A stretch of 64,000 nucleotides of DNA from Carnobacterium pleistocenium FTR1 (GTDB taxonomy: Bacteria > Bacillota > Bacilli > Lactobacillales > Carnobacteriaceae), in assembly GCF_000744285.1 (NCBI RefSeq), contig NZ_JQLQ01000002.1:186001-250000 (forward strand). The letters are read 5' to 3'. Below are positions 1 through 64,000 of this stretch, one piece after another. The stretch's first letter is position 1; every line of letters begins with the position of its first letter. The notes beneath the pieces were generated by a model, which worked only from the letters and a program-made list of their open reading frames with translations, was not told the DNA's origin and did no database searches. The translations under genes were made by a program, and so were the position numbers.

Positions 1-1324
1 CCCCTAGTCCGGTTGTCTCTAAACGTTCAATACGTTTAACAGTTTTCCCAAGAATATCTGCTTGAAATTGGATTAACAGATTATTTTGTGCGGCTCCGCC
101 ATCGACATGAAGAATATCTACGTCGATACCAGTATCTAATTCCATTAATTCGATGATGTCACTGACTTGATAAGCAAGGGACTCTAAAGTTGCTCGAACA
201 ACTTCCCGATGGCTTGTAGATTCATCAATTCCTAGAATAGCTCCTCTTACGCTTGAATCCCAATAGGGCGAACCAATTCCTCGAAAGGCAGGTACAACAT
301 AAACGCCCGAATTCGTCGCTGCTTCAAGGGCCAATAACTCTGAATCATCCATCGATTCAAATAAGTTTAAGCCGTCTTTTAACCATTCAATTGCACTACC
401 TGAAATAAGAGCCGAACCTTCAAGAGCGTAGGTTATTTTGTTATCAAATGAGTATCCGATTGTAGTGAGTAATTTGTGTTCAGATAGTTTTGGTTCAGAA
501 CCGGTATTCATCACGATAAAGGTTCCTTGACCATAAGTGCTTTTTACTTGTCCAGATCGAAAAGCTAATTGACCAAATAACGCGGCCTGTTGGTTTCCGG
601 CAACGCCAGCAATTGGAATGTTTGCTCCATCAAACAAATCTAAATCGGTTGTTCCATAAAGATGAGAGCTTGGGTAAACTTTAGGTAGCATGCTCTCAGG
701 GATGTTAAATAGATTAAGTAACTGTTGATCCCATTCCAGCGTATGGATATTGAACAACATTGTTCGTGAAGCATTTGTATGATCGGTGCAGTGCAACTTG
801 CCATTGGTCAGATTCCAAATGAGCCAACTATCAACTGTACCAAAGGCTAACTCTCCGCGATCTGCTCTTTCTTGTGCACCAGGATGGTGATCTAGGATCC
901 AACGAATTTTACTAGCAGAAAAATAAGGACTCAAAACTAAACCGGTCTTTTCGTGGATAGAGGCTTCGACGTTTTCTTGTTTAAGCTGATTAACAATAGC
1001 TAATGATTGATTGGAACTCCAGACAATTGCATTGTAGATAGGCTGACCAGTTTTACGATCCCACACAATAGTTGTTTCGCGTTGATTTGTAATGCCCAGT
1101 GCTTTGATCTGATTGAATGAGACCCCGGAATGTTTGATAACTTTAAGAAAGACATCACGGACGGACTGCCAAATAGCGTTTGGATCTTGTTCGACCCAGC
1201 CGGACTGTGGGATCTTCTGTTCAAAAGTTTGAGCTGCTGTGCTTATGTAATTTCCTTGACGATCAATAATAATTGCGCGTGTTGTGGTTGTCCCTTGGTC
1301 AATTGCTAAAATATATTCTGCCAT
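1..1324 (-). CDS. glpK: glycerol kinase, 3' end beyond window
   Basis: ATP-dependent phosphorylation of glycerol to glycerol 3-phosphate in the cytosol. I translated the reverse strand from ATG at 1324; 441 codons are open to the window edge, so the C-terminus is missing. FGGY-kinase signatures are clear: AIDQGTTTTRAI at the N-terminus, TNQRETTIVWD, SASKIRWILDH, STYGQGTFIVMNTG and VDGGAAQNNLLIQFQADIL. Two oddities: residue 244 is Asn in AGNQQAALFGQ where glycerol kinases have the catalytic-base Asp, and the loop before it (TDLDLFDGANIPIAG) lacks the His that HPr phosphorylates in enterococcal GlpK. It lies 86 bp downstream of dhaS on the same strand. The family call is firm; activity on glycerol is less certain because of N244. 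Confidence 0.93.
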   Translation of the reverse strand, partial: MAEYILAIDQGTTTTRAIIIDRQGNYISTAAQTFEQKIPQSGWVEQDPNAIWQSVRDVFLKVIKHSGVSFNQIKALGITNQRETTIVWDRKTGQPIYNAIVWSSNQSLAIVNQLKQENVEASIHEKTGLVLSPYFSASKIRWILDHHPGAQERADRGELAFGTVDSWLIWNLTNGKLHCTDHTNASRTMLFNIHTLEWDQQLLNLFNIPESMLPKVYPSSHLYGTTDLDLFDGANIPIAGVAGNQQAALFGQLAFRSGQVKSTYGQGTFIVMNTGSEPKLSEHKLLTTIGYSFDNKITYALEGSALISGSAIEWLKDGLNLFESMDDSELLALEAATNSGVYVVPAFRGIGSPYWDSSVRGAILGIDESTSHREVVRATLESLAYQVSDIIELMELDTGIDVDILHVDGGAAQNNLLIQFQADILGKTVKRIERLETTGLG

Positions 1325-1410
1325 AAGTAATTATCCCCTTAAATGGATTGCATAGTAAACAGTCATTTTCATGCTGTTGAAAATTGTCGTTAACCAAAAA
1401 TCGTTTACAA

Positions 1411-1953
1411 CTAAAATTTGTAGTGGATCACTTGAATAAGCAACTCATGATAGCTTTTACTATCCGGCTCACAGTCTTCAAGTACCCAACGATAGAGCAT
1501 CTCAGATAAGCCGTAAGCGTAAAAATCAGTCGTCGCTTCCATGAAAGTTTGGTTATTTTCAGTAGTAACGTGCGATTGAAAATAATCATCCGAGAGGTTT
1601 TGGATACCGTGTTTGATATAATACCTAAAATAATCTTTAAAGGAATCCAGTTTGATATTTGAGAATATCTTTTTGTAATATTTTTGATTCTCTTCAAGGT
1701 ATTCCAATAATAGGAACAAGACTTCTTCCCATTTTTCCCAATTCATAATCAATTGAATCAATTCAGAAACTTCATGAGAAAAAATCCAAGTGATTAGATC
1801 GTATTTGTCATCAAAATGGTCATAAAAAGTCTGTCGACGATAATCAGTTTGATCCATGATATCCGTTATCGATATCTTATCAACAACTTTTTCACTGGAC
1901 AGACGTTTGAGAGAATAAGAAATAATCTCTTTCGTTGTATTTTGTTGGTTCAT
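1411..1953 (-). CDS. dhaS: TetR-family DhaS-type regulator
   Basis: A 180-residue TetR/AcrR-type regulator. The N-terminal helix-turn-helix (ISITDIMDQTDYRRQTFYDHFDDKYDLI) is followed by an all-helical C-terminal domain of the DhaS kind, the family that activates dihydroxyacetone kinase operons in lactococci. The ATG at 1953 is preferred over an upstream one because AAGGGG sits about 9 bases before it. It is divergent from gldA-dhaKLM and probably co-transcribed with glpK. In Lactococcus, DhaS binds dihydroxyacetone and activates dha transcription; the same role is inferred here from sequence type and position. Confidence 0.85.
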   Translation of the reverse strand: MNQQNTTKEIISYSLKRLSSEKVVDKISITDIMDQTDYRRQTFYDHFDDKYDLITWIFSHEVSELIQLIMNWEKWEEVLFLLLEYLEENQKYYKKIFSNIKLDSFKDYFRYYIKHGIQNLSDDYFQSHVTTENNQTFMEATTDFYAYGLSEMLYRWVLEDCEPDSKSYHELLIQVIHYKF

Positions 1954-1990
1954 TTTTTGTGACCCCTTCGACAACCTATTAACTACTACA

Positions 1991-2033
1991 TTCATTTACT
2001 TTTCATTATACTTCATACTCAAAAGTAAATGAA
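1991..2033. repeat. 13-bp perfect inverted repeat upstream of dhaS
   Basis: Arms TTCATTTACTTTT (1991-2003) and AAAAGTAAATGAA (2021-2033) are exact reverse complements with a 17-bp spacer. It lies just upstream of the dhaS start in the divergent intergenic region and may be an operator for dhaS-glpK. No T-run makes it a convincing terminator. Confidence 0.55.
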
Positions 2034-2035
2034 GC

Positions 2036-2057
2036 GGACAAAGAGAATCTTTTGTCT
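2036..2057. promoter_or_regulatory. putative DhaS operator
   Basis: GGACAAAG-N6-TTTTGTCT is an 8+6+8 interrupted inverted repeat matching the layout of the lactococcal DhaS site as I recall it (GGACACAT-N6-ATTTGTCC). It is in the dhaS/gldA intergenic region, about 125 bases before gldA, a position suited to an activator. Confidence 0.6.
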
Positions 2058-2064
2058 GTTGAAA

Positions 2065-2078
2065 TGATAGCGCTTCCC
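2065..2078 (+). promoter_or_regulatory. cre-like site before the dha operon
   Basis: TGATAGCGCTTCCC matches the CcpA consensus TGWAARCGYTWNCW at 12 of 14 positions. Catabolite repression of glycerol/DHA use would fit, but one near-consensus hit is weak evidence. Confidence 0.35.
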
Positions 2079-2130
2079 GATTAAGATTTGTTTAGTCCTA
2101 AAGAGAGCCAATTATCATTTAATCAAGTTG

Positions 2131-2154
2131 TTTGATAAATCATTTGATAAATCA
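2131..2154. repeat. tandem 12-bp direct repeat in the gldA leader
   Basis: TTTGATAAATCA occurs twice head to tail (2131-2142 and 2143-2154), ending 28 bases before the gldA start and overlapping the probable promoter/leader. It could be a regulator binding site or only AT-rich slippage. Confidence 0.45.
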
Positions 2155-2182
2155 AATTTTTTAAAAAATAGGAGGAATAGAA

Positions 2183-3322
2183 ATGAGAAAAGCATTTATT
2201 AGTCCAACAAAGTATGTCCAAGGAGAAAACGAGTTATTGAATTTAGGTTTTTATGTTAAATCCTTTGGTGAATCCGCTTTAATTATCGGAAATCCAGGCG
2301 ATATTGAACGAGTCCAAGATAAATTGGATAAAACAGCAGAACGTTTTGGCATAACCTTACATCTTGCAGATTTTGGTGGAGAAGCAACACGCGAAGAAGT
2401 AAATCGTCTTAAAAAACTAGCGAAAGAAAAAGGAACGGATATCATCGTTGGATTAGGTGGCGGGAAAGCAATTGATACATCTAAAACAGTCGCCAATGGT
2501 CATAATTTGATTGTCTGCCCTACAATTGCAGCTACAGATGCTCCAACTAGCCATTCCGCAGTATTATACACAAAAGATCATCAATTCGATGAATACGCTT
2601 ACTTCATACAAAGTCCTAGCGTAGTCTTAATGGATACTACAGTCATTGCTCAAGCACCAACTCGCTTCTTGATCTCTGGCATGGGAGATGCAATGGCTAC
2701 TTTTTATGAAGCGCGTGCAACACGTCGTTCAAATTCAAATGTAAACGCTGGCTTACCTAATGGATTCCATACAGGAGATACCGCACCTGCTAAAGGGACA
2801 ATTGCATCCATTACATTAGCTAGAGTTTGTTATGAAACAGTGATTGAGAATGGCTACAATGCAAAAATTGCTTGTGACAACAACATTGTGACGCCAGCAT
2901 TAGAAAATATCATTGAAGCAAATACATTATTATCTGGTCTTGGATTTGAATCAGGTGGACTAGCTGCAGCACATGCCATTTATAATGGTTTAACAGTTTT
3001 AGAAGGTCCTCACAATTACTTCCATGGGGAACAAGTAGCATTTACAACATTTGTCCAACTAATTCTTGAGAACGCACCCAATGATGAAGTTGAAGCATTA
3101 TTAGACTTTAATTTATCTGTTGGTTTACCAGTATCGTTAGCAGATTTAGACGTAGCAGAAGTGAAGTATGAAGAAATCCTTAAAGTAGCCGAAAAAGCAT
3201 GCATTCCTGAAGAATCTATTCATGCAATGCCCTTTGAAGTAACACCTGAAAGTGTTGCTCAAGCCATCATTGCAGCTGACGCAATCGGCAGAGACTACAA
3301 GAAACGTAAGTCAGTAAAATAA
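2183..3322 (+). CDS. gldA: glycerol dehydrogenase
   Basis: NAD-dependent oxidation of glycerol to dihydroxyacetone, iron-alcohol-dehydrogenase superfamily, 379 aa. The nucleotide-binding GLGGGKAIDTSK motif is near residue 95. The three zinc ligands are recognisable: Asp169 in GMGDAMATFYEAR, His264 in SGGLAAAHAIYNG and His281 in YFHGEQVAF. An AGGAGG ribosome site precedes the ATG. It is the first gene of gldA-dhaK-dhaL-dhaM, so its dihydroxyacetone product feeds directly into the PTS-dependent kinase. Compared with Bacillus GldA from memory, the segment after GMGDA has a short insertion (NAGLPNGFHTGDT), which is unlikely to change the function. Confidence 0.95.
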   Translation: MRKAFISPTKYVQGENELLNLGFYVKSFGESALIIGNPGDIERVQDKLDKTAERFGITLHLADFGGEATREEVNRLKKLAKEKGTDIIVGLGGGKAIDTSKTVANGHNLIVCPTIAATDAPTSHSAVLYTKDHQFDEYAYFIQSPSVVLMDTTVIAQAPTRFLISGMGDAMATFYEARATRRSNSNVNAGLPNGFHTGDTAPAKGTIASITLARVCYETVIENGYNAKIACDNNIVTPALENIIEANTLLSGLGFESGGLAAAHAIYNGLTVLEGPHNYFHGEQVAFTTFVQLILENAPNDEVEALLDFNLSVGLPVSLADLDVAEVKYEEILKVAEKACIPEESIHAMPFEVTPESVAQAIIAADAIGRDYKKRKSVK

Positions 3323-3359
3323 ACTAGTTTTTAAATTATAGATCAAAGGATGGGAACTG

Positions 3360-4349
3360 ATGAAAAAAATTGTAAATGATCCGAGTAATATAGTTGATGA
3401 AATGCTACAAGGCATGATCATAGGCCATTCTGAATTGATCCAAAGAATTCCAGAGACGGGTATTATCCAACGTAAATCGGCAAAATCAGGGAAAGTAGCT
3501 ATTATTTCTGGAGGTGGAAGTGGACATGAACCTGCTCATGCAGGATTTGTTGGTGAAGGGATGTTGTCCGCTGCTGTCTGCGGAGCAGTATTTACTTCTC
3601 CAACGCCAGATCAAATTTTAGAGGCCATTAAAGTAGCCAATGAGGGTGCCGGCGTATTCATGGTAATCAAAAATTACTCTGGAGATATCATGAATTTCGA
3701 AATGGCTCAAGAATTGGCTGAAATGGAAGGAATAGAAGTTGCAAGTGTTGTCGTAGATGATGACATTGCTGTTGAAGATAGTCTATATACGCAAGGCAAA
3801 CGCGGCGTAGCCGGAACGATTCTCGTTCACAAAATAGTGGGCTATGCAGCTCAGCAAGGAAAGTCAATCACAGAAATCAAAGAATTAGCTGACAACTTAA
3901 TTCCGAATATCAAATCCATCGGACTCGCACTGACTGGCGTAACTACACCAGGAAGCACTCAGCCAAGTTTTGTTTTAGCTGATGATGAAATTGAATACGG
4001 AGTAGGAATACACGGCGAACCTGGCTATCGTAGGGAAAAATTACAAACCTCTCACAACCTGGCAAATGAGTTATTGACGAAATTAGTCAACGAATTTGAT
4101 GTGAAAGCAACAGACCGGTTTGCGGTAATCGTTAACGGACTAGGTGGAACACCCTTAATGGAACAATATGTCTTTACAAATGATGTTCAACAGCTTATGG
4201 ATGAACGTAAATTGTCAGTTGACTATTACAAAATAGGCAACTACATGACATCACTTGAAATGCAAGGGTTATCATTAACTTTACTTTATTTAGAAAATGA
4301 TTTTTATATTGAAGCGTTAAACGCACCAGTTACAACTATAAGCTGGTAA
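3360..4349 (+). CDS. dhaK: PTS-dependent dihydroxyacetone kinase, DhaK subunit
   Basis: Substrate-binding subunit of the PEP-dependent dihydroxyacetone kinase, 329 aa. The family motif GGGSGHEPAHAGFVGEGM is near residues 52-69, and His218 in GIHGEPGYRREK is the residue that binds dihydroxyacetone as a hemiaminal. It follows gldA by 37 bp, with AAGGAT upstream of the start. With DhaL and DhaM it makes DHAP from dihydroxyacetone. The length is normal for PTS-type DhaK (ATP-type kinases are about 550 aa with DhaL fused). Confidence 0.95.
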   Translation: MKKIVNDPSNIVDEMLQGMIIGHSELIQRIPETGIIQRKSAKSGKVAIISGGGSGHEPAHAGFVGEGMLSAAVCGAVFTSPTPDQILEAIKVANEGAGVFMVIKNYSGDIMNFEMAQELAEMEGIEVASVVVDDDIAVEDSLYTQGKRGVAGTILVHKIVGYAAQQGKSITEIKELADNLIPNIKSIGLALTGVTTPGSTQPSFVLADDEIEYGVGIHGEPGYRREKLQTSHNLANELLTKLVNEFDVKATDRFAVIVNGLGGTPLMEQYVFTNDVQQLMDERKLSVDYYKIGNYMTSLEMQGLSLTLLYLENDFYIEALNAPVTTISW

Positions 4350-4395
4350 GTGTGTAGACAGATTATAGGCTATATGAAAGGGGTCTAAACCCATT

Positions 4396-4980
4396 ATGGA
4401 TATACAAACAGGTATTCGTTGGATGAGATTATTTGACGAGAAGATTCAACAAGAAAAGGACTATCTTACGCAGCTAGACACACCAATTGGGGATAGCGAT
4501 CATGGCAATAATATGTCACGAGGCATGTCTCATGTTGTCGAAGCAATTGAGGCACAATCTCCGGAGTCACTCGAAGAACTTCTAAAATTAGTTACGACTA
4601 CTTTATTAAGTAAAGTTGGGGGTGCATCAGGTCCACTATATGGTTCAGCTTTTATGGGTATGCTGAAAACTTATCAAGCAGATGGATCATCATGGAGCAA
4701 AGTGCTGCAAGGTGGATTAGAGAGTATCCAAAAACGAGGAAAAGCCGAAGTTGGCGATAAGACAATGCTCGATGTTTGGGAACCTGTTGTTCAGGCAATG
4801 GAAAAAAATCAATTAACGAATGAAGTTATTGATGAAGCCGTTGAAGCAACGAAACCATTAAAGGCTAAAAAAGGACGTGCTTCGTACGTTGGTGATCGCT
4901 CCATTGGACATATTGATCCAGGCGCTTATTCTTCTGCTTTACTATTTCATACGATGCTAGAAGCGGAGGCTGGACAATGA
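4396..4980 (+). CDS. dhaL: dihydroxyacetone kinase, DhaL subunit
   Basis: ADP-binding subunit of the PTS-dependent kinase, 194 aa. TPIGDSDHGNNMSRG carries the Asp residues that coordinate Mg-ADP; GGASGPLYGSAF and GDRSIGHIDPGA are further family motifs. DhaM phosphorylates the tightly bound ADP, and DhaL then passes phosphate to dihydroxyacetone on DhaK. The stop overlaps the dhaM start by 4 bases (ATGA), so translation is probably coupled. Confidence 0.95.
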   Translation: MDIQTGIRWMRLFDEKIQQEKDYLTQLDTPIGDSDHGNNMSRGMSHVVEAIEAQSPESLEELLKLVTTTLLSKVGGASGPLYGSAFMGMLKTYQADGSSWSKVLQGGLESIQKRGKAEVGDKTMLDVWEPVVQAMEKNQLTNEVIDEAVEATKPLKAKKGRASYVGDRSIGHIDPGAYSSALLFHTMLEAEAGQ

Positions 4981-5351
4981 CAACAACTGGAATTATTATT
5001 GTCTCTCACGTATACGAAATTGCAAAAGGAATCAACCGATTAATTCAAGAAGTTGCTAGTGACGTTGATATTAAAGTGATTGGAGGGCTATCCGAAACTG
5101 AAATTGGGACAAGTTTTGATAGTATTCTTGAAGCTATCAATAAACATCCCTCAGACAATTTACTTGCCTTTTATGATTTGGGTAGCGCCAAAATGAATTT
5201 GGATATGGCTAAGGAGCTTAGTGATAAAACTATCACTATCTACGATGTACCAGTAGTTGAAGGAGCTTATACCGCAGCAGCACTCTTACAAGCGGGTGTA
5301 ACTCAAGATATGGTTGAACAGCAATTAAACGAACTACACATTGATAAGTAA
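4977..5351 (+). CDS. dhaM: dihydroxyacetone kinase phosphotransfer subunit DhaM
   Basis: EIIA-man-like phosphotransfer protein, 124 aa. The N-terminal GIIIVSHVYEIAKG carries the active-site His (residue 11) that accepts phosphate from HPr and hands it to DhaL-bound ADP. Only the EIIA-like domain is present; the HPr- and EI-like extensions of the enterobacterial protein are absent, as usual in Firmicutes. Last gene of the operon; no glpF-type facilitator follows. Confidence 0.94.
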   Translation: MTTTGIIIVSHVYEIAKGINRLIQEVASDVDIKVIGGLSETEIGTSFDSILEAINKHPSDNLLAFYDLGSAKMNLDMAKELSDKTITIYDVPVVEGAYTAAALLQAGVTQDMVEQQLNELHIDK

Positions 5352-5396
5352 AAATAAAAGACTCAAAATCAAATAGTGTGGATGCTTCAAGATAAA

Positions 5397-5547
5397 ATTC
5401 CTTCTGGAATGTACGGATTTGCTTGTGTAGCCAGGGTACCGCTGTAAGCCTTGGTCTTACAGACTTTCAAGCTTCAAACAAACCGTAATCGCGCTAGAGC
5501 GCCAACGCTTTGTAATTCACATTGAATCCAATTCACGGCTACAAGCA
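5397..5547 (+). ncRNA. candidate structured non-coding RNA
   Basis: There is no plausible coding frame between dhaM and nrdI, and this stretch is richer in GC and secondary structure than its surroundings. A small hairpin ATTCC-TTCT-GGAAT is at 5397-5410. A long-range stem pairs TGCTTG(TG)TAGCC (5420-5432) with GGCTACAAGCA (5537-5547), enclosing a perfect hairpin CTGTAAG/CTTACAG (5442-5462) and a short AGCG/CGCT hairpin. A clear terminator lies about 60 bases downstream. I could not match it to RNase P, 6S, tmRNA, SRP RNA or a riboswitch. Strand is inferred from the downstream terminator. Confidence 0.4.
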
Positions 5548-5606
5548 ACCCTATTCCTCCAGTAATTTTGGGCAACTCATTTAATATTCATCCATCCAAA
5601 TAAAAT

Positions 5607-5650
5607 AGAGTATAGAAACCATAAGTGTGGAATCTATGCTCTGTTTTTTT
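5607..5650 (+). terminator. Rho-independent terminator
   Basis: AGAGTATAGA (5607-5616) pairs with TCTATGCTCT (5633-5642), allowing one mismatch, followed by a run of T. It ends the dha operon or the candidate RNA. The rest of the dhaM-nrdI gap up to the nrd promoter shows nothing else. Confidence 0.75.
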
Positions 5651-5924
5651 TGTTTTTGCTTAGAATTCAGTTGTTTGGAGCTATCCATTAATTGGCAACT
5701 TCTAATTTTGACTAGTTTAGTTTGACAAAATAAATGTTGATAAATTAATTAAATGACTCAGCCAAATTTTTTGGCCACAGGCTATTGATTGCTGCTCAAA
5801 CTTTTTTATGTGTGAATTTATTTCAGTTAACAGTCTCGACAAGTAAGTTAATAAAGAGTGATGTATTTGATGATTTAGTGTAAATGAACAAAAGGAACTA
5901 TTTTTAATTTTTATTAAAAATCAG

Positions 5925-5978
5925 TTGCTTAATCTATATGTTGTGTTATATTTATTTGGCGAACACAATATATGGTAT
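5925..5978 (+). promoter_or_regulatory. nrd promoter with two NrdR boxes
   Basis: A -35 TTGCTT (5925-5930) and -10 TATATT (5947-5952) are separated by 16 bp that form NrdR box 1 (AATCTATATGTTGTGT, 5931-5946). Box 2 (ACACAATATATGGTAT, 5963-5978) lies 32 bp, three helical turns, downstream. Both resemble the ACACWATATATWGTGT consensus. This is the typical arrangement for repression of ribonucleotide reductase by NrdR. Confidence 0.75.
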
Positions 5979-6034
5979 TTTCATGTTAACGAAAGACATA
6001 GAGCTATAAATTAATATGTAAAAGGAGTTTTTAT

Positions 6035-6493
6035 ATGGCAAAAAAAATAAAGATTATTTATATCAGTTTAAGTGGGAATACGAAAAATTTTGTCGAGCGT
6101 TTAAGTGAACACATAGAAGCCACTAATGACATAGTTGTAGAGTCACTGAATGTTAAAGATCTAAAAGGAACGACTTTTTCGGTCACTGAACCTTTTGTAA
6201 GTTTCTTACCATCTTATCTAAACGGTGGAAATGGAATCGAGACAGGAGATAAGGAAGTCTTGACAACCAGATTAGGAGACTTTATAGCATCTAACGATAA
6301 CTTCAAATTCTGTTATGGCATTATCGGAAGTGGCAATCGCAATTTTGGCAACCAATTCTGCCTAAGTGCTAAACAATACACAGAAAGATTTGATTTCCCA
6401 CTAATCGATGTTTTTGAAATACGTGGAACACACTCAGATGTAAAACGAATTGCTAACTTGATTGTTCAACGTCAAGAAGAGTTTCTCAAATAA
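6035..6493 (+). CDS. nrdI: flavodoxin-like NrdI
   Basis: FMN protein that supplies the oxidant for assembling the Mn-tyrosyl radical cofactor of class Ib ribonucleotide reductase; 152 aa. The N-terminal phosphate-binding loop ISLSGNTKNFV (residues 11-21) and the SGNRNFGNQFC segment near residue 105 are typical. Its position before nrdE and nrdF is standard for class Ib loci; nrdH is not adjacent. The RBS AAGGAG lies before the ATG. Confidence 0.93.
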   Translation: MAKKIKIIYISLSGNTKNFVERLSEHIEATNDIVVESLNVKDLKGTTFSVTEPFVSFLPSYLNGGNGIETGDKEVLTTRLGDFIASNDNFKFCYGIIGSGNRNFGNQFCLSAKQYTERFDFPLIDVFEIRGTHSDVKRIANLIVQRQEEFLK

Positions 6494-6522
6494 TGTTAGA
6501 AAAAATCAAGGAGTGAAAAAAT

Positions 6523-8721
6523 TTGCTAAATCAAAAAAAACCTAATTACAGTGCCAAAACTTATTTTTACTTAAATAATCTTGTTAATATCCCAGTTAAT
6601 GGCGAAATTCCTTTACAAAGAGATCAAGAGGCGTTAAAAGCGTATTTTGAAGAGGAGATCATTCCCAATACCTTAACCTTTCCTTCGTTAGAAGAAAAGT
6701 TGGCATTCTTGGTAGATAACAACTACATTGACGTAGAAGTCCTAAACCTTTATAAGCAAGCTGATGGAGATATATATGATTTTATTTTTATTAAAAAAAT
6801 ATTCAAACAAATCTATGCTGCTAACTTTAAATTTAAAAGTTTTATGGGTGCTTATAAATTTTACACACAATATGGATTGAAAACGAATGATCAATCGAAG
6901 TATTTGGAACGATTTGAAGATCGGATTGCTTTTAATGCATTATATCTAGGTAACGGGGATCGAACGTTAGCTGTTCAGCTTGCTGAAGAACTGATCTCGC
7001 AACGCTACCAACCTGCAACACCTACTTTTTTAAATGCCGGAAAGAAAAAACGGGGCGAAATGATTTCTTGTTTCTTGATTGATATTGCTGATTCTATGCT
7101 TTCGATTGGGCGAGGCGTTAACTCTGCTTTACAACTTTCTCGCATTGGTGGTGGAGTGGGAGTTAATTTATCCAATCTTCGAGCTGCTGGTGATCCAATT
7201 AAAGAAATCGCAAATGCTTCCTCCGGAGTGCTTCCAGTGATGAAACTATTAGAAGACTCATTCAGCTATAGCAACCAACTTGGGCAACGTAATGGTGCCG
7301 GAGTAGTTTATCTAAATGTTTTCCATCCAGATATCTTAGATTTCTTATCGACTAAGAAAGAAAATGCGGATGAGAAGATACGGGTTAAAACACTCTCTCT
7401 TGGATTAGTTGTTCCTGATAAATATTATGAATTAATAAAAACAAATGAACCGATGTACCTATTTAGCCCTTACAGTGTTGAAAAGGAGTATGGTATTCCA
7501 TTCTCGTACATAGACTTGTCTGCTGAATATGACAACATGGTTGCAAATGACACTATTAAAAAAACGCAAATCAACGCTCGTGAATTAGAGCAAGAGATTT
7601 CACGTTTGCAACAAGAATCTGGCTATCCATATATTCTAAATATCGATACTGCTAATAACACAAATCCTGTTGATGGAAAAATTATTATGAGTAACTTGTG
7701 TTCAGAGATTCTTCAACCGCAAGAACCATCAAAAATTAATGCAGACTTATCTTATGATCAAACAGGTACAGATATTAGCTGTAACTTAGGCTCAAGCAAT
7801 ATTATGAACATGTTGCAATCTCCTGATTTTGCCAAATCAGTTCATTTAGCCATTCGTGCACTAACAACTGTCACAGATTCAAGCAAGGTTCTAGAAGTGC
7901 CGACTGTTATCAAAGGCAATTCAATGTACCATACAATTGGTTTAGGGGCTATGGGGTTGCATACCGCTTTAGCTATTCATCAGATTGAATATGGTTCAAA
8001 AGAATCGATTGAATTTACTGAAGCGTACTTCTTGGCTTTAAATTATCATTCCTTGGCAGCAAGTAATGAAATAGCTCAAGAACGTAGAGAAACTTTTGTT
8101 GGATTTGAAAAGTCTAAATATGCTGATGGATCTTATTTCGATTCTTATTTAGCAAGTGAATTTACCATAGCAAATGAAAAAGTGAAGAACCTCTTTGCTA
8201 ACGTCCATTTGCCAAGCATAGCAGATTGGAAAGAACTAAAAGAAAAAATATACGAGCATGGGTTATACCACCGTAACCGTTTAGCTGTTGCGCCTAATGG
8301 TTCTATTTCATATGTAAATGAAACGAGTGCGTCTTTACATCCAATTACTCAACTTGTTGAGAATCGACAAGAGAAAAAAGTAGGCTCTATTTTCTATCCA
8401 GCACCGTTCCTTTCAAATGAAACACTTAAATATTATAAATCAGCTTATGACTTCGATCAGCGTAAAATTATTGATATTTATGCTGCTGCTCAAAAGCATA
8501 TCGACCAAGGGATGAGCTTGACTTTATTTATGCGCTCAAAACTTCCTGAAGGTTTATATGAATGGAAAACGGGAGCTTCTTTGAATCTAACCACTAGAGA
8601 CTTGAGTCGTCTAAGAAATTATGCTTGGACAAAAGGAATAAAATCGCTCTACTACATCAGAACGTATACCGAAGATGACGAATTTTCAATGGCAAATACG
8701 TGTGAATCATGCATGATTTAA
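6523..8721 (+). CDS. nrdE: class Ib ribonucleotide reductase alpha subunit
   Basis: Catalytic subunit reducing ribonucleoside diphosphates, 732 aa. The TTG start at 6523 is preferred because AAGGAG lies 8-10 bases upstream and no ATG fits. Seen: RYQPATPTFLNAGKKKRGEMISCFL with the first redox Cys, RIGGGVGVNLSNLRA, SNLCSEI with the active-site thiyl Cys, TDISCNLGSSNI, APNGSISYVNETSASLHP, and the C-terminal redox pair in TCESCMI. No N-terminal ATP cone is present, as in class Ib. It works with NrdF and NrdI, with electrons from a NrdH or thioredoxin encoded elsewhere. Confidence 0.95.
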   Translation: MLNQKKPNYSAKTYFYLNNLVNIPVNGEIPLQRDQEALKAYFEEEIIPNTLTFPSLEEKLAFLVDNNYIDVEVLNLYKQADGDIYDFIFIKKIFKQIYAANFKFKSFMGAYKFYTQYGLKTNDQSKYLERFEDRIAFNALYLGNGDRTLAVQLAEELISQRYQPATPTFLNAGKKKRGEMISCFLIDIADSMLSIGRGVNSALQLSRIGGGVGVNLSNLRAAGDPIKEIANASSGVLPVMKLLEDSFSYSNQLGQRNGAGVVYLNVFHPDILDFLSTKKENADEKIRVKTLSLGLVVPDKYYELIKTNEPMYLFSPYSVEKEYGIPFSYIDLSAEYDNMVANDTIKKTQINARELEQEISRLQQESGYPYILNIDTANNTNPVDGKIIMSNLCSEILQPQEPSKINADLSYDQTGTDISCNLGSSNIMNMLQSPDFAKSVHLAIRALTTVTDSSKVLEVPTVIKGNSMYHTIGLGAMGLHTALAIHQIEYGSKESIEFTEAYFLALNYHSLAASNEIAQERRETFVGFEKSKYADGSYFDSYLASEFTIANEKVKNLFANVHLPSIADWKELKEKIYEHGLYHRNRLAVAPNGSISYVNETSASLHPITQLVENRQEKKVGSIFYPAPFLSNETLKYYKSAYDFDQRKIIDIYAAAQKHIDQGMSLTLFMRSKLPEGLYEWKTGASLNLTTRDLSRLRNYAWTKGIKSLYYIRTYTEDDEFSMANTCESCMI

Positions 8722-8733
8722 TAGGAGGAAAAT

Positions 8734-9693
8734 ATGTCGTACTTACACTATAAGGCAATCAACTGGAACGAAATTGAAGATAAGTTAGATCATTCAACTT
8801 GGGAGAAATTAACATCTTTATTTTGGCTAGATACTCGAATCCCTGTTACGAATGAAAAATCGCAATGGGAAAGTCTTCCAGAAAAAGAAAGAGAAGTATT
8901 CATGAAAGCATTGGCTGGGTTAGCTTCAATCGCTACCTTTCAATCAGAAAAAGGGAATATGGTCATTCAAGAAGAAAAACATACTCAACAAGAAGCTGCT
9001 ATTTACAATAATATTCAATTTATTGAGTCGGTTCATGCTAAAGCTTACAATACAATTTTGACTGGATTTAATGAATCCGAAGGGGTTGATACTGTTTTGA
9101 CATGGGCAGATAACAGTACCGAACTGCAATACAAATTAAATCGTATTCTTGAAGTCTATAAAACTGGAAATATTCTTCAAAAACGAGTAGCAAACTTAAT
9201 TTTAGAAGGAGTACTAACTTATAGTAGTCTCTTTACTCCGTTAATGTACTGGACACAAAAAAGGTTCACTAACGTTGCGGAAATGATTAAGTTAGTTCTT
9301 ATGAATGAATCCTTGCATTGCTTTTACATTAGCCATAAATTCCAACTAGGTTTTTTTGAATTATCTCAGCAAGAACAGGTGAGTATGAGAGATTGGACCT
9401 TCGATTTTATGGTTGATCTAGTCAGTAACGAATTGATTTATATAGAGCAAATTTATAAGGGAACTGATTGGGTCGAGGAAAGTAAAGATTTTGTTCGACA
9501 ACAGGCTAACAAAGCACTTATAAGCTTGGGTTTCGAACCGCTTTACCCAGAAATAAGTGCAAGTAATACCCATATAGATTCAATCAATACAATTTTGACT
9601 AAAGTAACGCATCATGAAGCAGGCAGCCAATCAGGCGTCAGTTTTAAATTTGATAAAGAAGATGCGATGGCTGAGGAAGATTACAACTTTTAA
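8734..9693 (+). CDS. class Ib NrdF-like beta subunit lacking a metal-ligand Asp
   Basis: R2-like protein of 319 aa, 12 bp after nrdE. Most active-site residues are present: the E-x-x-H pair and radical Tyr in IESVHAKAY, Glu in LEGVLTYSS, and Glu/His in NESLH. The first ligand is lost: residue 67 is Ala (AGLASIATFQSEKG) where NrdF proteins have Asp in a GLxLLD motif, and the neighbouring paralog has LLDTLQ. GAT to GCT is one base change. The C-terminal tail EEDYNF, needed to dock NrdE, is kept. It may be a metal-altered, inactive or regulatory R2; it is not simply truncated. Confidence 0.85.
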   Translation: MSYLHYKAINWNEIEDKLDHSTWEKLTSLFWLDTRIPVTNEKSQWESLPEKEREVFMKALAGLASIATFQSEKGNMVIQEEKHTQQEAAIYNNIQFIESVHAKAYNTILTGFNESEGVDTVLTWADNSTELQYKLNRILEVYKTGNILQKRVANLILEGVLTYSSLFTPLMYWTQKRFTNVAEMIKLVLMNESLHCFYISHKFQLGFFELSQQEQVSMRDWTFDFMVDLVSNELIYIEQIYKGTDWVEESKDFVRQQANKALISLGFEPLYPEISASNTHIDSINTILTKVTHHEAGSQSGVSFKFDKEDAMAEEDYNF

Positions 9694-9699
9694 TAATTA

Positions 9700-9738
9700 A
9701 AACTAGCATGTAAGATTCAAAAGACTGCATGCTAGTTT
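9700..9738 (+). other. intercistronic hairpin between the two nrdF genes
   Basis: AAACTAGCATG (9700-9710) pairs perfectly with CATGCTAGTTT (9728-9738) across a 17-base loop, directly before the AAGGAGGG ribosome site of the second nrdF. There is no T-run, so it is probably an mRNA stabiliser or processing/attenuation element rather than a terminator. Confidence 0.6.
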
Positions 9739-9754
9739 AAGGAGGGAAATACCA

Positions 9755-10711
9755 ATGCATTCAAATCATAAGGTAATCAATTGGAATAAAATTGAAGATG
9801 AATTAGACGATTACGTTTGGGACAAGGCAACTTCGCAATTTTGGTTAGATACGCGTGTTCCTATCTCAAATGACTTAGCAGATTGGCGAGAACTGTCATC
9901 TGTTGAACAGAAAGTGATTAATAAGGTTGTGGGTGGTCTGGCCTTATTAGATACATTACAATCTGAAAAAGGCGTTAATGCTATGCGAGAGGATGTGCGT
10001 ACGCATAAAGAAGCGGCCATTCTTAACAACTTTTTATTTATGGAGTCGATTCATGCGAAGAGTTATGGAACAATTTTAACTTCTTTAAACAGTATCAAGA
10101 GTATCAGTGAAATTTATGATTGGATGAATAATGATGAACGGATGCAATATAAGGCAAAGCGGATCAATGATATCTACAAAACCGGTAATGGCCTACAAAA
10201 GAAAATTGCTAGTATCTTTTTAGAAGGTATTTTATACTACAGCAACTTCTATGCTCCACTATGGTATCGGGGTAGTAATAAGCTTGCTAACTTAGCCGAA
10301 CTGATCAAATTAATTATCCGTGATGAATCAGTGCATGGGACTTACTTAGGGTATAAATTCCAATTAACGTATAATGAATTACCTGAAGAAGAGCAAAAGA
10401 AGTTGCTCGATTGGATGTACCCATTATTAGAAGATTTGATGGAAAATGAATTAGCTTATACGGAGGAAATTTATAGCCAAATCGATATAGCAGAAGACGT
10501 TAAGACATTTGTCCGCTATAATGCTAATAAATCATTGCAAAATATGGGCTTCCCAGCTTATTATGAGCATGCTGATCTAGCCGACGTTAATCCTATTGTG
10601 ATGAATGGTATCTCCATTGAAACGTCAAATCATGATTTTTTCTCTCAAGTTGGAGCAGGGTACCTTATGGGGAATGCTGAAACAATGGTAGACGATGATT
10701 ATCACTTTTAA
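9755..10711 (+). CDS. nrdF: class Ib ribonucleotide reductase beta subunit
   Basis: Radical-generating subunit, 318 aa. All expected ligands are present: Asp66 in GLALLDTLQ, Glu and His in MESIHAKSY with the radical Tyr, Glu in LEGILYYSNFY, and Glu/His in RDESVHG. The C-terminal DDDYHF resembles the NrdE-binding tail. It is a tandem paralog of the preceding gene, separated by 61 bp with a perfect hairpin. This copy is probably the one that supports dNTP synthesis. A strong AAGGAGGG precedes the ATG. Confidence 0.94.
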   Translation: MHSNHKVINWNKIEDELDDYVWDKATSQFWLDTRVPISNDLADWRELSSVEQKVINKVVGGLALLDTLQSEKGVNAMREDVRTHKEAAILNNFLFMESIHAKSYGTILTSLNSIKSISEIYDWMNNDERMQYKAKRINDIYKTGNGLQKKIASIFLEGILYYSNFYAPLWYRGSNKLANLAELIKLIIRDESVHGTYLGYKFQLTYNELPEEEQKKLLDWMYPLLEDLMENELAYTEEIYSQIDIAEDVKTFVRYNANKSLQNMGFPAYYEHADLADVNPIVMNGISIETSNHDFFSQVGAGYLMGNAETMVDDDYHF

Positions 10712-10820
10712 TAACTTAATTTTTTAAAAACCATGAAAAAAAGATGGATCAAGGTAGCCAAAATTTATAGATTTCGTAAATTCAATAGTGTTCAACGAAT
10801 TTTCAAAAAAAAAGAAACTA

Positions 10821-10864
10821 AAAACAGGTAAGAAAAGGGTAGGTCACCTTTTCTTACCTGTTTT
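10821..10864. terminator. bidirectional terminator between nrdF and apbE
   Basis: AAAACAGGTAAGAAAAGG (10821-10838) pairs perfectly with the sequence at 10847-10864 (CCTTTTCTTACCTGTTTT), with an 8-base loop and T/A-rich flanks. It separates convergent genes and can work in both directions. Confidence 0.9.
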
Positions 10865-10919
10865 TATTATAAAATGACTTAAGCAATTCATTCGTTTATG
10901 ATTTTGTCATGCTCAGTTT

Positions 10920-11858
10920 CTAAAGCAAGATAACATACGGTACAAGACCACGTGTTATTTTTACTTCGTTGGCTTTCGTGATGACGAGAGCTTCGATACC
11001 TGGAATGTTATCAATGTGTTGAATGACAGCGGTGGGACTAAGCGCAAAGGCCATGGTGGTCCACAATTCTCCGTCAAGCGACTTGTCTGAAACAATAGTT
11101 ATACTGGCTAATTCATTTTCAATCGGAAAGCCTGTTTTTGAATCAAAAATATGGTGATATTTTTTTCCATTTACCTTAAGTGACCGTTCATAAATACCGG
11201 ATGTTACTACTGACTTGTCTTTAACTAATATAGCTCCAGCTAAATCTCCACGTATCGGTGAAGGTTTTTGAATGCCTACACGCCAATAACCATCTTTGTG
11301 CTTTTGATTTTCTCCAATAGTCAATACATTCCCGCCCAAGTCTATTAAGCCGCTTTTCACACCTTCTTTTTGAAAGAAGGTTTTAAGTTGATCGGCAAAA
11401 TACCCTTTTGCTAAGGCACCAAGATCTATTTCCATTCCTTTTTTCGTTAAGTATACTGTTCCTTTAGCTGCATCTAGTTCAATATCAGCTGGATCAATCA
11501 GCTTTAAGCGCTCTTCGATTTCTCTTTGTTCAGGCACATGAGCGCCAGTAAAGCCAATTTTCCATAACTTGATGAGCGGTCCGATTGTGATGTTAAGTGC
11601 AAGGTTAGAAGATAGGCTATATTCCTTGCCGATTTGAATCAATTCATATAAATCTGGCTCGACGCGAACGGAATTCAGTCCCGCTTGCTGATTCACGGCC
11701 ATTAAATCGCTTTTAAAATCATTTGCGCTAAACCGATTTTCGTAGCTTGCTAGCAGGTGATCAGCTTGTTCCAATAATTTTTCTGCCTCTGGATGTACTA
11801 TGGAAAGGGTGATTTGTGTGCCCATTCGTTCAATTATTTTCTGTTTGATTTTTTTCAT
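10920..11858 (-). CDS. apbE: FAD:protein FMN transferase, cytosolic
   Basis: ApbE-family enzyme, 312 aa, that uses FAD to attach FMN covalently to Thr/Ser in FMN_bind domains. Seen: RFSANDFKSDLMAVNQQAG near residue 42, IDLGALAKGYFADQL near residue 169, a Gly-rich DLGGNVLTIG, and SGIYERSLKVNGKKYHHIFDSKTGFPIENELASITIV. There is no signal peptide or lipobox, so it should act in the cytosol. It is divergent from two FMN_bind proteins that carry its target motif (D-x-x-S-G-A-T), the obvious substrates. Close homologs act outside the membrane, so the location is notable. Confidence 0.92.
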   Translation of the reverse strand: MKKIKQKIIERMGTQITLSIVHPEAEKLLEQADHLLASYENRFSANDFKSDLMAVNQQAGLNSVRVEPDLYELIQIGKEYSLSSNLALNITIGPLIKLWKIGFTGAHVPEQREIEERLKLIDPADIELDAAKGTVYLTKKGMEIDLGALAKGYFADQLKTFFQKEGVKSGLIDLGGNVLTIGENQKHKDGYWRVGIQKPSPIRGDLAGAILVKDKSVVTSGIYERSLKVNGKKYHHIFDSKTGFPIENELASITIVSDKSLDGELWTTMAFALSPTAVIQHIDNIPGIEALVITKANEVKITRGLVPYVILL

Positions 11859-11957
11859 CCACCTATCTGTAAGATTGAAAATTTACTGTACTATCTCTAA
11901 TTGCATTTTAGCATACTCTAATAACGAGTTGAGAATCTTTCTATTGAATTTAAAAAA

Positions 11958-12039
11958 TTGATCTAGGTCAATTTTTTGAAATTTCTTTTCATTTATAATG
12001 AATACGTAAACAAATAATATATTGTGAAATTAATAACAA
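11958..12039 (+). promoter_or_regulatory. putative Crp/Fnr-type activated promoter with Rex-like site
   Basis: TTGATCTAGGTCAA (11958-11971) is one base from a perfect FNR-type half-site pair. The -10 TATAAT is at 11994-11999, so the box centre falls at about -41.5, the class II activator position, and no good -35 exists. Downstream, TTGTGAAATTAATAACAA (12022-12039) resembles a Rex box (12 of 14 defined positions). Both suggest redox or anaerobic control of the FMN_bind operon. Confidence 0.5.
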
Positions 12040-12055
12040 TAATTAGGAGGTCAAT

Positions 12056-13141
12056 ATGATTAATCTTAAACCAGGAACGTACAAAGGAAGATCAACCGGG
12101 TACCATGATTATATTACCGTTGATGTAAAAGTTGATGAGGAAAAGATTTTAGAAATTAACTACTCTGAAAATGAAACCCCCAATAAAGGTGGAGTAGCCG
12201 TAGCGAAAATGGTTGAAGATATTATCAAACAACAATCAGTGGAAATTGATACAGTTTCCGGTGCTACATATGCTTCAGAAGGTACGTTGCGGGCCGTGGA
12301 CTATGCACTAGGTGTGGCACGTGGAGAACGAGCACCTATTGATGGTGAATTTAATGAAGAAACAGGAATAATCGAGCATAATTTCACACCTGGAACATAC
12401 AGTGGAAACGGTGATGGATATAAAGGTGAAATCAACCTGAATGTAACGGTAAGTGAAAATAAGATTGAAAAAATTGAATACCAAGGAAAAGAAACGGCAG
12501 ACGTCGGTGGTATAGCCATAGAGGAAATTATTGCAAATGTTCTACGTAAACAATCTTCTCAAGTTGATACGATTTCGGGAGCAACTTTTTCTTCTCGAGG
12601 AGCACAAGAAGCTTTAGATTATGCTTTAGGTATAGCGATAGGGGAAATCGATCCAGATGCTGCACCAAAGTTAGAAGACTTAGAACCTCGTATCCAATTT
12701 AAAGGCGGATCACTGACAATTGAACAAATTGAAGCTATTCTAAATGCACTGCCAGTTGAAATTACATTTGTTGGACCAGATTTGCGATTCCAATATTTCA
12801 ATGAAGAGCATCATGAGTTCCATCGCTCTCAAGCAAGTCTAGGAAGCCACTTTATTGATTGCCATCCACCTCATTTACGTAAATTTGTTGGTAAATTAGC
12901 TGGAGAATTAGCGAACGGTACACGTAAGAGTGAAACGCATTGGTTCACACGAAAAAGTGGAGACCGTAAAATTTTTGTTTCTTATGTTCCAGTTTTCAAT
13001 CGTAAAGGTGAAAGTATCGGATTCATGGAATACGTACAAAATGGAACGCCATTTATTGACTCAATAAATGAACCAAATCGCCGCGGTGAATTAAGCGATC
13101 CAGCTGAACCAAATCCATTTGCCCGTGAAAAATGGGATTGA
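12056..13141 (+). CDS. two FMN_bind domains plus PAS domain protein
   Basis: Soluble 361-aa protein without signal peptide. Residues about 5-90 and 105-195 are two FMN_bind domains, each with an ApbE flavinylation motif: DTVSGATYAS (predicted FMN-Thr71) and DTISGATFSS (Thr177). Residues about 225-340 form a PAS domain of the kind found after DUF438 (ALPVEITFVGPDLRFQYFN, then CHPPHLRKFVGKL). The likely role is a cytosolic carrier of two covalent flavins joined to a sensory or electron-accepting PAS domain. It starts an operon with a DUF454 protein and an OYE-FMN_bind fusion. The domain calls are firm; the function is not known. Confidence 0.85.
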   Translation: MINLKPGTYKGRSTGYHDYITVDVKVDEEKILEINYSENETPNKGGVAVAKMVEDIIKQQSVEIDTVSGATYASEGTLRAVDYALGVARGERAPIDGEFNEETGIIEHNFTPGTYSGNGDGYKGEINLNVTVSENKIEKIEYQGKETADVGGIAIEEIIANVLRKQSSQVDTISGATFSSRGAQEALDYALGIAIGEIDPDAAPKLEDLEPRIQFKGGSLTIEQIEAILNALPVEITFVGPDLRFQYFNEEHHEFHRSQASLGSHFIDCHPPHLRKFVGKLAGELANGTRKSETHWFTRKSGDRKIFVSYVPVFNRKGESIGFMEYVQNGTPFIDSINEPNRRGELSDPAEPNPFAREKWD

Positions 13142-13196
13142 ACTAACAAATAAAAGAATTCAGCACTATGTTATATAGAGAAAAGGAATGATGCAG

Positions 13197-13598
13197 ATGA
13201 AACGCTATTTTTTAGTTAGTGTTGGGGTTATTTCGTTTTTATTGGGTTTGATTGGTGTCATGATGCCTATTTTACCGACCACACCATTTCTATTGTTAGC
13301 TGGTTATTGCTTTGCACACAGTTCCAGCAAGTTTAATGACTGGTTAAAAGACACGAAAGTTTATCAAATATACGTATCAGATTATGCTGAAACAAAATCC
13401 ATTCCGAAGAATAAAAAATGGAAAATACTAGTAAATATTTATATTCTGATGAGCATTTCCATATTACTTGCCCCGTTTCAACCGGTTAAAATAATGTTAG
13501 TGGTGCTGACCATTGCTTTAACCGTTGGGGTATTATTCGTTATCCCAAATCGTGAAGTTCATCTTGAAACAGAAGAAAAAAAAACAGAGATACATTAA
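13197..13598 (+). CDS. DUF454 (YbaN-like) membrane protein
   Basis: Small integral membrane protein, 133 aa from ATG 13197, chosen because AAAAGGA lies at a proper distance; two earlier ATGs abut it. The DUF454 signature GLIGVMMPILPTTPFLLLAGYCFAHSS is near the N-terminus, followed by WLKDTKVYQIYV and a second hydrophobic pair. No function is established for the family. Its place between two flavin proteins suggests a membrane partner for their redox function, but that is inference. Confidence 0.85.
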   Translation: MKRYFLVSVGVISFLLGLIGVMMPILPTTPFLLLAGYCFAHSSSKFNDWLKDTKVYQIYVSDYAETKSIPKNKKWKILVNIYILMSISILLAPFQPVKIMLVVLTIALTVGVLFVIPNREVHLETEEKKTEIH

Positions 13599-13620
13599 AT
13601 CGCTGGAAGGGACTGCACAC

Positions 13621-15105
13621 ATGTCAAATAAACTATTCGAGGAAATTGAACTAAAAGCAGGAGTAACTTTAAAAAACCGCATTATGATGGCTCCAATGAC
13701 TATTCAAGCAGCCTATTTTGATGGAACGGTCACACAAGAGATGATTGATTATTATGCCCATCGTTCTGGAGAAGCGGGTGCAATCATCGTGGAGAGTTCA
13801 TTTGTGGAGGATAAAGGACGAGGATTTGCGGGAGCTTTAGGCAACACTAAAGACTCTCAAGGGAAAGAATTGCAAAAATTGGCTAGTGCAATCAAGGAAA
13901 AAGGTTCCAAAGCTATTTTGCAAATTTATCATGCTGGGAGAATGGCAGCCCCTGAACTCAATGGGGGAGCTGCACCCATCTCAGCTAGTCCTGTGGCAGC
14001 GTTGCGCCCAGATGCGGTTACACCGCGCCAAATGATGCCAATAGACATTGATAAAATGATTCAGTGTTTTACAGACGCAACGCGACGTGCGATTGAAGCC
14101 GGATTTGACGGAGTTGAGATCCATGGCGCCAATACGTACTTGATTCAGCAATTTTTCTCCCCTCATTCGAATCGTCGTGAAGACAACTGGGGCGGCAACC
14201 GAGAAGCACGCGCTAGATTTCCAGAAGCAGTGATGCAAGCCGTGCAAGAAGAAGCCAAGAGACAGCAAGCAGAGCACTTTATTGTGGGTTACCGATTCTC
14301 TCCAGAAGAAATTGAAGAGCCAGGTATCAGCTTTGAAGATACCATGTACTTATTGAACCGCTTAGCTAAACTGAACCCGGATTACTTCCATAGTTCAATG
14401 GGTAAATGGGACAGAACATCGATCAGAGATAAAGAAGACAGCCAGTCGTTACTCGAAAAATATGGCGAACAGCAATCGGAAGAGTTAGCTCAGATTGCTC
14501 TTATCGGTGTAGGAGGAATTGGACAACGCAGCGATGCAGAAGCTGCGCTTGAAGCTGGATATGATTTAGTTGCTGTTGGAAAAGCGTTTTTGGTTGAACC
14601 GAATTGGGTTGGGAAAGCAGAGATGGGCAAAGAAATCAAAAACTTTGCAGATATCAATGAGCAAGACCAGTTGCACGTCCCTGAACCATTGTGGGATGTG
14701 ATGGATTTTATGATTAGAGATGTACAAGCAGATGAAGAAAAATATGAACATTTGAAAGCATTGCAAAATGTGAAAATCACTTTCAATCCTGGTACCTATG
14801 AAGCTTTTGCTGAAGGTCATGATGGAAGTGACATCCCAATGAAAGTGACTTTTTCGGATACCAAAATTATGGCAATAGAATTGGACGGCCAAGAGCAAAC
14901 TGATGCTGTTGCAACTTCCGTTTTCAAGCGGTTGCCAGAAGAGATTATTGATGGGCAAACGTTGCAAGTAGATATCATCTCAGGTGCAACAGTGACTTCA
15001 AGAAGCCTTATTGATGGAGTGGCTGATGCAGTCGAAAAAGCAGGTGGAAACTCCGAAGCTTTGCGTGTACGTTCAAAAGCTGCTATTCAATGGAGTAGTA
15101 AATAA
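13621..15105 (+). CDS. OYE-like flavin reductase fused to FMN_bind domain
   Basis: 494-aa fusion; ATG 13621 is preferred to upstream in-frame starts because GGAAGGG precedes it and the OYE domain begins at once (KLFEEIELKAGVTLKNRIMMAPM). Residues about 1-345 are an Old Yellow Enzyme-type TIM barrel (HGANTYLIQQFFSPHSNRREDNWGG; GVGGIGQRSDAEAALEAGYDLVAVGKAFL). Residues about 385-475 are an FMN_bind domain with DIISGATVTS, predicted covalent FMN at Thr457. NADH-dependent fumarate/acrylate-type reductases use OYE plus FMN_bind plus a FAD_binding_2 domain; here the last domain is absent, so electrons probably go to another protein. Last gene of the operon. Confidence 0.85.
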   Translation: MSNKLFEEIELKAGVTLKNRIMMAPMTIQAAYFDGTVTQEMIDYYAHRSGEAGAIIVESSFVEDKGRGFAGALGNTKDSQGKELQKLASAIKEKGSKAILQIYHAGRMAAPELNGGAAPISASPVAALRPDAVTPRQMMPIDIDKMIQCFTDATRRAIEAGFDGVEIHGANTYLIQQFFSPHSNRREDNWGGNREARARFPEAVMQAVQEEAKRQQAEHFIVGYRFSPEEIEEPGISFEDTMYLLNRLAKLNPDYFHSSMGKWDRTSIRDKEDSQSLLEKYGEQQSEELAQIALIGVGGIGQRSDAEAALEAGYDLVAVGKAFLVEPNWVGKAEMGKEIKNFADINEQDQLHVPEPLWDVMDFMIRDVQADEEKYEHLKALQNVKITFNPGTYEAFAEGHDGSDIPMKVTFSDTKIMAIELDGQEQTDAVATSVFKRLPEEIIDGQTLQVDIISGATVTSRSLIDGVADAVEKAGGNSEALRVRSKAAIQWSSK

Positions 15106-15129
15106 AAAAAGAATTTTCATTAGCGAGTT

Positions 15130-15175
15130 AAAAGAAGTCAAGGTAAGCAGTGAGCTGACCTTGGCTTCTTTTGCT
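15130..15175 (+). terminator. terminator after the flavin operon
   Basis: AAAAGAAGTCAAGGT (15130-15144) pairs with ACCTTGGCTTCTTTT (15158-15172), allowing one wobble or mismatch, and is followed by TTTG. Confidence 0.8.
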
Positions 15176-15210
15176 TTGTATATAGATAAGAAAGGTATCA
15201 ACCAACTAAA

Positions 15211-15248
15211 AAAGAGGTGTAGCGAAAAATTATTCGTCACATCTCTTT
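15211..15248. terminator. second hairpin, possible terminator
   Basis: AAAGAGGTGT (15211-15220) pairs with ACATCTCTTT (15239-15248) with one wobble. Inner GCGAA/TTCGT extends the stem. It lies downstream of the main terminator and faces the convergent FMN-binding protein gene. Confidence 0.4.
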
Positions 15249-15319
15249 ATAATTTTACAGAATGACTTAAAACTAATTATGACTCAGCAATCAATAATGA
15301 TCAAACTGATAATAAGAAA

Positions 15320-15697
15320 TTAAAGCAATTGTTTTTGAGATTCTACGGTAACTTCAAGTAATTTATTCATAAAAGGATAGTCCTCTTTCATTTGGTCAAA
15401 CTCTTCACCAGCATCAAGGAAACGTGCTCGTCCTTCAATTAAGAAACCTGTTCCTTGATAACCATTGAAACCTTCGACTTCTCGACTACCTAGAGTCAAA
15501 ATAACTTTATCATTTTTCACCATATCTTCTTGAACGCTTGTAAATCCAGCTATTGGAGCTAGAATACGTTTGTCTTCAGTTATACGTAAAAATGAGTTCC
15601 AAGTACAACGAACATGAGGAGCATCACTGCTTCCCCATGATGTAACAGAAACGACACCTTCGTGCTTGATAACTTCAAAAAAAGTTTTACTTAACAT
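15320..15697 (-). CDS. small FMN-binding protein (PNPOx-like split barrel)
   Basis: 125-aa flavin-binding split-barrel protein. From memory it aligns along nearly its whole length with the Desulfovibrio FMN-binding protein: xxTFFEVxKxEGVV at the N-terminus, TWNSFLR, RILAPIAGF, ILTLGSREV and GTGFLIEGRARF. It should bind FMN non-covalently and act as a small cytosolic electron carrier. AGGAGG is upstream of the ATG. It is convergent with the flavin operon, so the neighbourhood stays flavin-related. Its promoter has a LexA-like box. Confidence 0.82.
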   Translation of the reverse strand: MLSKTFFEVIKHEGVVSVTSWGSSDAPHVRCTWNSFLRITEDKRILAPIAGFTSVQEDMVKNDKVILTLGSREVEGFNGYQGTGFLIEGRARFLDAGEEFDQMKEDYPFMNKLLEVTVESQKQLL

Positions 15698-15735
15698 ACT
15701 TGACCTCCTATATGTATTTATCTTAGTGCATGGTA

Positions 15736-15764
15736 ATTATACCACTGAACGAACATACGTTCAA
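15736..15764 (-). promoter_or_regulatory. promoter with LexA (SOS)-like box
   Basis: Reading leftward, -35 TTGAAC (15764-15759) and -10 TATAAT (15741-15736) have an ideal 17-bp spacer. CGAACATACGTTCA (15750-15763, + strand) overlaps the -35 and spacer and matches the Gram-positive LexA/DinR consensus CGAACRNRYGTTYG at 13 of 14 positions. It should control the FMN-binding protein gene. Confidence 0.55.
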
Positions 15765-15865
15765 ATTCATCTTAACATATGAAGATTATTCTAAGAGTAT
15801 TGACAATTTTTATTTATAGTAATAACAAGTCAAATAAAACACCTGAAATAAGCTATAAGGTATTT

Positions 15866-16021
15866 TTAGTCTTCTAAATCAGATATTCGAAGAAAGCAAT
15901 AACCTAAAATAATTAGAGCGTATCCAAAAATGAATCTTTGGGTAGATACAGCCAAAATAGCGCTACTAAAAATAAGAATTGATAAAATATGATAACAATT
16001 TCTTTTCGTTGTTTTTTTCAT
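15866..16021 (-). CDS. small membrane peptide, 51 aa
   Basis: Not in the usual size range, but it has a proper start: GGAGAT lies about 7 bases before ATG 16021. The sequence begins MKKTTKRNCYHILSI and contains two hydrophobic stretches (ILSILIFSSAILAV and FIFGYALIILGYCFL), ending RISDLED. It is probably a two-pass or membrane-associated peptide. I do not recognise it. Similar short membrane proteins are common in the next 12 kb. Confidence 0.45.
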   Translation of the reverse strand: MKKTTKRNCYHILSILIFSSAILAVSTQRFIFGYALIILGYCFLRISDLED

Positions 16022-16103
16022 TACGATATCTCCTATAGCCATTTTCTTGATCTAGTGGTTCTTAATAGAATTATCTCTCTAATCTCTTAGAACTAAAAGA
16101 ACG

Positions 16104-16152
16104 CAGTGGTTTACATAGTAGCAACCATTGGTTGCTACTATGTAAACCACTG
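16104..16152. repeat. 49-bp perfect palindrome (copy A of a dispersed family)
   Basis: 24-bp arms around one central base (16128), exact on both sides; the core reads TTTACATAGTAGCAACCA and its complement. It is preceded by AGAACGCAGT, a tag shared with the copies near 18289 and 24496. There is no T-run. Around it (16022-16353) I see no gene. Confidence 0.85.
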
Positions 16153-16353
16153 GTTGTTGGGCAGGGATATTTGCTTTTAGTAAGATAGGGATAAGTACTG
16201 ATCAAGGAAAAAGATGTTTATGATTAAGATGAAAATTGATGAATAGTAAAATCAAAAAATATTTTGCAAAATAATGAAACAGAAAATTCAAATGAAATGT
16301 CAAAAATTAGAATTTATCGATGAGAATACTAAAAAGAAGAAGAGTTACTACTT

Positions 16354-16660
16354 TTATTGTTTAAAGTATATTTGGAGACGATTTAGTATGGGGAAATTAG
16401 TATGTTTATGATAAAGTCGATTATCATTAATAATGAGGTCTTGTTTTAAACTGCTAGAGAAATTAATGGTGTGCATGAACTCTTTAACCAATATCAACCC
16501 GGAATCTGAGGACAAATTACCCCCAGAGTGAGACAACGTAATGTTTGAATTGAAAAGTAAACGATTTTCGCGTAAAGTTGCCATAGAGAGAACTCCATTC
16601 TTTTGTTACATGTAGGTGATTTAACCGTAACAAATTGGAGTTCTTTTTACATACCCAAAG
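16354..16660 (-). mobile_element. IS1380-family remnant
   Basis: A 76-codon frame (16354-16584) encodes only the N-terminus of an IS1380-type transposase (MATLRENRLLFNSNITLS, then GGNLSSDSGLILVKEF); the catalytic domain is gone. Just outside the start, AGAACTCCA and TGGAGTTCT, with inner TTTGTTAC/GTAACAAA, form an imperfect dyad (about 16588-16650), as might be left from the IS end. It marks past transposition at the left edge of the accessory zone. Confidence 0.7.
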
Positions 16661-16985
16661 GGTGTTGCGAAATTCAACTCAAACTAGTGCTAGAACAGTT
16701 TTTTCAGAGCGTTTCAGAAGTATGAATTATCTAGGGTATAGGTTTCTTTTTGTTTTTTTAAATCTCTTCGATTACTTGCATGATAATAAAATTAGGCCTG
16801 AAGAACTTGGGTAATTGGATTCAGAATTTTGTTGCAATTCTTGAATTTGTTATATAATGTACTTGACTCAAAAGGTTTTGTGCAAGTAAAAAATTTTCGG
16901 AAATAGAGAGATCTCTGTTAGTTAATTTGGATTTTATTCTTGTACAAAAAAATTGGAAAATATAATGACCAATAGGAGGGGTTGT
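16661..16985. other. intergenic stretch without a gene
   Basis: 325 bases of AT-rich sequence. A possible promoter (TTGTTG, 18 bp, TATAAT at 16853-16858) points toward the small gene at 16986. Nothing else is recognisable. Confidence 0.4.
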
Positions 16986-17162
16986 GTGAAAAAAGAAACA
17001 GGTATTTTAATTGGTATTTTACTATTTATCATCTTAATAACCGCTAAACTATGGATAAAAGCAACATTCGAAATTCAACTACTTGGTTTGGTAACTTTAT
17101 TTGCCGTTTCTATGTTCTTAAAACGCGAGATCATGAAAAAAATTAAACGAAAAGTAAAATGA
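16986..17162 (+). CDS. small membrane protein, 58 aa
   Basis: The GTG at 16986 is chosen because AGGAGGGG lies 5-8 bases upstream; longer in-frame extensions have no ribosome site. The protein has two hydrophobic helices (GILIGILLFIILITAKLWI and LLGLVTLFAVSMFL) and a basic tail KREIMKKIKRKVK. I do not recognise it. A terminator follows at once, so it is a single-gene unit. Confidence 0.55.
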   Translation: MKKETGILIGILLFIILITAKLWIKATFEIQLLGLVTLFAVSMFLKREIMKKIKRKVK

Positions 17163-17183
17163 AACTAAATAATTAAAAAAAAA

Positions 17184-17216
17184 GGGCTGAAATAAAACTC
17201 TCAGCCCCGTTCCTTT
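17184..17216 (+). terminator. terminator
   Basis: GGGCTGA (17184-17190) pairs with TCAGCCC (17201-17207), followed by a T-rich stretch. Confidence 0.75.
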
Positions 17217-17527
17217 TTATGATTATTCTACATAGCAAAATTTAAAGACCAAGTCTAAAATTTAACAATACCTGGCTCATTTCATCTTCATTTATCTGAT
17301 ACAATGTTACATTATTTTTCCACTACTGTGACTAAATAATTTCATGAATGTTGCGGTATCTTCATTTTTTTCTCAAAGTTGGTAGCCAGATGTTCTCCAC
17401 AGTGCGTGCGGATATTGTCTCATCTTAATAATTTTAAAGAAGGCACTTTTATTACTGATTTTTATGTTGAACAGGCTACCTATCATACTATCCAGAAAAT
17501 ATACTAACAATTTTTTTAGTTAAATAG
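17217..17527. other. intergenic stretch without a gene
   Basis: About 310 bases. Six-frame reading gives only short broken frames; it may be decayed coding sequence, but I cannot name it. Confidence 0.4.
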
Positions 17528-17980
17528 TTAATACCAATCAAACGCTACTTTTCTTTTCAGTTCTAAATCAATATTCTTTTCTTTTAGGTCACTTTCAAAT
17601 TGTTTGAATGAATTATATTCTTTAGATTTTTTAGTATCTTTATTAATGATTAAGTAATAATAACTTGAATAGACATCAAGTTTATCCGTTTTGCTAGCTG
17701 CGATAATATAGTCGTTATTTCAGTTTATTTTGTTAACACTATCAGAAAATTCAATATAATTTTCACCATCATCATATTCAAGGATTGAAAAAGAAGCAGA
17801 AATGAAATTTACGCTGTAATAATCATCTATTCTTATTTCACTCGCATCTAATGAGACTCCTGGTGCACGGTAACGATTATCAGGATTTGATAAAAGATAT
17901 TCACGACTGAACATCTAAATAAAAGGTAACAAAATCAAGATAAGAAAGACCAATGACACTACTAGGATCTTTTTTTTCAT
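17528..17980 (-). pseudogene. secreted/membrane-anchored protein gene with two in-frame stops
   Basis: Reading from ATG 17980 (AAAGGAG about 10 bases upstream) a single 151-codon frame runs to TAA at 17528 but is interrupted by TAG after LLPFI and by TGA after SVNKIN. The first 20 residues, MKKKILVVSLVFLILILLPF, look like a signal or anchor segment. The middle part reads SASFSILEYDDGENYIEFSD and the end is lysine-rich. The frame is otherwise intact with no indels, so the inactivation looks recent. Family not identified. Confidence 0.6.
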
Positions 17981-18050
17981 TTTATACAATCTCCTTTAGA
18001 TGAATTTGTGATAATATTGTCTGTAACCTAACTTATCAATAATTATCATA

Positions 18051-18086
18051 AAATCATAATTGTGTAATTTATCACAATTGTGATTT
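18051..18086. repeat. imperfect inverted repeat in an AT-rich gap
   Basis: AAATCATAATTGTG (18051-18064) pairs with CACAATTGTGATTT (18073-18086) with one wobble and an 8-base loop. It lies in the 430-base gap between the pseudogene and the first XRE regulator; the rest of the gap is AT-rich and featureless except the degenerate palindrome copy at 18289. Confidence 0.5.
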
Positions 18087-18288
18087 TTATAGGTTGAAAT
18101 CATAATTATTAACAAATCCAACAACAATGTCATCATAATGATAATTGCTAGAAAATTAAAATGTAATTGTTATTTTATGTGTTTTTTTTATAAATTTATT
18201 ATAATATTGAAGGTGTAAAGTAGCGTATATACCTTTAGAAGGATCACTAACAGTTGTTTTAAATAGTTATAATTATCCAAAAATAAAT

Positions 18289-18315
18289 AGAACGCACTAG
18301 TTTACATAGTAGCAA
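18289..18315 (+). repeat. degenerate half copy of the palindrome family (copy B)
   Basis: The left arm is kept (TTTACATAGTAGCAA after an AACGCACTAG tag); the right arm is lost. It lies about 100 bases before the XRE gene, matching the position of copy D before the second XRE gene. Confidence 0.65.
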
Positions 18316-18410
18316 TCATCGCAGGTATGAAGAGGCAATTAATAGTGGATAATCAATGACTACTATTTTCGGTATGAATAAAGTGAAAAGAAAAAGAAGG
18401 AGGAAGACAA

Positions 18411-18914
18411 ATGACTTTAGGAGGACGATTGAAGGAAAGTAGAGTGAATAAGGGTTATTCGCAAGGAGATGTAGCAGCCCATTTAACTATTTCTAGGCAA
18501 TCCATTTCAAAATGGGAAAATGATAATAGTTATCCTGACTTAGATAACCTAGTAAAGTTAAGTACATATTATGAAATTTCAATTGATAATTTGCTAAAAG
18601 AGAATCAGAAGCTCAAAATAGAAGAAGTTGAAATTGAAGAAAATCCTAAAAAATTAGACATTATTCATGGATCTAATGAAAAAGATGAAGGTTTGATTTT
18701 ATTAGTTCTTTCTTTTTTAGGCTTTCTAATTACACCTTTAGGTTTAATTACTTCTCCCATTCTAATTGCTAGAAATAAAAAAACAAATACAATATATAAG
18801 TTCGTTTACTTAGCATGTATTTGTTGTATAGCCTACAATTTATTTATCGGTTATGGAATTTTAAGCGATATTTTCAGCTGGGGAACAACAACTGTTGAAT
18901 ATCTTGGCGAATAG
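18411..18914 (+). CDS. XRE-family regulator with membrane tail
   Basis: 167 aa. Residues about 4-60 form a Cro/cI-type helix-turn-helix (LGGRLKESRVNKGYSQGDVAAHL, then ISRQSISKWEND and PDLDNLVKLSTYYEISIDNLL). After a charged linker, two or three hydrophobic segments follow (GLILLVLSFLGFLITPLGLI; FVYLACICCIAYNLFIGYGIL), so the repressor is probably membrane-tethered. AAGGAGGAAG precedes the ATG. The gene and its upstream region are duplicated at 24613. The ABC exporter lies just downstream behind a palindrome, so it may be the target. Confidence 0.85.
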   Translation: MTLGGRLKESRVNKGYSQGDVAAHLTISRQSISKWENDNSYPDLDNLVKLSTYYEISIDNLLKENQKLKIEEVEIEENPKKLDIIHGSNEKDEGLILLVLSFLGFLITPLGLITSPILIARNKKTNTIYKFVYLACICCIAYNLFIGYGILSDIFSWGTTTVEYLGE

Positions 18915-18989
18915 TCATTAATAAATTTTAGTGTATAAAGTAGATTGGACTGTTATTACTATCACTTTTACAAAAAAAACAGAAAAAGT

Positions 18990-19018
18990 CATAGTAGCAA
19001 CCAATGGTTGCTACTATG
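18990..19018. repeat. 29-bp perfect palindrome (copy C)
   Basis: 14-bp arms CATAGTAGCAACCA and its complement around A19004. It is about 125 bases before the ABC exporter start, in the probable promoter region. Confidence 0.8.
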
Positions 19019-19142
19019 TAAACCAATCAGTTCTTTTAAATAAGCGCTAAACAGTGGATAATAAGGTATCGCCTAGAAGGAAGGTAAAAGTTGAAACGGA
19101 AGAATAATGACTAAACAATTACTAAAAGACAAAGGAGATACT

Positions 19143-20045
19143 ATGGAATTTAATGTAGAAATAAATCATTTAGAAAAAATTATTGGTAAGAAGAAAATTA
19201 TTAAAGATTTATCTCTTAATATAAAAAAGGGAGAAGTATTTGGACTTCTGGGTCCTAATGGAGCTGGGAAAACGACGACTATAAGAATGATTGTTGGTCT
19301 TATTGAAATAACTGCCGGCAGTGTAAAAATCTGCGGCCATGATGTGAAAACGAATCATAAAGAGGCTTTGGAAAATGTTGGTGCAATTGTAGAAAACCCT
19401 GAAATGTATCCTTTTTTATCAGGATTGGAAAATTTAAAATACTTTAACAGAATGCACCAAGATATCTCATCCGAAAAAATAAATGAGGTTATCGAGTTTG
19501 TAAATTTAAAAAGCAGAATAAACGATAAAGTTAAAACCTATTCTTTAGGAATGAGACAGAGATTAGGTATTGCCCAATCTTTATTAAATACGCCAAAAGT
19601 TTTAATTTTGGATGAACCGACTAATGGGTTGGATCCTGCAGGAATAAAAGAATTGAGACAATATATCCAAAAATTAGCTCACGAAAAAGGGGTTACAGTT
19701 ATCGTATCGAGTCATATGCTCAGTGAAATCGAATTAATGTGTGATCGAGTCGCAATCATTAAAGAAGGCGAGTTAATAGCGATTGAAAATTTAAAAGAAA
19801 AAACGGATCATAGAAATTATCAACTCAAAGTAACACCTATTGATAAAGCTCAAGAATTATTAGCGAAAGAATACCAACTAACTAGCCAAGTGACAGATGA
19901 GTTACTTGAATTTCAATTAGCTGCTTCAAATGTGGAAATCCCAAGTATCGTTAAATTATTTGTTGAAAATAATATCGCTATTTACAGTATCGAATCAAAA
20001 GAAAATACATTAGAAGATAAATTTATGAATCTTACACTGAAATAA
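19143..20045 (+). CDS. ABC transporter ATP-binding protein (BcrA-like)
   Basis: 300-aa ATPase; ATG 19143 is chosen because AAAGGAG lies 5-6 bases upstream, while the longer in-frame start has no clear site. Walker A GPNGAGKTT near residue 38, signature YSLGMRQRLGIAQ, Walker B LILDEPTNGLDPAG and the switch His in SSHMLSE are all present. It resembles the drug/bacteriocin exporter ATPases (BcrA type). The permease follows 13 bp later. The palindrome copy upstream and the XRE regulator before it suggest local control, possibly induced by a membrane-active peptide. Confidence 0.92.
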   Translation: MEFNVEINHLEKIIGKKKIIKDLSLNIKKGEVFGLLGPNGAGKTTTIRMIVGLIEITAGSVKICGHDVKTNHKEALENVGAIVENPEMYPFLSGLENLKYFNRMHQDISSEKINEVIEFVNLKSRINDKVKTYSLGMRQRLGIAQSLLNTPKVLILDEPTNGLDPAGIKELRQYIQKLAHEKGVTVIVSSHMLSEIELMCDRVAIIKEGELIAIENLKEKTDHRNYQLKVTPIDKAQELLAKEYQLTSQVTDELLEFQLAASNVEIPSIVKLFVENNIAIYSIESKENTLEDKFMNLTLK

Positions 20046-20058
20046 GAAGGAGTAAACT

Positions 20059-21048
20059 ATGTTAAATCTTGTTATCAATGAATGGAATAAAGTCTTTTTT
20101 AGAAAAAATAACTATATAACGTTGATCATTATTTTAGGAGTAGCTGCCTTATCAAGCCTAGTACCACTAATATTTAATGATGAAGCAGCGTTTGAGGATA
20201 TTTCGTACGGTAAGGACTGGCAAGATCAAGCAACGAATCAAATTACTACCTTAGAGGAAGAGAATACCAAACTATTGACTAGTGAATCAGAAGTATCATT
20301 TGACAATGAAATTACGGCCAGCATTAATCAAAGTGAAATACAACGATTAAATTATCATCTAAAAGAGGGAATTAAACCACCGGCTATAAATAATTTATAT
20401 GATTCTCTAATAGGTACATCTAGTTTGAATTTATTGATAGGTATTTTTGTTACGATTATAGCAAGTGCTATGGTTTCGAAAGAATTTTCAATGGGAACGA
20501 TAAAACTATTGCTTATACGGTCCTACTCTCGATCAAAGATATTAACTTCTAAGTATATTGCTACACTGCTAATTACCGTGACTTACTATATGAGTTTATA
20601 CATAGGCACAAGTGTAGTTGCACTGTTCACTTCAGAAATCAACACGACTACTGAATATGTCTATATGTCATCAGATGGGACTTATATGCATTCTAATTTT
20701 TGGATGTATTTTTTAGGAATACTAGCAAGTAATTTAATTTATCTCATTATCATTGCTACTATTGCCTTTTCTCTTTCGACGGTTAGTAGAAATACATCAC
20801 TATCTTTAGGGACAACATTAGGAATATTATTTTTAGGACCAGTATTGACGCTCTATTTATTCTCTAAAACAGAGCTAACAAAATATTTATTAATGGCTAA
20901 TTGGAATTTAACAAACTATTTGCCCGGAAATAATCCTTCAATAGAAGGTATGACACTTTCTTTTTCGATAATAATAAATAGTATTTACTTTATTTTGTTA
21001 TTAGCTATAGCGTATTATTCGTTTAGCAAAAAAGATATATTGGCTTAG
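20059..21048 (+). CDS. ABC-2 type permease
   Basis: 329 aa. One N-terminal membrane helix (YITLIIILGVAALSSLVPLI) is followed by a large polar loop of about 90 residues (LEEENTKLLTSESEVSF) and then five membrane segments, the layout of BcrB/NatB-type permeases. MVSKEFSMGTIKLLLIRSYSRSKIL is the usual coupling segment for the ATPase. It forms one exporter with the preceding ATPase. The substrate is unknown; bacitracin or lantibiotic-type peptides are typical for the family. Confidence 0.88.
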   Translation: MLNLVINEWNKVFFRKNNYITLIIILGVAALSSLVPLIFNDEAAFEDISYGKDWQDQATNQITTLEEENTKLLTSESEVSFDNEITASINQSEIQRLNYHLKEGIKPPAINNLYDSLIGTSSLNLLIGIFVTIIASAMVSKEFSMGTIKLLLIRSYSRSKILTSKYIATLLITVTYYMSLYIGTSVVALFTSEINTTTEYVYMSSDGTYMHSNFWMYFLGILASNLIYLIIIATIAFSLSTVSRNTSLSLGTTLGILFLGPVLTLYLFSKTELTKYLLMANWNLTNYLPGNNPSIEGMTLSFSIIINSIYFILLLAIAYYSFSKKDILA

Positions 21049-21072
21049 AATCTATCTTGAAAGAGGAATAGA

Positions 21073-21456
21073 ATGAAAAAAGTACTTTTTATGAGAATTC
21101 TTAATGCCTTATTTATAGTAGCAACTATGATATCCATTTTTATCATTTATAAAAAGATAGACACTAATGGTTCTTTTGTATTCTTAGCAGGGTATGTATT
21201 TTTTACTTTCTTTATGCTCATATCTGTTTTTTTTGTAACCCTTATAAATGCAAGGAAGTCCAAATGGGTCCATGTAAGAAAAAGTATCCTTAGATTTATT
21301 ATCCTATTTATAGTGTTCAGTATTTCAAATTATGCTTTTGACTTCTTTATTAGACCCGAAAAAATAGACTTGTTAAGAAATTTTTCTACTAGCTTAGGGT
21401 TTTCTTTTGGTATTGCCTTCTTTGACATTACCTATTCAAAAGAACTTAAGCGGTAG
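21073..21456 (+). CDS. hypothetical membrane protein, 127 aa
   Basis: Four hydrophobic segments (LNALFIVATMISIFIIY; FVFLAGYVFFTFFMLISVFFVTL; FIILFIVFSISNYAFDFFI; LGFSFGIAFFDITY). It lies 24 bp after the permease with GAAAGAGGAATAG before the ATG, so it is likely in the exporter operon. It may be an accessory or immunity protein. I do not recognise it. Confidence 0.7.
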   Translation: MKKVLFMRILNALFIVATMISIFIIYKKIDTNGSFVFLAGYVFFTFFMLISVFFVTLINARKSKWVHVRKSILRFIILFIVFSISNYAFDFFIRPEKIDLLRNFSTSLGFSFGIAFFDITYSKELKR

Positions 21457-21551
21457 ATTATTTTAGATAAGTGAATTAATAGTAACAATGATAAGTTAAT
21501 CAATAAAAAGAGTTAGAAGAAATTAAGCAAATAGAAAAGTGAGGTATTAAA

Positions 21552-21644
21552 ATGAAATGGTATAAAAAAGTTCTTATTGTTTTATTGATCTTGTTGGCTG
21601 TACTTATTTTTACTCCGGTAATCCTATACTTTATCTATAGTTGA
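21552..21644 (+). CDS. single-pass membrane peptide, 30 aa
   Basis: MKWYKKVLIVLLILLAVLIF begins a 30-residue peptide made almost wholly of one membrane helix. GTGAGG lies about 8 bases before the ATG. It is the last frame before a strong terminator and may belong to the exporter operon. Function unknown; the tiny size keeps confidence low. Confidence 0.45.
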   Translation: MKWYKKVLIVLLILLAVLIFTPVILYFIYS

Positions 21645-21698
21645 GTAGGTACATAGATCAAAAAAACCACATGCTTAAAAAAATTATGGTCTGAATTA

Positions 21699-21739
21699 AA
21701 AAAGGATTCTACCGATTTATAAGCGGGAGAATCCTTTTT
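21699..21739. terminator. terminator after the exporter operon
   Basis: AAAAAGGATTCT (21699-21710) and AGAATCCTTTTT (21728-21739) pair perfectly. The flanking A/T runs allow use from both sides. Confidence 0.85.
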
Positions 21740-21796
21740 GTTTGTACTGAATACATAAGGAAAAAATCAAATTTAAATATACTAATCCATTTGGTA

Positions 21797-22072
21797 TTAA
21801 GCGAAATCATATGTTCGACCCTCAAATTGCATAGAATCTAAATTTTTCAATCCAAAGGTGCGATTATCTATCGTAATAGCTTTAACTGAGTCATTTTCAT
21901 TTAAAGTATCCAATAAATGAAACGCCTTTATTATTTCTGATTTTGAACAGGAAAATTCAATAGCTGGTTTCCCATAATACTTTACTATAACTGGCCATAA
22001 ATAATTTTGAGTGTCTTCATTATAATCAGGAAAATCAATCATCGGTAGAGCAGGCAGTTTTTCATTATCCAT
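21797..22072 (-). CDS. hypothetical protein, 91 aa
   Basis: Soluble, acidic protein beginning MDNEKLPALPMIDFPDYNED, with a proline-rich start and no membrane segment, unlike its neighbours. AAAGGAG precedes the ATG. Not recognised. It is convergent with the exporter operon and shares its terminator. Confidence 0.6.
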   Translation of the reverse strand: MDNEKLPALPMIDFPDYNEDTQNYLWPVIVKYYGKPAIEFSCSKSEIIKAFHLLDTLNENDSVKAITIDNRTFGLKNLDSMQFEGRTYDFA

Positions 22073-22238
22073 ATTTTTTTAGCTCCTTTTCTATAGTCAA
22101 ATAAACATCTACACCTTTTCTTTGGCTAAAAGTAATTAATCTGTTGATTTGAAAATTCCGTAAAACAGTTATTGAAAGATCTGTTAACTAGTAATAATTA
22201 GGAATCATGTTGAACATACTTTAGATGATAAGAAAAAA

Positions 22239-22439
22239 TTAGTTTTTTGATTTATTCCTTTTTCTGACTCTGATAAATTCAATTACAGTAAGTGCACTAG
22301 TGGTATATAATGCTCCACCGATAAAGTTTTGATTTACTAAATATTCTATTGGAATACCAACAAGACTACTAAATACCATTATTAGTATGATATGAGCATA
22401 AGGGAATCTTTTTGCAAATCCATTGTATTTATTAAACAT
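22239..22439 (-). CDS. hypothetical membrane protein, 66 aa
   Basis: Two hydrophobic segments (AHIILIMVFSSLVGIPIEYLV; IGGALYTTSALTVIEFI) and a basic C-terminus RVRKRNKSKN. AGAGGTGAG precedes the ATG. Not recognised. Confidence 0.55.
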   Translation of the reverse strand: MFNKYNGFAKRFPYAHIILIMVFSSLVGIPIEYLVNQNFIGGALYTTSALTVIEFIRVRKRNKSKN

Positions 22440-22491
22440 AAACTCACCTCTAACCTAGATAGTTATTTCGTTTTGTATGTAGGACTTTACG

Positions 22492-22641
22492 TCAAATAAT
22501 GTGGAAGAGTAGAGCCGCTTGTGCTGCAATCAGTAGTCCTTTTAAAGCAAGTATTGGTAATCCCAATCGTTCCAGCTGCTTAAACTCACTTACTGTGTAA
22601 AAAAACTGTTTTAGTTGGTCCCTTAATAATATTGAAATAAC
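22492..22641 (-). pseudogene. possible remnant coding frame without a start
   Basis: A 49-codon open frame with protein-like composition (LLRDQLKQFFYTVSEFKQL, then LPILALKGLLIAAQAALLF) but no start codon or ribosome site. It may be the tail of a decayed gene. Weak call. Confidence 0.25.
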
Positions 22642-22647
22642 TTAAGG

Positions 22648-22992
22648 TTAATAGTCGAGTTGTAAAACTTTTTCCAAATATTTTTGAAAAAAAGTGGCAT
22701 TCGCATAGAAAAGAAATCCAAAGAGTAGTATCATTTCTGTTTCTACTTTGGATAGAATTAGAATCAAACTGATAGAAATAAAGATATCTATCAGTGCATT
22801 TGAAATAGTTAAAATTTTAAATTTAGTCTGTTTTTCTTTAGCTAAATCATTGATTTGGTATGAGTCAATAGGCGCTACTGTAAAGTAACTTACAGAAAGA
22901 GATGTATATTTACCTAATAGAATATTGAATATGCCAATAAGCTTGCCTAGGATAAGTATTGATAAAAAAGTTAGAATTATATAATTTCTCAA
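22648..22992 (-). CDS. hypothetical membrane protein, 114 aa
   Basis: TTG start at 22992 behind GAGGGAT. Predicted membrane segments are at residues about 4-26 (IILTFLSILILGKLIGIFNIL), 64-84 (ALIDIFISISLILIL) and 87-100. Not recognised. Leftward gene among similar small membrane proteins. Confidence 0.55.
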   Translation of the reverse strand: MRNYIILTFLSILILGKLIGIFNILLGKYTSLSVSYFTVAPIDSYQINDLAKEKQTKFKILTISNALIDIFISISLILILSKVETEMILLFGFLFYANATFFQKYLEKVLQLDY

Positions 22993-23140
22993 AAAGATCC
23001 CTCAATTCATTTGTTTATAGATTTTACCTTTATATTACTCCGCTTCCAATGTGATAGTCCTACTTAAAAACCTCTTGCTAATTCAATGTACCCAGAATAA
23101 GTGAAAACGGAAAGTACAACATAATTAAAATTGGTTGAAT

Positions 23141-23359
23141 TTAACTACTGATTTTATTTTTTTTAGCAATTGATAAAAAGATACCGGATATAATACTTAC
23201 GAATACAATAATGTAAAGTTCTTTGTAAGTGATATTTATTATTAGATTATTTCTTACAAAGAAATATTTGTACAAAATTAATAGAAGTAAAAAATATGCT
23301 AAAATTTTAGTCATTTTCTCAAAAAATATAGTTATAAAATCGGATAAATTTGTATTCAT
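23141..23359 (-). CDS. hypothetical membrane protein, 72 aa
   Basis: Two hydrophobic segments (ILAYFLLLLILYKYFFV; LYIIVFVSIISGIFLSI) with the basic end AKKNKISS. AAGGGGAG precedes the ATG. Not recognised. Confidence 0.55.
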   Translation of the reverse strand: MNTNLSDFITIFFEKMTKILAYFLLLLILYKYFFVRNNLIINITYKELYIIVFVSIISGIFLSIAKKNKISS

Positions 23360-23679
23360 GTTTAACTCCCCTTGAATGAAATGTTATTTTTAAATATCTG
23401 ATTTTCTAACAAAAGACTGATACCAATAGGAATATTAGTCTCAAAAAGCGTATAAGAAGTTAGAATGATCTAAGTAAGTGTAAAGACAATTCCGTCAATC
23501 CGGTTCACATTGAAAACTTCTTATAGGGGTAACAATTTTTTATAACGTGGTCTATTCTAATTACGATTCGTTTCATCTTTTTTTTAGTATTATCATAAGT
23601 GAACCAACAGCTAAGCAATACAAAAAATAGCATAATTAGAGTATCTACCACCTGTGTAAAACCTATAATACGTTAGCGA
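23360..23679. other. intergenic stretch without a confident gene
   Basis: About 320 bases. A leftward 41-codon frame (MLFFVLLSCWFTYDN start) lacks a ribosome site and is not called. Confidence 0.35.
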
Positions 23680-24144
23680 TTAGCTAGAGGTATCTCCAAA
23701 AAGTATAATAGACGAATCCGAAGACTTAAATCCATTATTTAGATAAAATAATTCAGCAGGATATCCTCGATCAGTGTCTAATATTATGGTAGGTATACTT
23801 ATATTTTTTAACTGTTTTTTGATGAATTTCAAAAATTGAGTACCTACGCCTCTTCCTTGGTATTCATTTGAAATGTAAAAAGAATCTAAATGATACTCTT
23901 GTCCCATATACCATGGCCTAATAAAGCCAAGAGCAGCGCCTAGTAATTTACCTGTACGCTTTTCTCTAACGACATACCCTTTAAAAGTATTTAATTCTAG
24001 CATTTGATTAACATAAGTTGTAATTTGGTCAGATGTTAATTCATCATTCCATGGATCAGCTGAAAATACTCGTATATAAACTTCTACTGCTTCTAGTAAA
24101 TCGTTTTTATTAAAGTTATTAAAACAAAGTTCTTTATATTCCAT
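23680..24144 (-). CDS. GNAT-family N-acetyltransferase
   Basis: 154 aa. The acetyl-CoA-binding motif YQGRGVGTQFLKFIKKQL is near residue 95, preceded by the strand LDSFYISNE. AELFYLNNGF near the C-terminus is the usual motif B region. The N-terminus (VYIRVFSADPWND) resembles the AAC(6')-like branch of acetyltransferases with unknown substrates. It lies between small membrane proteins and the second XRE unit. Confidence 0.85.
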   Translation of the reverse strand: MEYKELCFNNFNKNDLLEAVEVYIRVFSADPWNDELTSDQITTYVNQMLELNTFKGYVVREKRTGKLLGAALGFIRPWYMGQEYHLDSFYISNEYQGRGVGTQFLKFIKKQLKNISIPTIILDTDRGYPAELFYLNNGFKSSDSSIILFGDTSS

Positions 24145-24509
24145 TTCTTAATCCACTTCCTCATATTCGTTATATTAACCAGGGTACGCGAACTACAAAT
24201 AAAGGCACTCTTATTTTTTTGCGACTGCTTGTTCAACATTTAGAGCGTTCTCTTGGGTTTTCATAGAAACAACAACTTCATGACTTTCCATAATATCTTT
24301 CCTTGTTTCCTACATATTAACAACCATTCGTTTCTATTGCACTAATTAAAGCCATTCAATCTTCTAATTCTGATTTTCTAAGTAAGTATTAACCGTTTCA
24401 TTTAGCTGTTTTTCCACTATGATATCTTCCATACACATTCTCCTAACCGGGTAATTCATAATTAAATTATCTCTCTAATCTTATCAAACGTAAAGAACGC
24501 AGTAGTTTA
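24145..24509. other. gap with only broken short frames
   Basis: 365 bases. Leftward frames starting MEDIIVEKQLNETVNTYLEN and MESHEVVVSMKTQEN have weak ribosome sites and stop within 30 codons; they look like decayed genes and are not called. Confidence 0.35.
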
Positions 24510-24538
24510 CATGTTAGCAACCAATGGTTGCTAACATG
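24510..24538. repeat. 29-bp perfect palindrome (copy D)
   Basis: 14-bp arms CATGTTAGCAACCA and its complement around A24524. It differs from copy C by compensated changes in both arms (AGTAG to GTTAG and its partner), so the palindrome itself is conserved. The tag AAAGAACGCAGTAGTTTA lies before it. It is about 75 bases before the XRE gene. Confidence 0.8.
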
Positions 24539-24612
24539 CAACTAATAACTGATAGTCAATGATCCTGTCTTTCGGTATGATAGAACAAAGAGAAAAAGAA
24601 GGAGGAAGATAG

Positions 24613-25035
24613 ATGGCATTAGGAGAACGTTTAAAGAAAAGTAGAATGAATAAAGGGTATTCTCAAGGAGACGTAGCAGCTCATTTAACTATTTCAAGGC
24701 AATCTATTTCGAAATGGGAAAATGGTAACAGTTATCCTGACTTAGATAATCTGGTAAAGTTAAGTGCCTATTACGAAGTTTCAATTGACGATTTGCTAAA
24801 AGAGAATCAAAAACTTAAAAAAAAAACTGAAGAAAAGGGTCAAAAATTAAATTTTATTCATGGAAACAATGAAAAAGATGAAGGTTTATTATTATTGATT
24901 ATTGCTTCTATAGGATCCTTAATTCCTCCAATTGGTTTGATTTTAGCTCCCGTTATTATTAAGAGAAATAAAAAAACAAACTCTCTCCATAAGTTTGTTT
25001 ACTTAGCGTGTACTTTTGGTGTAGCAATAAACTAA
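24613..25035 (+). CDS. XRE-family regulator, paralog with shorter membrane tail
   Basis: 140 aa, nearly identical to the regulator at 18411 in the DNA-binding domain (SRMNKGYSQGDVAAHLTISR) and alike in the membrane tail (LLLLIIASIGSLIPPIGLIL). At the end, codon-by-codon comparison shows TAA where the paralog has TTA (Leu), so 28 C-terminal residues are lost. It has the same AAGGAGGAAG ribosome site and related upstream sequence. A duplicated regulator unit; both may read the same palindromes. Confidence 0.83.
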   Translation: MALGERLKKSRMNKGYSQGDVAAHLTISRQSISKWENGNSYPDLDNLVKLSAYYEVSIDDLLKENQKLKKKTEEKGQKLNFIHGNNEKDEGLLLLIIASIGSLIPPIGLILAPVIIKRNKKTNSLHKFVYLACTFGVAIN

Positions 25036-25137
25036 AAAACTAATTTTTTAAAAACACATAAAGTATAACGGATAATATTGACTATAAATAGCTACTTATT
25101 TGATTTAAATAAATAATAATCTGAAAGGAAGAAACAA

Positions 25138-25335
25138 ATGGAGAATGAAATGACGTTAAGAAGATGTATAAACTTATTTTTCATCTCATTTATAATACTT
25201 TTCATCAATACTTATCTGTTTTCAAATAGTAATGGTTTTTTGGGTGCAATCTTTAGAACCTTAGCTTTACAAGTTTTAATTTTCATCCCTCTTTTTGCAA
25301 TAATGGTACTAAACCATATAAAAAAGAACCATTAG
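25138..25335 (+). CDS. hypothetical membrane protein, 65 aa
   Basis: Two hydrophobic segments (LFFISFIILFINTYLF; LALQVLIFIPLFAIMVL) with a basic tail. GAAAGGAAG lies before the ATG. It is 100 bp after the second XRE gene and may be co-regulated. Not recognised. Confidence 0.55.
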   Translation: MENEMTLRRCINLFFISFIILFINTYLFSNSNGFLGAIFRTLALQVLIFIPLFAIMVLNHIKKNH

Positions 25336-25430
25336 CCGATAAAAACATTTTAATGCAGTCAAAATAAAGAACCGTAAGAATACATATCGCAGTAGGTGGA
25401 GCTGGAATACATAAGGAGAAATTATAAAAA

Positions 25431-25673
25431 ATGAAAAAATTTAAATTAAACCGATTAAGAGAAGGCTTTTTGTATGGACTACTCTTTATGGGATTCAATG
25501 GGATTAAAAACCTGATCTTTGATTATGGAGAAACTAGTCAACTTATTAAAGAGTTAAGCCACTCACCAAAGGAGGTAATCGGAGTAGTTGCAATTACACT
25601 TTTGGGTCTGTGGCTGGTCGTTGGTTTGCTAATTGGGGTAGGGTTAATTATTTCAGATGTCTTGAAAAAATAA
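25431..25673 (+). CDS. hypothetical membrane protein, 80 aa
   Basis: Basic N-terminus (MKKFKLNRLREGF), a first hydrophobic stretch (LYGLLFMGFNGIKNLI), then a strong membrane helix (VIGVVAITLLGLWLVVGLLIGVGL). AAGGAG precedes the ATG. Not recognised. Confidence 0.6.
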   Translation: MKKFKLNRLREGFLYGLLFMGFNGIKNLIFDYGETSQLIKELSHSPKEVIGVVAITLLGLWLVVGLLIGVGLIISDVLKK

Positions 25674-25711
25674 TTAATTATTAAAATTTGCGATTATGGA
25701 GGAAATATAAC

Positions 25712-26170
25712 TTGTTTTATAGAATACTAAGTACTTTAAAAGAGAAAGACTATTTGAAGATAATAGAATGTTTAAAAGACTTTTCTACAGAAATGGTTAT
25801 AGTAGAATACCCTGTAGGGAATAATACTGCAATGAAAATCAAAACTAAACTTAATGAATTCAAAATTGAAACAAAGTGGCTTACAAAATGGCCAGGAACT
25901 AAACTTCCTAGAAAAAAAACAAAAGCTAAGGCAGACATATATAACTACAATAAATTTAGTTATAATGCACTCAAGAACTCAACTTCATTAATTAGTGAAG
26001 AACAAGAAAAGGATATAGATGTCTTTTTTCTGAAAAATAGAAATTGTATATTCTTCTCTGTAATACATGAAGATATACATGTTATAACTGATCCGAAATT
26101 AGCGGAAAATATAAAACTATTAGGATATAAAGTAGATAAGATACCTACGTTTAATTTATCATTTGTATGA
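25712..26170 (+). CDS. hypothetical soluble protein, 152 aa
   Basis: TTG 25712 is preferred as the start because GGAGGA lies 8 bases upstream; a longer in-frame TTG has no site. Mixed alpha/beta composition, lysine-rich middle (TKLPRKKTKAKADIYNY), no membrane segment. The C-terminal half (KDIDVFFLKNRNCIFFSVIHE) looks like a small sensor or immunity-type fold, but I cannot name the family. Confidence 0.55.
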   Translation: MFYRILSTLKEKDYLKIIECLKDFSTEMVIVEYPVGNNTAMKIKTKLNEFKIETKWLTKWPGTKLPRKKTKAKADIYNYNKFSYNALKNSTSLISEEQEKDIDVFFLKNRNCIFFSVIHEDIHVITDPKLAENIKLLGYKVDKIPTFNLSFV

Positions 26171-26307
26171 TATCTATTACTTTTGATTACTCTATAATTT
26201 TGTGAAATCAAAAAATCTGGAGTAGTCTATTGCTGGATTATCTGAATGAAATAGTTCTAAGTTTTTAGTTGAAAGTGACCAAATGAAAAAACATTGGAGG
26301 AATAATT

Positions 26308-26589
26308 ATGTTTCTAATATTGGGGATTATTGCTATACTAGCAACTTTTTGTAATCTTTATTTGTATAAAATAGGCAAAGATTACAAACTAGCAATGGCG
26401 ATGGGATTGTTATTCACAGCACTGACGCTTGTTGCAATCCACAGCATGATATCCAATTGGGTAAAGGTAAAAGATTGGGCTGCTTTATTAGATGTAGTAC
26501 CTACTATGGCAATAGCTTTATGGATTTTAACGATTATATCAATCTTATTAAATGTAACCCCGATACTTTTAGAACTAAAAAGAAGATGA
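26308..26589 (+). CDS. hypothetical membrane protein, 93 aa
   Basis: Three membrane segments (ILGIIAILATFCNLYLY; LAMAMGLLFTALTLVAIHSMI; MAIALWILTIISILLNVTPIL) and a basic end. TTGGAGGAATAATT precedes the ATG. Not recognised. Confidence 0.6.
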   Translation: MFLILGIIAILATFCNLYLYKIGKDYKLAMAMGLLFTALTLVAIHSMISNWVKVKDWAALLDVVPTMAIALWILTIISILLNVTPILLELKRR

Positions 26590-26754
26590 TTAGAACAAGC
26601 GAATGTCCGACTAAAGTTTAGCCAATTTCATGTATTTAATTTTTTAAAAATTATTCAACGTATGGTATTTTGCATAGAAGCGCTCTTTTTTTAAATGAGC
26701 ATACTTAAAGTAGTACAATAAAATTGATAGTGCTTAAAAAAAGGGGCGATAGTA

Positions 26755-27174
26755 TTGTTTATATTTAAACCATTTTATGCGATTTTATTAAGTATCACTT
26801 ATATTGGGATGATCCATTTATTAGTCAGAAAAGAAAAAAAAGCCATTAAATACAGTATTTCTATTTTTGCTTGTCTTCTACAGCTATCATTTCTCTTTCT
26901 TTGGATAAGGAAATTTCTTGTGTTACAAACTATCCATAATGAAGGATTTCAACGCTTTGAAAAATTTGCTGCATTTGTTAATGGTTCATATTTTGTTTTA
27001 TTTATCCCTTTATTATTTCTTTTTGCATAGTATGGAATCAAAAAAATAATGGAACAAGATCAATTCTTTTTATTAAAAAAAATCTTCGGAATTGTCTATA
27101 TAGGTGCATTAGTTGGAATTTTAATACTAGGACAACCTGTTTTTGAAATCTTATATTATGGATTTGCTCCCTAA
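26755..27174 (+). pseudogene. membrane protein gene interrupted by an amber codon
   Basis: TTG start with AGGGGCG upstream. The frame encodes a 91-residue membrane protein, hits TAG at 27028-27030, and then continues in the same frame for 47 more codons of protein-like sequence with another membrane helix (IFGIVYIGALVGILILG) before TAA at 27172. The full product would have about four helices. Either a nonsense-mutated gene or a shortened one. Family not identified. Confidence 0.55.
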
Positions 27175-27251
27175 AAGGTATTTAAATAAACAGTAATTTA
27201 TATTTTTGGAGTCAACAAAATGGTAGAGTAAAACATTTAGGAGGAAAATAA

Positions 27252-27773
27252 ATGGAAATTGAATTTGAATTATTGGAAAAAGATTACATAAACTTTAATA
27301 TTGATCATACTAAAAAATCACCTTCTCTAAAAAGAAGTATAAATGTCCAAAGATTAGTAGGACCTATAGTATTCTTAATAGCTCCATTTATAGTTATAAG
27401 GTTTTCAGCAATACCAATATGGTATTGGATGGCTGTATTTAGTATCGCTAGCTTAATTTGGTTTGTTTTTTATCCAAGATACTTTGATTGGGAAATGAGA
27501 AAGAGGATAGTAAAGATGCTTCAAGAAGGAAATAATGAAAATTTATTAAAAAAAATAAAAATAGTAGTAACGGATAAAGGAATAAGCGAAAGCAGCGTTA
27601 CTGGTGAACTAAACTCGAAATGGAATGAAGTAAATAGAGTGGACGAAACGAACGAGTATATATACATCTATAATTCCTCGATTTCAGCTTATATAATACC
27701 CAAAAGAATATTTGAAAATGAAAACACTTTGAAAATATTTCTTGAAGAAATATCAAAATACACTAATGTATAA
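27252..27773 (+). CDS. YcxB-like membrane protein
   Basis: 173 aa. Two adjacent membrane helices (VGPIVFLIAPFIVIRF; WYWMAVFSIASLIWFVFY) are followed by a cytosolic domain with the YcxB-type pattern (IVVTDKGISESSVTGELNSKW, then IYIYNSSISAYIIPKRIF). The family is widespread in Firmicutes with no assigned function. AGGAGG precedes the ATG. Confidence 0.75.
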   Translation: MEIEFELLEKDYINFNIDHTKKSPSLKRSINVQRLVGPIVFLIAPFIVIRFSAIPIWYWMAVFSIASLIWFVFYPRYFDWEMRKRIVKMLQEGNNENLLKKIKIVVTDKGISESSVTGELNSKWNEVNRVDETNEYIYIYNSSISAYIIPKRIFENENTLKIFLEEISKYTNV

Positions 27774-27889
27774 ATATTCTCCTTTTTTTACTACAATGTG
27801 TATTTTAAATCCTGTTATCTAGCAAATTGCTTATATAATCCAGCAATGAAATCTGATTTAATATATGATTCTATGTAAATTCATCGTTA

Positions 27890-28090
27890 TCAATCTTTTG
27901 CATTAATTTCATTTGAATTCTTTTCTAACTTTAATCTTTTATAAGACTCAATAATATCAAATACAAAAATAAAAAATACTATTATATTGAATACTTGCAT
28001 TGGGTATCCTAATAAGAAGTTATAATTGTTATTCAAAAAGTAAGTGATATAAAATACCACTCTCAAAATGAGAATCAGTTTTCTCGACAT
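27890..28090 (-). CDS. hypothetical membrane protein, 66 aa
   Basis: Two hydrophobic segments (LILILRVVFYITYFL; VFNIIVFFIFVFDII) and a charged tail. AGAGGTG is upstream of the ATG. Not recognised. Confidence 0.5.
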   Translation of the reverse strand: MSRKLILILRVVFYITYFLNNNYNFLLGYPMQVFNIIVFFIFVFDIIESYKRLKLEKNSNEINAKD

Positions 28091-28489
28091 CTACAGCACC
28101 TCTATAAATAAATTATAATTAGTAAAAATAAACGATCTATTTATAGTATAGAGAATAATAATTTTTATTACCATGTTTGTTAAGCTACCATGAAGCATAC
28201 AATAGCTAAAAAAAGTAATTTCATGTTGGGAAATTAAATTATATTTTAGCGGCACTTATTACTGTAACCGCAGTTTATAGGTTTGCCATATTATAATGTT
28301 AGTTCTACGCTTATTCACATTAGGGCATTAGTAAGAGAAATAGAATTATTTCAAAAAAATGATTAGATCATTCAATTATTTTTTCTAGATTTCAAATGTT
28401 GATTTTCCTTGTATGTATTTCAGTTAGAAAATTTTATAATTACATATAACTAATTCCTAAAAAAATTTTTTAAGAAAGAGGGACTGACA
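28091..28489. other. intergenic stretch without a gene
   Basis: About 400 AT-rich bases before the acetyltransferase gene. Nothing recognisable on either strand. Confidence 0.4.
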
Positions 28490-28918
28490 ATGGAGATATG
28501 CATTGGGAAAGAAAAATGGAATCGAGCGGCTGCTTTATATGTTCGCATGGAAGTATTTGTCATGGAGCGAGGTATTCCGCTCAAAGAAGAATTTGATTCG
28601 GAGGATCATGACGAGACGATTTATGTAGTCATTTACGATGGGGAGAAACCTGTGGCAACCGGACGCTATAAGCAAATCGACGCGGATACCATCCGCCCTG
28701 GAAGAATCGCCGTTCTCAAAGAGTATCGTAAAAAAGGACTGGGAGCAGTAGTCGTTAAAGAATTGGAAGCCTTAGGTGAAAAATCAGGGTGTACGATGTC
28801 TGTCATACACGGCGAACTAAGTGCCGTTAAATTTTATGAAAAACTGGGTTACACCAAAGGGACTGACGTCTATTATGAAGATGGCGTACCGTGTGCAACG
28901 TTGGGTAAACAATTGTAA
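28490..28918 (+). CDS. GNAT-family acetyltransferase (YjcF/ElaA-like)
   Basis: 142 aa. Begins with the YjcF/ElaA-type segment ALYVRMEVFVMERGIPLKEEFD, then GRIAVLKEYRKKGLGAVVVKELE with the acetyl-CoA loop and AVKFYEKLGY. Its GC content and codon use are visibly higher than those of the preceding genes, so it probably belongs to the older backbone or has a different origin. Substrate unknown. Confidence 0.85.
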   Translation: MEICIGKEKWNRAAALYVRMEVFVMERGIPLKEEFDSEDHDETIYVVIYDGEKPVATGRYKQIDADTIRPGRIAVLKEYRKKGLGAVVVKELEALGEKSGCTMSVIHGELSAVKFYEKLGYTKGTDVYYEDGVPCATLGKQL

Positions 28919-28954
28919 AACAGAATGTTTAAATGGTTTATATTAACCTGAATG

Positions 28955-28994
28955 ATTCATATTTTTCGAAAAAGTATGAATTGGTGTTTTTTTT
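28955..28994 (+). terminator. terminator
   Basis: ATTCATA (28955-28961) pairs with TATGAAT (28975-28981), with inner TTTTTCGAAAAA, followed by eight T. Confidence 0.65.
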
Positions 28995-29223
28995 AGCTTC
29001 GTTTGGCATTAGTTTGTTTGGTTTACTGAGTTTACTTCAAATTACCTAATCAATCATTTTTTATCATAATTATTTCAATACCATTCCTCCTAAATAAGAC
29101 AAATTAAGAACAAAAGGACTTAATTAATATGACCTTAAAAGAGAAATAACTGTATAATAAAATTAATGAATATCAGCGGTTTTATACTTAATTAGTAGTT
29201 TACATTTTTGAGGAGGAGTACAT

Positions 29224-29754
29224 ATGGAATTTTATATTAGACCAATTAATAGTGGGGATGGTAAAGGTTTAAATGCACTGAGGCGTATGCCAGGGGTATT
29301 TGAAAATATTTTAGGTGTTCCGTCAGAAAGAATACAACAAAATGAAGATTTTGTTGTTCATATGGACGCTAATCAGCACCAATTTGTCGCTATTTCAAAA
29401 GCTCAAGGTAACGAAGAAATAATTGTAGGAACCGCTGGACTATCTGTAAATGGTAATTATCGTACGCGGCATAGTGGGAATATAGGCATAATGATCCATA
29501 AAGATTACCAAAATAAAGGTGTTGGTACTGCTTTAATGTCTGCACTTATAGATGTAGCAGATAATTGGTTAATGCTTGTTAGGCTTGAACTTACTGTATT
29601 CGAGAAAAACGAAAGAGCTATATATCTATATGAGAAATTCGGATTTAAAAAAGAGGGACTTAAACAATTTGCAGCAATAAGAGAAGGAAAATATGAAAAC
29701 GAATATTTTATGGCGAGAATAAATGCTACTTTTCATCCTATTTTGAATACCTAA
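29224..29754 (+). CDS. GNAT-family acetyltransferase
   Basis: 176 aa. HKDYQNKGVGTALMSALIDVAD (residues about 96-117) is the acetyl-CoA-binding motif; RLELTVFEKNERAIYLYEKFGFKKEG is typical of the RimJ/RimL/YhhY-like group that acetylates amines of small molecules or protein termini. GAGGAGGA precedes the ATG. Single-gene unit. Confidence 0.87.
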   Translation: MEFYIRPINSGDGKGLNALRRMPGVFENILGVPSERIQQNEDFVVHMDANQHQFVAISKAQGNEEIIVGTAGLSVNGNYRTRHSGNIGIMIHKDYQNKGVGTALMSALIDVADNWLMLVRLELTVFEKNERAIYLYEKFGFKKEGLKQFAAIREGKYENEYFMARINATFHPILNT

Positions 29755-29953
29755 TTAATATCTAATTGCTTAATAAATCATGATTATCTTCAAATTATAC
29801 TTTTATAAACATTCAGTAAGAGCTATTCTTTTAACGATGAGATTGCCAATTTTAGTAGTTCACATGTTTATTAACACACAGTACAAGATATTTTTTCTAG
29901 CTTAATTTGACAAATCAGATAATTAATAAAAATAAATTATAAGGAGTTTAAAA

Positions 29954-30241
29954 ATGAATAATATAATTATTTTTTCCCTTATTATAACGATATTTGTGGT
30001 ATTACTATCCCTTATTCTAAGAATTGACCAATTAAAAACAGATGTTTATTTTATGAAAATAAAGTTGACTGCTATCAATAAGCATGTTGATTTACCCGAT
30101 CCAATAAATAATGAACTAAAAACAATTCTTTTAGGACTCATCTCAAAAGGAGAAAAAATTAAGGCTGTTAAAGAATATAGATTGGCTACTGGAGCTGGGT
30201 TACTTGAAGCTAAACAGTATATCGATAATCTGAGCAAATAA
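29954..30241 (+). CDS. membrane-anchored protein with L7/L12-like C-terminal domain
   Basis: 95 aa. The N-terminal helix (IIIFSLIITIFVVLLSLIL) anchors a short cytosolic part whose end, GEKIKAVKEYRLATGAGLLEAKQYID, matches the C-terminal fold pattern of ribosomal protein L7/L12 (KIxAIKxVRxxTGxGLxEAK). In L7/L12 this domain contacts translation factors. The role of membrane-linked copies is unknown. AAGGAG lies before the ATG. Confidence 0.7.
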   Translation: MNNIIIFSLIITIFVVLLSLILRIDQLKTDVYFMKIKLTAINKHVDLPDPINNELKTILLGLISKGEKIKAVKEYRLATGAGLLEAKQYIDNLSK

Positions 30242-30389
30242 GGATCCCTATTTTGTAAAGGTTTTAGGCACATGCTTTTAAGCAATTTTCATAGTGGTAT
30301 CAAAAATCAACGTAAAAATATATTTCCATTTTTTTGAAAAAGCTATACTATTAGATATTGATTTAATTATAGAGAAAAGAGGAATTTAC

Positions 30390-31145
30390 TTGATCACGTT
30401 AAAATCTGAACGCGAAATTGATGCGATGGATAAATCGGGTACATTATTAGCAAACATGCATATTGCTTTACGCGATTTTATTAAACCTGGTATAACTAGC
30501 TGGGATATTGAAGAATTTTCTCATAAATTTATCTTGGATAATGGAGCTATTCCTGAACAAATTGGATTTGAAGGGTATAAATATGCAACATGTACTAGTA
30601 TAAATGATGAAATTTGTCATGGCTTTCCAAGAAAAGAAGTTCTTAAAAATGGCGATTTAATAAAAGTGGATACCGTTATTAATTTAAATGGCGCATTATC
30701 AGATTCCTGTTGGAGTTATGTAGTTGGAGAATCTACTCCTGAGAAAGACCGTTTAATGGAAGTTGCTTTAAAAGCTCTATATAAAGGTATTGAACAAGCA
30801 AAAGTTGGAAACCGTATCGGCGATATTGGTTATGCGATTCAAACGTATGTTGAGAACGAAAATTTGTCCGTTGTTCGAGAGTTTTTAGGCCATGGTGTAG
30901 GACCCTCATTGCATGAAGATCCTAATGTTCCTTCTTACGGGAAAGCAGGAACAGGATTACGTTTAAAAGAAGGTATGGTTATTACTATTGAACCAATGGT
31001 AAACACAGGAACATGGAAATCAAAAATGGATGCTAATGGATGGACAGCTCGCACAAAAGATGGAGGAATAAGTTGCCAATTTGAACATACTTTAGCAATT
31101 ACCAAAAATGGGCCACTTATTTTGACTTCTCAAGGAGATAAATAA
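30390..31145 (+). CDS. map: type I methionine aminopeptidase
   Basis: Removes N-terminal Met; 251 aa from TTG 30390, chosen since AGAGGAAT lies 5-10 bases upstream and the fold starts there (MITLKSEREIDAMDKSG). Metal ligands are visible: Asp in IKVDTVI, Asp in GALSDSCWSY, His in EFLGHGVGPSLHEDP, Glu in TIEPMV, Glu in FEHTLAI. Position 2 of the second Asp motif (GALSDSCWSY) differs from the common GxxxDTARTF. It stands alone, away from secY/adk, so it is probably a second copy beside the housekeeping one. Confidence 0.9.
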   Translation: MITLKSEREIDAMDKSGTLLANMHIALRDFIKPGITSWDIEEFSHKFILDNGAIPEQIGFEGYKYATCTSINDEICHGFPRKEVLKNGDLIKVDTVINLNGALSDSCWSYVVGESTPEKDRLMEVALKALYKGIEQAKVGNRIGDIGYAIQTYVENENLSVVREFLGHGVGPSLHEDPNVPSYGKAGTGLRLKEGMVITIEPMVNTGTWKSKMDANGWTARTKDGGISCQFEHTLAITKNGPLILTSQGDK

Positions 31146-31253
31146 TACTATAAAATTAGATTTTTTAAGTTAGAGATAACTTTTTCAAACTAATGTCTAA
31201 ATACAAAATGCTGAGTAATTTTATGTGTTTATATAATGAAAAGGAGGGTTCTT

Positions 31254-31649
31254 TTGTCAAAAGGATTGCTACATCATATTGAAATCTATGTTTCTGATTT
31301 AAAGAAATCAACTGAATTTTGGGGTTGGTATCTTGAGGAATTGGGATACACTTCTTTCCAAAAATGGGAAGAGGGGCAAAGCTGGAAACTAGATGAAACT
31401 TATATTGTATTTGTTCAAACGAAAGAACCTTTTTTAGATAATCCTTATCATAGAGCTAGAGTAGGGTTAAATCACTTAGCTTTTTATGCGAGTTCAAGAC
31501 AGCATGTAGATGATATGACTGAAAAATTAAAAAATAAAGGTGTCTCTATCCTTTATACAAAAAAGCACCCTTTCGCTGGAGGGGAAAATCATTATGCTGT
31601 TTATTTTGAAGATCCAGATAGAATAAAAGTAGAACTTGTAGCCCCTTAA
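31254..31649 (+). CDS. VOC-superfamily (glyoxalase-like) protein
   Basis: 131 aa from TTG 31254, 7 bases after AAGGAGG. Two beta-alpha-beta repeats: GLLHHIEIYVSDLKKSTEFWGWYL and GLNHLAFYASSRQHVDDMTE, ending VYFEDPDRIKVELVAP. Potential metal ligands are His in HHIEI, Glu in the first repeat, His in NHLAF and Glu in KVELV. It could be a lyase, dioxygenase or resistance protein; the substrate cannot be told. Confidence 0.83.
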   Translation: MSKGLLHHIEIYVSDLKKSTEFWGWYLEELGYTSFQKWEEGQSWKLDETYIVFVQTKEPFLDNPYHRARVGLNHLAFYASSRQHVDDMTEKLKNKGVSILYTKKHPFAGGENHYAVYFEDPDRIKVELVAP

Positions 31650-31751
31650 TGGTTTAAATAGGGGATAACTGGAAAAAATAGTTCTATATTTCTTAAATAG
31701 AAAAAAAAGCGCTAAATCATTAATTTAGATTCGCGTCAGGTATATATAGAA

Positions 31752-31805
31752 AATAAGGGTCATAAAACTCACGTAAAAAATCGTGTGAGCTTTGTAACCC
31801 TTATT
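31752..31805 (+). terminator. terminator with nested hairpin
   Basis: AATAAGGGT (31752-31760) pairs with ACCCTTATT (31797-31805), and CTCACG with CGTGTGAG forms an inner hairpin. The remaining gap up to 31986 shows nothing else. Confidence 0.7.
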
Positions 31806-31986
31806 CTATTTGACTTGAAACTGAATAAACTAAACGTATTTTATAGTATGAATGGCTAGAGATTTAGGATCAGTGAGCAAATGATATGACATATAGCAGA
31901 TAAGATAGTAAACTTAAATTATTAATAGACGTAATCTGCCCAAAAATATAACTCATCAGATTATGTAGACAATTACTGGAGGAGTC

Positions 31987-33582
31987 ATGAGTATTATGAA
32001 TCTAAATGACCTATTGAAATCGGTGGAGATCGATTCAAGACGCGATAATCAGCTTGAAATAGAATTAGATAAAATCGATATTAAAAAAATTGCGTATCAT
32101 TCAAAAGAAGTAGATACAGATACTCTATTTGTGTGTATTAAAGGACACGAAACAGACGGACATAATTACGCACAACATGCTGCCAGTAAAGGTGCAACGG
32201 TTATCATCGTTGAACAATTTATTGAAGACATAGATGTTCTTCAACTTAAAGTTTCGGATAGTCGTGAAGCTTTAGCTGTTTTATCAAGTAATTTTTTTGG
32301 GAATCCTTCTAAGTCAATGAGTATATTCGGAGTAACTGCTACTAATGGGAAGACTACGATTACATACATGGTAGAAGAGATTTTTAAAGCCTATCAATTG
32401 AAATCTGGTTTAATAGGAACTATTTTAGTTAAATTTGATAAAGAGATTGAAATGAGTAGATTAACTACTCCTGAATCCTTTGATTTGCAGCAGTATTTTG
32501 CAAAGATGAGAGATCGTGAAATCACACATGTCTCCTTGGAAGTTTCTTCCTCAGCGCTAGAACTTAAACGCGTTTATAATACCGATTTTGACGTTGTAGC
32601 CTTTATGAATATCAGTCCAGAACATATCAGATTGCATGAATCATTTGATGCGTACTTTAATGCTAAAGCTTCATTGATAAGAAATGCAGCTAAAACAAGT
32701 ACCGCGATTTTAAATCTTGACGAACCGCTGCTTGTTCCTTTGCAAGATGAAACAGAAGCTCAAGTTGTTACTTTCGGAATCGAAAATAAGTCTGGTACAA
32801 TCACAGTCTCAAATATTCTATTTTCCTCGGGAATCCCATCATTTACAGTGACAATTCAAAAACCATTTAAAACTCTAAGTCGAAAAAAAATTCAGACATC
32901 AAGTTTTGATTTAGAATTGTCGATTCCAGGTTATCATTCTATCTATAATGTGCTCACAGCAGTTGTTACAGGATTGGTCAATGATATACCAATCGAGGAT
33001 ATCCAGCGAGGCATTAAAAATTTCCGAGGTGTAGAAAGACGTTTCCAGATACTCTATAATAAAGAATTCAAAGTAATAGATGACTTATTATTGAATCAAA
33101 ACAATATTGATTCATGTATGGAGACCATTAGTCATTTTGAATATAATGAACTGCATCTTGTGCATGCCATCAGAGGAAGTAATGGTCCTGCACATAATAC
33201 AGAAATTGCAGAGTCTTTAACAGAGTGGTTCCATAAAATGAAAGTTGAAAAAATTATTCTGACGACGGCGCTGTCACAGGTAGACAAAATTAATGAAGTC
33301 ACTGAAGAAGAATTAGCTGCTTTTTTGAAAGTGATGAAACGGAATAAAATTGAGGTTATGTTTTTTAAGGAACTCGAAGAGGCATTGCGATTCGGCGTTG
33401 AACAGTTGAACATGGAGGATATTCTATTGATTTCAGGAGCCCATTCGATGGATCAGGGTGCAGGAAAGACGCTAGAATTATTAAAAGAACTCCATCCTGA
33501 AGTAGATTGCGAAAGAATTGATCAAGTGCTGGAAAGTAAGCTTATTGGAACGAATTCTTTCAAAGTAGCTGAAAAAATTTAA
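31987..33582 (+). CDS. MurE-like Mur ligase family protein
   Basis: 531 aa, three-domain Mur ligase. N-terminal domain about 1-105 (YHSKEVDTDTLFVCIKG), central ATPase with GVTATNGKTTITYM near residue 112, LTTPESFDLQQYF, HVSLEVSSSALELKRV and the carbamylated-Lys region YFNAKASLIRN. The C-terminal domain diverges: where MurE has DYAHTP this has DDLLLN, and the DNPR substrate motif is replaced by TTALSQ. So it likely joins something other than the standard third residue of peptidoglycan. The housekeeping MurE should be elsewhere. Start 31987 or 31996; both share GGAGGAG. Confidence 0.8.
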   Translation: MSIMNLNDLLKSVEIDSRRDNQLEIELDKIDIKKIAYHSKEVDTDTLFVCIKGHETDGHNYAQHAASKGATVIIVEQFIEDIDVLQLKVSDSREALAVLSSNFFGNPSKSMSIFGVTATNGKTTITYMVEEIFKAYQLKSGLIGTILVKFDKEIEMSRLTTPESFDLQQYFAKMRDREITHVSLEVSSSALELKRVYNTDFDVVAFMNISPEHIRLHESFDAYFNAKASLIRNAAKTSTAILNLDEPLLVPLQDETEAQVVTFGIENKSGTITVSNILFSSGIPSFTVTIQKPFKTLSRKKIQTSSFDLELSIPGYHSIYNVLTAVVTGLVNDIPIEDIQRGIKNFRGVERRFQILYNKEFKVIDDLLLNQNNIDSCMETISHFEYNELHLVHAIRGSNGPAHNTEIAESLTEWFHKMKVEKIILTTALSQVDKINEVTEEELAAFLKVMKRNKIEVMFFKELEEALRFGVEQLNMEDILLISGAHSMDQGAGKTLELLKELHPEVDCERIDQVLESKLIGTNSFKVAEKI

Positions 33583-33598
33583 AATAAATGAAAGAGAA

Positions 33599-33656
33599 AA
33601 ATAAAATAAATCTTAGTCTAAGTATAATTTAGACTAGGATTTATTTTATTTTTTTA
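33599..33656. terminator. terminator
   Basis: AGTCTAA (33615-33621) pairs with TTAGACT (33629-33635), extended by AATAAATC/GATTTATT arms and a T-run. The remaining gap to 33878 is AT-rich with no gene. Confidence 0.8.
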
Positions 33657-33878
33657 TAAGAAGAAGCTCAAACTGTTTCCATATCTAAAGTACTATTCCC
33701 TTTATGTTGATATCCGAAAAGCACAAAATTTAAACTTACTAAAAATGAAAAATAAATTGTGCATATATTCTGTTAGACGTTGAAGATGGGTTAGTGAAAT
33801 AACGTTTGCTGTTTTATAGTAATCATATATACTTAGTTAGGGGTATAAGCACTAAATGAAAGGAGCACGATATTTATT

Positions 33879-34040
33879 ATGTTGAGAATGGCTGTATTCG
33901 TGATCATTGCTGTGATTATCGTTTTTTTAATCATCCTGCCGTTATTGAATAAATTTTTTTCAGTAGTTGAGAACATCGCACATGTAGCAGAGAAACAAAA
34001 TTTGAAAGAAGAAAAGGATGAAGAGAAAGATGAATTATAA
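33879..34040 (+). CDS. small single-pass membrane protein, 53 aa
   Basis: Read directly: MLRMAVFVIIAVIIVFLIIL, then a charged tail ending in EEKDEEKDEL. AAAGGAG lies about 14 bases before the ATG, a little far. The last 11 bases overlap the start of the SPFH gene, so the two are probably translationally coupled. It may be a partner of the SPFH protein. Missed by length filters. Confidence 0.6.
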   Translation: MLRMAVFVIIAVIIVFLIILPLLNKFFSVVENIAHVAEKQNLKEEKDEEKDEL

Positions 34041-34878
34041 AGCAATTAGAAATTTGGTTATTGGTCTTATTTTAGCAATTATTTTGGTATTTGGATTTTT
34101 ATTATTTGTAGAAAAAGTTGACGAAGGTAAAGTAGCTGTGGTTTATTCCCCTTCAGGTGGAAGCAAGGAAGTCCTTAGCGCCGGTTGGCACCCAATTGGT
34201 TTGATGGAGAAAACAACTGAGTACCCAATACGTGTTCAAACAATGAAGAATGATGTATCCGTAAGTACAACAGATGGAAAGAAATTGAAAATGTCTGTTC
34301 GTTACCAAATGCAGGTAGACAAGAAGAAAGTTTTAAATATCTTTAAAGAGTTAGGCTCTCAAAATGTAGAAGATATTCAAGAGGGTTACTTGTATAATAA
34401 ACTTTACAAATCTTCTCGTGATGTTGTGAGTGGTTATACTGTTCTTGATATTTATGGTTCTAAATCTGGTGAGGCGTCTCAGAAGATAACAGATAGTTTT
34501 GCTAAAGAAGTGAAAGAAATGGGATTTATCATCACAGATGTAACGCTTGGTACTCCTGAAGCAGATGCTGAAACACAAAAAAGTATTGATGCTCGTGTTC
34601 AAGCTTCTCAAGAAAATGAATTAAAGAAAACCCAAATTGAAAATGCTAAATTAGATTCCGAACAAAAGCGAATCGTTGCAGAAGGTGAAGCCGCTGCTGG
34701 TATTATTCAAGCAGAAGGTGAAGCTAAAGCAAACGAAATATTGCAACAATCTATTTCTGCTGAATTGTTACAAAAAGAGTACATTGAAAAATGGGACGGA
34801 AAAGAACCATTGGTTAAAGGAGAAGGTACTTCAGCTATAATCAATGTTCCAGAACAAGAAACAGAAGAAACAGAATAA
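34030..34878 (+). CDS. SPFH/prohibitin-family membrane protein
   Basis: 282 aa from ATG 34030 (a start at 34018 abuts the purine-rich site). One N-terminal helix (LVIGLILAIILVFGFLLFV), then the SPFH/band 7 domain (VDEGKVAVVYSPSGG, LSAGWHPIGLMEKTTEYPIR, TTDGKKLKMSVRYQMQVD) and a coiled-coil rich in Ala/Glu (AEGEAAAGIIQAEGEAKANEIL). Prohibitin-type proteins form large membrane rings or scaffolds. It overlaps the small membrane protein upstream. The substrate or partner is unknown. Confidence 0.88.
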   Translation: MNYKAIRNLVIGLILAIILVFGFLLFVEKVDEGKVAVVYSPSGGSKEVLSAGWHPIGLMEKTTEYPIRVQTMKNDVSVSTTDGKKLKMSVRYQMQVDKKKVLNIFKELGSQNVEDIQEGYLYNKLYKSSRDVVSGYTVLDIYGSKSGEASQKITDSFAKEVKEMGFIITDVTLGTPEADAETQKSIDARVQASQENELKKTQIENAKLDSEQKRIVAEGEAAAGIIQAEGEAKANEILQQSISAELLQKEYIEKWDGKEPLVKGEGTSAIINVPEQETEETE

Positions 34879-34910
34879 CTATTTAGAAGAGCATAATTAA
34901 ATTTTTTAGA

Positions 34911-34964
34911 AATAGTGACCCCAAAAAGTTAGAGTGAAATCTAAACTTTTGAGGGTCATTATTA
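34911..34964 (+). terminator. terminator after the SPFH gene
   Basis: AATAGTGACCC pairs with GGGTCATTATT, and AAAAGTTAGA (34924-34933) with TCTAAACTTTT; T-rich downstream. Confidence 0.75.
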
Positions 34965-35081
34965 TTTAGCAGCATTTTGGTTATATAAGTTTAAGTGATT
35001 TATGTATCTAGTTAAAAAAGAGTACTGTGAATTTGATAGATGGATATAGACGGTTCATAAAGTAGAATTGGAGAGTGAGAT

Positions 35082-35642
35082 ATGGAAACCGAAAAAAGAA
35101 TGGAATTAGTCAAGGTTATTATTGAGGAAGTAAGACCAGCATTACGAAATAGCAAATCAAAAAAATTGCTAGACTATGGGAGCGGTACTGGATTAGTTAG
35201 TTTAGAATTAATGGATCTAGTAGATTCTATATTGCTAGTAGACTCATCAAAACAAGATTTAGAGGCTGCAGCAACTAAAATTACTGAAAGAGGAATTACT
35301 AATTGCGAAATACTTTGTTCGGATTTTACTAAAAGCATTCCTGAATTCAAGACAGACATAGTATTGCTTTCCTTAGTCCTTCTGCATATACCGGATACCA
35401 AGTTGATTTTACAACACCTATTTAATAGTTTAAACAAAGATGGTAATCTAATTATTATTGATTTTGATAAAAATGATAAAGTAAATCATCCTAAAATCCA
35501 TAATGGATTTTTGCATAATAAATTAAACCATATATTATCCGACGTTGGCTTTAAATCTACTGAGATTAAAACGTTTTACCATGGAGATCAAATCTTTGCG
35601 AATCAAGATGCATCTATGTTTATATCCACTAGTATCAAGTGA
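35082..35642 (+). CDS. class I SAM-dependent methyltransferase
   Basis: 186 aa. Motif I LLDYGSGTGLVSLELMD (residues about 28-44), acidic end of strand 2 in ILLVDSS, motif for adenine contact CSDFTKSIPE, and LLSLVLLHIPDTK. The fold and length fit small-molecule methyltransferases; the substrate is not evident. GAGAGTGAG precedes the ATG. A terminator follows. Confidence 0.85.
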   Translation: METEKRMELVKVIIEEVRPALRNSKSKKLLDYGSGTGLVSLELMDLVDSILLVDSSKQDLEAAATKITERGITNCEILCSDFTKSIPEFKTDIVLLSLVLLHIPDTKLILQHLFNSLNKDGNLIIIDFDKNDKVNHPKIHNGFLHNKLNHILSDVGFKSTEIKTFYHGDQIFANQDASMFISTSIK

Positions 35643-35691
35643 TCTTCTAAAAGAGCATGTACAATTATAAAGTAAAGTAATTCAACAATAG

Positions 35692-35725
35692 AAAAAGATG
35701 CGAATGATATTTCGTATCTTTTTTT
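35692..35725 (+). terminator. terminator
   Basis: AAAAAGATGCGAA (35692-35704) pairs with TTCGTATCTTTTT (35711-35723) with one G-T wobble. The rest of the gap to 36051 holds only the next leader. Confidence 0.8.
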
Positions 35726-36051
35726 ATTTTTCAAATCAACAAATTTTGAAACTATTCTTACTGAAGAAGTTAAAAAGACTTTTTCTTTGATTAATAGTCG
35801 GATAAAGAAATAATTGGTCATTGATGATATCTAAAATTCTTGTGAATCATAAAAACGTTTGTATTTGTTCAGTTAGTAACAAATTTAATTGCTAATAAAA
35901 TAGTTATTAATAAGGTGTATAAAGACTTGAATACTGTTTTTTGGCGATATGTTATTGAAACACAAAAAGATTGATTGTTCTTTCACAAATCATATGGTAA
36001 AGTAAGAGAGTTGTGAGGGGTAACTTGGGTTATAGATTTAAGGAGGAAATT

Positions 36052-37584
36052 ATGAAAAAGAAATCTTTTTGGTATGTAGTACTTATGTTTTTTGTTGGTA
36101 TTTTTTTGGTGTCTTGTGGGGTGTCTGAAGCAAAAGAACAATCAAAAGATAGCGAAGCCAAAGAAAGCTCTGCTAAAGAAACTGAAGTTGAATCAGGTGC
36201 TTCAGAACAGGTTTATACAGATATTAGTGAATTAGAAGATAATTATGACATTATCATTGTTGGCGGAGGTGGGTCAGGGATGACTGCAGCCATTGAAGCA
36301 AAAGATGCTGGTTTGAATCCAGTTATCTTAGAAAAAATGCCAGTTGCTGGTGGTAATACTGCGAAATCATCAAGTGGTATGAATGCTTCAACTACTAAAG
36401 TTCAAGAAGCGGAAGGCATTACAGATAGTAATGATGCTTTTTATGAAGAAACGTTAGAGGGCGGAAAAGGAACTAATGATAAAGAATTATTACGTTACTT
36501 TGTGGATAACTCTTCCGCAGCAATTGATTGGCTAGATGAGAACGGAATCATATTAGACAACTTAACAATAACTGGTGGAATGAGTCAAAAAAGGACCCAT
36601 CGTCCATCAGACGGCTCTGCAATTGGTGGTTATTTAGTTGAAGGATTATTAAAAAATGTTTATGAACGAGAAATTTCAATCTTTGTAAATGCAGATGTGA
36701 CAGCTATCAATGAAAATGACGGTAAAGTTAATGAAGTGACAGTTGAAATTAATGGAGAAGAACCTAAAACGCTAACAGGTAAAGCAATTATTGTTACCAC
36801 TGGAGGATTTGGGGCAAGCAAAGAAATGATTGAAGAATTTAGACCAGATATAACCGATTATGTGACAACTAATCAAGAAGGCAGTACTGGTGACGGCATT
36901 ACAATGATTGAAAAGCTAGGCGGTCAAATGATCGATATGGATCAAATCCAAATTCATCCAACAGTTCAACAAGACAAAGGAATCTTAATAGGCGAAGTCG
37001 TTCGTGGCGAAGGAGCTATCCTCGTGAACCAAGAGGGAAATCGATTTGTTAATGAGATGAATACACGAGATAAAGTTTCTGCAGCTATTACTGGTTTACC
37101 GGAAGAATCGGCTTATTTGATCTTTGACCAAGGAGTACGTGATCGAGCAAAAGCGGTCGATTTTTATGAAAAACAAGGGTATGTTGTTAGCGGGAAAAGT
37201 ATAGAAGAGCTAGCAGAACAGATTGATGTACCGGCTAGTCAATTACAGACTACAGTTGATACATGGAATCAAAGTGTTGCTAATAAGACAGATGAAGCAT
37301 TTGAACGCACTACTGCAATGGAAAATGACTTAGCTGAACCAAGTTATTATGCGATACAAATTGCTCCAGGAATTCACTATACAATGGGTGGCGTTAAAAT
37401 AAATACGCAAACCGAAGTGTTGAATAAAGAAAGTCAACCAATTGAAGGCTTATACGCTGCCGGCGAATTGGTTGGAGGATTACATGGGAACAATCGAATT
37501 GGTGGAAACTCTGTTGCCGAAATTATTATTTTTGGACGCCAAGCTGGTCAGCAAGCTGCTGAATATATAAATAGCCAACAGTAA
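36052..37584 (+). CDS. secreted fumarate-reductase-like flavoprotein (lipoprotein)
   Basis: 510 aa from ATG 36052 (AAGGAGG upstream). A lipoprotein signal with lipobox LVSCG at about residue 22 is followed by a charged linker and a FAD_binding_2 domain starting DIIIVGGGGSGMTAAIEAKDAG. The fumarate-reductase active site is kept: His in IQIHPT, Arg in NTRDKVS, His in GIHYTMGG, Arg in NNRIGGNS. It should reduce fumarate or a similar unsaturated acid outside the membrane. No FMN_bind or heme domain is attached, so a separate electron donor is needed. It resembles the extracellular FrdA used in flavin-based electron transfer in Listeria. Confidence 0.88.
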   Translation: MKKKSFWYVVLMFFVGIFLVSCGVSEAKEQSKDSEAKESSAKETEVESGASEQVYTDISELEDNYDIIIVGGGGSGMTAAIEAKDAGLNPVILEKMPVAGGNTAKSSSGMNASTTKVQEAEGITDSNDAFYEETLEGGKGTNDKELLRYFVDNSSAAIDWLDENGIILDNLTITGGMSQKRTHRPSDGSAIGGYLVEGLLKNVYEREISIFVNADVTAINENDGKVNEVTVEINGEEPKTLTGKAIIVTTGGFGASKEMIEEFRPDITDYVTTNQEGSTGDGITMIEKLGGQMIDMDQIQIHPTVQQDKGILIGEVVRGEGAILVNQEGNRFVNEMNTRDKVSAAITGLPEESAYLIFDQGVRDRAKAVDFYEKQGYVVSGKSIEELAEQIDVPASQLQTTVDTWNQSVANKTDEAFERTTAMENDLAEPSYYAIQIAPGIHYTMGGVKINTQTEVLNKESQPIEGLYAAGELVGGLHGNNRIGGNSVAEIIIFGRQAGQQAAEYINSQQ

Positions 37585-37774
37585 AAATTAAACGCAAACG
37601 CATGATAGTTAAATAAAAAAATAGTCGCAGAATTGTTTGGTTAATTTAAACAGTTTTGTGGGTAGAACTATTAGAGCCACATAGAATAAAGGTGAGGTCG
37701 ACTGCTGATAAGGTGGTGGGCCTCTTTCTTATCTAAACTATTAAATTGGTCAATCCCGAGAACTAGTGTCGATT

Positions 37775-38335
37775 TTACAAACGACCGTTGTCATTCCACT
37801 GACCATACATTTTATTGTTTCTGGTATTTTCAATAAACTTATCCAATCGTTTATTGAAAATATCAGGATTATTTTTGTAACTTTGTATATTATCAATTCT
37901 GATTCTTCTATATAGTTCTGGAAAGTTCAGGAAGTTCTGATAGACATGGGTATCTTCTTTTAAACGAGTCTCAATTTCTTGATCAATGATAAAGGATTCA
38001 AGACGCATATCAGGAAGAACTTTCGAACCTCTGTCTTTCATCAGTCCCATTTTAGCTAACCTTCTTGCTCTTTCCTTATTTAATTCCGTCCAGTTGCTTT
38101 TTTTCTTTCTTGGGGAGATCCGCTGAGCTAATTCAGTATCAGATATCTTTTTACTGATGCCATCGATCCACCCAAAACACAATGCTTCCTCGACAATATC
38201 TAAGTACTGTACAAGATAGGTTCCTGTAGCTCTATTGATAATTACCCAACAAAATTTTTCTGTCGTTGAATGTACCTCAAGCCAATCTCTTAAGTCTTGT
38301 CTAGTTTTAATTCTAAGCACATTTTCGATTTCCAT
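37775..38335 (-). CDS. YdeI/OmpD-associated family protein
   Basis: 186 aa. The family pattern is clear: LRDWLEVHSTTEKFCWVII, then EALCFGWIDGISKKI, RISPRKKKSNWTELNKERARRL. The biochemical role is not well established; homologs were linked to resistance to antimicrobial peptides. AAAGGAAC lies about 10 bases before the ATG. Divergent from nothing close; a terminator-like GC-rich tract (37690-37740) lies downstream. Confidence 0.8.
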   Translation of the reverse strand: MEIENVLRIKTRQDLRDWLEVHSTTEKFCWVIINRATGTYLVQYLDIVEEALCFGWIDGISKKISDTELAQRISPRKKKSNWTELNKERARRLAKMGLMKDRGSKVLPDMRLESFIIDQEIETRLKEDTHVYQNFLNFPELYRRIRIDNIQSYKNNPDIFNKRLDKFIENTRNNKMYGQWNDNGRL

Positions 38336-38557
38336 TTTTGAACAGTTCCTTTCAAACTATATAAGGTTGAACGATGGCCAAGAAAGAGAAAGTCAAAATA
38401 ATTGATCAACAAATAAAGGTTCGCTCGTAAAATGGGTTGGAATAAGTTTGGCTTTCAACTTGCAAATGGAGCAATCTTTTTTTTGCTTCTTTATCCAACC
38501 AACCAGATATTTTATAATAGACTGAGATACATAGAGCAGTTTTTAGAAATGTATTTT

Positions 38558-38971
38558 TTAACGATGGAAAACTTCTACTTTATTCGTCTGGTGGATGGCC
38601 TCTGTTCCGGCCTCAAGTGCGCTTTTGTAGTAATCGCATTTATGCTCAATAAGGGTCATAGCTTGCTCTAACTCTTTGATTTGTGCTGCTACAATAGTTT
38701 TGCGTTCCAAGAACATGTCGTATCTTTCTTGCAGCGTAGAGTCTCCTATCGAGCACCAATCAATAAAATGTTTGATTTCTTTTATCGGCATACTGGTTGA
38801 TTTCAGACATTCAATTATTTTTAAGGCATCGACATCAGAATCTTTAAACAATCTTGTTCCGCTCGGCGTGCGTTTAACAAAAGGCATAAGACCCTCTTTA
38901 TCGTAATAACGTAGAGTATACGCGGTAAGATTTAATTTTTTTGCTACTTCGCTAATAGAATAGGTGTCCAT
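38558..38971 (-). CDS. MerR-family regulator (AdhR-like)
   Basis: 137 aa; ATG 38971 with AAGGAAG upstream. Winged helix at the N-terminus (YSISEVAKKLNLTAYTLRYYDKEGLMPFVKRTPSGTRLF), a linker and a coiled coil (ERYDMFLERKTIVAAQIKELEQAMTLIEHK). It resembles the AdhR/YfmP aldehyde-responsive group that controls aldo/keto reductases. One Cys (DWCSIGD) lies at a position that could sense electrophiles. It is divergent from an aldo/keto reductase and SDR gene, the probable targets. Confidence 0.88.
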   Translation of the reverse strand: MDTYSISEVAKKLNLTAYTLRYYDKEGLMPFVKRTPSGTRLFKDSDVDALKIIECLKSTSMPIKEIKHFIDWCSIGDSTLQERYDMFLERKTIVAAQIKELEQAMTLIEHKCDYYKSALEAGTEAIHQTNKVEVFHR

Positions 38972-38995
38972 CAATTTTTCTTCCTTTCTAGAGAA

Positions 38996-39038
38996 CTAAA
39001 CTTTGAGCCAACTCTAATAGAGTAGACTCAAAGTTTAG
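38996..39038. promoter_or_regulatory. MerR autoregulatory operator
   Basis: CTAAACTTTGAG (38996-39007) and CTCAAAGTTTAG (39027-39038) are perfect inverted arms; between them is ACTCTAATAGAGT. It sits just before the merR start on the minus strand. Confidence 0.6.
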
Positions 39039-39290
39039 CACGATTTTTCTGATGCGTCAAAACTCTAGCAATGGAAATTTTATAGCTGGGAGTTAGAGCA
39101 GTGCTCAGGTTGACTAATCTTCGTTCTCATTAAAATCATTCTGAAACAAAAAGTAATTCTATAGAAGACAAAAATTTCTAGCAGTAAACTAAAGAAAAAA
39201 ATATATTTGACCGACCCGAATAGTTAGCTAATTAATTAGATAGATAAATACATCCATTTTTCTGGAATTAAAGAAAATAAAGCATATTAC

Positions 39291-39321
39291 TTGACCTCGA
39301 GTTAACTCTAAGGTCTAAGAT
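39291..39321 (+). promoter_or_regulatory. MerR-type promoter for the aldo/keto reductase operon
   Basis: -35 TTGACC (39291-39296) and -10 TAAGAT (39316-39321) are 19 bp apart, the long spacer typical of MerR activation. The spacer holds the dyad GAGTTAACTC, resembling the operator near merR. A leader of about 235 bases follows; it has a perfect hairpin at 39454-39488. Confidence 0.6.
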
Positions 39322-39453
39322 ACTGTGTATGGGGGAGAGGAAACTCAGAAAGGAATGAATTTCTGATTTAGTTTATCAGTTCTTTTTCCTTCACCTAAGT
39401 TATAGTTCCTAAACAACATAGCGATCTAAGACTAGGACCCATTACAAATACTG

Positions 39454-39488
39454 AATATTAGAAAATTGCAGCGTCTGTTTCTAATATT
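39454..39488 (+). other. leader hairpin
   Basis: AATATTAGAAA (39454-39464) pairs perfectly with TTTCTAATATT (39478-39488). No T-run follows. The surrounding leader has no gene. Confidence 0.5.
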
Positions 39489-39557
39489 TGGATAAATTGA
39501 AGAAACAAAGACAATAGAGCAAAATGTTAAGAAAACTAAACGAGAGAAGGCAATAAA

Positions 39558-40430
39558 ATGGTATTAAAAGAAACGTATACATTATTAAATGACGTTAAAA
39601 TTCCTAAATTAGGTTTGGGAACATGGAAAATTGATAATAAGGCAGTTGTTCAAGTTGTAAAAGATGCCCTTGATTCAGGCTATCGTCATATCGATACAGC
39701 TGAAGCCTATCGTAATGAACAAGGCGTAGGTCTTGGTATTAAAGAGTCAGGTATTAAACGCGAAGACATATTTGTCACTACAAAGCTTGAGGGCGATATC
39801 AAAAATTATAATGAAGCGGTCAAAGCAATCGCCGAATCGCTTGAACGCTTGGATATGGATTATATCGACTTAATGATCATTCATAGTCCTCAACCATGGG
39901 CTAACTTCCGTGATGGCAACCACTACTTTGAAGGGAACTTAGAAGCATGGCGTGCTTTAGAAGAAGCTTATGAGGCGGGTAAGATACGTGCAATAGGTGT
40001 TTCTAACTTTGAAAAAGAAGATTTGGAAAATTTAATAAACAATGGGAAAGTTAAACCAATGGTGAATCAAATTCTCGCACACATTACAAATGTTCCTACC
40101 GATATCATCGAGTATAGTCAAAGACAAGGTATTGTTGTTGAAGCCTACTCACCAATCGCTCATGGTGCTATTCTTGATCATCCCGTTGTTAAAGAAATAG
40201 CTGGCAAATACGATGCTTCACCTGCGCAATTAAGTATTCGCTATGTCTTACAATTAGGCACAGTTGCTTTACCAAAATCGACTAATAAAGATCATATGAA
40301 ATCGAATGCTGCGGTTGATTTTACAATTTCGGAAGAAGATATGAAGACTTTAAACGAGTTGCCACTTATCGAAACTTATGGTGACGATGATGTTATGCCT
40401 GTATTTAGTTCACAATACAATAAAAAATAA
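39558..40430 (+). CDS. aldo/keto reductase
   Basis: 290 aa, NADPH-dependent carbonyl reductase of the DkgA/YvgN type. Catalytic residues: Asp in GYRHIDTAEAYRNEQGVG with its Tyr, Lys in IFVTTKLEG, His in DLMIIHSPQPW. IGVSNFEKEDLENL and the cofactor loop LPKSTNKDHMKSN are typical. It probably detoxifies reactive aldehydes such as methylglyoxal. First of two genes under the MerR-type promoter. Confidence 0.92.
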   Translation: MVLKETYTLLNDVKIPKLGLGTWKIDNKAVVQVVKDALDSGYRHIDTAEAYRNEQGVGLGIKESGIKREDIFVTTKLEGDIKNYNEAVKAIAESLERLDMDYIDLMIIHSPQPWANFRDGNHYFEGNLEAWRALEEAYEAGKIRAIGVSNFEKEDLENLINNGKVKPMVNQILAHITNVPTDIIEYSQRQGIVVEAYSPIAHGAILDHPVVKEIAGKYDASPAQLSIRYVLQLGTVALPKSTNKDHMKSNAAVDFTISEEDMKTLNELPLIETYGDDDVMPVFSSQYNKK

Positions 40431-40485
40431 GTGATATACGTTATACTGAATATCATTCGAGATAATCATTGAGAGGAGTTTTAAA

Positions 40486-41136
40486 ATGAAAGTATTAGTT
40501 ATAGGTGCAAATGGAAAAGTAGCTCGTCATTTTGCTGATTTTGTTAAAGAGGATTCTGCTATTGAAGAGTTAGCAATGATTCGCAATCCTGAACAAATTA
40601 GTTTTTTCAAAGAGCGAGGAATTGAAACAGTTCTCTTAGATCTTGTTAAAAATTCAGTAGCTGAATTGGCAGAAGCCATGAAAAATGTCGACGCAATTAT
40701 CTTCACTGCTGGAGCTGGCGGAAGTGGCCTCGACAAAACGATTCTGATTGACTTAGATGGAGCTATCAAAGCAATGACGGCTGCAGAACAAGCAAATGTT
40801 AAACGATTTATTATGGTCAGTACTTTCCGTACAGGACGTGAAGCAATGGCTCAAGAACAGAGTTTACAAATTTATACAATCGCAAAAAATTATGCTGATG
40901 AATGGTTAAAAAATCGTACAGAGCTGGACTGGACAATTGTGCATCCTGGTATATTAGTTGATGAACCAGGTACCAATCAAATAAAAGTCGGTATGGGACA
41001 AGACATTAACGAAGTACCACGTCAAGACGTAGCTCGAACTTTGCTTGCTGTACTCCATAATGACAACACAATCAAACAAGAATTTGAAGTTCTAGCTGGT
41101 AATACAGCTGTTGAAGAAGCTATTCGCAGTTTATAA
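40486..41136 (+). CDS. atypical SDR, NAD(P)-binding (YhfK-like)
   Basis: 216 aa. VIGANGKVARHFADFV is the N-terminal nucleotide-binding loop; FIMVSTFRTGREAM and YTIAKNYADEWLKN correspond to the substrate region; DWTIVHPGILVDEPG is a family hallmark. It lies 55 bp after the aldo/keto reductase, probably in the same stress operon. Substrate unknown. Confidence 0.87.
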   Translation: MKVLVIGANGKVARHFADFVKEDSAIEELAMIRNPEQISFFKERGIETVLLDLVKNSVAELAEAMKNVDAIIFTAGAGGSGLDKTILIDLDGAIKAMTAAEQANVKRFIMVSTFRTGREAMAQEQSLQIYTIAKNYADEWLKNRTELDWTIVHPGILVDEPGTNQIKVGMGQDINEVPRQDVARTLLAVLHNDNTIKQEFEVLAGNTAVEEAIRSL

Positions 41137-41162
41137 TAAATAGACCTTTAAAATAACAAACC

Positions 41163-41205
41163 AAATACCCCAAAAACTAAGCTTTGTAGTCTTTGGGGTA
41201 TTTTT
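41163..41205. terminator. bidirectional terminator
   Basis: AAATACCCCAAA (41163-41174) pairs with TTTGGGGTATTT (41192-41203), with T-run. It separates convergent genes. Confidence 0.85.
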
Positions 41206-41237
41206 ATGCTGTAAAATAAAGAAAAGTATATCAACTA

Positions 41238-42077
41238 TCAAGGTTCCTTAGTAAAGCGGCTGAGTTTCGTCCGGATTTTACCTTGTAGTCGTTGGAAAGC
41301 TAAATGTTGTTGACGAGCGCGTTCAATTCTTTTGTACCTTGTGCGATTTTTTTTATAAAATTCTTGGTGATAGTTTTCGGCCGGCCAAAATTTTGAAGTG
41401 GGCTCAATGGACGTAACAATGGGACGCTTATATTTGCCAGATTGTTCTAACTGCTGCTTAGACTTTTCAGCAATTTGCCGCTGGTGTTCATTATTAACAA
41501 AAATAACTGGTCGATACTGACTGCCTCGGTCCTGAAATTGACCAAACGCATCTATAGGATCTGTCAGCTGCCAATATAGTTCAACTAAATCTTCATACTG
41601 GATGATCCGTGTATCAAAAATAATCTCGACGGCTTCGACATGACCGGTATACTGACCAATCACTTGGTCATAGGTGGGATGATCCATGTGCCCTCCAGTG
41701 TACCCAGATAAGACAGAAACAATTCCTTTACGGGTTTCAAAAGGCTCTACCATACACCAAAAACACCCTCCTGCAAATACTGCAGAATCTTGATGATTCA
41801 AATCATTAATGGAGTGGTTCGTAAAATCAAATTGTGCTGTGGCAGTAGTGTTGCCAGTCATCTGGTTATAAAAATCTGACATGTTGGGAGTTAAATTATT
41901 TCTTAAGGCAAGCGGACGTAACTCAGCTTCAAGCTTAGAAAGTTGTTCATCAAAATTTGACCCACTTTCTAAGGCGTTCTTAGTCGACGATAATAATGAC
42001 CGTTCCCAGTCCCGAGTAGCAGGATTTAGGATCAGATTATATAAATGATTAAGTGTTTCTTCTTTATTCTGTCTCAT
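41238..42077 (-). CDS. msrA: peptide methionine sulfoxide reductase A with N-terminal extension
   Basis: 279 aa from ATG 42077 (GGGGGT about 9 bases upstream). The catalytic domain starts near residue 90: [19 protein letters not shown] with the nucleophilic Cys, [28 protein letters not shown], and [12 protein letters not shown]. It reduces methionine S-sulfoxide in proteins. The first about 85 residues ([20 protein letters not shown], then [18 protein letters not shown]) are an extra helical domain not needed for catalysis; MsrA proteins are usually about 180 aa. Confidence 0.92.
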
Positions 42078-42317
42078 ATCGAGTACCCCCATAGGCATAT
42101 TTTGAGGAACGGTTCTTTTATTTATTATACCTCAGCCAGCGACGCTAAAAAACTGTTGAAACTTCATTTTTAAATATAAAAAGTCAGAATGACCTAATTC
42201 TAAGTAAAACAATTCTACTGATTATAGCTTCTCATAGAAATTAAGATACTATAAACTTGATTTTAATGCTATAGAAAATATGGTATATTAAAAAAATAAA
42301 CAAAGAAAGGAAACACT

Positions 42318-42974
42318 ATGCTAACAAAAGAAGCTGCGCAACACGTTATTTATGAAATTATGAAACTTTATCCTGATGCGGTACCAACGATGCGCTATCA
42401 AAACCCTTTCCAATTGTTGATGGTCGTTATATTAAGTGCCCAGGCAACCGATATATCCGTCGCCAAAGTGAAAGACCAGTTATTCGAACGCTATCCAAAT
42501 CCTCAAGCTGTTATCAAGTCTTCGCCTGAAGAAATTGAATCCTACATAAAAACAGTCGGACTCTACCGAAATAAAGCAAAGTATATTTATAAGAGCAGCG
42601 GTCAATTACTTGAAAAATTTGATGGGGAAGTCCCAAATACACGTAAGGAATTGCAGTCATTAGCTGGAATCGGACCTAAGTCAGCTAACATATTATTGAA
42701 TGTCGCTTTTAACCAAGACGCATTTGCAGTGGACACACATGTTACCCGAATCTGTAAGCATCACAAAATAGTAGAAGAAAATGCCACTCCCAAACAAATT
42801 GAAGAACGTATAACAGAAATTATTCCGGCAAAATACTGGGGGAGAGCACATCAATCGATGATCTCGTTTGGGAAAGAAATCTGTACGTCTAGAGATAATA
42901 AGTGTCATGAGTATCCACAGTTGTATGAAAACTTAGAAGAAGTAGATCCAACTGACTCAATGAATGTTGTCTAA
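42318..42974 (+). CDS. nth: endonuclease III lacking two Fe-S cysteines
   Basis: 218 aa DNA glycosylase/AP lyase for oxidised pyrimidines. The helix-hairpin-helix SLAGIGPKSANILLNVAF contains the catalytic Lys, and AVDTHVTRIC the catalytic Asp. The C-terminal cluster motif is degraded: C189-x6-C196-x2-Y199-x5-N205, instead of four Cys. The [4Fe-4S] cluster is therefore probably absent. Start is supported by AAAGGAAA before ATG. The enzyme may still be active, as cluster-free HhH glycosylases exist. Confidence 0.92.
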   Translation: MLTKEAAQHVIYEIMKLYPDAVPTMRYQNPFQLLMVVILSAQATDISVAKVKDQLFERYPNPQAVIKSSPEEIESYIKTVGLYRNKAKYIYKSSGQLLEKFDGEVPNTRKELQSLAGIGPKSANILLNVAFNQDAFAVDTHVTRICKHHKIVEENATPKQIEERITEIIPAKYWGRAHQSMISFGKEICTSRDNKCHEYPQLYENLEEVDPTDSMNVV

Positions 42975-43102
42975 ATGTAAATGCGTTTATTCAGGTAAAA
43001 AATAAATAGAATCTTTTCAATTTTTGATAGTTACATTTTATGTATAATGGAATCACAAAATTTTCTACCATCCGACCACTGATAGACAGTCATTGCATAA
43101 CG

Positions 43103-43156
43103 AAAAATCTTCCCTTGTATTGAGCATTAAAGAGCTCATACAAAGGAAGATTTTTT
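43103..43156. terminator. bidirectional terminator
   Basis: AAAAATCTTCC (43103-43113) pairs with GGAAGATTTTTT (43145-43156), extended by TTGTAT/ATACAA. It serves the nucleoid protein gene on the minus strand. Confidence 0.85.
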
Positions 43157-44156
43157 AAAATAGGTTTTTTATCTTTTCAATATTTTTGATCATAACAGAA
43201 GTTGTTCCATCTGGATTGTTAATAAATTCAACAACGTCTGGATTTCGGTAAAGTTCTATAGGAATGCTTAGCTCGATTCCATTATCCAACCGGAATTTTT
43301 GTTTGGAATATTTTGGTCCAGCTACAGTTACTTCAGCAGGAGCGCGATCCACATAACCTAATTCTCTGATTTCTTCAAAAAACTTTTCTTTTTTTGCATG
43401 GTTATCGCCATAAAGGGTCTCAGCAATTACTTGGTTATCAATGACGTTTTCTTCTGTCATGCTATGAACAAGTGCATCTTTTGTATCAGCTAGTACTTGG
43501 AATTCTTCATCATCAAAGGCTTTGCTGGTTTTTTGAACGGCTTTTTTAATGATCGAAATATTCTCTTTAAGGCTTGGTTGAGGTTTATCTTCTAAAAACA
43601 GTTCGGTGAAATAATAAATTTTCTCGGCTAGTTCAGCAATCAAATGCTTTTTCTCAATCACGTGGTACTCCATATTTGATAAATTTAATACCATGCCTTC
43701 ATGAATCGCTTGGCGAGCGCTCGGTAAGATAGAACGATTGATGATCAACTGATTCGTCAGCGTTTCTTCTTCATATGAAACATAATGAGTGATGCTGTCA
43801 GAATAATTTAATTTAAACAGCCCTAAATGTGGCACTTCATCCAACGTAAAATAGACAAATAATAAATCAGCTGGCGGTATTTCTGGATTAAGTTTTGTAA
43901 TAGAAAAGAATTTATCGGTCAACGTTTTAGTTGTCTCAATGAAATCAGTTTGAGCAGAAGAAAAGGCTTGGGTCAAAGGGTTGTCAGTTGCTAACATACC
44001 CGTCTTCATATTATCTGAATCTTCTACTTTTTCAATCATGGCATGAAGATAATCAAAGGTGAATTTCTCTTTAAGGTCTAGCCCTGCAAAAGAAAAAATA
44101 GGCTCATTGCTGTTTAAATCAAAAATGTGTAAAATAGCTTCTTTAATATAAATCAT
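43155..44156 (-). CDS. nucleoid-associated protein (YejK/NdpA family)
   Basis: 333 aa; ATG 44156 is chosen since GGAGGG lies 6-9 bases upstream. The sequence starts MIYIKEAILHIFDLNSNEPI, a family hallmark, and contains ITHYVSYEEETLTNQLI and RQAIHEGMVLNLS. The family binds DNA in the nucleoid of proteobacteria; in Firmicutes it is often near mobile or defence genes, but its job is not clear. Single-gene unit divergent from the PRD regulator. Confidence 0.82.
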   Translation of the reverse strand: MIYIKEAILHIFDLNSNEPIFSFAGLDLKEKFTFDYLHAMIEKVEDSDNMKTGMLATDNPLTQAFSSAQTDFIETTKTLTDKFFSITKLNPEIPPADLLFVYFTLDEVPHLGLFKLNYSDSITHYVSYEEETLTNQLIINRSILPSARQAIHEGMVLNLSNMEYHVIEKKHLIAELAEKIYYFTELFLEDKPQPSLKENISIIKKAVQKTSKAFDDEEFQVLADTKDALVHSMTEENVIDNQVIAETLYGDNHAKKEKFFEEIRELGYVDRAPAEVTVAGPKYSKQKFRLDNGIELSIPIELYRNPDVVEFINNPDGTTSVMIKNIEKIKNLF

Positions 44157-44251
44157 GTAGTTCCCTCCATTTTCAGTCACGCTTAGTAGTATCTCATAAA
44201 TTTAAAGATCACAAAAGTGATTCTTGAGATAAACAGGATTGTAGGTAAAGA

Positions 44252-44279
44252 ATAAATGACCGTTGCAACGGTCATTTAT
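44252..44279. promoter_or_regulatory. 28-bp perfect palindrome, probable operator
   Basis: ATAAATGACCGTTG followed by its exact reverse complement, no spacer. It is between divergent genes, 57 bases before the PRD regulator start. GACCGTTGCAACGGTC is the core. Confidence 0.6.
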
Positions 44280-44281
44280 CA

Positions 44282-44295
44282 GGGAAGCGTTTTCT
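44282..44295 (+). promoter_or_regulatory. cre-like site before the PTS operon
   Basis: GGGAAGCGTTTTCT matches TGWAARCGYTWNCW at 12 of 14 positions, with the full AAGCGTTTTC core. CcpA control of a sugar PTS operon fits. Confidence 0.5.
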
Positions 44296-44335
44296 TTAAA
44301 CTGAGTTAATATAAATATAACAAGGAGGGGTGGCT

Positions 44336-45829
44336 TTGAGTTCAAAAAATGATCGTGAACAAAAGCTGTTGCTGTTTCTTTCAAAAAATCAAGATTACGT
44401 TACATCAGAAGAATTAACTGAGATTTTAACTGTTTCAAAAAAAACAGTCTACCGATTAATAAAAAAAATTAACGATGAATATTTAGATGGTTCATTAATT
44501 GTATCTGAGAAAGGAAGGGGGTATAAGCTAAACTACGAAAAATTTATCAATCATCAAAAAGGGAATAAGTCCTACAAAGAAGATGGCTTTTCTACTGATG
44601 AGAGACGTAAACGTATTATGGAAGAATTGTTGTTATCTTCGCCTAAACCTTTAACTATCTATCAATTATTTAGTGACTACTATGTAGGAGATTCAGTTAT
44701 TTTTAATGATGAACAACTAATGAGTGAAGAACTTAAAAAGTATCATTTGGTTCTAGAGCGAAAAAACAGAACTTTAGCTATTTTAGGAGAAGAAGTGAAT
44801 ATCAGAAAGGCTATCAAGGATATTATTGAAATATTTAATATTATCGATATAGAGGATTTAAAAAATAATCAAGAACTTAATTTCAATAAATATGATGTTT
44901 TATTTATCTTAGATCAATTAAGAATCATTGAAAAAGATTTAGAGATAACGATTCCTTATCCATATAATATAAATATTTTCTCACATTTGTATATACTGTT
45001 AAGTCGTTCAAGAAAAATTCCTGCTTTACTGTTTACGGATAAGATTACTAATGAAGAAATGGATAATATGAAAAGAGATGCTGATTTGTATCAAGTTGCA
45101 AAAGTTACTGTTAATAATATTGAAAAATATTTGAACAGTTCTTTACCTGATATTGAAATCTACTTTCTTTATCAGTATTTGGTGTCATCAAGAATGCAAG
45201 GCTCTCTCGCTAAAACTTCCACTTTTTCAACAAAAGTTATCCAAATAACTAAAGTATATATTGAAGAAATGAGTATTAAGTTAGGAATTGATATAGAAAA
45301 TCAATCTATTTTTATTGATTTAGCCAATCATATTAAACCAATGCTTAATCGATTAGAACATAAAATTCGAATTAAAAATAGCTTGCTCAATCAAATTAAG
45401 GTAACTTACGAAGAGATATTTTGGGACGTTACTAACGTATCTAAATTTGTAAGTGGAAAATTTGGCTTACCTATAATAAATGATGATGAGAACGGTTTTA
45501 TTACTCTTTATTTTGCGAAAATCATTGAAACAAGCCAATATCAACGGCCTATAAAAACACTTATCATGTGCACCACAGGAATTGGGACTTCAGAACTTAT
45601 AAGAGCAAAAGTAATGAAGAAATTTCCTGAAATAGAAGTTGTAGATGTAGTAGCCTCAAGAAATATGCAAGTATTTAAAGGGAAATATGCAGATGTTGAA
45701 TTGATTTTGAGTACGGTTCATATTGAGGATAGTATACCAATTCCTTATTTATTGGTGAGTGCAATGTTTACCGTTGATGATCAGAAAAGACTTCAGAAAA
45801 AGATAGAGGAGATTCACCATGGACGTTAA
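44336..45829 (+). CDS. PRD-type transcriptional regulator with EIIB-like domain
   Basis: 497 aa from TTG 44336, 7 bases after AAGGAGG. N-terminal helix-turn-helix (YVTSEELTEILTVSKKTVYRLIKKI), PRD-like helical domains in the middle (IEIYFLYQYLVSSRMQG; FIDLANHIKPMLNRLEHKI), and a C-terminal EIIB-type domain with Cys412 in TLIMCTTGIGTSELI. Such regulators are controlled by PTS phosphorylation and activate the neighbouring PTS genes. It overlaps the EIIA gene by 11 bases, so the first gene of the operon encodes its own regulator. Confidence 0.88.
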   Translation: MSSKNDREQKLLLFLSKNQDYVTSEELTEILTVSKKTVYRLIKKINDEYLDGSLIVSEKGRGYKLNYEKFINHQKGNKSYKEDGFSTDERRKRIMEELLLSSPKPLTIYQLFSDYYVGDSVIFNDEQLMSEELKKYHLVLERKNRTLAILGEEVNIRKAIKDIIEIFNIIDIEDLKNNQELNFNKYDVLFILDQLRIIEKDLEITIPYPYNINIFSHLYILLSRSRKIPALLFTDKITNEEMDNMKRDADLYQVAKVTVNNIEKYLNSSLPDIEIYFLYQYLVSSRMQGSLAKTSTFSTKVIQITKVYIEEMSIKLGIDIENQSIFIDLANHIKPMLNRLEHKIRIKNSLLNQIKVTYEEIFWDVTNVSKFVSGKFGLPIINDDENGFITLYFAKIIETSQYQRPIKTLIMCTTGIGTSELIRAKVMKKFPEIEVVDVVASRNMQVFKGKYADVELILSTVHIEDSIPIPYLLVSAMFTVDDQKRLQKKIEEIHHGR

Positions 45830-46256
45830 TTTATTCTATGAAGTTTATTTTAATTGTGAGTTGAAAACAAAAGAAAAAGTGTATTCTTTTATCTCTGAAA
45901 CAGTTTGTCCAGATGATTCTTTTCAAAAAGAGGAAATTGTAAAACAATTGAAAGAAAGAGAACAAGTAGGTAGCACGTTAATAGCTGAACATGTATTATT
46001 GCCTCATATCGAAAGCAGTCAAGTAAAGAAGAGTCAAATACTATTTATTCGATTAGCTGAACCAATAGCATCCTGGGATTGTCAGACAAAGGATATTCAC
46101 TTATTAATTGTTATTTTATTGAAGGAAAACGAAAATGAGCAAATAAAGAGAAAAATCTCTTTATTTACTAGGACGTTAGCAGATGAAGACTATTTAAATA
46201 AATTGTTGAATATTAATGATGAAAAAAATTTTGAACAAGAAATCAAAAGATTTTAG
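45819..46256 (+). CDS. PTS EIIA-like protein (fructose/mannitol/Ntr type)
   Basis: 145 aa. The phosphorylation site His is in EHVLLPHIES; GSTLIAEHVLL and the end SLFTRTLADEDYLNKLL fit PTS_EIIA_2. It is more divergent than the second EIIA in this operon and is fused in position to the PRD regulator gene, so it may serve regulation more than transport. Confidence 0.82.
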   Translation: MDVNLFYEVYFNCELKTKEKVYSFISETVCPDDSFQKEEIVKQLKEREQVGSTLIAEHVLLPHIESSQVKKSQILFIRLAEPIASWDCQTKDIHLLIVILLKENENEQIKRKISLFTRTLADEDYLNKLLNINDEKNFEQEIKRF

Positions 46257-46267
46257 GAGGAAAAATT

Positions 46268-46585
46268 ATGAAAATAGTAGGAGTAGCAGCATGTACGGTT
46301 GGGATCGCACATACGTATATTGCACAAGAAAAATTGGAAAATGCCGCAAAAAAAGCAGGTTATGAAATTGCCATAGAAACACAAGGAACCATTGGAATAG
46401 AAAATGAGTTAACTTTAGAACAGATTGCTGAAGCGGACATTGTCATTTTAGCTTTAGATGTTAAAATTTCTGGACGTGAAAGGTTCGATGGAAAACGAAT
46501 TATTCAAGTACCAACAGAAATCGCTATAAAATCACCAAATAAACTAATTGAAAAAGCGTTAGAAATTGTTATGCAAAACAACTAA
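46268..46585 (+). CDS. PTS fructose-family EIIB, first copy
   Basis: 105 aa. MKIVGVAACTVGIAHTYIAQ has the phosphorylated Cys9 in the fructose-EIIB loop. Transfers phosphate from EIIA to the incoming sugar on EIIC. Nearly identical to the copy at 47081 (about seven differences over the first 96 residues). AGGAGG precedes the ATG. Confidence 0.92.
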   Translation: MKIVGVAACTVGIAHTYIAQEKLENAAKKAGYEIAIETQGTIGIENELTLEQIAEADIVILALDVKISGRERFDGKRIIQVPTEIAIKSPNKLIEKALEIVMQNN

Positions 46586-46612
46586 TTTTTAAGTGAGATG
46601 GGAGAGAAAAAA

Positions 46613-47065
46613 ATGGAAGTAAAAGATATTGTAGATTTGGAAACAATCAAGACCAATATGAGTGCTAAAAATAAAGATGATGCATTGAAAGAATTAACTG
46701 AATTATTATTATTAAATGGATACATTACTGATGCTGAGGGTTTTATGAAAGATATTTATGTTAGAGAATCAGAGGGTCAAACGGGAATTGGAAATTATAT
46801 TGCTATTCCTCATGGTAAAAGTAATTTTGTGAAAAAAATAGGAGTAGCTATTGGAATCATTGAAGAAGAAATCCCTTGGGAGACACTAGATGGTAAAGGA
46901 GTAAAAGCAATTATTCTTTTTGCTGTTGGTAATGATAATGAAGGGGCACAAAATCATTTGAAATTATTATCCTTATTTGCAAGGAAATTAGGAAATGATG
47001 AAGTTGTTGAAAATATACTGCAAGCAAAAAAAGCTGAAGATGTAAAAGCAGCTTTCAGTAACTAG
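46613..47065 (+). CDS. PTS fructose-family EIIA
   Basis: 150 aa from ATG 46613 (GGGAG 7-9 bases upstream). The active His is in IGNYIAIPHGKSNFVKKIGVAI; ALKELTELLLLNGYITDAEGF is the usual N-terminal part. It is sandwiched between the two EIIB genes. Confidence 0.92.
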   Translation: MEVKDIVDLETIKTNMSAKNKDDALKELTELLLLNGYITDAEGFMKDIYVRESEGQTGIGNYIAIPHGKSNFVKKIGVAIGIIEEEIPWETLDGKGVKAIILFAVGNDNEGAQNHLKLLSLFARKLGNDEVVENILQAKKAEDVKAAFSN

Positions 47066-47080
47066 AAAAGGAGAAAGAAT

Positions 47081-47410
47081 ATGAAAATAGTAGGAGTAGC
47101 AGCATGTACGGTTGGAATCGCCCATACGTATATTGCACAAGAAAAATTAGAAAATGCTGCAAAAAAATTAGGTTACGAAATTGCCATCGAAACACAAGGA
47201 ACAATTGGCATAGAAAATGAGTTAACTGCAGAACAGATTGCTCAAGCAGATGTGGTTATTTTAGCTGTAGATGTGAAAATTTCTGGGCGTGAGAGATTTG
47301 AAGGAAAAAGAATCATTCAAGTTTCAACAGAAATCGCGATAAAATCACCGAATAAACTGATTGAAAAAGCAGCAGAGATTATTAAAAAAAGTAATAAAGA
47401 AACTGTATAG
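47081..47410 (+). CDS. PTS fructose-family EIIB, second copy
   Basis: 109 aa, a near duplicate of the EIIB at 46268, with Cys9 kept (GVAACTVGIAH). Differences include A30L, L50A, E55Q, L62V, P82S and a diverged tail. It directly precedes EIIC. Both copies look functional. Confidence 0.92.
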   Translation: MKIVGVAACTVGIAHTYIAQEKLENAAKKLGYEIAIETQGTIGIENELTAEQIAQADVVILAVDVKISGRERFEGKRIIQVSTEIAIKSPNKLIEKAAEIIKKSNKETV

Positions 47411-47422
47411 GGGGAAGGGAAA

Positions 47423-48523
47423 ATGAAGAAAATTAAAGAATTGAATCTTAAAGGTCATTTATTGACAGCGATTTCATATTTGATTCCGATTGTTTGTGGA
47501 GCTGGGTTTTTAATAGCAATTGGAATGGCTTTTGGAGGTACTAGTCAAGCTCAATTGATTCAGGGTGAATTTTCAATTTGGGATGCTCTAGCAACAATGG
47601 GTGGAGCTGGTCTAGGCTTGTTACCAGTAGTTATCGCTACAGGGATTTCTTACTCAATTGCTGGGAAACCAGGGATTGCTCCAGGTTTTATTATTGGTTT
47701 AACAGCTAATGCAATTGGAGCTGGATTTATTGGTGGACTTTTAGGAGGATTTTTGGCCGGCTATCTAGTGTTAAGTACTTTAAAATACGTGAAAGTACCT
47801 AAGTGGGCTAAAGGACTAATGCCAACATTGATTATTCCATTTTTAACCTCAGTTATAGGTGGGTTAATGATGGTTTACGTTATTGGATTACCAATTGCTG
47901 CTTTTACATCGCTATTAACAAATGCTTTAGATAATTTAGGATCTTCTTCACTATTGCTATTTGGTGGTGTTATAGGCTTATTAAGTGGAGTTGACTATGG
48001 TGGACCAATTAATAAAACGGTATTTGCCTTTGTGTTGACCATGCAAGCAGAAGGACTTAATGGACCAATTACAGCATTACAATTAGTAAATACAGCAACA
48101 CCAATCGGATTTGGATTAGCTTATTTTATAGCAAAAATATTCAAAAAAAATATCTATACACCAGTAGAAGTTGAAACTTTAAAATCAGCAGTTCCAATGG
48201 GTGTTATTAATATTGTTGAAGGTGTAATTCCAATCGTTATGAATGACATTGTTCGTTGCTTAATTGCAACAGCAGTTGGTGGAGCGGTCGGTGGAGCAGT
48301 ATCCATGGTATTAGGAGCAGATGCAACTGTGCCATTTGGTGGAGTGTTGATGATACCAACTATGTCTAGACCATGGGCAGGAGTTGCGGCACTGGTAGTA
48401 AATATTCTTGTGACGGGATTAACGCTAGCGTTAATTAAGAAAAAAGTGACTCAAGAGGACATTAATAAGCAATCAGAAATTGAAGAAACGGATATTAATT
48501 TAGACGATATTCAAATTTTCTAA
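47423..48523 (+). CDS. PTS fructose-family EIIC
   Basis: 366-aa membrane permease. About eight or nine hydrophobic segments; family motifs include GAGFLIAIGMAFGG, YSIAGKPGIAPGFIIGLTAN, GFIGGLLGGFLAGY, and PFGGVLMIPTMSRPW. GVDYGGPINKTVF is the sugar-binding region of fructose-type EIIC. Begins 12 bp after EIIB. The substrate is probably a ketohexose, given the downstream epimerase. Confidence 0.93.
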   Translation: MKKIKELNLKGHLLTAISYLIPIVCGAGFLIAIGMAFGGTSQAQLIQGEFSIWDALATMGGAGLGLLPVVIATGISYSIAGKPGIAPGFIIGLTANAIGAGFIGGLLGGFLAGYLVLSTLKYVKVPKWAKGLMPTLIIPFLTSVIGGLMMVYVIGLPIAAFTSLLTNALDNLGSSSLLLFGGVIGLLSGVDYGGPINKTVFAFVLTMQAEGLNGPITALQLVNTATPIGFGLAYFIAKIFKKNIYTPVEVETLKSAVPMGVINIVEGVIPIVMNDIVRCLIATAVGGAVGGAVSMVLGADATVPFGGVLMIPTMSRPWAGVAALVVNILVTGLTLALIKKKVTQEDINKQSEIEETDINLDDIQIF

Positions 48524-48623
48524 TACGAACATGAGAATAATCAGAGCAATGAACTCAAAAAAATATATACCATTTTATAGAATAATTAAAAATAGATAGC
48601 AATAGATGGAGGAAAGATAAGAT

Positions 48624-49313
48624 ATGAAAAAAGTGGAATTTTCACCCTCATTAATGACAATGGATTTAGATAAATTTAAAGAGCAAATTACTTTTTTGAA
48701 CAATCATGTAGGTTCTTACCATATTGATATTATGGATGGACACTATGTTCCCAATATTACTTTGTCCCCATGGTTTATCGAAGAAGTGCGAAAAATAAGC
48801 GATTTGCCTATGTCTGTTCATCTTATGGTAACCGATCCAAGTTTCTGGGTTCAACAATTAGTTGATATAAAGTGTGAATGGATTTGCATGCATGCAGAAG
48901 TACTTGATGGTTTGGCATTTCGATTGATTGATCAAATACAAAACGCTGGTTTAAAAGCTGGTGTAGTATTAAATCCTGAAACTCCTATTGAGACAATATT
49001 ACCTTATATAGAATTAGTTGATAAAATCACTATTATGACGGTTGATCCTGGTTTTGCAGGACAACGTTTTATTGATAGTACACTAGACAAAATTGTTGCT
49101 TTGAGAAAATTACGAGAAGAAAATGGTTACCAATATGTCATTGAAATGGATGGCTCATCCAATCGGAAATCATATAAACAAATTGATGCAGCTGATCCTG
49201 ATATTTATATTGTAGGTCGTAGTGGTTTATTTGGATTAGATGAAGATATTGAAAAATCATGGGAAATTATGAACAGAGATTACAAGGAAAAGACTGGAAA
49301 AGTAATATCATAA
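48624..49313 (+). CDS. alsE: D-allulose-6-phosphate 3-epimerase-like (AlsE type)
   Basis: 229-aa TIM-barrel epimerase. It matches E. coli AlsE more closely than ribulose-phosphate epimerase by my recall: SPSLMTMDLDKFKEQI, HIDIMDGHYVPNITLSPWF, SVHLMVTDP, VLNPETPIETILPYI, MTVDPGFAGQRFI, IEMDGSSN and GRSGLFG. Metal ligands His/Asp in HIDIMDGH and His in SVHLM are kept. It would convert D-allulose 6-phosphate to fructose 6-phosphate. Last gene of the PTS operon; no isomerase is adjacent. Confidence 0.83.
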   Translation: MKKVEFSPSLMTMDLDKFKEQITFLNNHVGSYHIDIMDGHYVPNITLSPWFIEEVRKISDLPMSVHLMVTDPSFWVQQLVDIKCEWICMHAEVLDGLAFRLIDQIQNAGLKAGVVLNPETPIETILPYIELVDKITIMTVDPGFAGQRFIDSTLDKIVALRKLREENGYQYVIEMDGSSNRKSYKQIDAADPDIYIVGRSGLFGLDEDIEKSWEIMNRDYKEKTGKVIS

Positions 49314-49423
49314 AGAGCTAAAGGTATCTGCTTCTATAATAGTTACCCTGTAAAAATGAAGGTTAATTATAATGATATGAATACAATAGAAAAAATAAAA
49401 AGAAAAATAAAAATAAAAAATTT

Positions 49424-49470
49424 AAAAGCTGTAAATCTACATTTTTTAGGTAGATTCACAGCTTTTTTAT
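49424..49470 (+). terminator. terminator of the PTS operon
   Basis: AAAAGCTGTAAATCTAC (49424-49440) pairs with GTAGATTCACAGCTTTT (49450-49466), one mismatch, followed by T. Confidence 0.9.
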
Positions 49471-49597
49471 TTTGAGATATGGAGATTTATGTCATAGTCC
49501 AAGAGTTGGTTTATAAAAGAGACTATTTTACACTCACACTTATATAGTAAACGACTGTTAAATGATATAGAATTATTTTATAAGGGAGTTGCTAAAT

Positions 49598-50467
49598 GTG
49601 ATGCAAGTATTAAACAAATTGAAAAATCAAACGAACTTTACAAATGTAGAAATAAGAGTGGCTGACTATATTATTCAGAATATCACGAAGATTCCTACGA
49701 TAAATATAGAGGTCCTAGCAAAATCAACATATACTTCCCACTCAACAATCATCCGTCTTTGTAAAAAAATGGGCTATGATGGATTTAAAAGTTTTAAAAT
49801 CGCTATTTCAGAAGTAGTTTATAATCAGCTGCATCTACCGGGTGAAGTAGATGCAAACTTCCCATTTAAACAAGAAGATCTGACCATGGATATCGCTAAA
49901 AATATGGCCGATTTAACCATTAATACGGTTAAAAGAACGTTAGCTCAATTAGATGAAGAACTTTTACAATCAGTAGCAGAAATGCTCTACAAATCTGAAC
50001 GTATTTTTCTGTTCTCTCGTGGCGATTCACAAGTCCGAGCGAGAAGTTTTCAAAGTAAATTAATAAAAATCAACAAATTTGCTATTATTTCTGAAGAATA
50101 TGCGGATGTAGCTTGGAATGCATCCAATCTTACCCCAAATGATTGTGCTTTATTTCTATCGTATGGGGGAATTAGTCCACATAATAATCGTATTCTACAA
50201 CATTTTTCTAATGAAATGATTCCAACAATTTTGATAACGGGGAATCCAAACTCTGATTTGATTAAGTTAGCTACCAAAACGATAGTAGTCGTTCAAGAAG
50301 AATACGATTTTGTAAAGATTGGAACGTTTGCCTCACAAGTTGCGTTTGAATATGTTTTAAACACATTATATTCTATCCTATATGCAAAAGAATATAGAGA
50401 TAATTTAGCAAATTTGAAGAAAAAACAAGCGCTGATTGAAAAAGGAATTTTAGCAGAAGAGATATAG
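49598..50467 (+). CDS. RpiR-family regulator with SIS domain
   Basis: About 289 aa. GTG 49598 or ATG 49601 fits AAGGGAG; a TTG at 49589 is too close to it. N-terminal RpiR helix-turn-helix (NFTNVEIRVADYIIQNI; STYTSHSTIIRLCKKMGYDGFKSFK) and a C-terminal SIS sugar-phosphate domain (RIFLFSRGDSQVRARSF; DCALFLSYGGIS). It faces the Gfo/Idh genes, convergent, and follows the alsE operon. The target genes are not clear. Confidence 0.87.
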   Translation: MMQVLNKLKNQTNFTNVEIRVADYIIQNITKIPTINIEVLAKSTYTSHSTIIRLCKKMGYDGFKSFKIAISEVVYNQLHLPGEVDANFPFKQEDLTMDIAKNMADLTINTVKRTLAQLDEELLQSVAEMLYKSERIFLFSRGDSQVRARSFQSKLIKINKFAIISEEYADVAWNASNLTPNDCALFLSYGGISPHNNRILQHFSNEMIPTILITGNPNSDLIKLATKTIVVVQEEYDFVKIGTFASQVAFEYVLNTLYSILYAKEYRDNLANLKKKQALIEKGILAEEI

Positions 50468-50507
50468 AAATCGTTATCTATAAAATAGTGTGATTTTTTC
50501 TAGTCAA

Positions 50508-51485
50508 TTACCCTAGTGTTATACCAGCAGATTCTAAACCTTGATCGACAATACCCATAACCATTTCGCTGTGGTCAAGGTGTTTCGTCATCGTTTCAAA
50601 GTCAGAGTCACTTATGATCCTTTCAAATTCAATGAATTCCTCATACATTCGATGCGTATGAACTTTAAAATCAACTACTGCGCTCTTATTTTGATTGTCT
50701 ATTACAGTAAATTTATCGATAATACTTGTAGGGCCATCAATGATGATAGCTCCTTTATCTCCTTGAATAATGGTTCGGATCGGAGCGGTAGAATCTTTAG
50801 CACCTATACAGATTATTTTTTTATCCCCATAATCCAGACTTAGTATGCCCGAAGTGTCAATCTCTTTTTCAATATTTGCTAAGTAAGTCACTTTTTTTGG
50901 CTTTCCTAAAAGTCCCGTTACAAAATGAATATTATAAATATTAATATCCATTAAAGCTCCGCCACCCATTTTAGGGTTGAAAGCAGGCAAGATTTCTCCT
51001 TTTTTGAAAGCATCATATCGTGAAGAATATTGTGAATAATTGCATTCAACTATTTTGATGGTTCCAATAGCCTTTAGCGATTCTTTTATTTTTTTATAGT
51101 TGGTTAAATATTGATTGGTTATAGCTTCTAATAAAAGGACTTTATTCGCTAAAGCCAATTCTCTAAGTTCTCTCATTTCAGATGATTTGAGGGTAAAGGG
51201 TTTTTCACAAATGACATTTTTTTTACTAAGAATGGCTTGTTTAGCAAAAGAAAAATGCAAATGGTTAGGCAATGCGATATAAACAGTATCGATGTTCTTA
51301 TTTTTTAAACACTCTTCATAGCTAGTTAACACTTGACGAATGCCGTATTTGTTTTTTAAAAGTTCCATTTTATCACTACTTCTATCCGTCCCCACAATCG
51401 CCTCTAACTGAATGTTAGGGATATCGCCAATCATCGTTAAAAAATCATTTACTATCATTCCAGATCCTATAATCGCAAGTTTCAT
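50508..51485 (-). CDS. Gfo/Idh/MocA-family oxidoreductase
   Basis: 325 aa. N-terminal Rossmann start LAIIGSGMIVNDF, the hallmark CEKPFTL with catalytic Lys near residue 95, and GGGALMDINIYNIHFVTGLLG in the second domain. NAD(P)-dependent dehydrogenase of a sugar or polyol. Second gene after another Gfo/Idh gene (55 bp gap), so one operon with two different dehydrogenases. Substrate unknown. Confidence 0.88.
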   Translation of the reverse strand: MKLAIIGSGMIVNDFLTMIGDIPNIQLEAIVGTDRSSDKMELLKNKYGIRQVLTSYEECLKNKNIDTVYIALPNHLHFSFAKQAILSKKNVICEKPFTLKSSEMRELRELALANKVLLLEAITNQYLTNYKKIKESLKAIGTIKIVECNYSQYSSRYDAFKKGEILPAFNPKMGGGALMDINIYNIHFVTGLLGKPKKVTYLANIEKEIDTSGILSLDYGDKKIICIGAKDSTAPIRTIIQGDKGAIIIDGPTSIIDKFTVIDNQNKSAVVDFKVHTHRMYEEFIEFERIISDSDFETMTKHLDHSEMVMGIVDQGLESAGITLG

Positions 51486-51540
51486 GGTAAGCCTTCTTTC
51501 TTAAGTGAGTCATTCGTATCTTTTTAACCAATAGAATAAA

Positions 51541-52557
51541 TTAGTTGCTCATTTTTTGAATACCTTCTTCGAGTATTTCTAGTTGACGAATGGTTTCTTC
51601 ATCTTTCACTAGTGGGTCTTTTCCATTTATAATTGATTCATATAAGCCATCGTAAACATGGCTGTAATCCCCAATTTCTGAAACGACTTTTTCTTCGTGA
51701 TAGATTCCTTCATCATCTACATAGGTCAAAGTGCCATAATGTTCAGGCGTATCAATACCGAAATCAGGGTTAGTAGGCATATAGAATAATTTCAGATGTT
51801 CCTCTTGTCTATCTTTTTCTTGCTTAGTGAACATCCCTTTTTTACCATATAAAACAAAACTTGGACGCGGTTTGATTCTGAAATAACTTGATTTAACAGA
51901 AACTTTTGTTTTTGAATAATAAAAGTCCAAGTCAAAATAATCATTCATTCGACTAGGGCCTAATAATTGCCTTACATCATAATGAATGGAATCGGGATCT
52001 CCAAAATAGGAAAGAACTTGATCAATCGTATGGCAGCCGTGCCCATACAAATAACTTGAAGCGGCCGAAAATTCTGTGCAACTTTCTGGAACTTCGGGTC
52101 TAAAATAATCATAATGCATTTCAACTTCTAGTAATTCACCTATCAGGCCACTTTCAATAACTTTTTGAGCGGTCAGAAAGTCTGAATCATAGCGTCTATT
52201 TTGGTAACACTGGACGAGTAGATTTTTTGATTTTGCTAACTCAAAGAGTTCCCTTGCTTCTTTAGACGTTTCGGTGAAAGGTTTTTCAACCAAAGTGTTT
52301 TTCCCGTTTTCTAAAGCTAATTTTGCAAATTTAAAATGTAATGAACTTGGAAGGCAAACTGCAACCAATTGAATTTCTGGATCACTCCAGATATCTTCTA
52401 AATTCGTTGTGTAATGAACTCCAGGAACCTTATCCCATGGGCTATCTGCATGACGAGAATAGATAGTTTTCACGTTAATATTTTCTGATTTCTGTGAAAA
52501 AGGTAAATGATAGCGATTCGTACTTTTTCCATTGCCAATATAAGCTATTGTTAACAT
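51541..52557 (-). CDS. Gfo/Idh/MocA-family oxidoreductase (YdgJ-like)
   Basis: 338 aa. AYIGNGKSTNRYHLPF is the altered Rossmann loop of the YdgJ/IolW branch (scyllo-inositol dehydrogenase-like); LVEKPFTETSKEARELF has the catalytic Lys, and YGHGCHTIDQVLSYFG the active-site Asp/His. GGAGGTTTTTT lies before the ATG. First gene of the two-gene leftward operon, divergent from deoC. Confidence 0.87.
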   Translation of the reverse strand: MLTIAYIGNGKSTNRYHLPFSQKSENINVKTIYSRHADSPWDKVPGVHYTTNLEDIWSDPEIQLVAVCLPSSLHFKFAKLALENGKNTLVEKPFTETSKEARELFELAKSKNLLVQCYQNRRYDSDFLTAQKVIESGLIGELLEVEMHYDYFRPEVPESCTEFSAASSYLYGHGCHTIDQVLSYFGDPDSIHYDVRQLLGPSRMNDYFDLDFYYSKTKVSVKSSYFRIKPRPSFVLYGKKGMFTKQEKDRQEEHLKLFYMPTNPDFGIDTPEHYGTLTYVDDEGIYHEEKVVSEIGDYSHVYDGLYESIINGKDPLVKDEETIRQLEILEEGIQKMSN

Positions 52558-52780
52558 AAAAAACCTCCTATAGTATGTGGTAATTAGATTATATATGAAA
52601 ATGAGCGTAATAACCCATTACTCAGTCATTAAGGTTCTTTTGTTCTTTTTAATGCTACATACAATGAGGTATTCTAAACATTATGTTTAATGCTTCATGA
52701 TATAGATAGAATCTTTACCTAAAACTGTAACCTTAGTTGTGGTAAAATGAAACCGAATTCAATTAGAGGAGGAAGAAAAA

Positions 52781-53467
52781 ATGGTATTCCAATTTAGCGT
52801 AGCAGAACTAGCAAATATGGTGGATCATACTTTATTAAAAGCAGATGCAAAGAAAGCAGCATTTGAAAAAGTGTGTCAAGAAGCTGACAAATTTGGGTTT
52901 AAAATGGTGGCTATTAATTCAGCACCTGTTTCGCTTTGCAAAGAGTTATTAAAAGAAAGTCCCGTCCACATAGGAGCAGCCATTGGTTTTCCACTGGGCC
53001 AGACTACTATTGCCACGAAAGCTTTTGAAGTCATGGATGCAATCAAAAATGGGGCTGATGAAATCGATTATGTGATCAATATTGGCAAATTAAAAGATGG
53101 GAACCTAGCTTATATTGAAATGGAGATGGCAGAAATCGTAAGAGTCTGTCGAGCAAATAATACAGTAAGTAAAGTAATCTTGGAAAACTGTTATCTGACA
53201 GACGATGAAAAAATTGCTGTCTGTGAAATTGCTAAAAGAGTTAAACCTGATTTTGTGAAAACGTCAACCGGGTTTGGTACTAGTGGCGCAACAGTTGACG
53301 ATGTAAAATTAATGAAAGAGACCGTTGGACCAGACGTCAAAGTGAAAGCGGCAGGAGGCATACGTGATTTTGCAACGGCTAAAGCTATGGTGGAAGCTGG
53401 AGCTGAGCGACTAGGAACAAGTTCGGGTATAAAAATTATCAGCGAGTATAAAGCGATTCAAGAATAA
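52781..53467 (+). CDS. deoC: deoxyribose-phosphate aldolase
   Basis: 228 aa. Cleaves deoxyribose 5-phosphate to glyceraldehyde 3-phosphate and acetaldehyde. MVDHTLLKADA at the start, GAAIGFPLGQTT, DEIDYVINIGKLKDG, and the Schiff-base Lys160 in DFVKTSTGFGTSGAT, then VKAAGGIRDFATA. GAGGAGG precedes the ATG. The usual deo neighbours are absent. A pseudogene fragment begins 11 bases after the stop. Confidence 0.94.
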   Translation: MVFQFSVAELANMVDHTLLKADAKKAAFEKVCQEADKFGFKMVAINSAPVSLCKELLKESPVHIGAAIGFPLGQTTIATKAFEVMDAIKNGADEIDYVINIGKLKDGNLAYIEMEMAEIVRVCRANNTVSKVILENCYLTDDEKIAVCEIAKRVKPDFVKTSTGFGTSGATVDDVKLMKETVGPDVKVKAAGGIRDFATAKAMVEAGAERLGTSSGIKIISEYKAIQE

Positions 53468-53477
53468 AATAATAGTT

Positions 53478-53911
53478 CAAAAATTGATGCAATCAATGAA
53501 AGAGTATATCATTCGGTCAATAATGGAGTGTACAAAACCGGATTCGCTACGAAACAAGAGGTCTATCAAGAAGAAGTTAGCAAACTTTTCGATGCACTTG
53601 ACGAGTTAGAAGAACGGTAGGGAGAGAACCGTTATCTGGTAGGCGACCAAATCACTGAAGCTGATTGACGCTTACTTACAACTCTGATTCGTTTTGACAG
53701 TGTCTATTATGGTCATTTCAAATGCAACATCAAACACATTACAGAGTATAAGAACCTATGGCGCTACACGAGAGAATTATACAACTGGCCAGGAATAATG
53801 GAGACCGTGAATTTTAAGCACATTAAAAAACATTATTACCGTAGCCACAAAAATATTAATCCGACCGGTATTGTTCCAGCAGGACCTAAATTGGATTTTA
53901 GTTTGGATTGA
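53478..53911 (+). pseudogene. truncated copy of the glutathionyl-hydroquinone reductase gene
   Basis: The 434 bases align without gaps to 59641-60074, the 3' half of the intact gene 6 kb downstream, at high identity. The copy has no start and two in-frame stops: TAG at 53618-53620 (GAACGGTAG for GTACGACTG) and TGA at 53666-53668 (TGG to TGA). The end differs (GATTGA instead of GTTTAA). A partial duplication now decaying. Between it and 54103 no gene is seen. Confidence 0.93.
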
Positions 53912-54103
53912 TGAGAACACACATATAATCGATCGGACTTTTCATCTAAAGTACGTTGCTAGTGAGTATGTAAAAAAACTTCTTTATGTATAAATTGGGA
54001 TAGTTTTCTATTTTAGTCACGTAAATAAGGTTGAATACAGTTGGTATTTAAAAAGAGAATTTGTCGGATATTAAAGATAATTTTTGATATATATATATAC
54101 ACG

Positions 54104-54141
54104 AAAAAGCTGATTCCAATATAAATGGAATCAGCTTTTTT
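54104..54141. terminator. terminator
   Basis: AAAAAGCTGATTCCA (54104-54118) pairs with TGGAATCAGCTTTTT, with T/A runs on both sides; it ends the leftward persulfide operon. Confidence 0.9.
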
Positions 54142-54155
54142 GATAGTTTACTCAG

Positions 54156-54431
54156 CTATTTTTTTATGATCATAGCAATAGCCTGATCAATTTTTTTAGT
54201 TTGATCTTGAGTATCATTTTTTGGATTCTCAAAACAATCTTTCAGATTTTCAGCAACGATTATCCCCATCACACGATCAATGCTAGAGCGAATAGCGCTT
54301 AATTGTGTAATAATATCTATACACTCTTTGTCTTCATCAATCATTTTTTGAACGCCACGAATTTGTCCTTCAGTTCTTCTTAAACGATGAATGATTTTTT
54401 TTTGCTCAACCTGTTTAGTGTCAATGTTCAT
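54156..54431 (-). CDS. cstR: CsoR-family repressor, persulfide-sensing CstR type
   Basis: 91 aa; ATG 54431 is preferred over 54434 (AGAAGG 6 bases upstream). Helical CsoR fold: RLRRTEGQIRGVQKMIDEDKECIDIITQLSAIRSSI. The two conserved thiols are C37 and C66, but the metal-ligand His of copper CsoR is Asn62, as in CstR-type sensors that react with persulfides. It follows a sulfur-transfer fusion gene by 65 bp in the same transcript and probably represses it via the operator at 56992-57008. Copper sensing is less likely. Confidence 0.83.
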   Translation of the reverse strand: MNIDTKQVEQKKIIHRLRRTEGQIRGVQKMIDEDKECIDIITQLSAIRSSIDRVMGIIVAENLKDCFENPKNDTQDQTKKIDQAIAMIIKK

Positions 54432-54496
54432 CATATACCTTCTTTCTAAAAGTCATTTTTATTATACCGTTTTAAATAGAATTGGCAAATAGAGAA

Positions 54497-56944
54497 TTAA
54501 ATAAACAAGTTTAAGTTAGCATCTTCACTGTCACCAAGATAAGCTGCGACACCACCAAATTCAACAAAATCAAATAGTTCTTCTCTTTCGATGCCCATGA
54601 TATCCATACTCATAGTACAAGCAATAAATTTAACGCCTAATTTATTAGCTTTTTCAATCATGACCGGTAAAGGATCTACGTTTTTTTGTTTCATGACTGA
54701 TTTGATCATTTTAGCGCCAGCTCCACCCATATTCATAGAAGAAATAGGCAAACTTTCTGCATTATTAGGCAGCATGATGTCGAATAATTTTGCTAAACCT
54801 TGTTTTTTCACTTTCTGTTTTTTTAAAACGCCTAATCCCCAAAAAGTAAAGAAAATCGTGACTTGTTTACCCATTGCTGCTGCGCCTAAAGCAATGATCA
54901 TTGATGCTAAAGCTTTATCCATGTCGCCGCTAAAGACAACCATTGTTGCGCCATTTTTTGTTTCTCTCAATAAACCGTCTTTAGGAAGAGAAGCAACATT
55001 TGCTTGTAAGCTATTTCCTTTAGCTATGGTAGCAACCACGTTGTCTCCTTTGATCTCATTTGTCAGTACCGTATTTCCGGTACTTTTAGCCCAAGACTCA
55101 ATGTCAGCACTAAAGCCAAAATCGCTAGCTTGAACAACCATTTTTTGTCCATTAGTCATTTGATCCATATGCTCTTTTACTTTTAAAATAGGTCCGGGAC
55201 ATTGCAATCCGCAAGCATCTACTTCGATCGTTTTTAACGCATTATCAAATGAAGAGGTACTAACTTGTTTTTTAGGTGCTAGTTTAAAAGGTTTATTTTT
55301 CATTTCATAGGTTGCTAATTTATATGTCTTGTAGCCACCATCAAGATTTTTTACATCAAAACCATGATGCATCAATATTCTTGCAGCATTATAGCCACGC
55401 AAACCGACTTGGCAATATACGTAGATTGTTTTATCTTTTGGCAATTCATCTAGTCGATTTCGTAATTGATTTAATGGAATCAATGTACTATTAGGCAATG
55501 AACCTGTTGCAAGTTCAAAGTCTTCTCTAATATCTAGGAAGTAAGCATTTTGATCTAATAAAGCATCGACTTCGTGCCATTGGATCGTTTTGACTTTTTG
55601 GTTCATCATATTATCAGCCGTATACCCCAACATGTTAACAGGGTCTTTTGCACTTGAATAAGGAGGGGCATAAGCTAATTCAAGACTAGCTAGTTGATCA
55701 GCCGTTCCGCCAAATTTCATAGCTGTTGAAATAACATCGATCCGTTTTTCAACGCCTTTTGTTCCAACACCTTGAGCACCTAAAATTTTACCATCATTTC
55801 CAAAAAGTAATTTTAGATGAATAGGGCTAGCACCAGGATAATACCCAGCATGTGAATTTGGGTGGATATGGATCACTTGGAAGTCTATGCCTTTGTTTTT
55901 AAGCATCCGTTCACTGTTTCCGGTAGAAGCAGCTGTTAATTCGAAAATTTTTGCAACAGAAGCCCCTTGTGTTCCTGGGTATATTGCAGGAATCCCATTG
56001 ATGATATCCGCAACTAAACGTCCTTGACGGTTAGCAGGCCATGCAAGAGGGATGTTTGTAGGAGATTGATCCACAAAATCTTTGACTTCGATAACATCTC
56101 CGATAGCGTAGATGTCTGGAAAATTGGTTTGAAGCTGATCATTTACTTTGATTGCATTCTTGAAACCAAGTTCGATGCCACATTCTTTAGCAAGAGTATT
56201 TTCTGGAGTCACACCAATAGATAAAATAGTTAGATCTGTTTCTAGTTCATTGCCACTCGTTAATAATAATTTTTTTCCGTTATCTTTAAATTCTTTTAAG
56301 CCATCATTTAGTAGCAGATTAACTCCATGCATATTGATTTGAGTGTGTAATTGTTGGGCCATTTCAAAGTCTATATTTGGCATAACTTGAGGAGCCATTT
56401 CTACTAGTTGGACGTTAAGATCCAAGACTTTAAGGTTTTCCATCATTTCTAATCCGATAAAGCCACCACCAATGATGGTTGCAGTTTGTATGTCATTTTC
56501 AGCTATATATTCTTTGATAAGATCCATATCCGGAATATTTCTTAATGAAAAAACATTTTTTGCAGAATCCATACCTGGGATAGCTGGTGTGATTGCTTTT
56601 GCACCAGTTGAAATAATTAGTTGGTCGAAAGATTCTGTATAAGTTTTGCCTGTTTGGTGATTTAAAACAATGATTTCCTTTTTTGCTGGATCAATTTTGG
56701 TTACTTCAGAAAAATTACGTATATCTAATGCATATTGCTGCTCCATTCCTTCAACAGTCTGTAGCAGTAAGTTATCACGCTCTTTAATTTCCCCTCCAAT
56801 GTGATAAGGAAGACCACAATTCGCAAATGAAATGTATTCACCCTTTTCAAATAGAATAATGTTATCTTCTTCGTTTAAACGACGAAGTCTAGTAGCTGCA
56901 GTCGCGCCACCGGCTACACCGCCGATAATTAGTATTTTTTTCAC
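54497..56944 (-). CDS. CoA-disulfide/persulfide reductase-rhodanese-TusA-DsrE fusion
   Basis: 815 aa from GTG 56944 (AAAGGAG 11 bases upstream). In order: FAD/NAD(P)H CoA-disulfide reductase (IIGGVAGGATAATRLRR; active Cys43 in FANCGLPYHIGG) to about 455; rhodanese about 465-555 (Cys in YVYCQVGLRGYNAARIL); TusA/SirA about 585-655 (DACGLQCPGPILKVKEHM); DsrE2-like about 665-815 (FFTFWGLGVLKK; ACTMSMDIMGIERE). The chain of thiols suggests reduction and relay of persulfide sulfur. It leads an operon with cstR and carries a CstR-type operator in its promoter. Confidence 0.9.
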   Translation of the reverse strand: MKKILIIGGVAGGATAATRLRRLNEEDNIILFEKGEYISFANCGLPYHIGGEIKERDNLLLQTVEGMEQQYALDIRNFSEVTKIDPAKKEIIVLNHQTGKTYTESFDQLIISTGAKAITPAIPGMDSAKNVFSLRNIPDMDLIKEYIAENDIQTATIIGGGFIGLEMMENLKVLDLNVQLVEMAPQVMPNIDFEMAQQLHTQINMHGVNLLLNDGLKEFKDNGKKLLLTSGNELETDLTILSIGVTPENTLAKECGIELGFKNAIKVNDQLQTNFPDIYAIGDVIEVKDFVDQSPTNIPLAWPANRQGRLVADIINGIPAIYPGTQGASVAKIFELTAASTGNSERMLKNKGIDFQVIHIHPNSHAGYYPGASPIHLKLLFGNDGKILGAQGVGTKGVEKRIDVISTAMKFGGTADQLASLELAYAPPYSSAKDPVNMLGYTADNMMNQKVKTIQWHEVDALLDQNAYFLDIREDFELATGSLPNSTLIPLNQLRNRLDELPKDKTIYVYCQVGLRGYNAARILMHHGFDVKNLDGGYKTYKLATYEMKNKPFKLAPKKQVSTSSFDNALKTIEVDACGLQCPGPILKVKEHMDQMTNGQKMVVQASDFGFSADIESWAKSTGNTVLTNEIKGDNVVATIAKGNSLQANVASLPKDGLLRETKNGATMVVFSGDMDKALASMIIALGAAAMGKQVTIFFTFWGLGVLKKQKVKKQGLAKLFDIMLPNNAESLPISSMNMGGAGAKMIKSVMKQKNVDPLPVMIEKANKLGVKFIACTMSMDIMGIEREELFDFVEFGGVAAYLGDSEDANLNLFI

Positions 56945-56988
56945 TATAGGTAAGTCTCCTTTGAAATTGTTTGTTTTTTCACAATTCA

Positions 56989-57017
56989 AATATACCCTAC
57001 AGGGGTATGATAGTCAA
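56989..57017 (-). promoter_or_regulatory. promoter with CsoR/CstR-type operator
   Basis: On the minus strand, -35 TTGACT (57017-57012) and -10 TATATT (56994-56989) have a 17-bp spacer. The operator ATACCCTACAGGGGTAT (56992-57008) overlaps the spacer and -10, the pattern of autorepressed CsoR-family operons. Confidence 0.75.
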
Positions 57018-57076
57018 GGCTAAAAAAACCAATAAATAAAGTTGCTAAAACAACGTTTTATTTTTATTTAGTTAGT

Positions 57077-57092
57077 TTACCTTTAAGGGTAT
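57077..57092. promoter_or_regulatory. second CsoR/CstR-like half-symmetric site
   Basis: TTACCTTTAAGGGTAT resembles the first operator (TACC...GGGTA) and lies 75 bases further upstream. It may aid repression. Confidence 0.4.
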
Positions 57093-57242
57093 ACATTCTT
57101 AAGGAGAAGTACTAGCTTTATACATGAGAATGTTACAAATGACTAAATAAAGCTAGAAAATAGGTTCTTTTTCATTTTTTTTATTTGATTCGTTTCAATT
57201 TTGCTCGATGAGTTTAAAGGAATCAACAATACATGTAAATGA

Positions 57243-58103
57243 TTAATTTTTCAAAAACTCTTTTAAAGCTTCAACTAGTGGAGTTAATGGTTTGCCCAAT
57301 GCTTTTTCAAAATCGTTCGAAATGACAGTTAATTCACCATTGCGAATATCATTTTGAATCATTAAAATAAAACCAACGACAGATTCTGGAACACCATTAT
57401 TGATCAATGTAGTTTTGTAGTCTGCGTCAGTCATTGAAACAACCTCGAATTTCTTACCACTAGCCGTTTTAAGGGCTTCTGCTAGTTGGGCGTAAGTCAT
57501 TGGGGTGCCGGATAACTCAAGTATTTCTGGTGCAGCAGCTTTTCCAGTCAAGACATTTACGGCAGCTTCGGCAAATTCGCGCTTCAATGCCCAACCAATT
57601 TTACCTTCTCCAGCAGAGTAAGTGAAAGGATGACCTTCTACTGCTGCATGTAGTGTGTCTGCTTCATTTTCTATATACCAATTATTGCGTAAAAAAGTAT
57701 GAGGAATGTGAGATTCAGAAATCAATTTTTCCGTTAATATATGATCCTGAGCTAAAGGGCTGGTTGATTCTGCACCTTTAGGGAAACTAGTGTAAATAAT
57801 AAATGAAATACCTTTTTCTTTAGCGGCATGAACTACATTTTTGTGTTGTTCTCCACGTGAAACTGCTCCGCCTGGTTGTGAGGAAACAAATAATAGACGA
57901 TCGATTCCGTTGAATGCCTCAAGTAAACTTGCGTAGTCACTAAAATCAGCAATTCGAACATCGATTCCTTGTTCACGCAGTTTAGCAGCTTTTTCTTCTG
58001 TTCGTGCTAAAGCTACAATTTCATTTGGTCCAATTTGTTCTTTCAAATAACGTAAAGCATGAGTCCCTAATTCTCCTGTAGCGCCTGTTAATAAGTATTT
58101 CAT
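57243..58103 (-). CDS. NmrA-like SDR, quinone/azo reductase type
   Basis: 286 aa. YLLTGATGELGTHALRYL is the NAD(P)-binding start; DRLLFVSSQPGG, FIIYTSFPKGAES, HTFLRNNWYIENEADTL and YSAGEGKIGWALKREFAEA match the YtfG/QorB group of NAD(P)H:quinone oxidoreductases. Divergent from an HxlR-type regulator, an arrangement typical of electrophile-responsive pairs. GGTTGATAATAA precedes the ATG; the RBS AAAGGTT is modest. Confidence 0.88.
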   Translation of the reverse strand: MKYLLTGATGELGTHALRYLKEQIGPNEIVALARTEEKAAKLREQGIDVRIADFSDYASLLEAFNGIDRLLFVSSQPGGAVSRGEQHKNVVHAAKEKGISFIIYTSFPKGAESTSPLAQDHILTEKLISESHIPHTFLRNNWYIENEADTLHAAVEGHPFTYSAGEGKIGWALKREFAEAAVNVLTGKAAAPEILELSGTPMTYAQLAEALKTASGKKFEVVSMTDADYKTTLINNGVPESVVGFILMIQNDIRNGELTVISNDFEKALGKPLTPLVEALKEFLKN

Positions 58104-58214
58104 TTATTATCAACCTTTCTATGCTTAGTTTTTTTAAAATGCTTGTTTCCATCACGTTCTAATACTATAATAAGACTCTAAGTAACTTATGTAAAGTAAG
58201 TACTTAGAAGTAAT

Positions 58215-58236
58215 CTAGTTACTCAAAAGTAACTAG
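58215..58236. promoter_or_regulatory. HxlR operator candidate
   Basis: CTAGTTACT (58215-58223) and AGTAACTAG (58228-58236) are perfect inverted arms with 4-bp spacer. Further AAGTAACTT-like motifs at 58180-58215 suggest several sites in the divergent region. Confidence 0.6.
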
Positions 58237-58256
58237 TGTGAATGGATGGGGTTTTT

Positions 58257-58610
58257 ATGCGTAATAAATTAGTAGGATGTCCAGTAGAGACGACCCTTTT
58301 ACTGATAAATGATCGTTGGAAAATTTTGATATTAAGAGAGTTGTTAGATGGAACGAAGCGATTTGGCGAATTAAGAAAAGCAATTGGAACGGTTTCACCA
58401 AAAGTCCTAACGTCGCATTTGCGTTCTATGGAAGAAGATGGACTAGTTGAGCGTGAAATTTTTGCAGAAGTTCCCCCACGTGTTGAATACACGCTGACAG
58501 AATTAGGGGAAAGTTTAAAACCGATTTTGGATGCAATGAAGGATTGGGGCATAAACTACCAAGAAAAGGTTACTAGTGAAGTTGACCATTTAGAAGTAGA
58601 TGTAGTGTAA
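58257..58610 (+). CDS. HxlR-family regulator
   Basis: 117 aa from ATG 58257 (GGGG six bases upstream). VGCPVETTLLLINDRWKILILREL holds the conserved N-terminal Cys that senses electrophiles in HypR-like members; RFGELRKAIGTVSPKVLTSHL is the winged-helix core. It probably controls the divergent quinone reductase gene and the following genes (DUF1398 and glutathionyl-hydroquinone reductase). Confidence 0.9.
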   Translation: MRNKLVGCPVETTLLLINDRWKILILRELLDGTKRFGELRKAIGTVSPKVLTSHLRSMEEDGLVEREIFAEVPPRVEYTLTELGESLKPILDAMKDWGINYQEKVTSEVDHLEVDVV

Positions 58611-58644
58611 AATTACAAACCACTCATTAAAAGGAGGAACAGTC

Positions 58645-59037
58645 ATGAGTTTAACTAAACAAGAGATTGAAAAAGCGGTCTATGCCGAAAAAAACGCTGG
58701 TGAATTTCCTCAATTGATGCAGGAATTCAAAAAAATGGGTGTTAAACGCTATGATTATTTAGTTGCTGAAGGCATGTATCGTTATTTTGATGACGAAAGT
58801 TCAATCGACTTACCGTTGAATGGGAAACCTAAAGAAGTTGCAGCGCAAAGTGATCATGAAACCATTAAAGCGGTTGTAAAAAGAGCTCAAGCTGGCGAGT
58901 TTGACTTTGAAACTTTTTGTGAGCTAGCTGGACAAGCTGGAGTTCCCTTTTGGACAAGTGATTTAGTATTAAAACAAGTCGTTTATTATGACACGAATCA
59001 TCAAGCTTTGTTAATCGAGCCGATTCCTGGATTATAG
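58645..59037 (+). CDS. DUF1398 family protein
   Basis: 130 aa. Family pattern: FKKMGVKRYDYLVAEGMYRYFDDES and FDFETFCELAGQAGVPFWTSDLV, end YYDTNHQALLIEPIPG. No known enzymatic role. AAGGAGG lies before the ATG, 34 bp after hxlR; likely the same transcript. Confidence 0.85.
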   Translation: MSLTKQEIEKAVYAEKNAGEFPQLMQEFKKMGVKRYDYLVAEGMYRYFDDESSIDLPLNGKPKEVAAQSDHETIKAVVKRAQAGEFDFETFCELAGQAGVPFWTSDLVLKQVVYYDTNHQALLIEPIPGL

Positions 59038-59114
59038 AATAGGCTCTACCTACAATGGAGATAGAAAATAAATAAAATGAGCTACGAGGATTAATAGATG
59101 GAAGGGGAATAACA

Positions 59115-60074
59115 ATGGGATTATTAGTAGATGGCAAGTGGCATGACCAATGGTACGATACAGAAGGCAATGGTGGGCGATTCATTCGTCAAGAATCACA
59201 GTTCCGTAATTGGATCACGCCGGATGGAAGTGCTGGTTTAAGTGGTGAGGGCGGTTTTAAAGCTGAATCTGGACGCTACCATTTGTATGTAGCTTTAGCA
59301 TGTCCTTGGGCAAACCGTGCATTGATCATGCGTAAACTAAAAGGATTAGAAGAGCTGATTTCGGTATCTATTGTGAATCCAATAATGGCTGAAAATGGTT
59401 GGACATTTGAACGAGAAGAAGGCGTGATTCCGGATCCGGTAATCAATGCAAACTATCTTTATGAGCTGTATACGCATGTGGAATCAGAATATAGTGGACG
59501 TGTAACTGTACCCGTCTTGTATGATTTGAAACAAAATAAAATCGTAAACAATGAGTCTTCTGAAATCATGCGCATTTTGAACTCTGCATTTAATGAAGTC
59601 GGTGCAAAAGAAGACGATTATTATCCTGAAGCATTACGTCCAAAAATTGATGCAATCAATGAAAAAGTATACCATTCGGTCAATAACGGCGTATACAAAT
59701 CCGGATTCGCTACTAAACAAGAGGTCTATCAAGAAGAGGTTAGCAAACTTTTTGATGCACTTGATGAGTTAGAAGTACGACTGGGAGAGAAACGTTATCT
59801 AGTAGGTGACCAAATCACCGAAGCTGATTGGCGCTTATTTACAACGCTGATTCGTTTTGACAGTGTCTATTATGGTCATTTCAAATGCAACATCAAACAC
59901 ATTACAGAGTATAAGAACCTATGGCGCTACACTAGAGAATTATACAACTGGCCAGGAATAACGGAGACCGTGAATTTTAAGCACATTAAAAATCATTATT
60001 ACCGTAGCCACAAAAATATTAATCCGACCGGTATTGTTCCAGCAGGACCTAAATTAGATTTTAGTTTGGTTTAA
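59115..60074 (+). CDS. glutathionyl-hydroquinone reductase (Xi-class GST)
   Basis: 319 aa. Thioredoxin-like N-terminus with the catalytic Cys63 in LYVALACPWANRALIMRKLKG; FIRQESQFRNWI and VPVLYDLKQNKIVNNESSEIMR; C-terminal helical domain with DALDELEVRLGEKRYLVGDQITEADWRLF. Reduces glutathionyl or bacillithiol-like adducts of hydroquinones. Close to HxlR and a quinone reductase, forming a quinone-stress cluster. Its 3' half is duplicated as a pseudogene at 53478. Confidence 0.9.
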   Translation: MGLLVDGKWHDQWYDTEGNGGRFIRQESQFRNWITPDGSAGLSGEGGFKAESGRYHLYVALACPWANRALIMRKLKGLEELISVSIVNPIMAENGWTFEREEGVIPDPVINANYLYELYTHVESEYSGRVTVPVLYDLKQNKIVNNESSEIMRILNSAFNEVGAKEDDYYPEALRPKIDAINEKVYHSVNNGVYKSGFATKQEVYQEEVSKLFDALDELEVRLGEKRYLVGDQITEADWRLFTTLIRFDSVYYGHFKCNIKHITEYKNLWRYTRELYNWPGITETVNFKHIKNHYYRSHKNINPTGIVPAGPKLDFSLV

Positions 60075-60107
60075 AATGAATAGTTAGAGAGATAAAGGAG
60101 CCAGTAC

Positions 60108-60950
60108 ATGAAAACTAGGGTAATAAGCGTTTTGATAGGAGCAATGGTTATTTTAGCAGTAACAGGTTGTGCAAAATCAGAAGGAAAAGGCAACAGTATA
60201 AGCGAAAATACAGGTAAGTATGGTGTGTTTTTGAGTTTAGATGGAAGAGATGCCATCACAGCTAGTGAAGGTTACGAAACGGTTATTATTGATGCACAAA
60301 ATCTCTCTGCAGCAGAAATTACGGAGATGCAAGCTCGAGGACAAAAAGTTTATAGTTATTTAAATGTAGGATCATTGGAAACTTTCAGGCCTTACTATAA
60401 AGAATTTCAGCATCTTACATTGAGTCCTTACGAAAATTGGGAAGAAGAATATTGGGTTGATGTAACCAACGAAGACTGGCAAGAATTTAGTGCCGTTACT
60501 TTAGCTAATGAATTCCTTGATAAAGGAATTGATGGCTTTTGGATCGATAATGTAGATATATACTGGCAATTTCCAACAGAAGAAACGTATGTTGGGGTGG
60601 AACAGATCTTAAAGACACTCATGAGCTATGACAAACCGGTTCTTATTAATGGAGGAAATGAATTTGTTAGTGCGTATTTACAGCAAAATCAGCAAATAGA
60701 TGATATTTTGACTGGTGTAAACCAAGAAACCGTCTTTTCAGCTATTGATTTTGAGGAAGATAAGCTGGTTAGTCAAACAAAAGAAAATCAAACCTACTAC
60801 TTAAATTATTTAGATACAGTTGATAAAGCTGGAAAAGAGATTTATTTACTGGAATACACTACGAAAAAAGAGCTGGGTAAAGACATCCAGGAATATGCGA
60901 CTGAAAGAGGATGGAAGTATTATATCTCCAATTCGGTTGAATTGAATTAA
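60108..60950 (+). CDS. GH114-like lipoprotein
   Basis: 280 aa. Lipoprotein signal with lipobox AVTGC near residue 21. The rest is a TIM-barrel of the endo-alpha-1,4-polygalactosaminidase/TM1410-like group: YETVIIDAQNLSAAEI, GQKVYSYLNVGSLE, EEYWVDVTNEDWQEF, KGIDGFWIDNVDIYWQFP, KPVLINGGNEF. The Asp in WIDNVD is the probable catalytic acid. It may trim a galactosaminidated wall or exopolysaccharide. AAAGGAG precedes the ATG. Confidence 0.82.
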   Translation: MKTRVISVLIGAMVILAVTGCAKSEGKGNSISENTGKYGVFLSLDGRDAITASEGYETVIIDAQNLSAAEITEMQARGQKVYSYLNVGSLETFRPYYKEFQHLTLSPYENWEEEYWVDVTNEDWQEFSAVTLANEFLDKGIDGFWIDNVDIYWQFPTEETYVGVEQILKTLMSYDKPVLINGGNEFVSAYLQQNQQIDDILTGVNQETVFSAIDFEEDKLVSQTKENQTYYLNYLDTVDKAGKEIYLLEYTTKKELGKDIQEYATERGWKYYISNSVELN

Positions 60951-61059
60951 TGGGTTAGTTTGTTCCTAACTGTCAAAATGGCTGATGCAAAGAATTGGAA
61001 TTTTTTTTACAAAAGAGGTACCATAAAAATAGATTCAAATAAAGAAGGAGGAAATATTC

Positions 61060-62073
61060 ATGTCAATAAAGGTAGCAATCAATGGATTTGGCCGTATTGG
61101 ACGTTTAGCATTGCGTCGGATTTTGGAAAAGAACACAGACTTAGAGGTTGTCGCAATCAATGATTTGACGGATAATGACGACTTAGTTTATTTGCTAAAA
61201 TACGATACCTCACAAGGCCGATTCCCGTATGATGTAACAGTTGGGAATGACGCGATTGTGGTAGATGGAAAAGAAATCAAAGCTTATGCAGAAAAAGATG
61301 CGAGTCAATTGCCATGGGGTGATCTAGGAATCGATATCGTCCTAGAATGTACTGGTTTCTATACTTCAGCGAAAAAAGCACAAGCTCACTTAGATGCAGG
61401 GGCGAAACGGGTGTTGATCTCTGCTCCAGTAAAAGCTTCAGGATCAGAAGTGGACAATACGAAAACAATCGTCTATGGTGTAAATCATGAGTCACTCGAT
61501 GAAAATGATGAAATCATTTCTGCAGCATCTTGTACCACGAATTGTCTAGCGCCAATGGCAAATGTTTTGAATAAAAAATACGGAATCAATAGTGCTTTAA
61601 TGACAACCATACATGCTTATACAGCATCGCAAGCCTTGCAAGATTCACCAGGTGGGCGTAAAAACCGTGCTGGTGCACAAAATGCTATTCCGGCTTCAAC
61701 AGGTGCTGCCAAAGCGGTAGGAAAAGTGATTCCTGAATTAGATGGGAAAATTGATGGAACAGCTATTAGAATTCCTACAATAACAGGGTCAATGGCAGAA
61801 CTATATTCTGTTTTGGACAAAAAAGTAACAATAGACGAAGTAAATAAAGCAATGAAAGAAGCTGCAAATGATGCGTTCCTGTACACTGAAGACGAAATTG
61901 TCTCTTCAGATGTTATCGGGGTACCTGCAGGCTCCATTTTTGATGCCACTCAAACAAGAATAATCGAAGGTTCTAGTGGACAATTAGTAAAAACGGTTGC
62001 TTGGTATGATAATGAGTATGGCTTTGTATCGAATATGGTAAGTACCTTAGAACATTTTTCTAGTATCAAATAA
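61060..62073 (+). CDS. gap: glyceraldehyde-3-phosphate dehydrogenase
   Basis: 337 aa. NAD-binding [16 protein letters not shown], catalytic Cys158 in [17 protein letters not shown], His in [37 protein letters not shown], and [13 protein letters not shown] at the end. GAAGGAGG precedes the ATG. Usual glycolytic neighbours (pgk, tpi) are absent, so it stands alone; possibly a second copy. It should be a standard phosphorylating enzyme. Confidence 0.95.
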
Positions 62074-62083
62074 AAGTCTAATT

Positions 62084-62112
62084 AACGGGAAGCTTACTGC
62101 TCCCGTTTTTTT
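62084..62112 (+). terminator. terminator after gap
   Basis: AACGGGA (62084-62090) pairs with TCCCGTT (62101-62107), followed by T-run. Confidence 0.85.
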
Positions 62113-62253
62113 GTGTCTATAAATGAGAATAAAGGCTGAATTTTTTTAAACAATAGTAATAAAGTCAATAGAAAAATGTAATCGTATACTAATCGATCTA
62201 AAATCTACGTTAGAGGATGAATAGGATTATTTCAACTAACTTCTTACGCAAGT

Positions 62254-63144
62254 TTATTTATCCGATGAAGGTTGTTCTTTAATGATGTCGATGCTTGTTT
62301 TGCGGATATCTGTTGAACGACCAATTTGAATGAGATGGTTCAAGTTCATTTCATAATCTGCAGTAAAGACAATAGAGTACAAAAGATTCAATAGATAAAT
62401 GACAGATGTGGTTGAGGTGAAGTTTCCGATTTTAGAGTAAAGCTTTTCTCGAGTAGTGATTTTTAATGAACAATCGCTATGTGTTGCAATAGGATTATTT
62501 CCTATACTAGTTAAACTAATCGTGGAGGCTCCATTCTTTTTCAAAATGTCCATGCATTTTATAAAGGAATCATCTTCACCTGTATATGAAATAATAAGAG
62601 CGCACGTTTTTTTACTACTATTAAAAGCCTCATAGGTACTGTAATCGTAAGTAGAAGAAATAGTGACCTTTTTATTGATCCTACGCATCTTAGTTACGAA
62701 GTCTTGAGCAATAAGGGCATTAGTTTGGCTCGCAAATACTTTGATCTCATCAGCATCTAGTAAAAGTTTTTGTGCATAGTCCAAATCTTTAGAAGTTATT
62801 AAAGATAAAGTATCTTGCAGAGTATTCTGTTGCAACGTGCTTATTTTATGGGCGATAGAAATTAAATGATCCGTTTGTTCATAAGGTAGATTGGCGTCAA
62901 TAGCTGTAAAATGGCTATTCAAGTAATGCCATTCTTCAAGGTAAGCTTCTTTCAAGTCTATCCAACCTGTAAAGCCCATTTTTTTCGCTACACGAATAAG
63001 GCTCGTAGGATTTGTATGAGTTAAATCTGCAATTTTTTGAGTCGTCATATCTTGTAATTTTTCAGGGTAATCGGTGAGATAACTTACTAGTGCTTGTTCA
63101 GCACCTGAAAATGAAGTGTGTTTTAATCGTTCAATGAGTAACAT
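62254..63144 (-). CDS. RpiR-family regulator
   Basis: 296 aa. N-terminal helix-turn-helix (TTQKIADLTHTNPTSLIRVAKKMGFTGWIDLK) and a SIS domain (DEIKVFASQTNALIAQDFV; CALIISYTGEDDSFIKCMDIL). AAAGGAGC precedes the ATG. Divergent from a 6-phospho-beta-glucosidase; it most likely controls that gene in response to a sugar phosphate. Confidence 0.9.
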   Translation of the reverse strand: MLLIERLKHTSFSGAEQALVSYLTDYPEKLQDMTTQKIADLTHTNPTSLIRVAKKMGFTGWIDLKEAYLEEWHYLNSHFTAIDANLPYEQTDHLISIAHKISTLQQNTLQDTLSLITSKDLDYAQKLLLDADEIKVFASQTNALIAQDFVTKMRRINKKVTISSTYDYSTYEAFNSSKKTCALIISYTGEDDSFIKCMDILKKNGASTISLTSIGNNPIATHSDCSLKITTREKLYSKIGNFTSTTSVIYLLNLLYSIVFTADYEMNLNHLIQIGRSTDIRKTSIDIIKEQPSSDK

Positions 63145-63158
63145 AAAAAAGCTCCTTT

Positions 63159-63189
63159 CCTACACAAATAGTATATATTTTTGTGTAGG
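63159..63189. promoter_or_regulatory. putative RpiR operator
   Basis: CCTACACAAA (63159-63168) and TTTGTGTAGG (63180-63189) form a perfect inverted repeat with an 11-bp spacer, in the divergent region between the regulator and the GH1 gene. Confidence 0.65.
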
Positions 63190-63265
63190 GGTTTTACAAG
63201 AGCAATCGCTAAATTTAGAAAGTGTGTGTTGGAAACTTCTAATTGTAGATAGACGATTGAAAAAA

Positions 63266-63279
63266 TGAAACCGTTTAGA
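63266..63279 (+). promoter_or_regulatory. cre-like site before the GH1 gene
   Basis: TGAAACCGTTTAGA matches the CcpA consensus at 12 of 14 positions, 40 bases before the start codon. Confidence 0.4.
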
Positions 63280-63293
63280 TAAAATGAGAATAA

Positions 63294-64000
<707 letters not shown>

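Follow-up and report, generated by a model that had tools for sequence, protein, structure and literature searches.

The window, i.e., the whole 64,000-nucleotide stretch of Carnobacterium pleistocenium FTR1 analyzed here, contains a tight ribonucleotide reductase operon with the gene order nrdI-nrdE-nrdF1-nrdF2 (Table 1). The NrdI of this module shares 46–85% identity with NrdI of other such modules and 28–32% with NrdI of six canonical operons. Three R2 genes are present in the genome (2.66 Mb), namely nrdF1, nrdF2 and a canonical nrdF, the latter in a separate nrdI-nrdE-nrdF operon (C2:1243.7-1247.2 kb). A 13-pair hairpin was observed between nrdF1 and nrdF2 (9700–9738), and the intergenic stretch as a whole folds with −17.8 kcal/mol; folding is weaker in five relatives (−2.1 to −8.6 kcal/mol). 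The hairpin perhaps tunes the NrdF1:NrdF2 ratio locally. Elsewhere in the window (10920–15105 and 36046–37584), genes for an ApbE-family protein, an FMN_bind/PAS protein, an OYE-type reductase fused to FMN_bind and a FAD_binding_2 protein were found, which perhaps form a covalent-flavin electron-transfer cluster. An FMN transferase gene also lies near the nrd module of locus L119, probably by coincidence.

Table 1. Genes of the nrd module in the window and the codons of nrdF1 at which functional residues are replaced.
Feature	Position	Strand	Evidence or remark
nrdI, accessory module protein (152 aa)	6035..6493	+	NF002714 match 205.5 bits, cut-off 190
nrdE, catalytic subunit (732 aa, TTG start)	6523..8721	+	TIGR04170 1069 bits, cut-off 750
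nrdF1, R2 paralog with incomplete radical machinery (proposed beta')	8734..9693	+	PF00268 181 bits; TIGR04171 290.2 bits, below cut-off 355; conserved family
nrdF2, intact class Ib R2 (beta)	9755..10711	+	TIGR04171 433.9 bits, above cut-off 355; all ligands and transfer residues present
Codon 67 of nrdF1, GCT (Ala), Asp metal ligand replaced	8932..8934	+	
Codon 191 of nrdF1, AAT (Asn), radical-transfer Asp replaced	9304..9306	+	
Codon 264 of nrdF1, AGC (Ser), Asn at NrdI oxidant channel entrance replaced	9523..9525	+	Channel residues as given in the accessible text of PMC9462851
Codon 304 of nrdF1, TTT (Phe), tail Tyr (E. coli Y356) replaced	9643..9645	+	Numbering as given in the accessible text of PMC7615503

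The Asp preceding the ligand E192 (D191; D237 in E. coli) is the residue which we take to carry the radical-transfer hydrogen bond. Its conservation across R2 clades is described in the available part of PMC3824934. Other functional positions were assigned by comparison with characterized proteins. The key residues W52, D88, Y126, K213 and Y325 of the Mesoplasma florum R2 protein, as listed in the accessible text of PMC7615503, correspond to W31, D67, Y105, E192 and Y304 here, with a constant offset of 21; K213 is placed at E192 and Y126 at Y105 because the class Ie substitutions locate them there. Since the same text equates W52 and Y325 of M. florum with W48 and Y356 of E. coli, Y304 is the equivalent of Y356, a residue reported to be essential and to occur in all class I enzymes characterized (PMC8463856, accessible part). 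The channel residues S162, Y166, K263 and N267 of the Bacillus cereus R2b protein (PMC9462851, accessible part) match S159, Y163, K260 and N264 here, an offset of 3 that was judged from E161 in B. cereus R2b and E158 in E. coli (PMC6754363).

The earlier note on this DNA, made from the sequence alone, had reported Ala instead of the Asp metal ligand in the first NrdF, an intact LLDTLQ motif in the adjacent paralog, and retention of the other ligands, the radical Tyr and the docking tail. All of this is borne out: codon 67 of nrdF1 reads GCT, the motif is present in NrdF2, and the window NrdF1 has E98, H101, Y105, E158, E192, H195 and the end ...EEDYNF. The defect is, however, wider than described there, as D191N, N264S and Y304F accompany D67A. 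An alignment of 26 NrdF1, 26 NrdF2 and 21 canonical NrdF sequences, from which a split NrdF1 and a broken NrdF2 were left out, puts these changes in context. D67 is missing in every NrdF1 (17 Ala, 5 Ser, 3 Thr and 1 Tyr), and so are D191 (14 Gly, 12 Asn), N264 and Y304. K260 is retained in only 4 of the 26 and lost in 22, and the radical Tyr Y105 is kept in 16 and lost in 10. The remaining ligands have been retained to different degrees (E98 in 18, H101 in 21, E158 in 24, E192 in 12 and H195 in 12), and four of the six metal ligands are gone in the most eroded proteins. W31, D316 and Y317 persist in all 26 NrdF1 and F319 in 25. By comparison, position 67 is Asp in 26/26 NrdF2 and 21/21 canonical NrdF, both of which also retain all ligands, Y105, D191, Y304, K260 and N264 without exception; W31, D316, Y317 and F319 are likewise invariant in the 26 NrdF2. 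With five of six ligands (all but D67) and Tyr105 still in place, partial metal binding by the window NrdF1 is possible. At channel position 159, all 26 NrdF2 proteins, including that of the window, have Gly, and canonical NrdF has Ser or Thr. Together with the divergent NrdI of the module, Gly159 may indicate an oxidant route that is tuned differently.

Measured against what characterizes a radical-generating class Ib R2, NrdF1 lacks the full set of six ligands, the radical-transfer Asp and the tail Tyr, and its TIGR04171 score falls short of the cut-off that NrdF2 exceeds; what it does have are the Ribonuc_red_sm domain (PF00268) and a predicted R2 fold, with NrdF proteins as top Foldseek matches of the model. 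We also compared the losses with the general erosion of the protein. Loss stood at 4 of 13 catalytic positions versus 16 of the 110 positions that never vary among NrdF2 and canonical NrdF (P = 0.09), which is only a hint that loss in NrdF1 is weakly concentrated on catalytic positions, and not clearly aimed there. Ligand retention did not exceed background (P = 0.20 in the Carnobacteriaceae clade, P = 0.11 with the Lactococcus-type clade added). Selection on the remaining ligands in Carnobacteriaceae NrdF1 was considered and is unsupported, as their retention is no higher than background. Within residues 1–40, a region picked after seeing the data, 8 of 14 invariant positions are retained (i.e., present in at least 90% of NrdF1), compared to 16 of the 96 outside this region (P = 0.002, Fisher test).

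AlphaFold predicts both the window NrdF1 (pLDDT 76) and the heavily eroded NrdF1 of L120 (77.6) to be helical throughout, with ends of low confidence. The best PDB match of both is the Streptococcus sanguinis NrdF (4N83; by Foldseek for the window model), to which the window protein is 44–45% identical in the structural alignment. Identity to other NrdF of Carnobacteriaceae is 39–43%. Helix alpha-B is described as the core of the R2 dimer interface in the accessible text of PMC6754363. Q70 and S71, which we place on this helix, are retained in 25/26 NrdF1, a weak hint in favor of a kept dimer interface.

NrdF1 is not a peculiarity of one strain. It was detected in 6 of 18 Carnobacteriaceae genomes, namely that of the window and five others at 71–84% identity, always alongside NrdF2; the remaining 12 genomes have one NrdF match each. 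Codon 67 is GCT in all six, precisely the recurrence in related strains that the earlier note had named as a check, and N191 and C196 are common to them as well. A sequencing error at codon 67 is thereby rejected, and a recent degeneration in a single strain is rejected since NrdF1 forms a shared, conserved family in relatives. The module also occurs on about 200 plasmid records and elsewhere in Lactobacillales. A tblastn search of plasmids gave records with two NrdF places, and the same gene order was found on records read from Lactiplantibacillus, Latilactobacillus, Pediococcus, Lactococcus and Enterococcus. Among 27 modules read, the NrdF1 frame is intact in 26, the exception being the split gene of L. 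plantarum pCYLB47-5 (L057). The order nrdI-nrdE-nrdF1-nrdF2 holds in 25 of the 27, broken genes counted in; the two exceptions are G281 (L104), which has nrdI-nrdF1-nrdF2 without an adjoining nrdE, and L117, a circular record whose linearized form starts at nrdE. The two nrdE genes of G281 lie elsewhere in its genome, and the NrdF1/NrdF2 pair may use one of them. In 14 of the 16 operons viewed, nrdF1 lies 9–79 bases ahead of nrdF2 (210 and 556 bases in two Lactococcus plasmids), and, judged by eye, the two genes mostly have separate ribosome-binding sites. A divergent gene for a Crp/Fnr-family regulator was seen just upstream of the module on six Lactococcus/Enterococcus plasmids (L059, L061, L062, L113, L114, L119).

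Plasmid tallies, which compare totals by genus and not record by record, agree closely between NrdF2 and NrdF1 in Lactiplantibacillus (114/114), Lactococcus (31/31), Latilactobacillus (30/30) and Pediococcus (15/15). For Enterococcus, 21 NrdF2 compare with 8 + 13 NrdF1, some canonical NrdF being within the 21 and the 8, and records named Lactobacillus gave 1 NrdF2 and 2 NrdF1. Overall, NrdF2 was found on 217 plasmid records (E ≤ 1e-120), of which 163 are predicted to be mobilizable and 38 conjugative. NrdF1 of the Lactobacillaceae type was found on 174 records (165 at ≥60% identity; the 9 below 60% include at least one canonical NrdF, NZ_CP143580) and that of the Lactococcus/Enterococcus type on 44. 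Each gene of the module is broken on some plasmid (NrdI in L059, in two frames; NrdE in L116; NrdF1 in L057; NrdF2 in L061), and a further nrdE and R2 gene is present in 14/14 module-bearing genomes; thus, the module is dispensable. Truncated NrdF1 pieces occur on two E. faecium plasmids, AP026629 and L062; the latter was left out of the 27 modules, as its nrdI is followed by the truncated piece and an IS30 gene.

In a sample of 395 genomes of the order, for which the Lactococcus-type NrdF1 was left out as query, 30 contained an NrdF2-like gene at E ≤ 1e-135. NrdF1 lies directly upstream in all 14 genomes whose NrdF2 is ≥69% identical to P0002, and no NrdF1 was found in the approximately 1.4 kb upstream in any of the 16 genomes whose NrdF2-like gene is ≤68% identical; this count leaves out a second G281 gene (64%). 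Species-genome contigs searched with short peptide patterns, an insensitive approach, yielded no match with P0001 and one locus, in Desemzia incerta, with the alignment. Viral contigs gave none with P0001, a single intact module (L120, outside the 27) with P0005, and, with the alignment, L120 once more together with seven lone NrdF for which no NrdF1 could be seen. A class-level scan of 398 genomes with the Carnobacteriaceae profile found no further NrdF1 at E ≤ 1e-100.

In the phylogenetic tree, for which the program flags long branches, NrdF1 and NrdF2 each form a single clade (support 91/94 and 100/100, respectively) with matching sub-clades: Carnobacteriaceae; Lactococcus, E. faecium and G281; and Lactobacillaceae, E. 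faecalis and others. Whether or not nrdF1 arose by duplication of nrdF2 within the operon, the trees do not tell: the two group together when Carnobacteriaceae NrdF1 are used alone, but with a value of 29, which amounts to no support, and the full tree carries the long-branch warnings. Pairwise distances were correlated for the 23 of 27 operons in which all three genes are whole. NrdF1 and NrdF2 distances correlate with r = 0.94 (Mantel 0/2000); the partial correlation is 0.63 for NrdF1–NrdF2 given NrdE and 0.13 for NrdF1–NrdE given NrdF2. Part of this mirror-tree signal stems from the history that the genes share as one operon. Selection was estimated by the Nei-Gojobori method. For 15 Carnobacteriaceae pairs, the median dN/dS of NrdF1 is 0.135 (0.099–0.235), compared to 0.111 for NrdI, 0.064 for NrdE and 0.031 for NrdF2, and dN is roughly fourfold higher in NrdF1 than in NrdF2. 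Values for six chosen Lactobacillaceae are 0.113 for NrdF1 (0.095–0.667, with one pair at 0.67) and 0.036 for NrdF2, and for four of the Lactococcus type 0.201 and 0.051; in this last set, dS is close to saturation and several pairs give no defined ratio. Judged by these ratios, NrdF1 is under purifying selection, with a constraint about 3–4 times less than that on NrdF2. A pseudogene is rejected given the intact frames and the Carnobacteriaceae ratios.

We favor, at slightly better than an even chance, the interpretation that NrdF1 is an R2 paralog without radical competence, retained for a joint function with NrdF2, most likely as one half of a beta-beta' dimer. The role as the other beta half is the likeliest because fold, docking end and co-inheritance are kept. 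NrdF1 would pair with NrdF2, and NrdF2 alone would bind metals, be activated by the module NrdI and send the radical via W31, D191 and Y304 into NrdE. NrdF1 would contribute the other dimer half and a docking tail, and would thus stabilize NrdF2, help it to fold, or hold that half of the holoenzyme which is not engaged. As far as its residues tell, the radical cannot pass through NrdF1 by the known route. In E. coli class Ia, only one half is described as engaged at any time (PMC8463856, accessible part), so activity would not have to suffer from a dead half. Co-occurrence and mirror trees lend the heterodimer with NrdF2 indirect support. More tentatively, and at somewhat less than even chance, the module would encode a mobile class Ib enzyme with an obligately asymmetric small subunit of NrdF2 and dead NrdF1, only one half of the holoenzyme ever firing.

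Alternatively, NrdF1 could be a free regulator or decoy whose own homodimer docks to NrdE and throttles the module or the chromosomal class Ib enzyme. The combination of a kept docking end (D316, Y317, F319) and lost radical residues would fit this, a possible target exists in the second nrdE and R2 of all 14 genomes, and the arrangement of G281, with no nrdE adjoining, is compatible with it. However, the NrdF1 distances track NrdF2 and not NrdE, and close spacing with mostly individual ribosome-binding sites suits a matched pair. We consider a free decoy rather unlikely; the suggestion of a decoy or regulatory R2 in the earlier note was right in its broad direction, but the data agree better with a structural partner of NrdF2. 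Improbable is a role as an assembly factor, binding NrdF2 transiently for folding or metal loading outside the working holoenzyme. Its gene adjoins nrdI, nrdE and nrdF2, and yeast R4 is described as required for correct R2 folding (PMC3267527, accessible part), but a transient chaperone would not need the NrdE-docking end, and the loss of N264 and, mostly, K260 makes oxidant delivery through NrdF1 unlikely.

The two further proposals of the earlier note, a new cofactor variant and a decaying duplicate, fare worse, and both a new cofactor for the whole family and plain decay are unlikely. Across the family, lineages that lost up to four ligands or the radical Tyr, and the general absence of D191 and Y304, speak against a cofactor variant. 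A narrower version, to which we assign very little probability, restricts it to NrdF1 of the Carnobacteriaceae and Lactococcus type, which would bind one metal at site 2 as an altered cofactor, D67A leaving an open coordination position. Indeed, E98, Y105, E158, E192 and H195 are kept in 12/12 NrdF1 of these clades; nevertheless, this retention does not exceed background in either comparison, H101 is lost in five of the six Lactococcus-type proteins, and the usual radical route is closed there too by the loss of D191 and Y304. As for NrdF1 being a decaying duplicate of NrdF2, its fourfold dN, the split plasmid copy and the truncated E. faecium pieces point that way, but dN/dS is 0.10–0.24 in 15/15 Carnobacteriaceae pairs, 26 of 27 modules have an intact frame, and NrdF1 persists beside NrdF2 in 14/14 genomes and through deep divergence, which leaves decay with hardly any probability.

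The small subunit of class Ib ribonucleotide reductase is regarded as a homodimer of NrdF. If the heterodimer of NrdF1 and NrdF2 is correct, a beta-beta' design arose separately in bacteria, as an independent counterpart of yeast Rnr2/Rnr4; the pair would hard-wire half-of-sites behavior and offer a natural enzyme for tests of half-of-sites radical transfer, with no engineering required. Moreover, of the plasmid genes that carry the annotation nrdF or “ribonucleotide-diphosphate reductase subunit beta”, many probably encode proteins that cannot generate a radical by the known route. Among the best-ranked literature matches, which include few subscription journals, we found no paper on a bacterial NrdF that lacks ligands and is paired with an intact NrdF. 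The accessible parts of PMC6662855 and PMC11263657 name the two genes of the module just nrdF and nrdF2 and do not mention active-site loss. For the Lactococcus plasmid pGdh442, NrdE, NrdF and NrdI are given (PMC3019208); its record NC_009435 carries NrdF1.

Several known systems resemble the module in part. Canonical class Ib NrdF, with S. sanguinis 4N83 as the nearest solved structure, shares the predicted fold, but has the D67, D191, N264 and Y304 that NrdF1 lacks. Class Ie R2 proteins (VPK, QSK) are likewise derived from class Ib, have altered ligands and usually nrdI nearby. In these, three glutamates are changed, the Asp and the tail Tyr are kept, and a metal-free DOPA radical is described (PMC11846895; PMC7615503; accessible parts). 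NrdF1, in contrast, has neither the Asp nor the tail Tyr; class Ie identity is rejected, as the wrong residues are changed (E98, E158 and E192 with A67 in the window), in agreement with the distinction drawn in the earlier note. By analogy, the closest functional parallel is yeast R4. According to the accessible text of PMC3267527, the active yeast form is a beta-beta' heterodimer, in which Rnr4, an R2 paralog without iron ligands and inactive alone, pairs with the intact Rnr2. Here, too, a ligand-lacking R2 paralog stands beside an intact R2 in one genome. The yeast enzyme is class Ia, however, whereas NrdF1 is class Ib and bacterial, has NrdI and an adjoining partner gene in one operon, and lost its own set of residues, and its heterodimer is proposed from the comparisons made here. 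Shared descent is not supported, as none of 41 phmmer matches (E ≤ 0.001) bears the name of a yeast small chain and the closest solved proteins are class Ib NrdF; the resemblance would be convergent. A bacterial beta-beta' dimer with a dead half has been speculated upon before, for “Ca. Liberibacter asiaticus” with its short NrdB and for E. coli C600 with its truncated beta' (PMC5154197, accessible part). The short NrdB is a nearly identical copy and the C600 protein is truncated, whereas NrdF1 is a full-length protein that has diverged strongly and is subject to selection.
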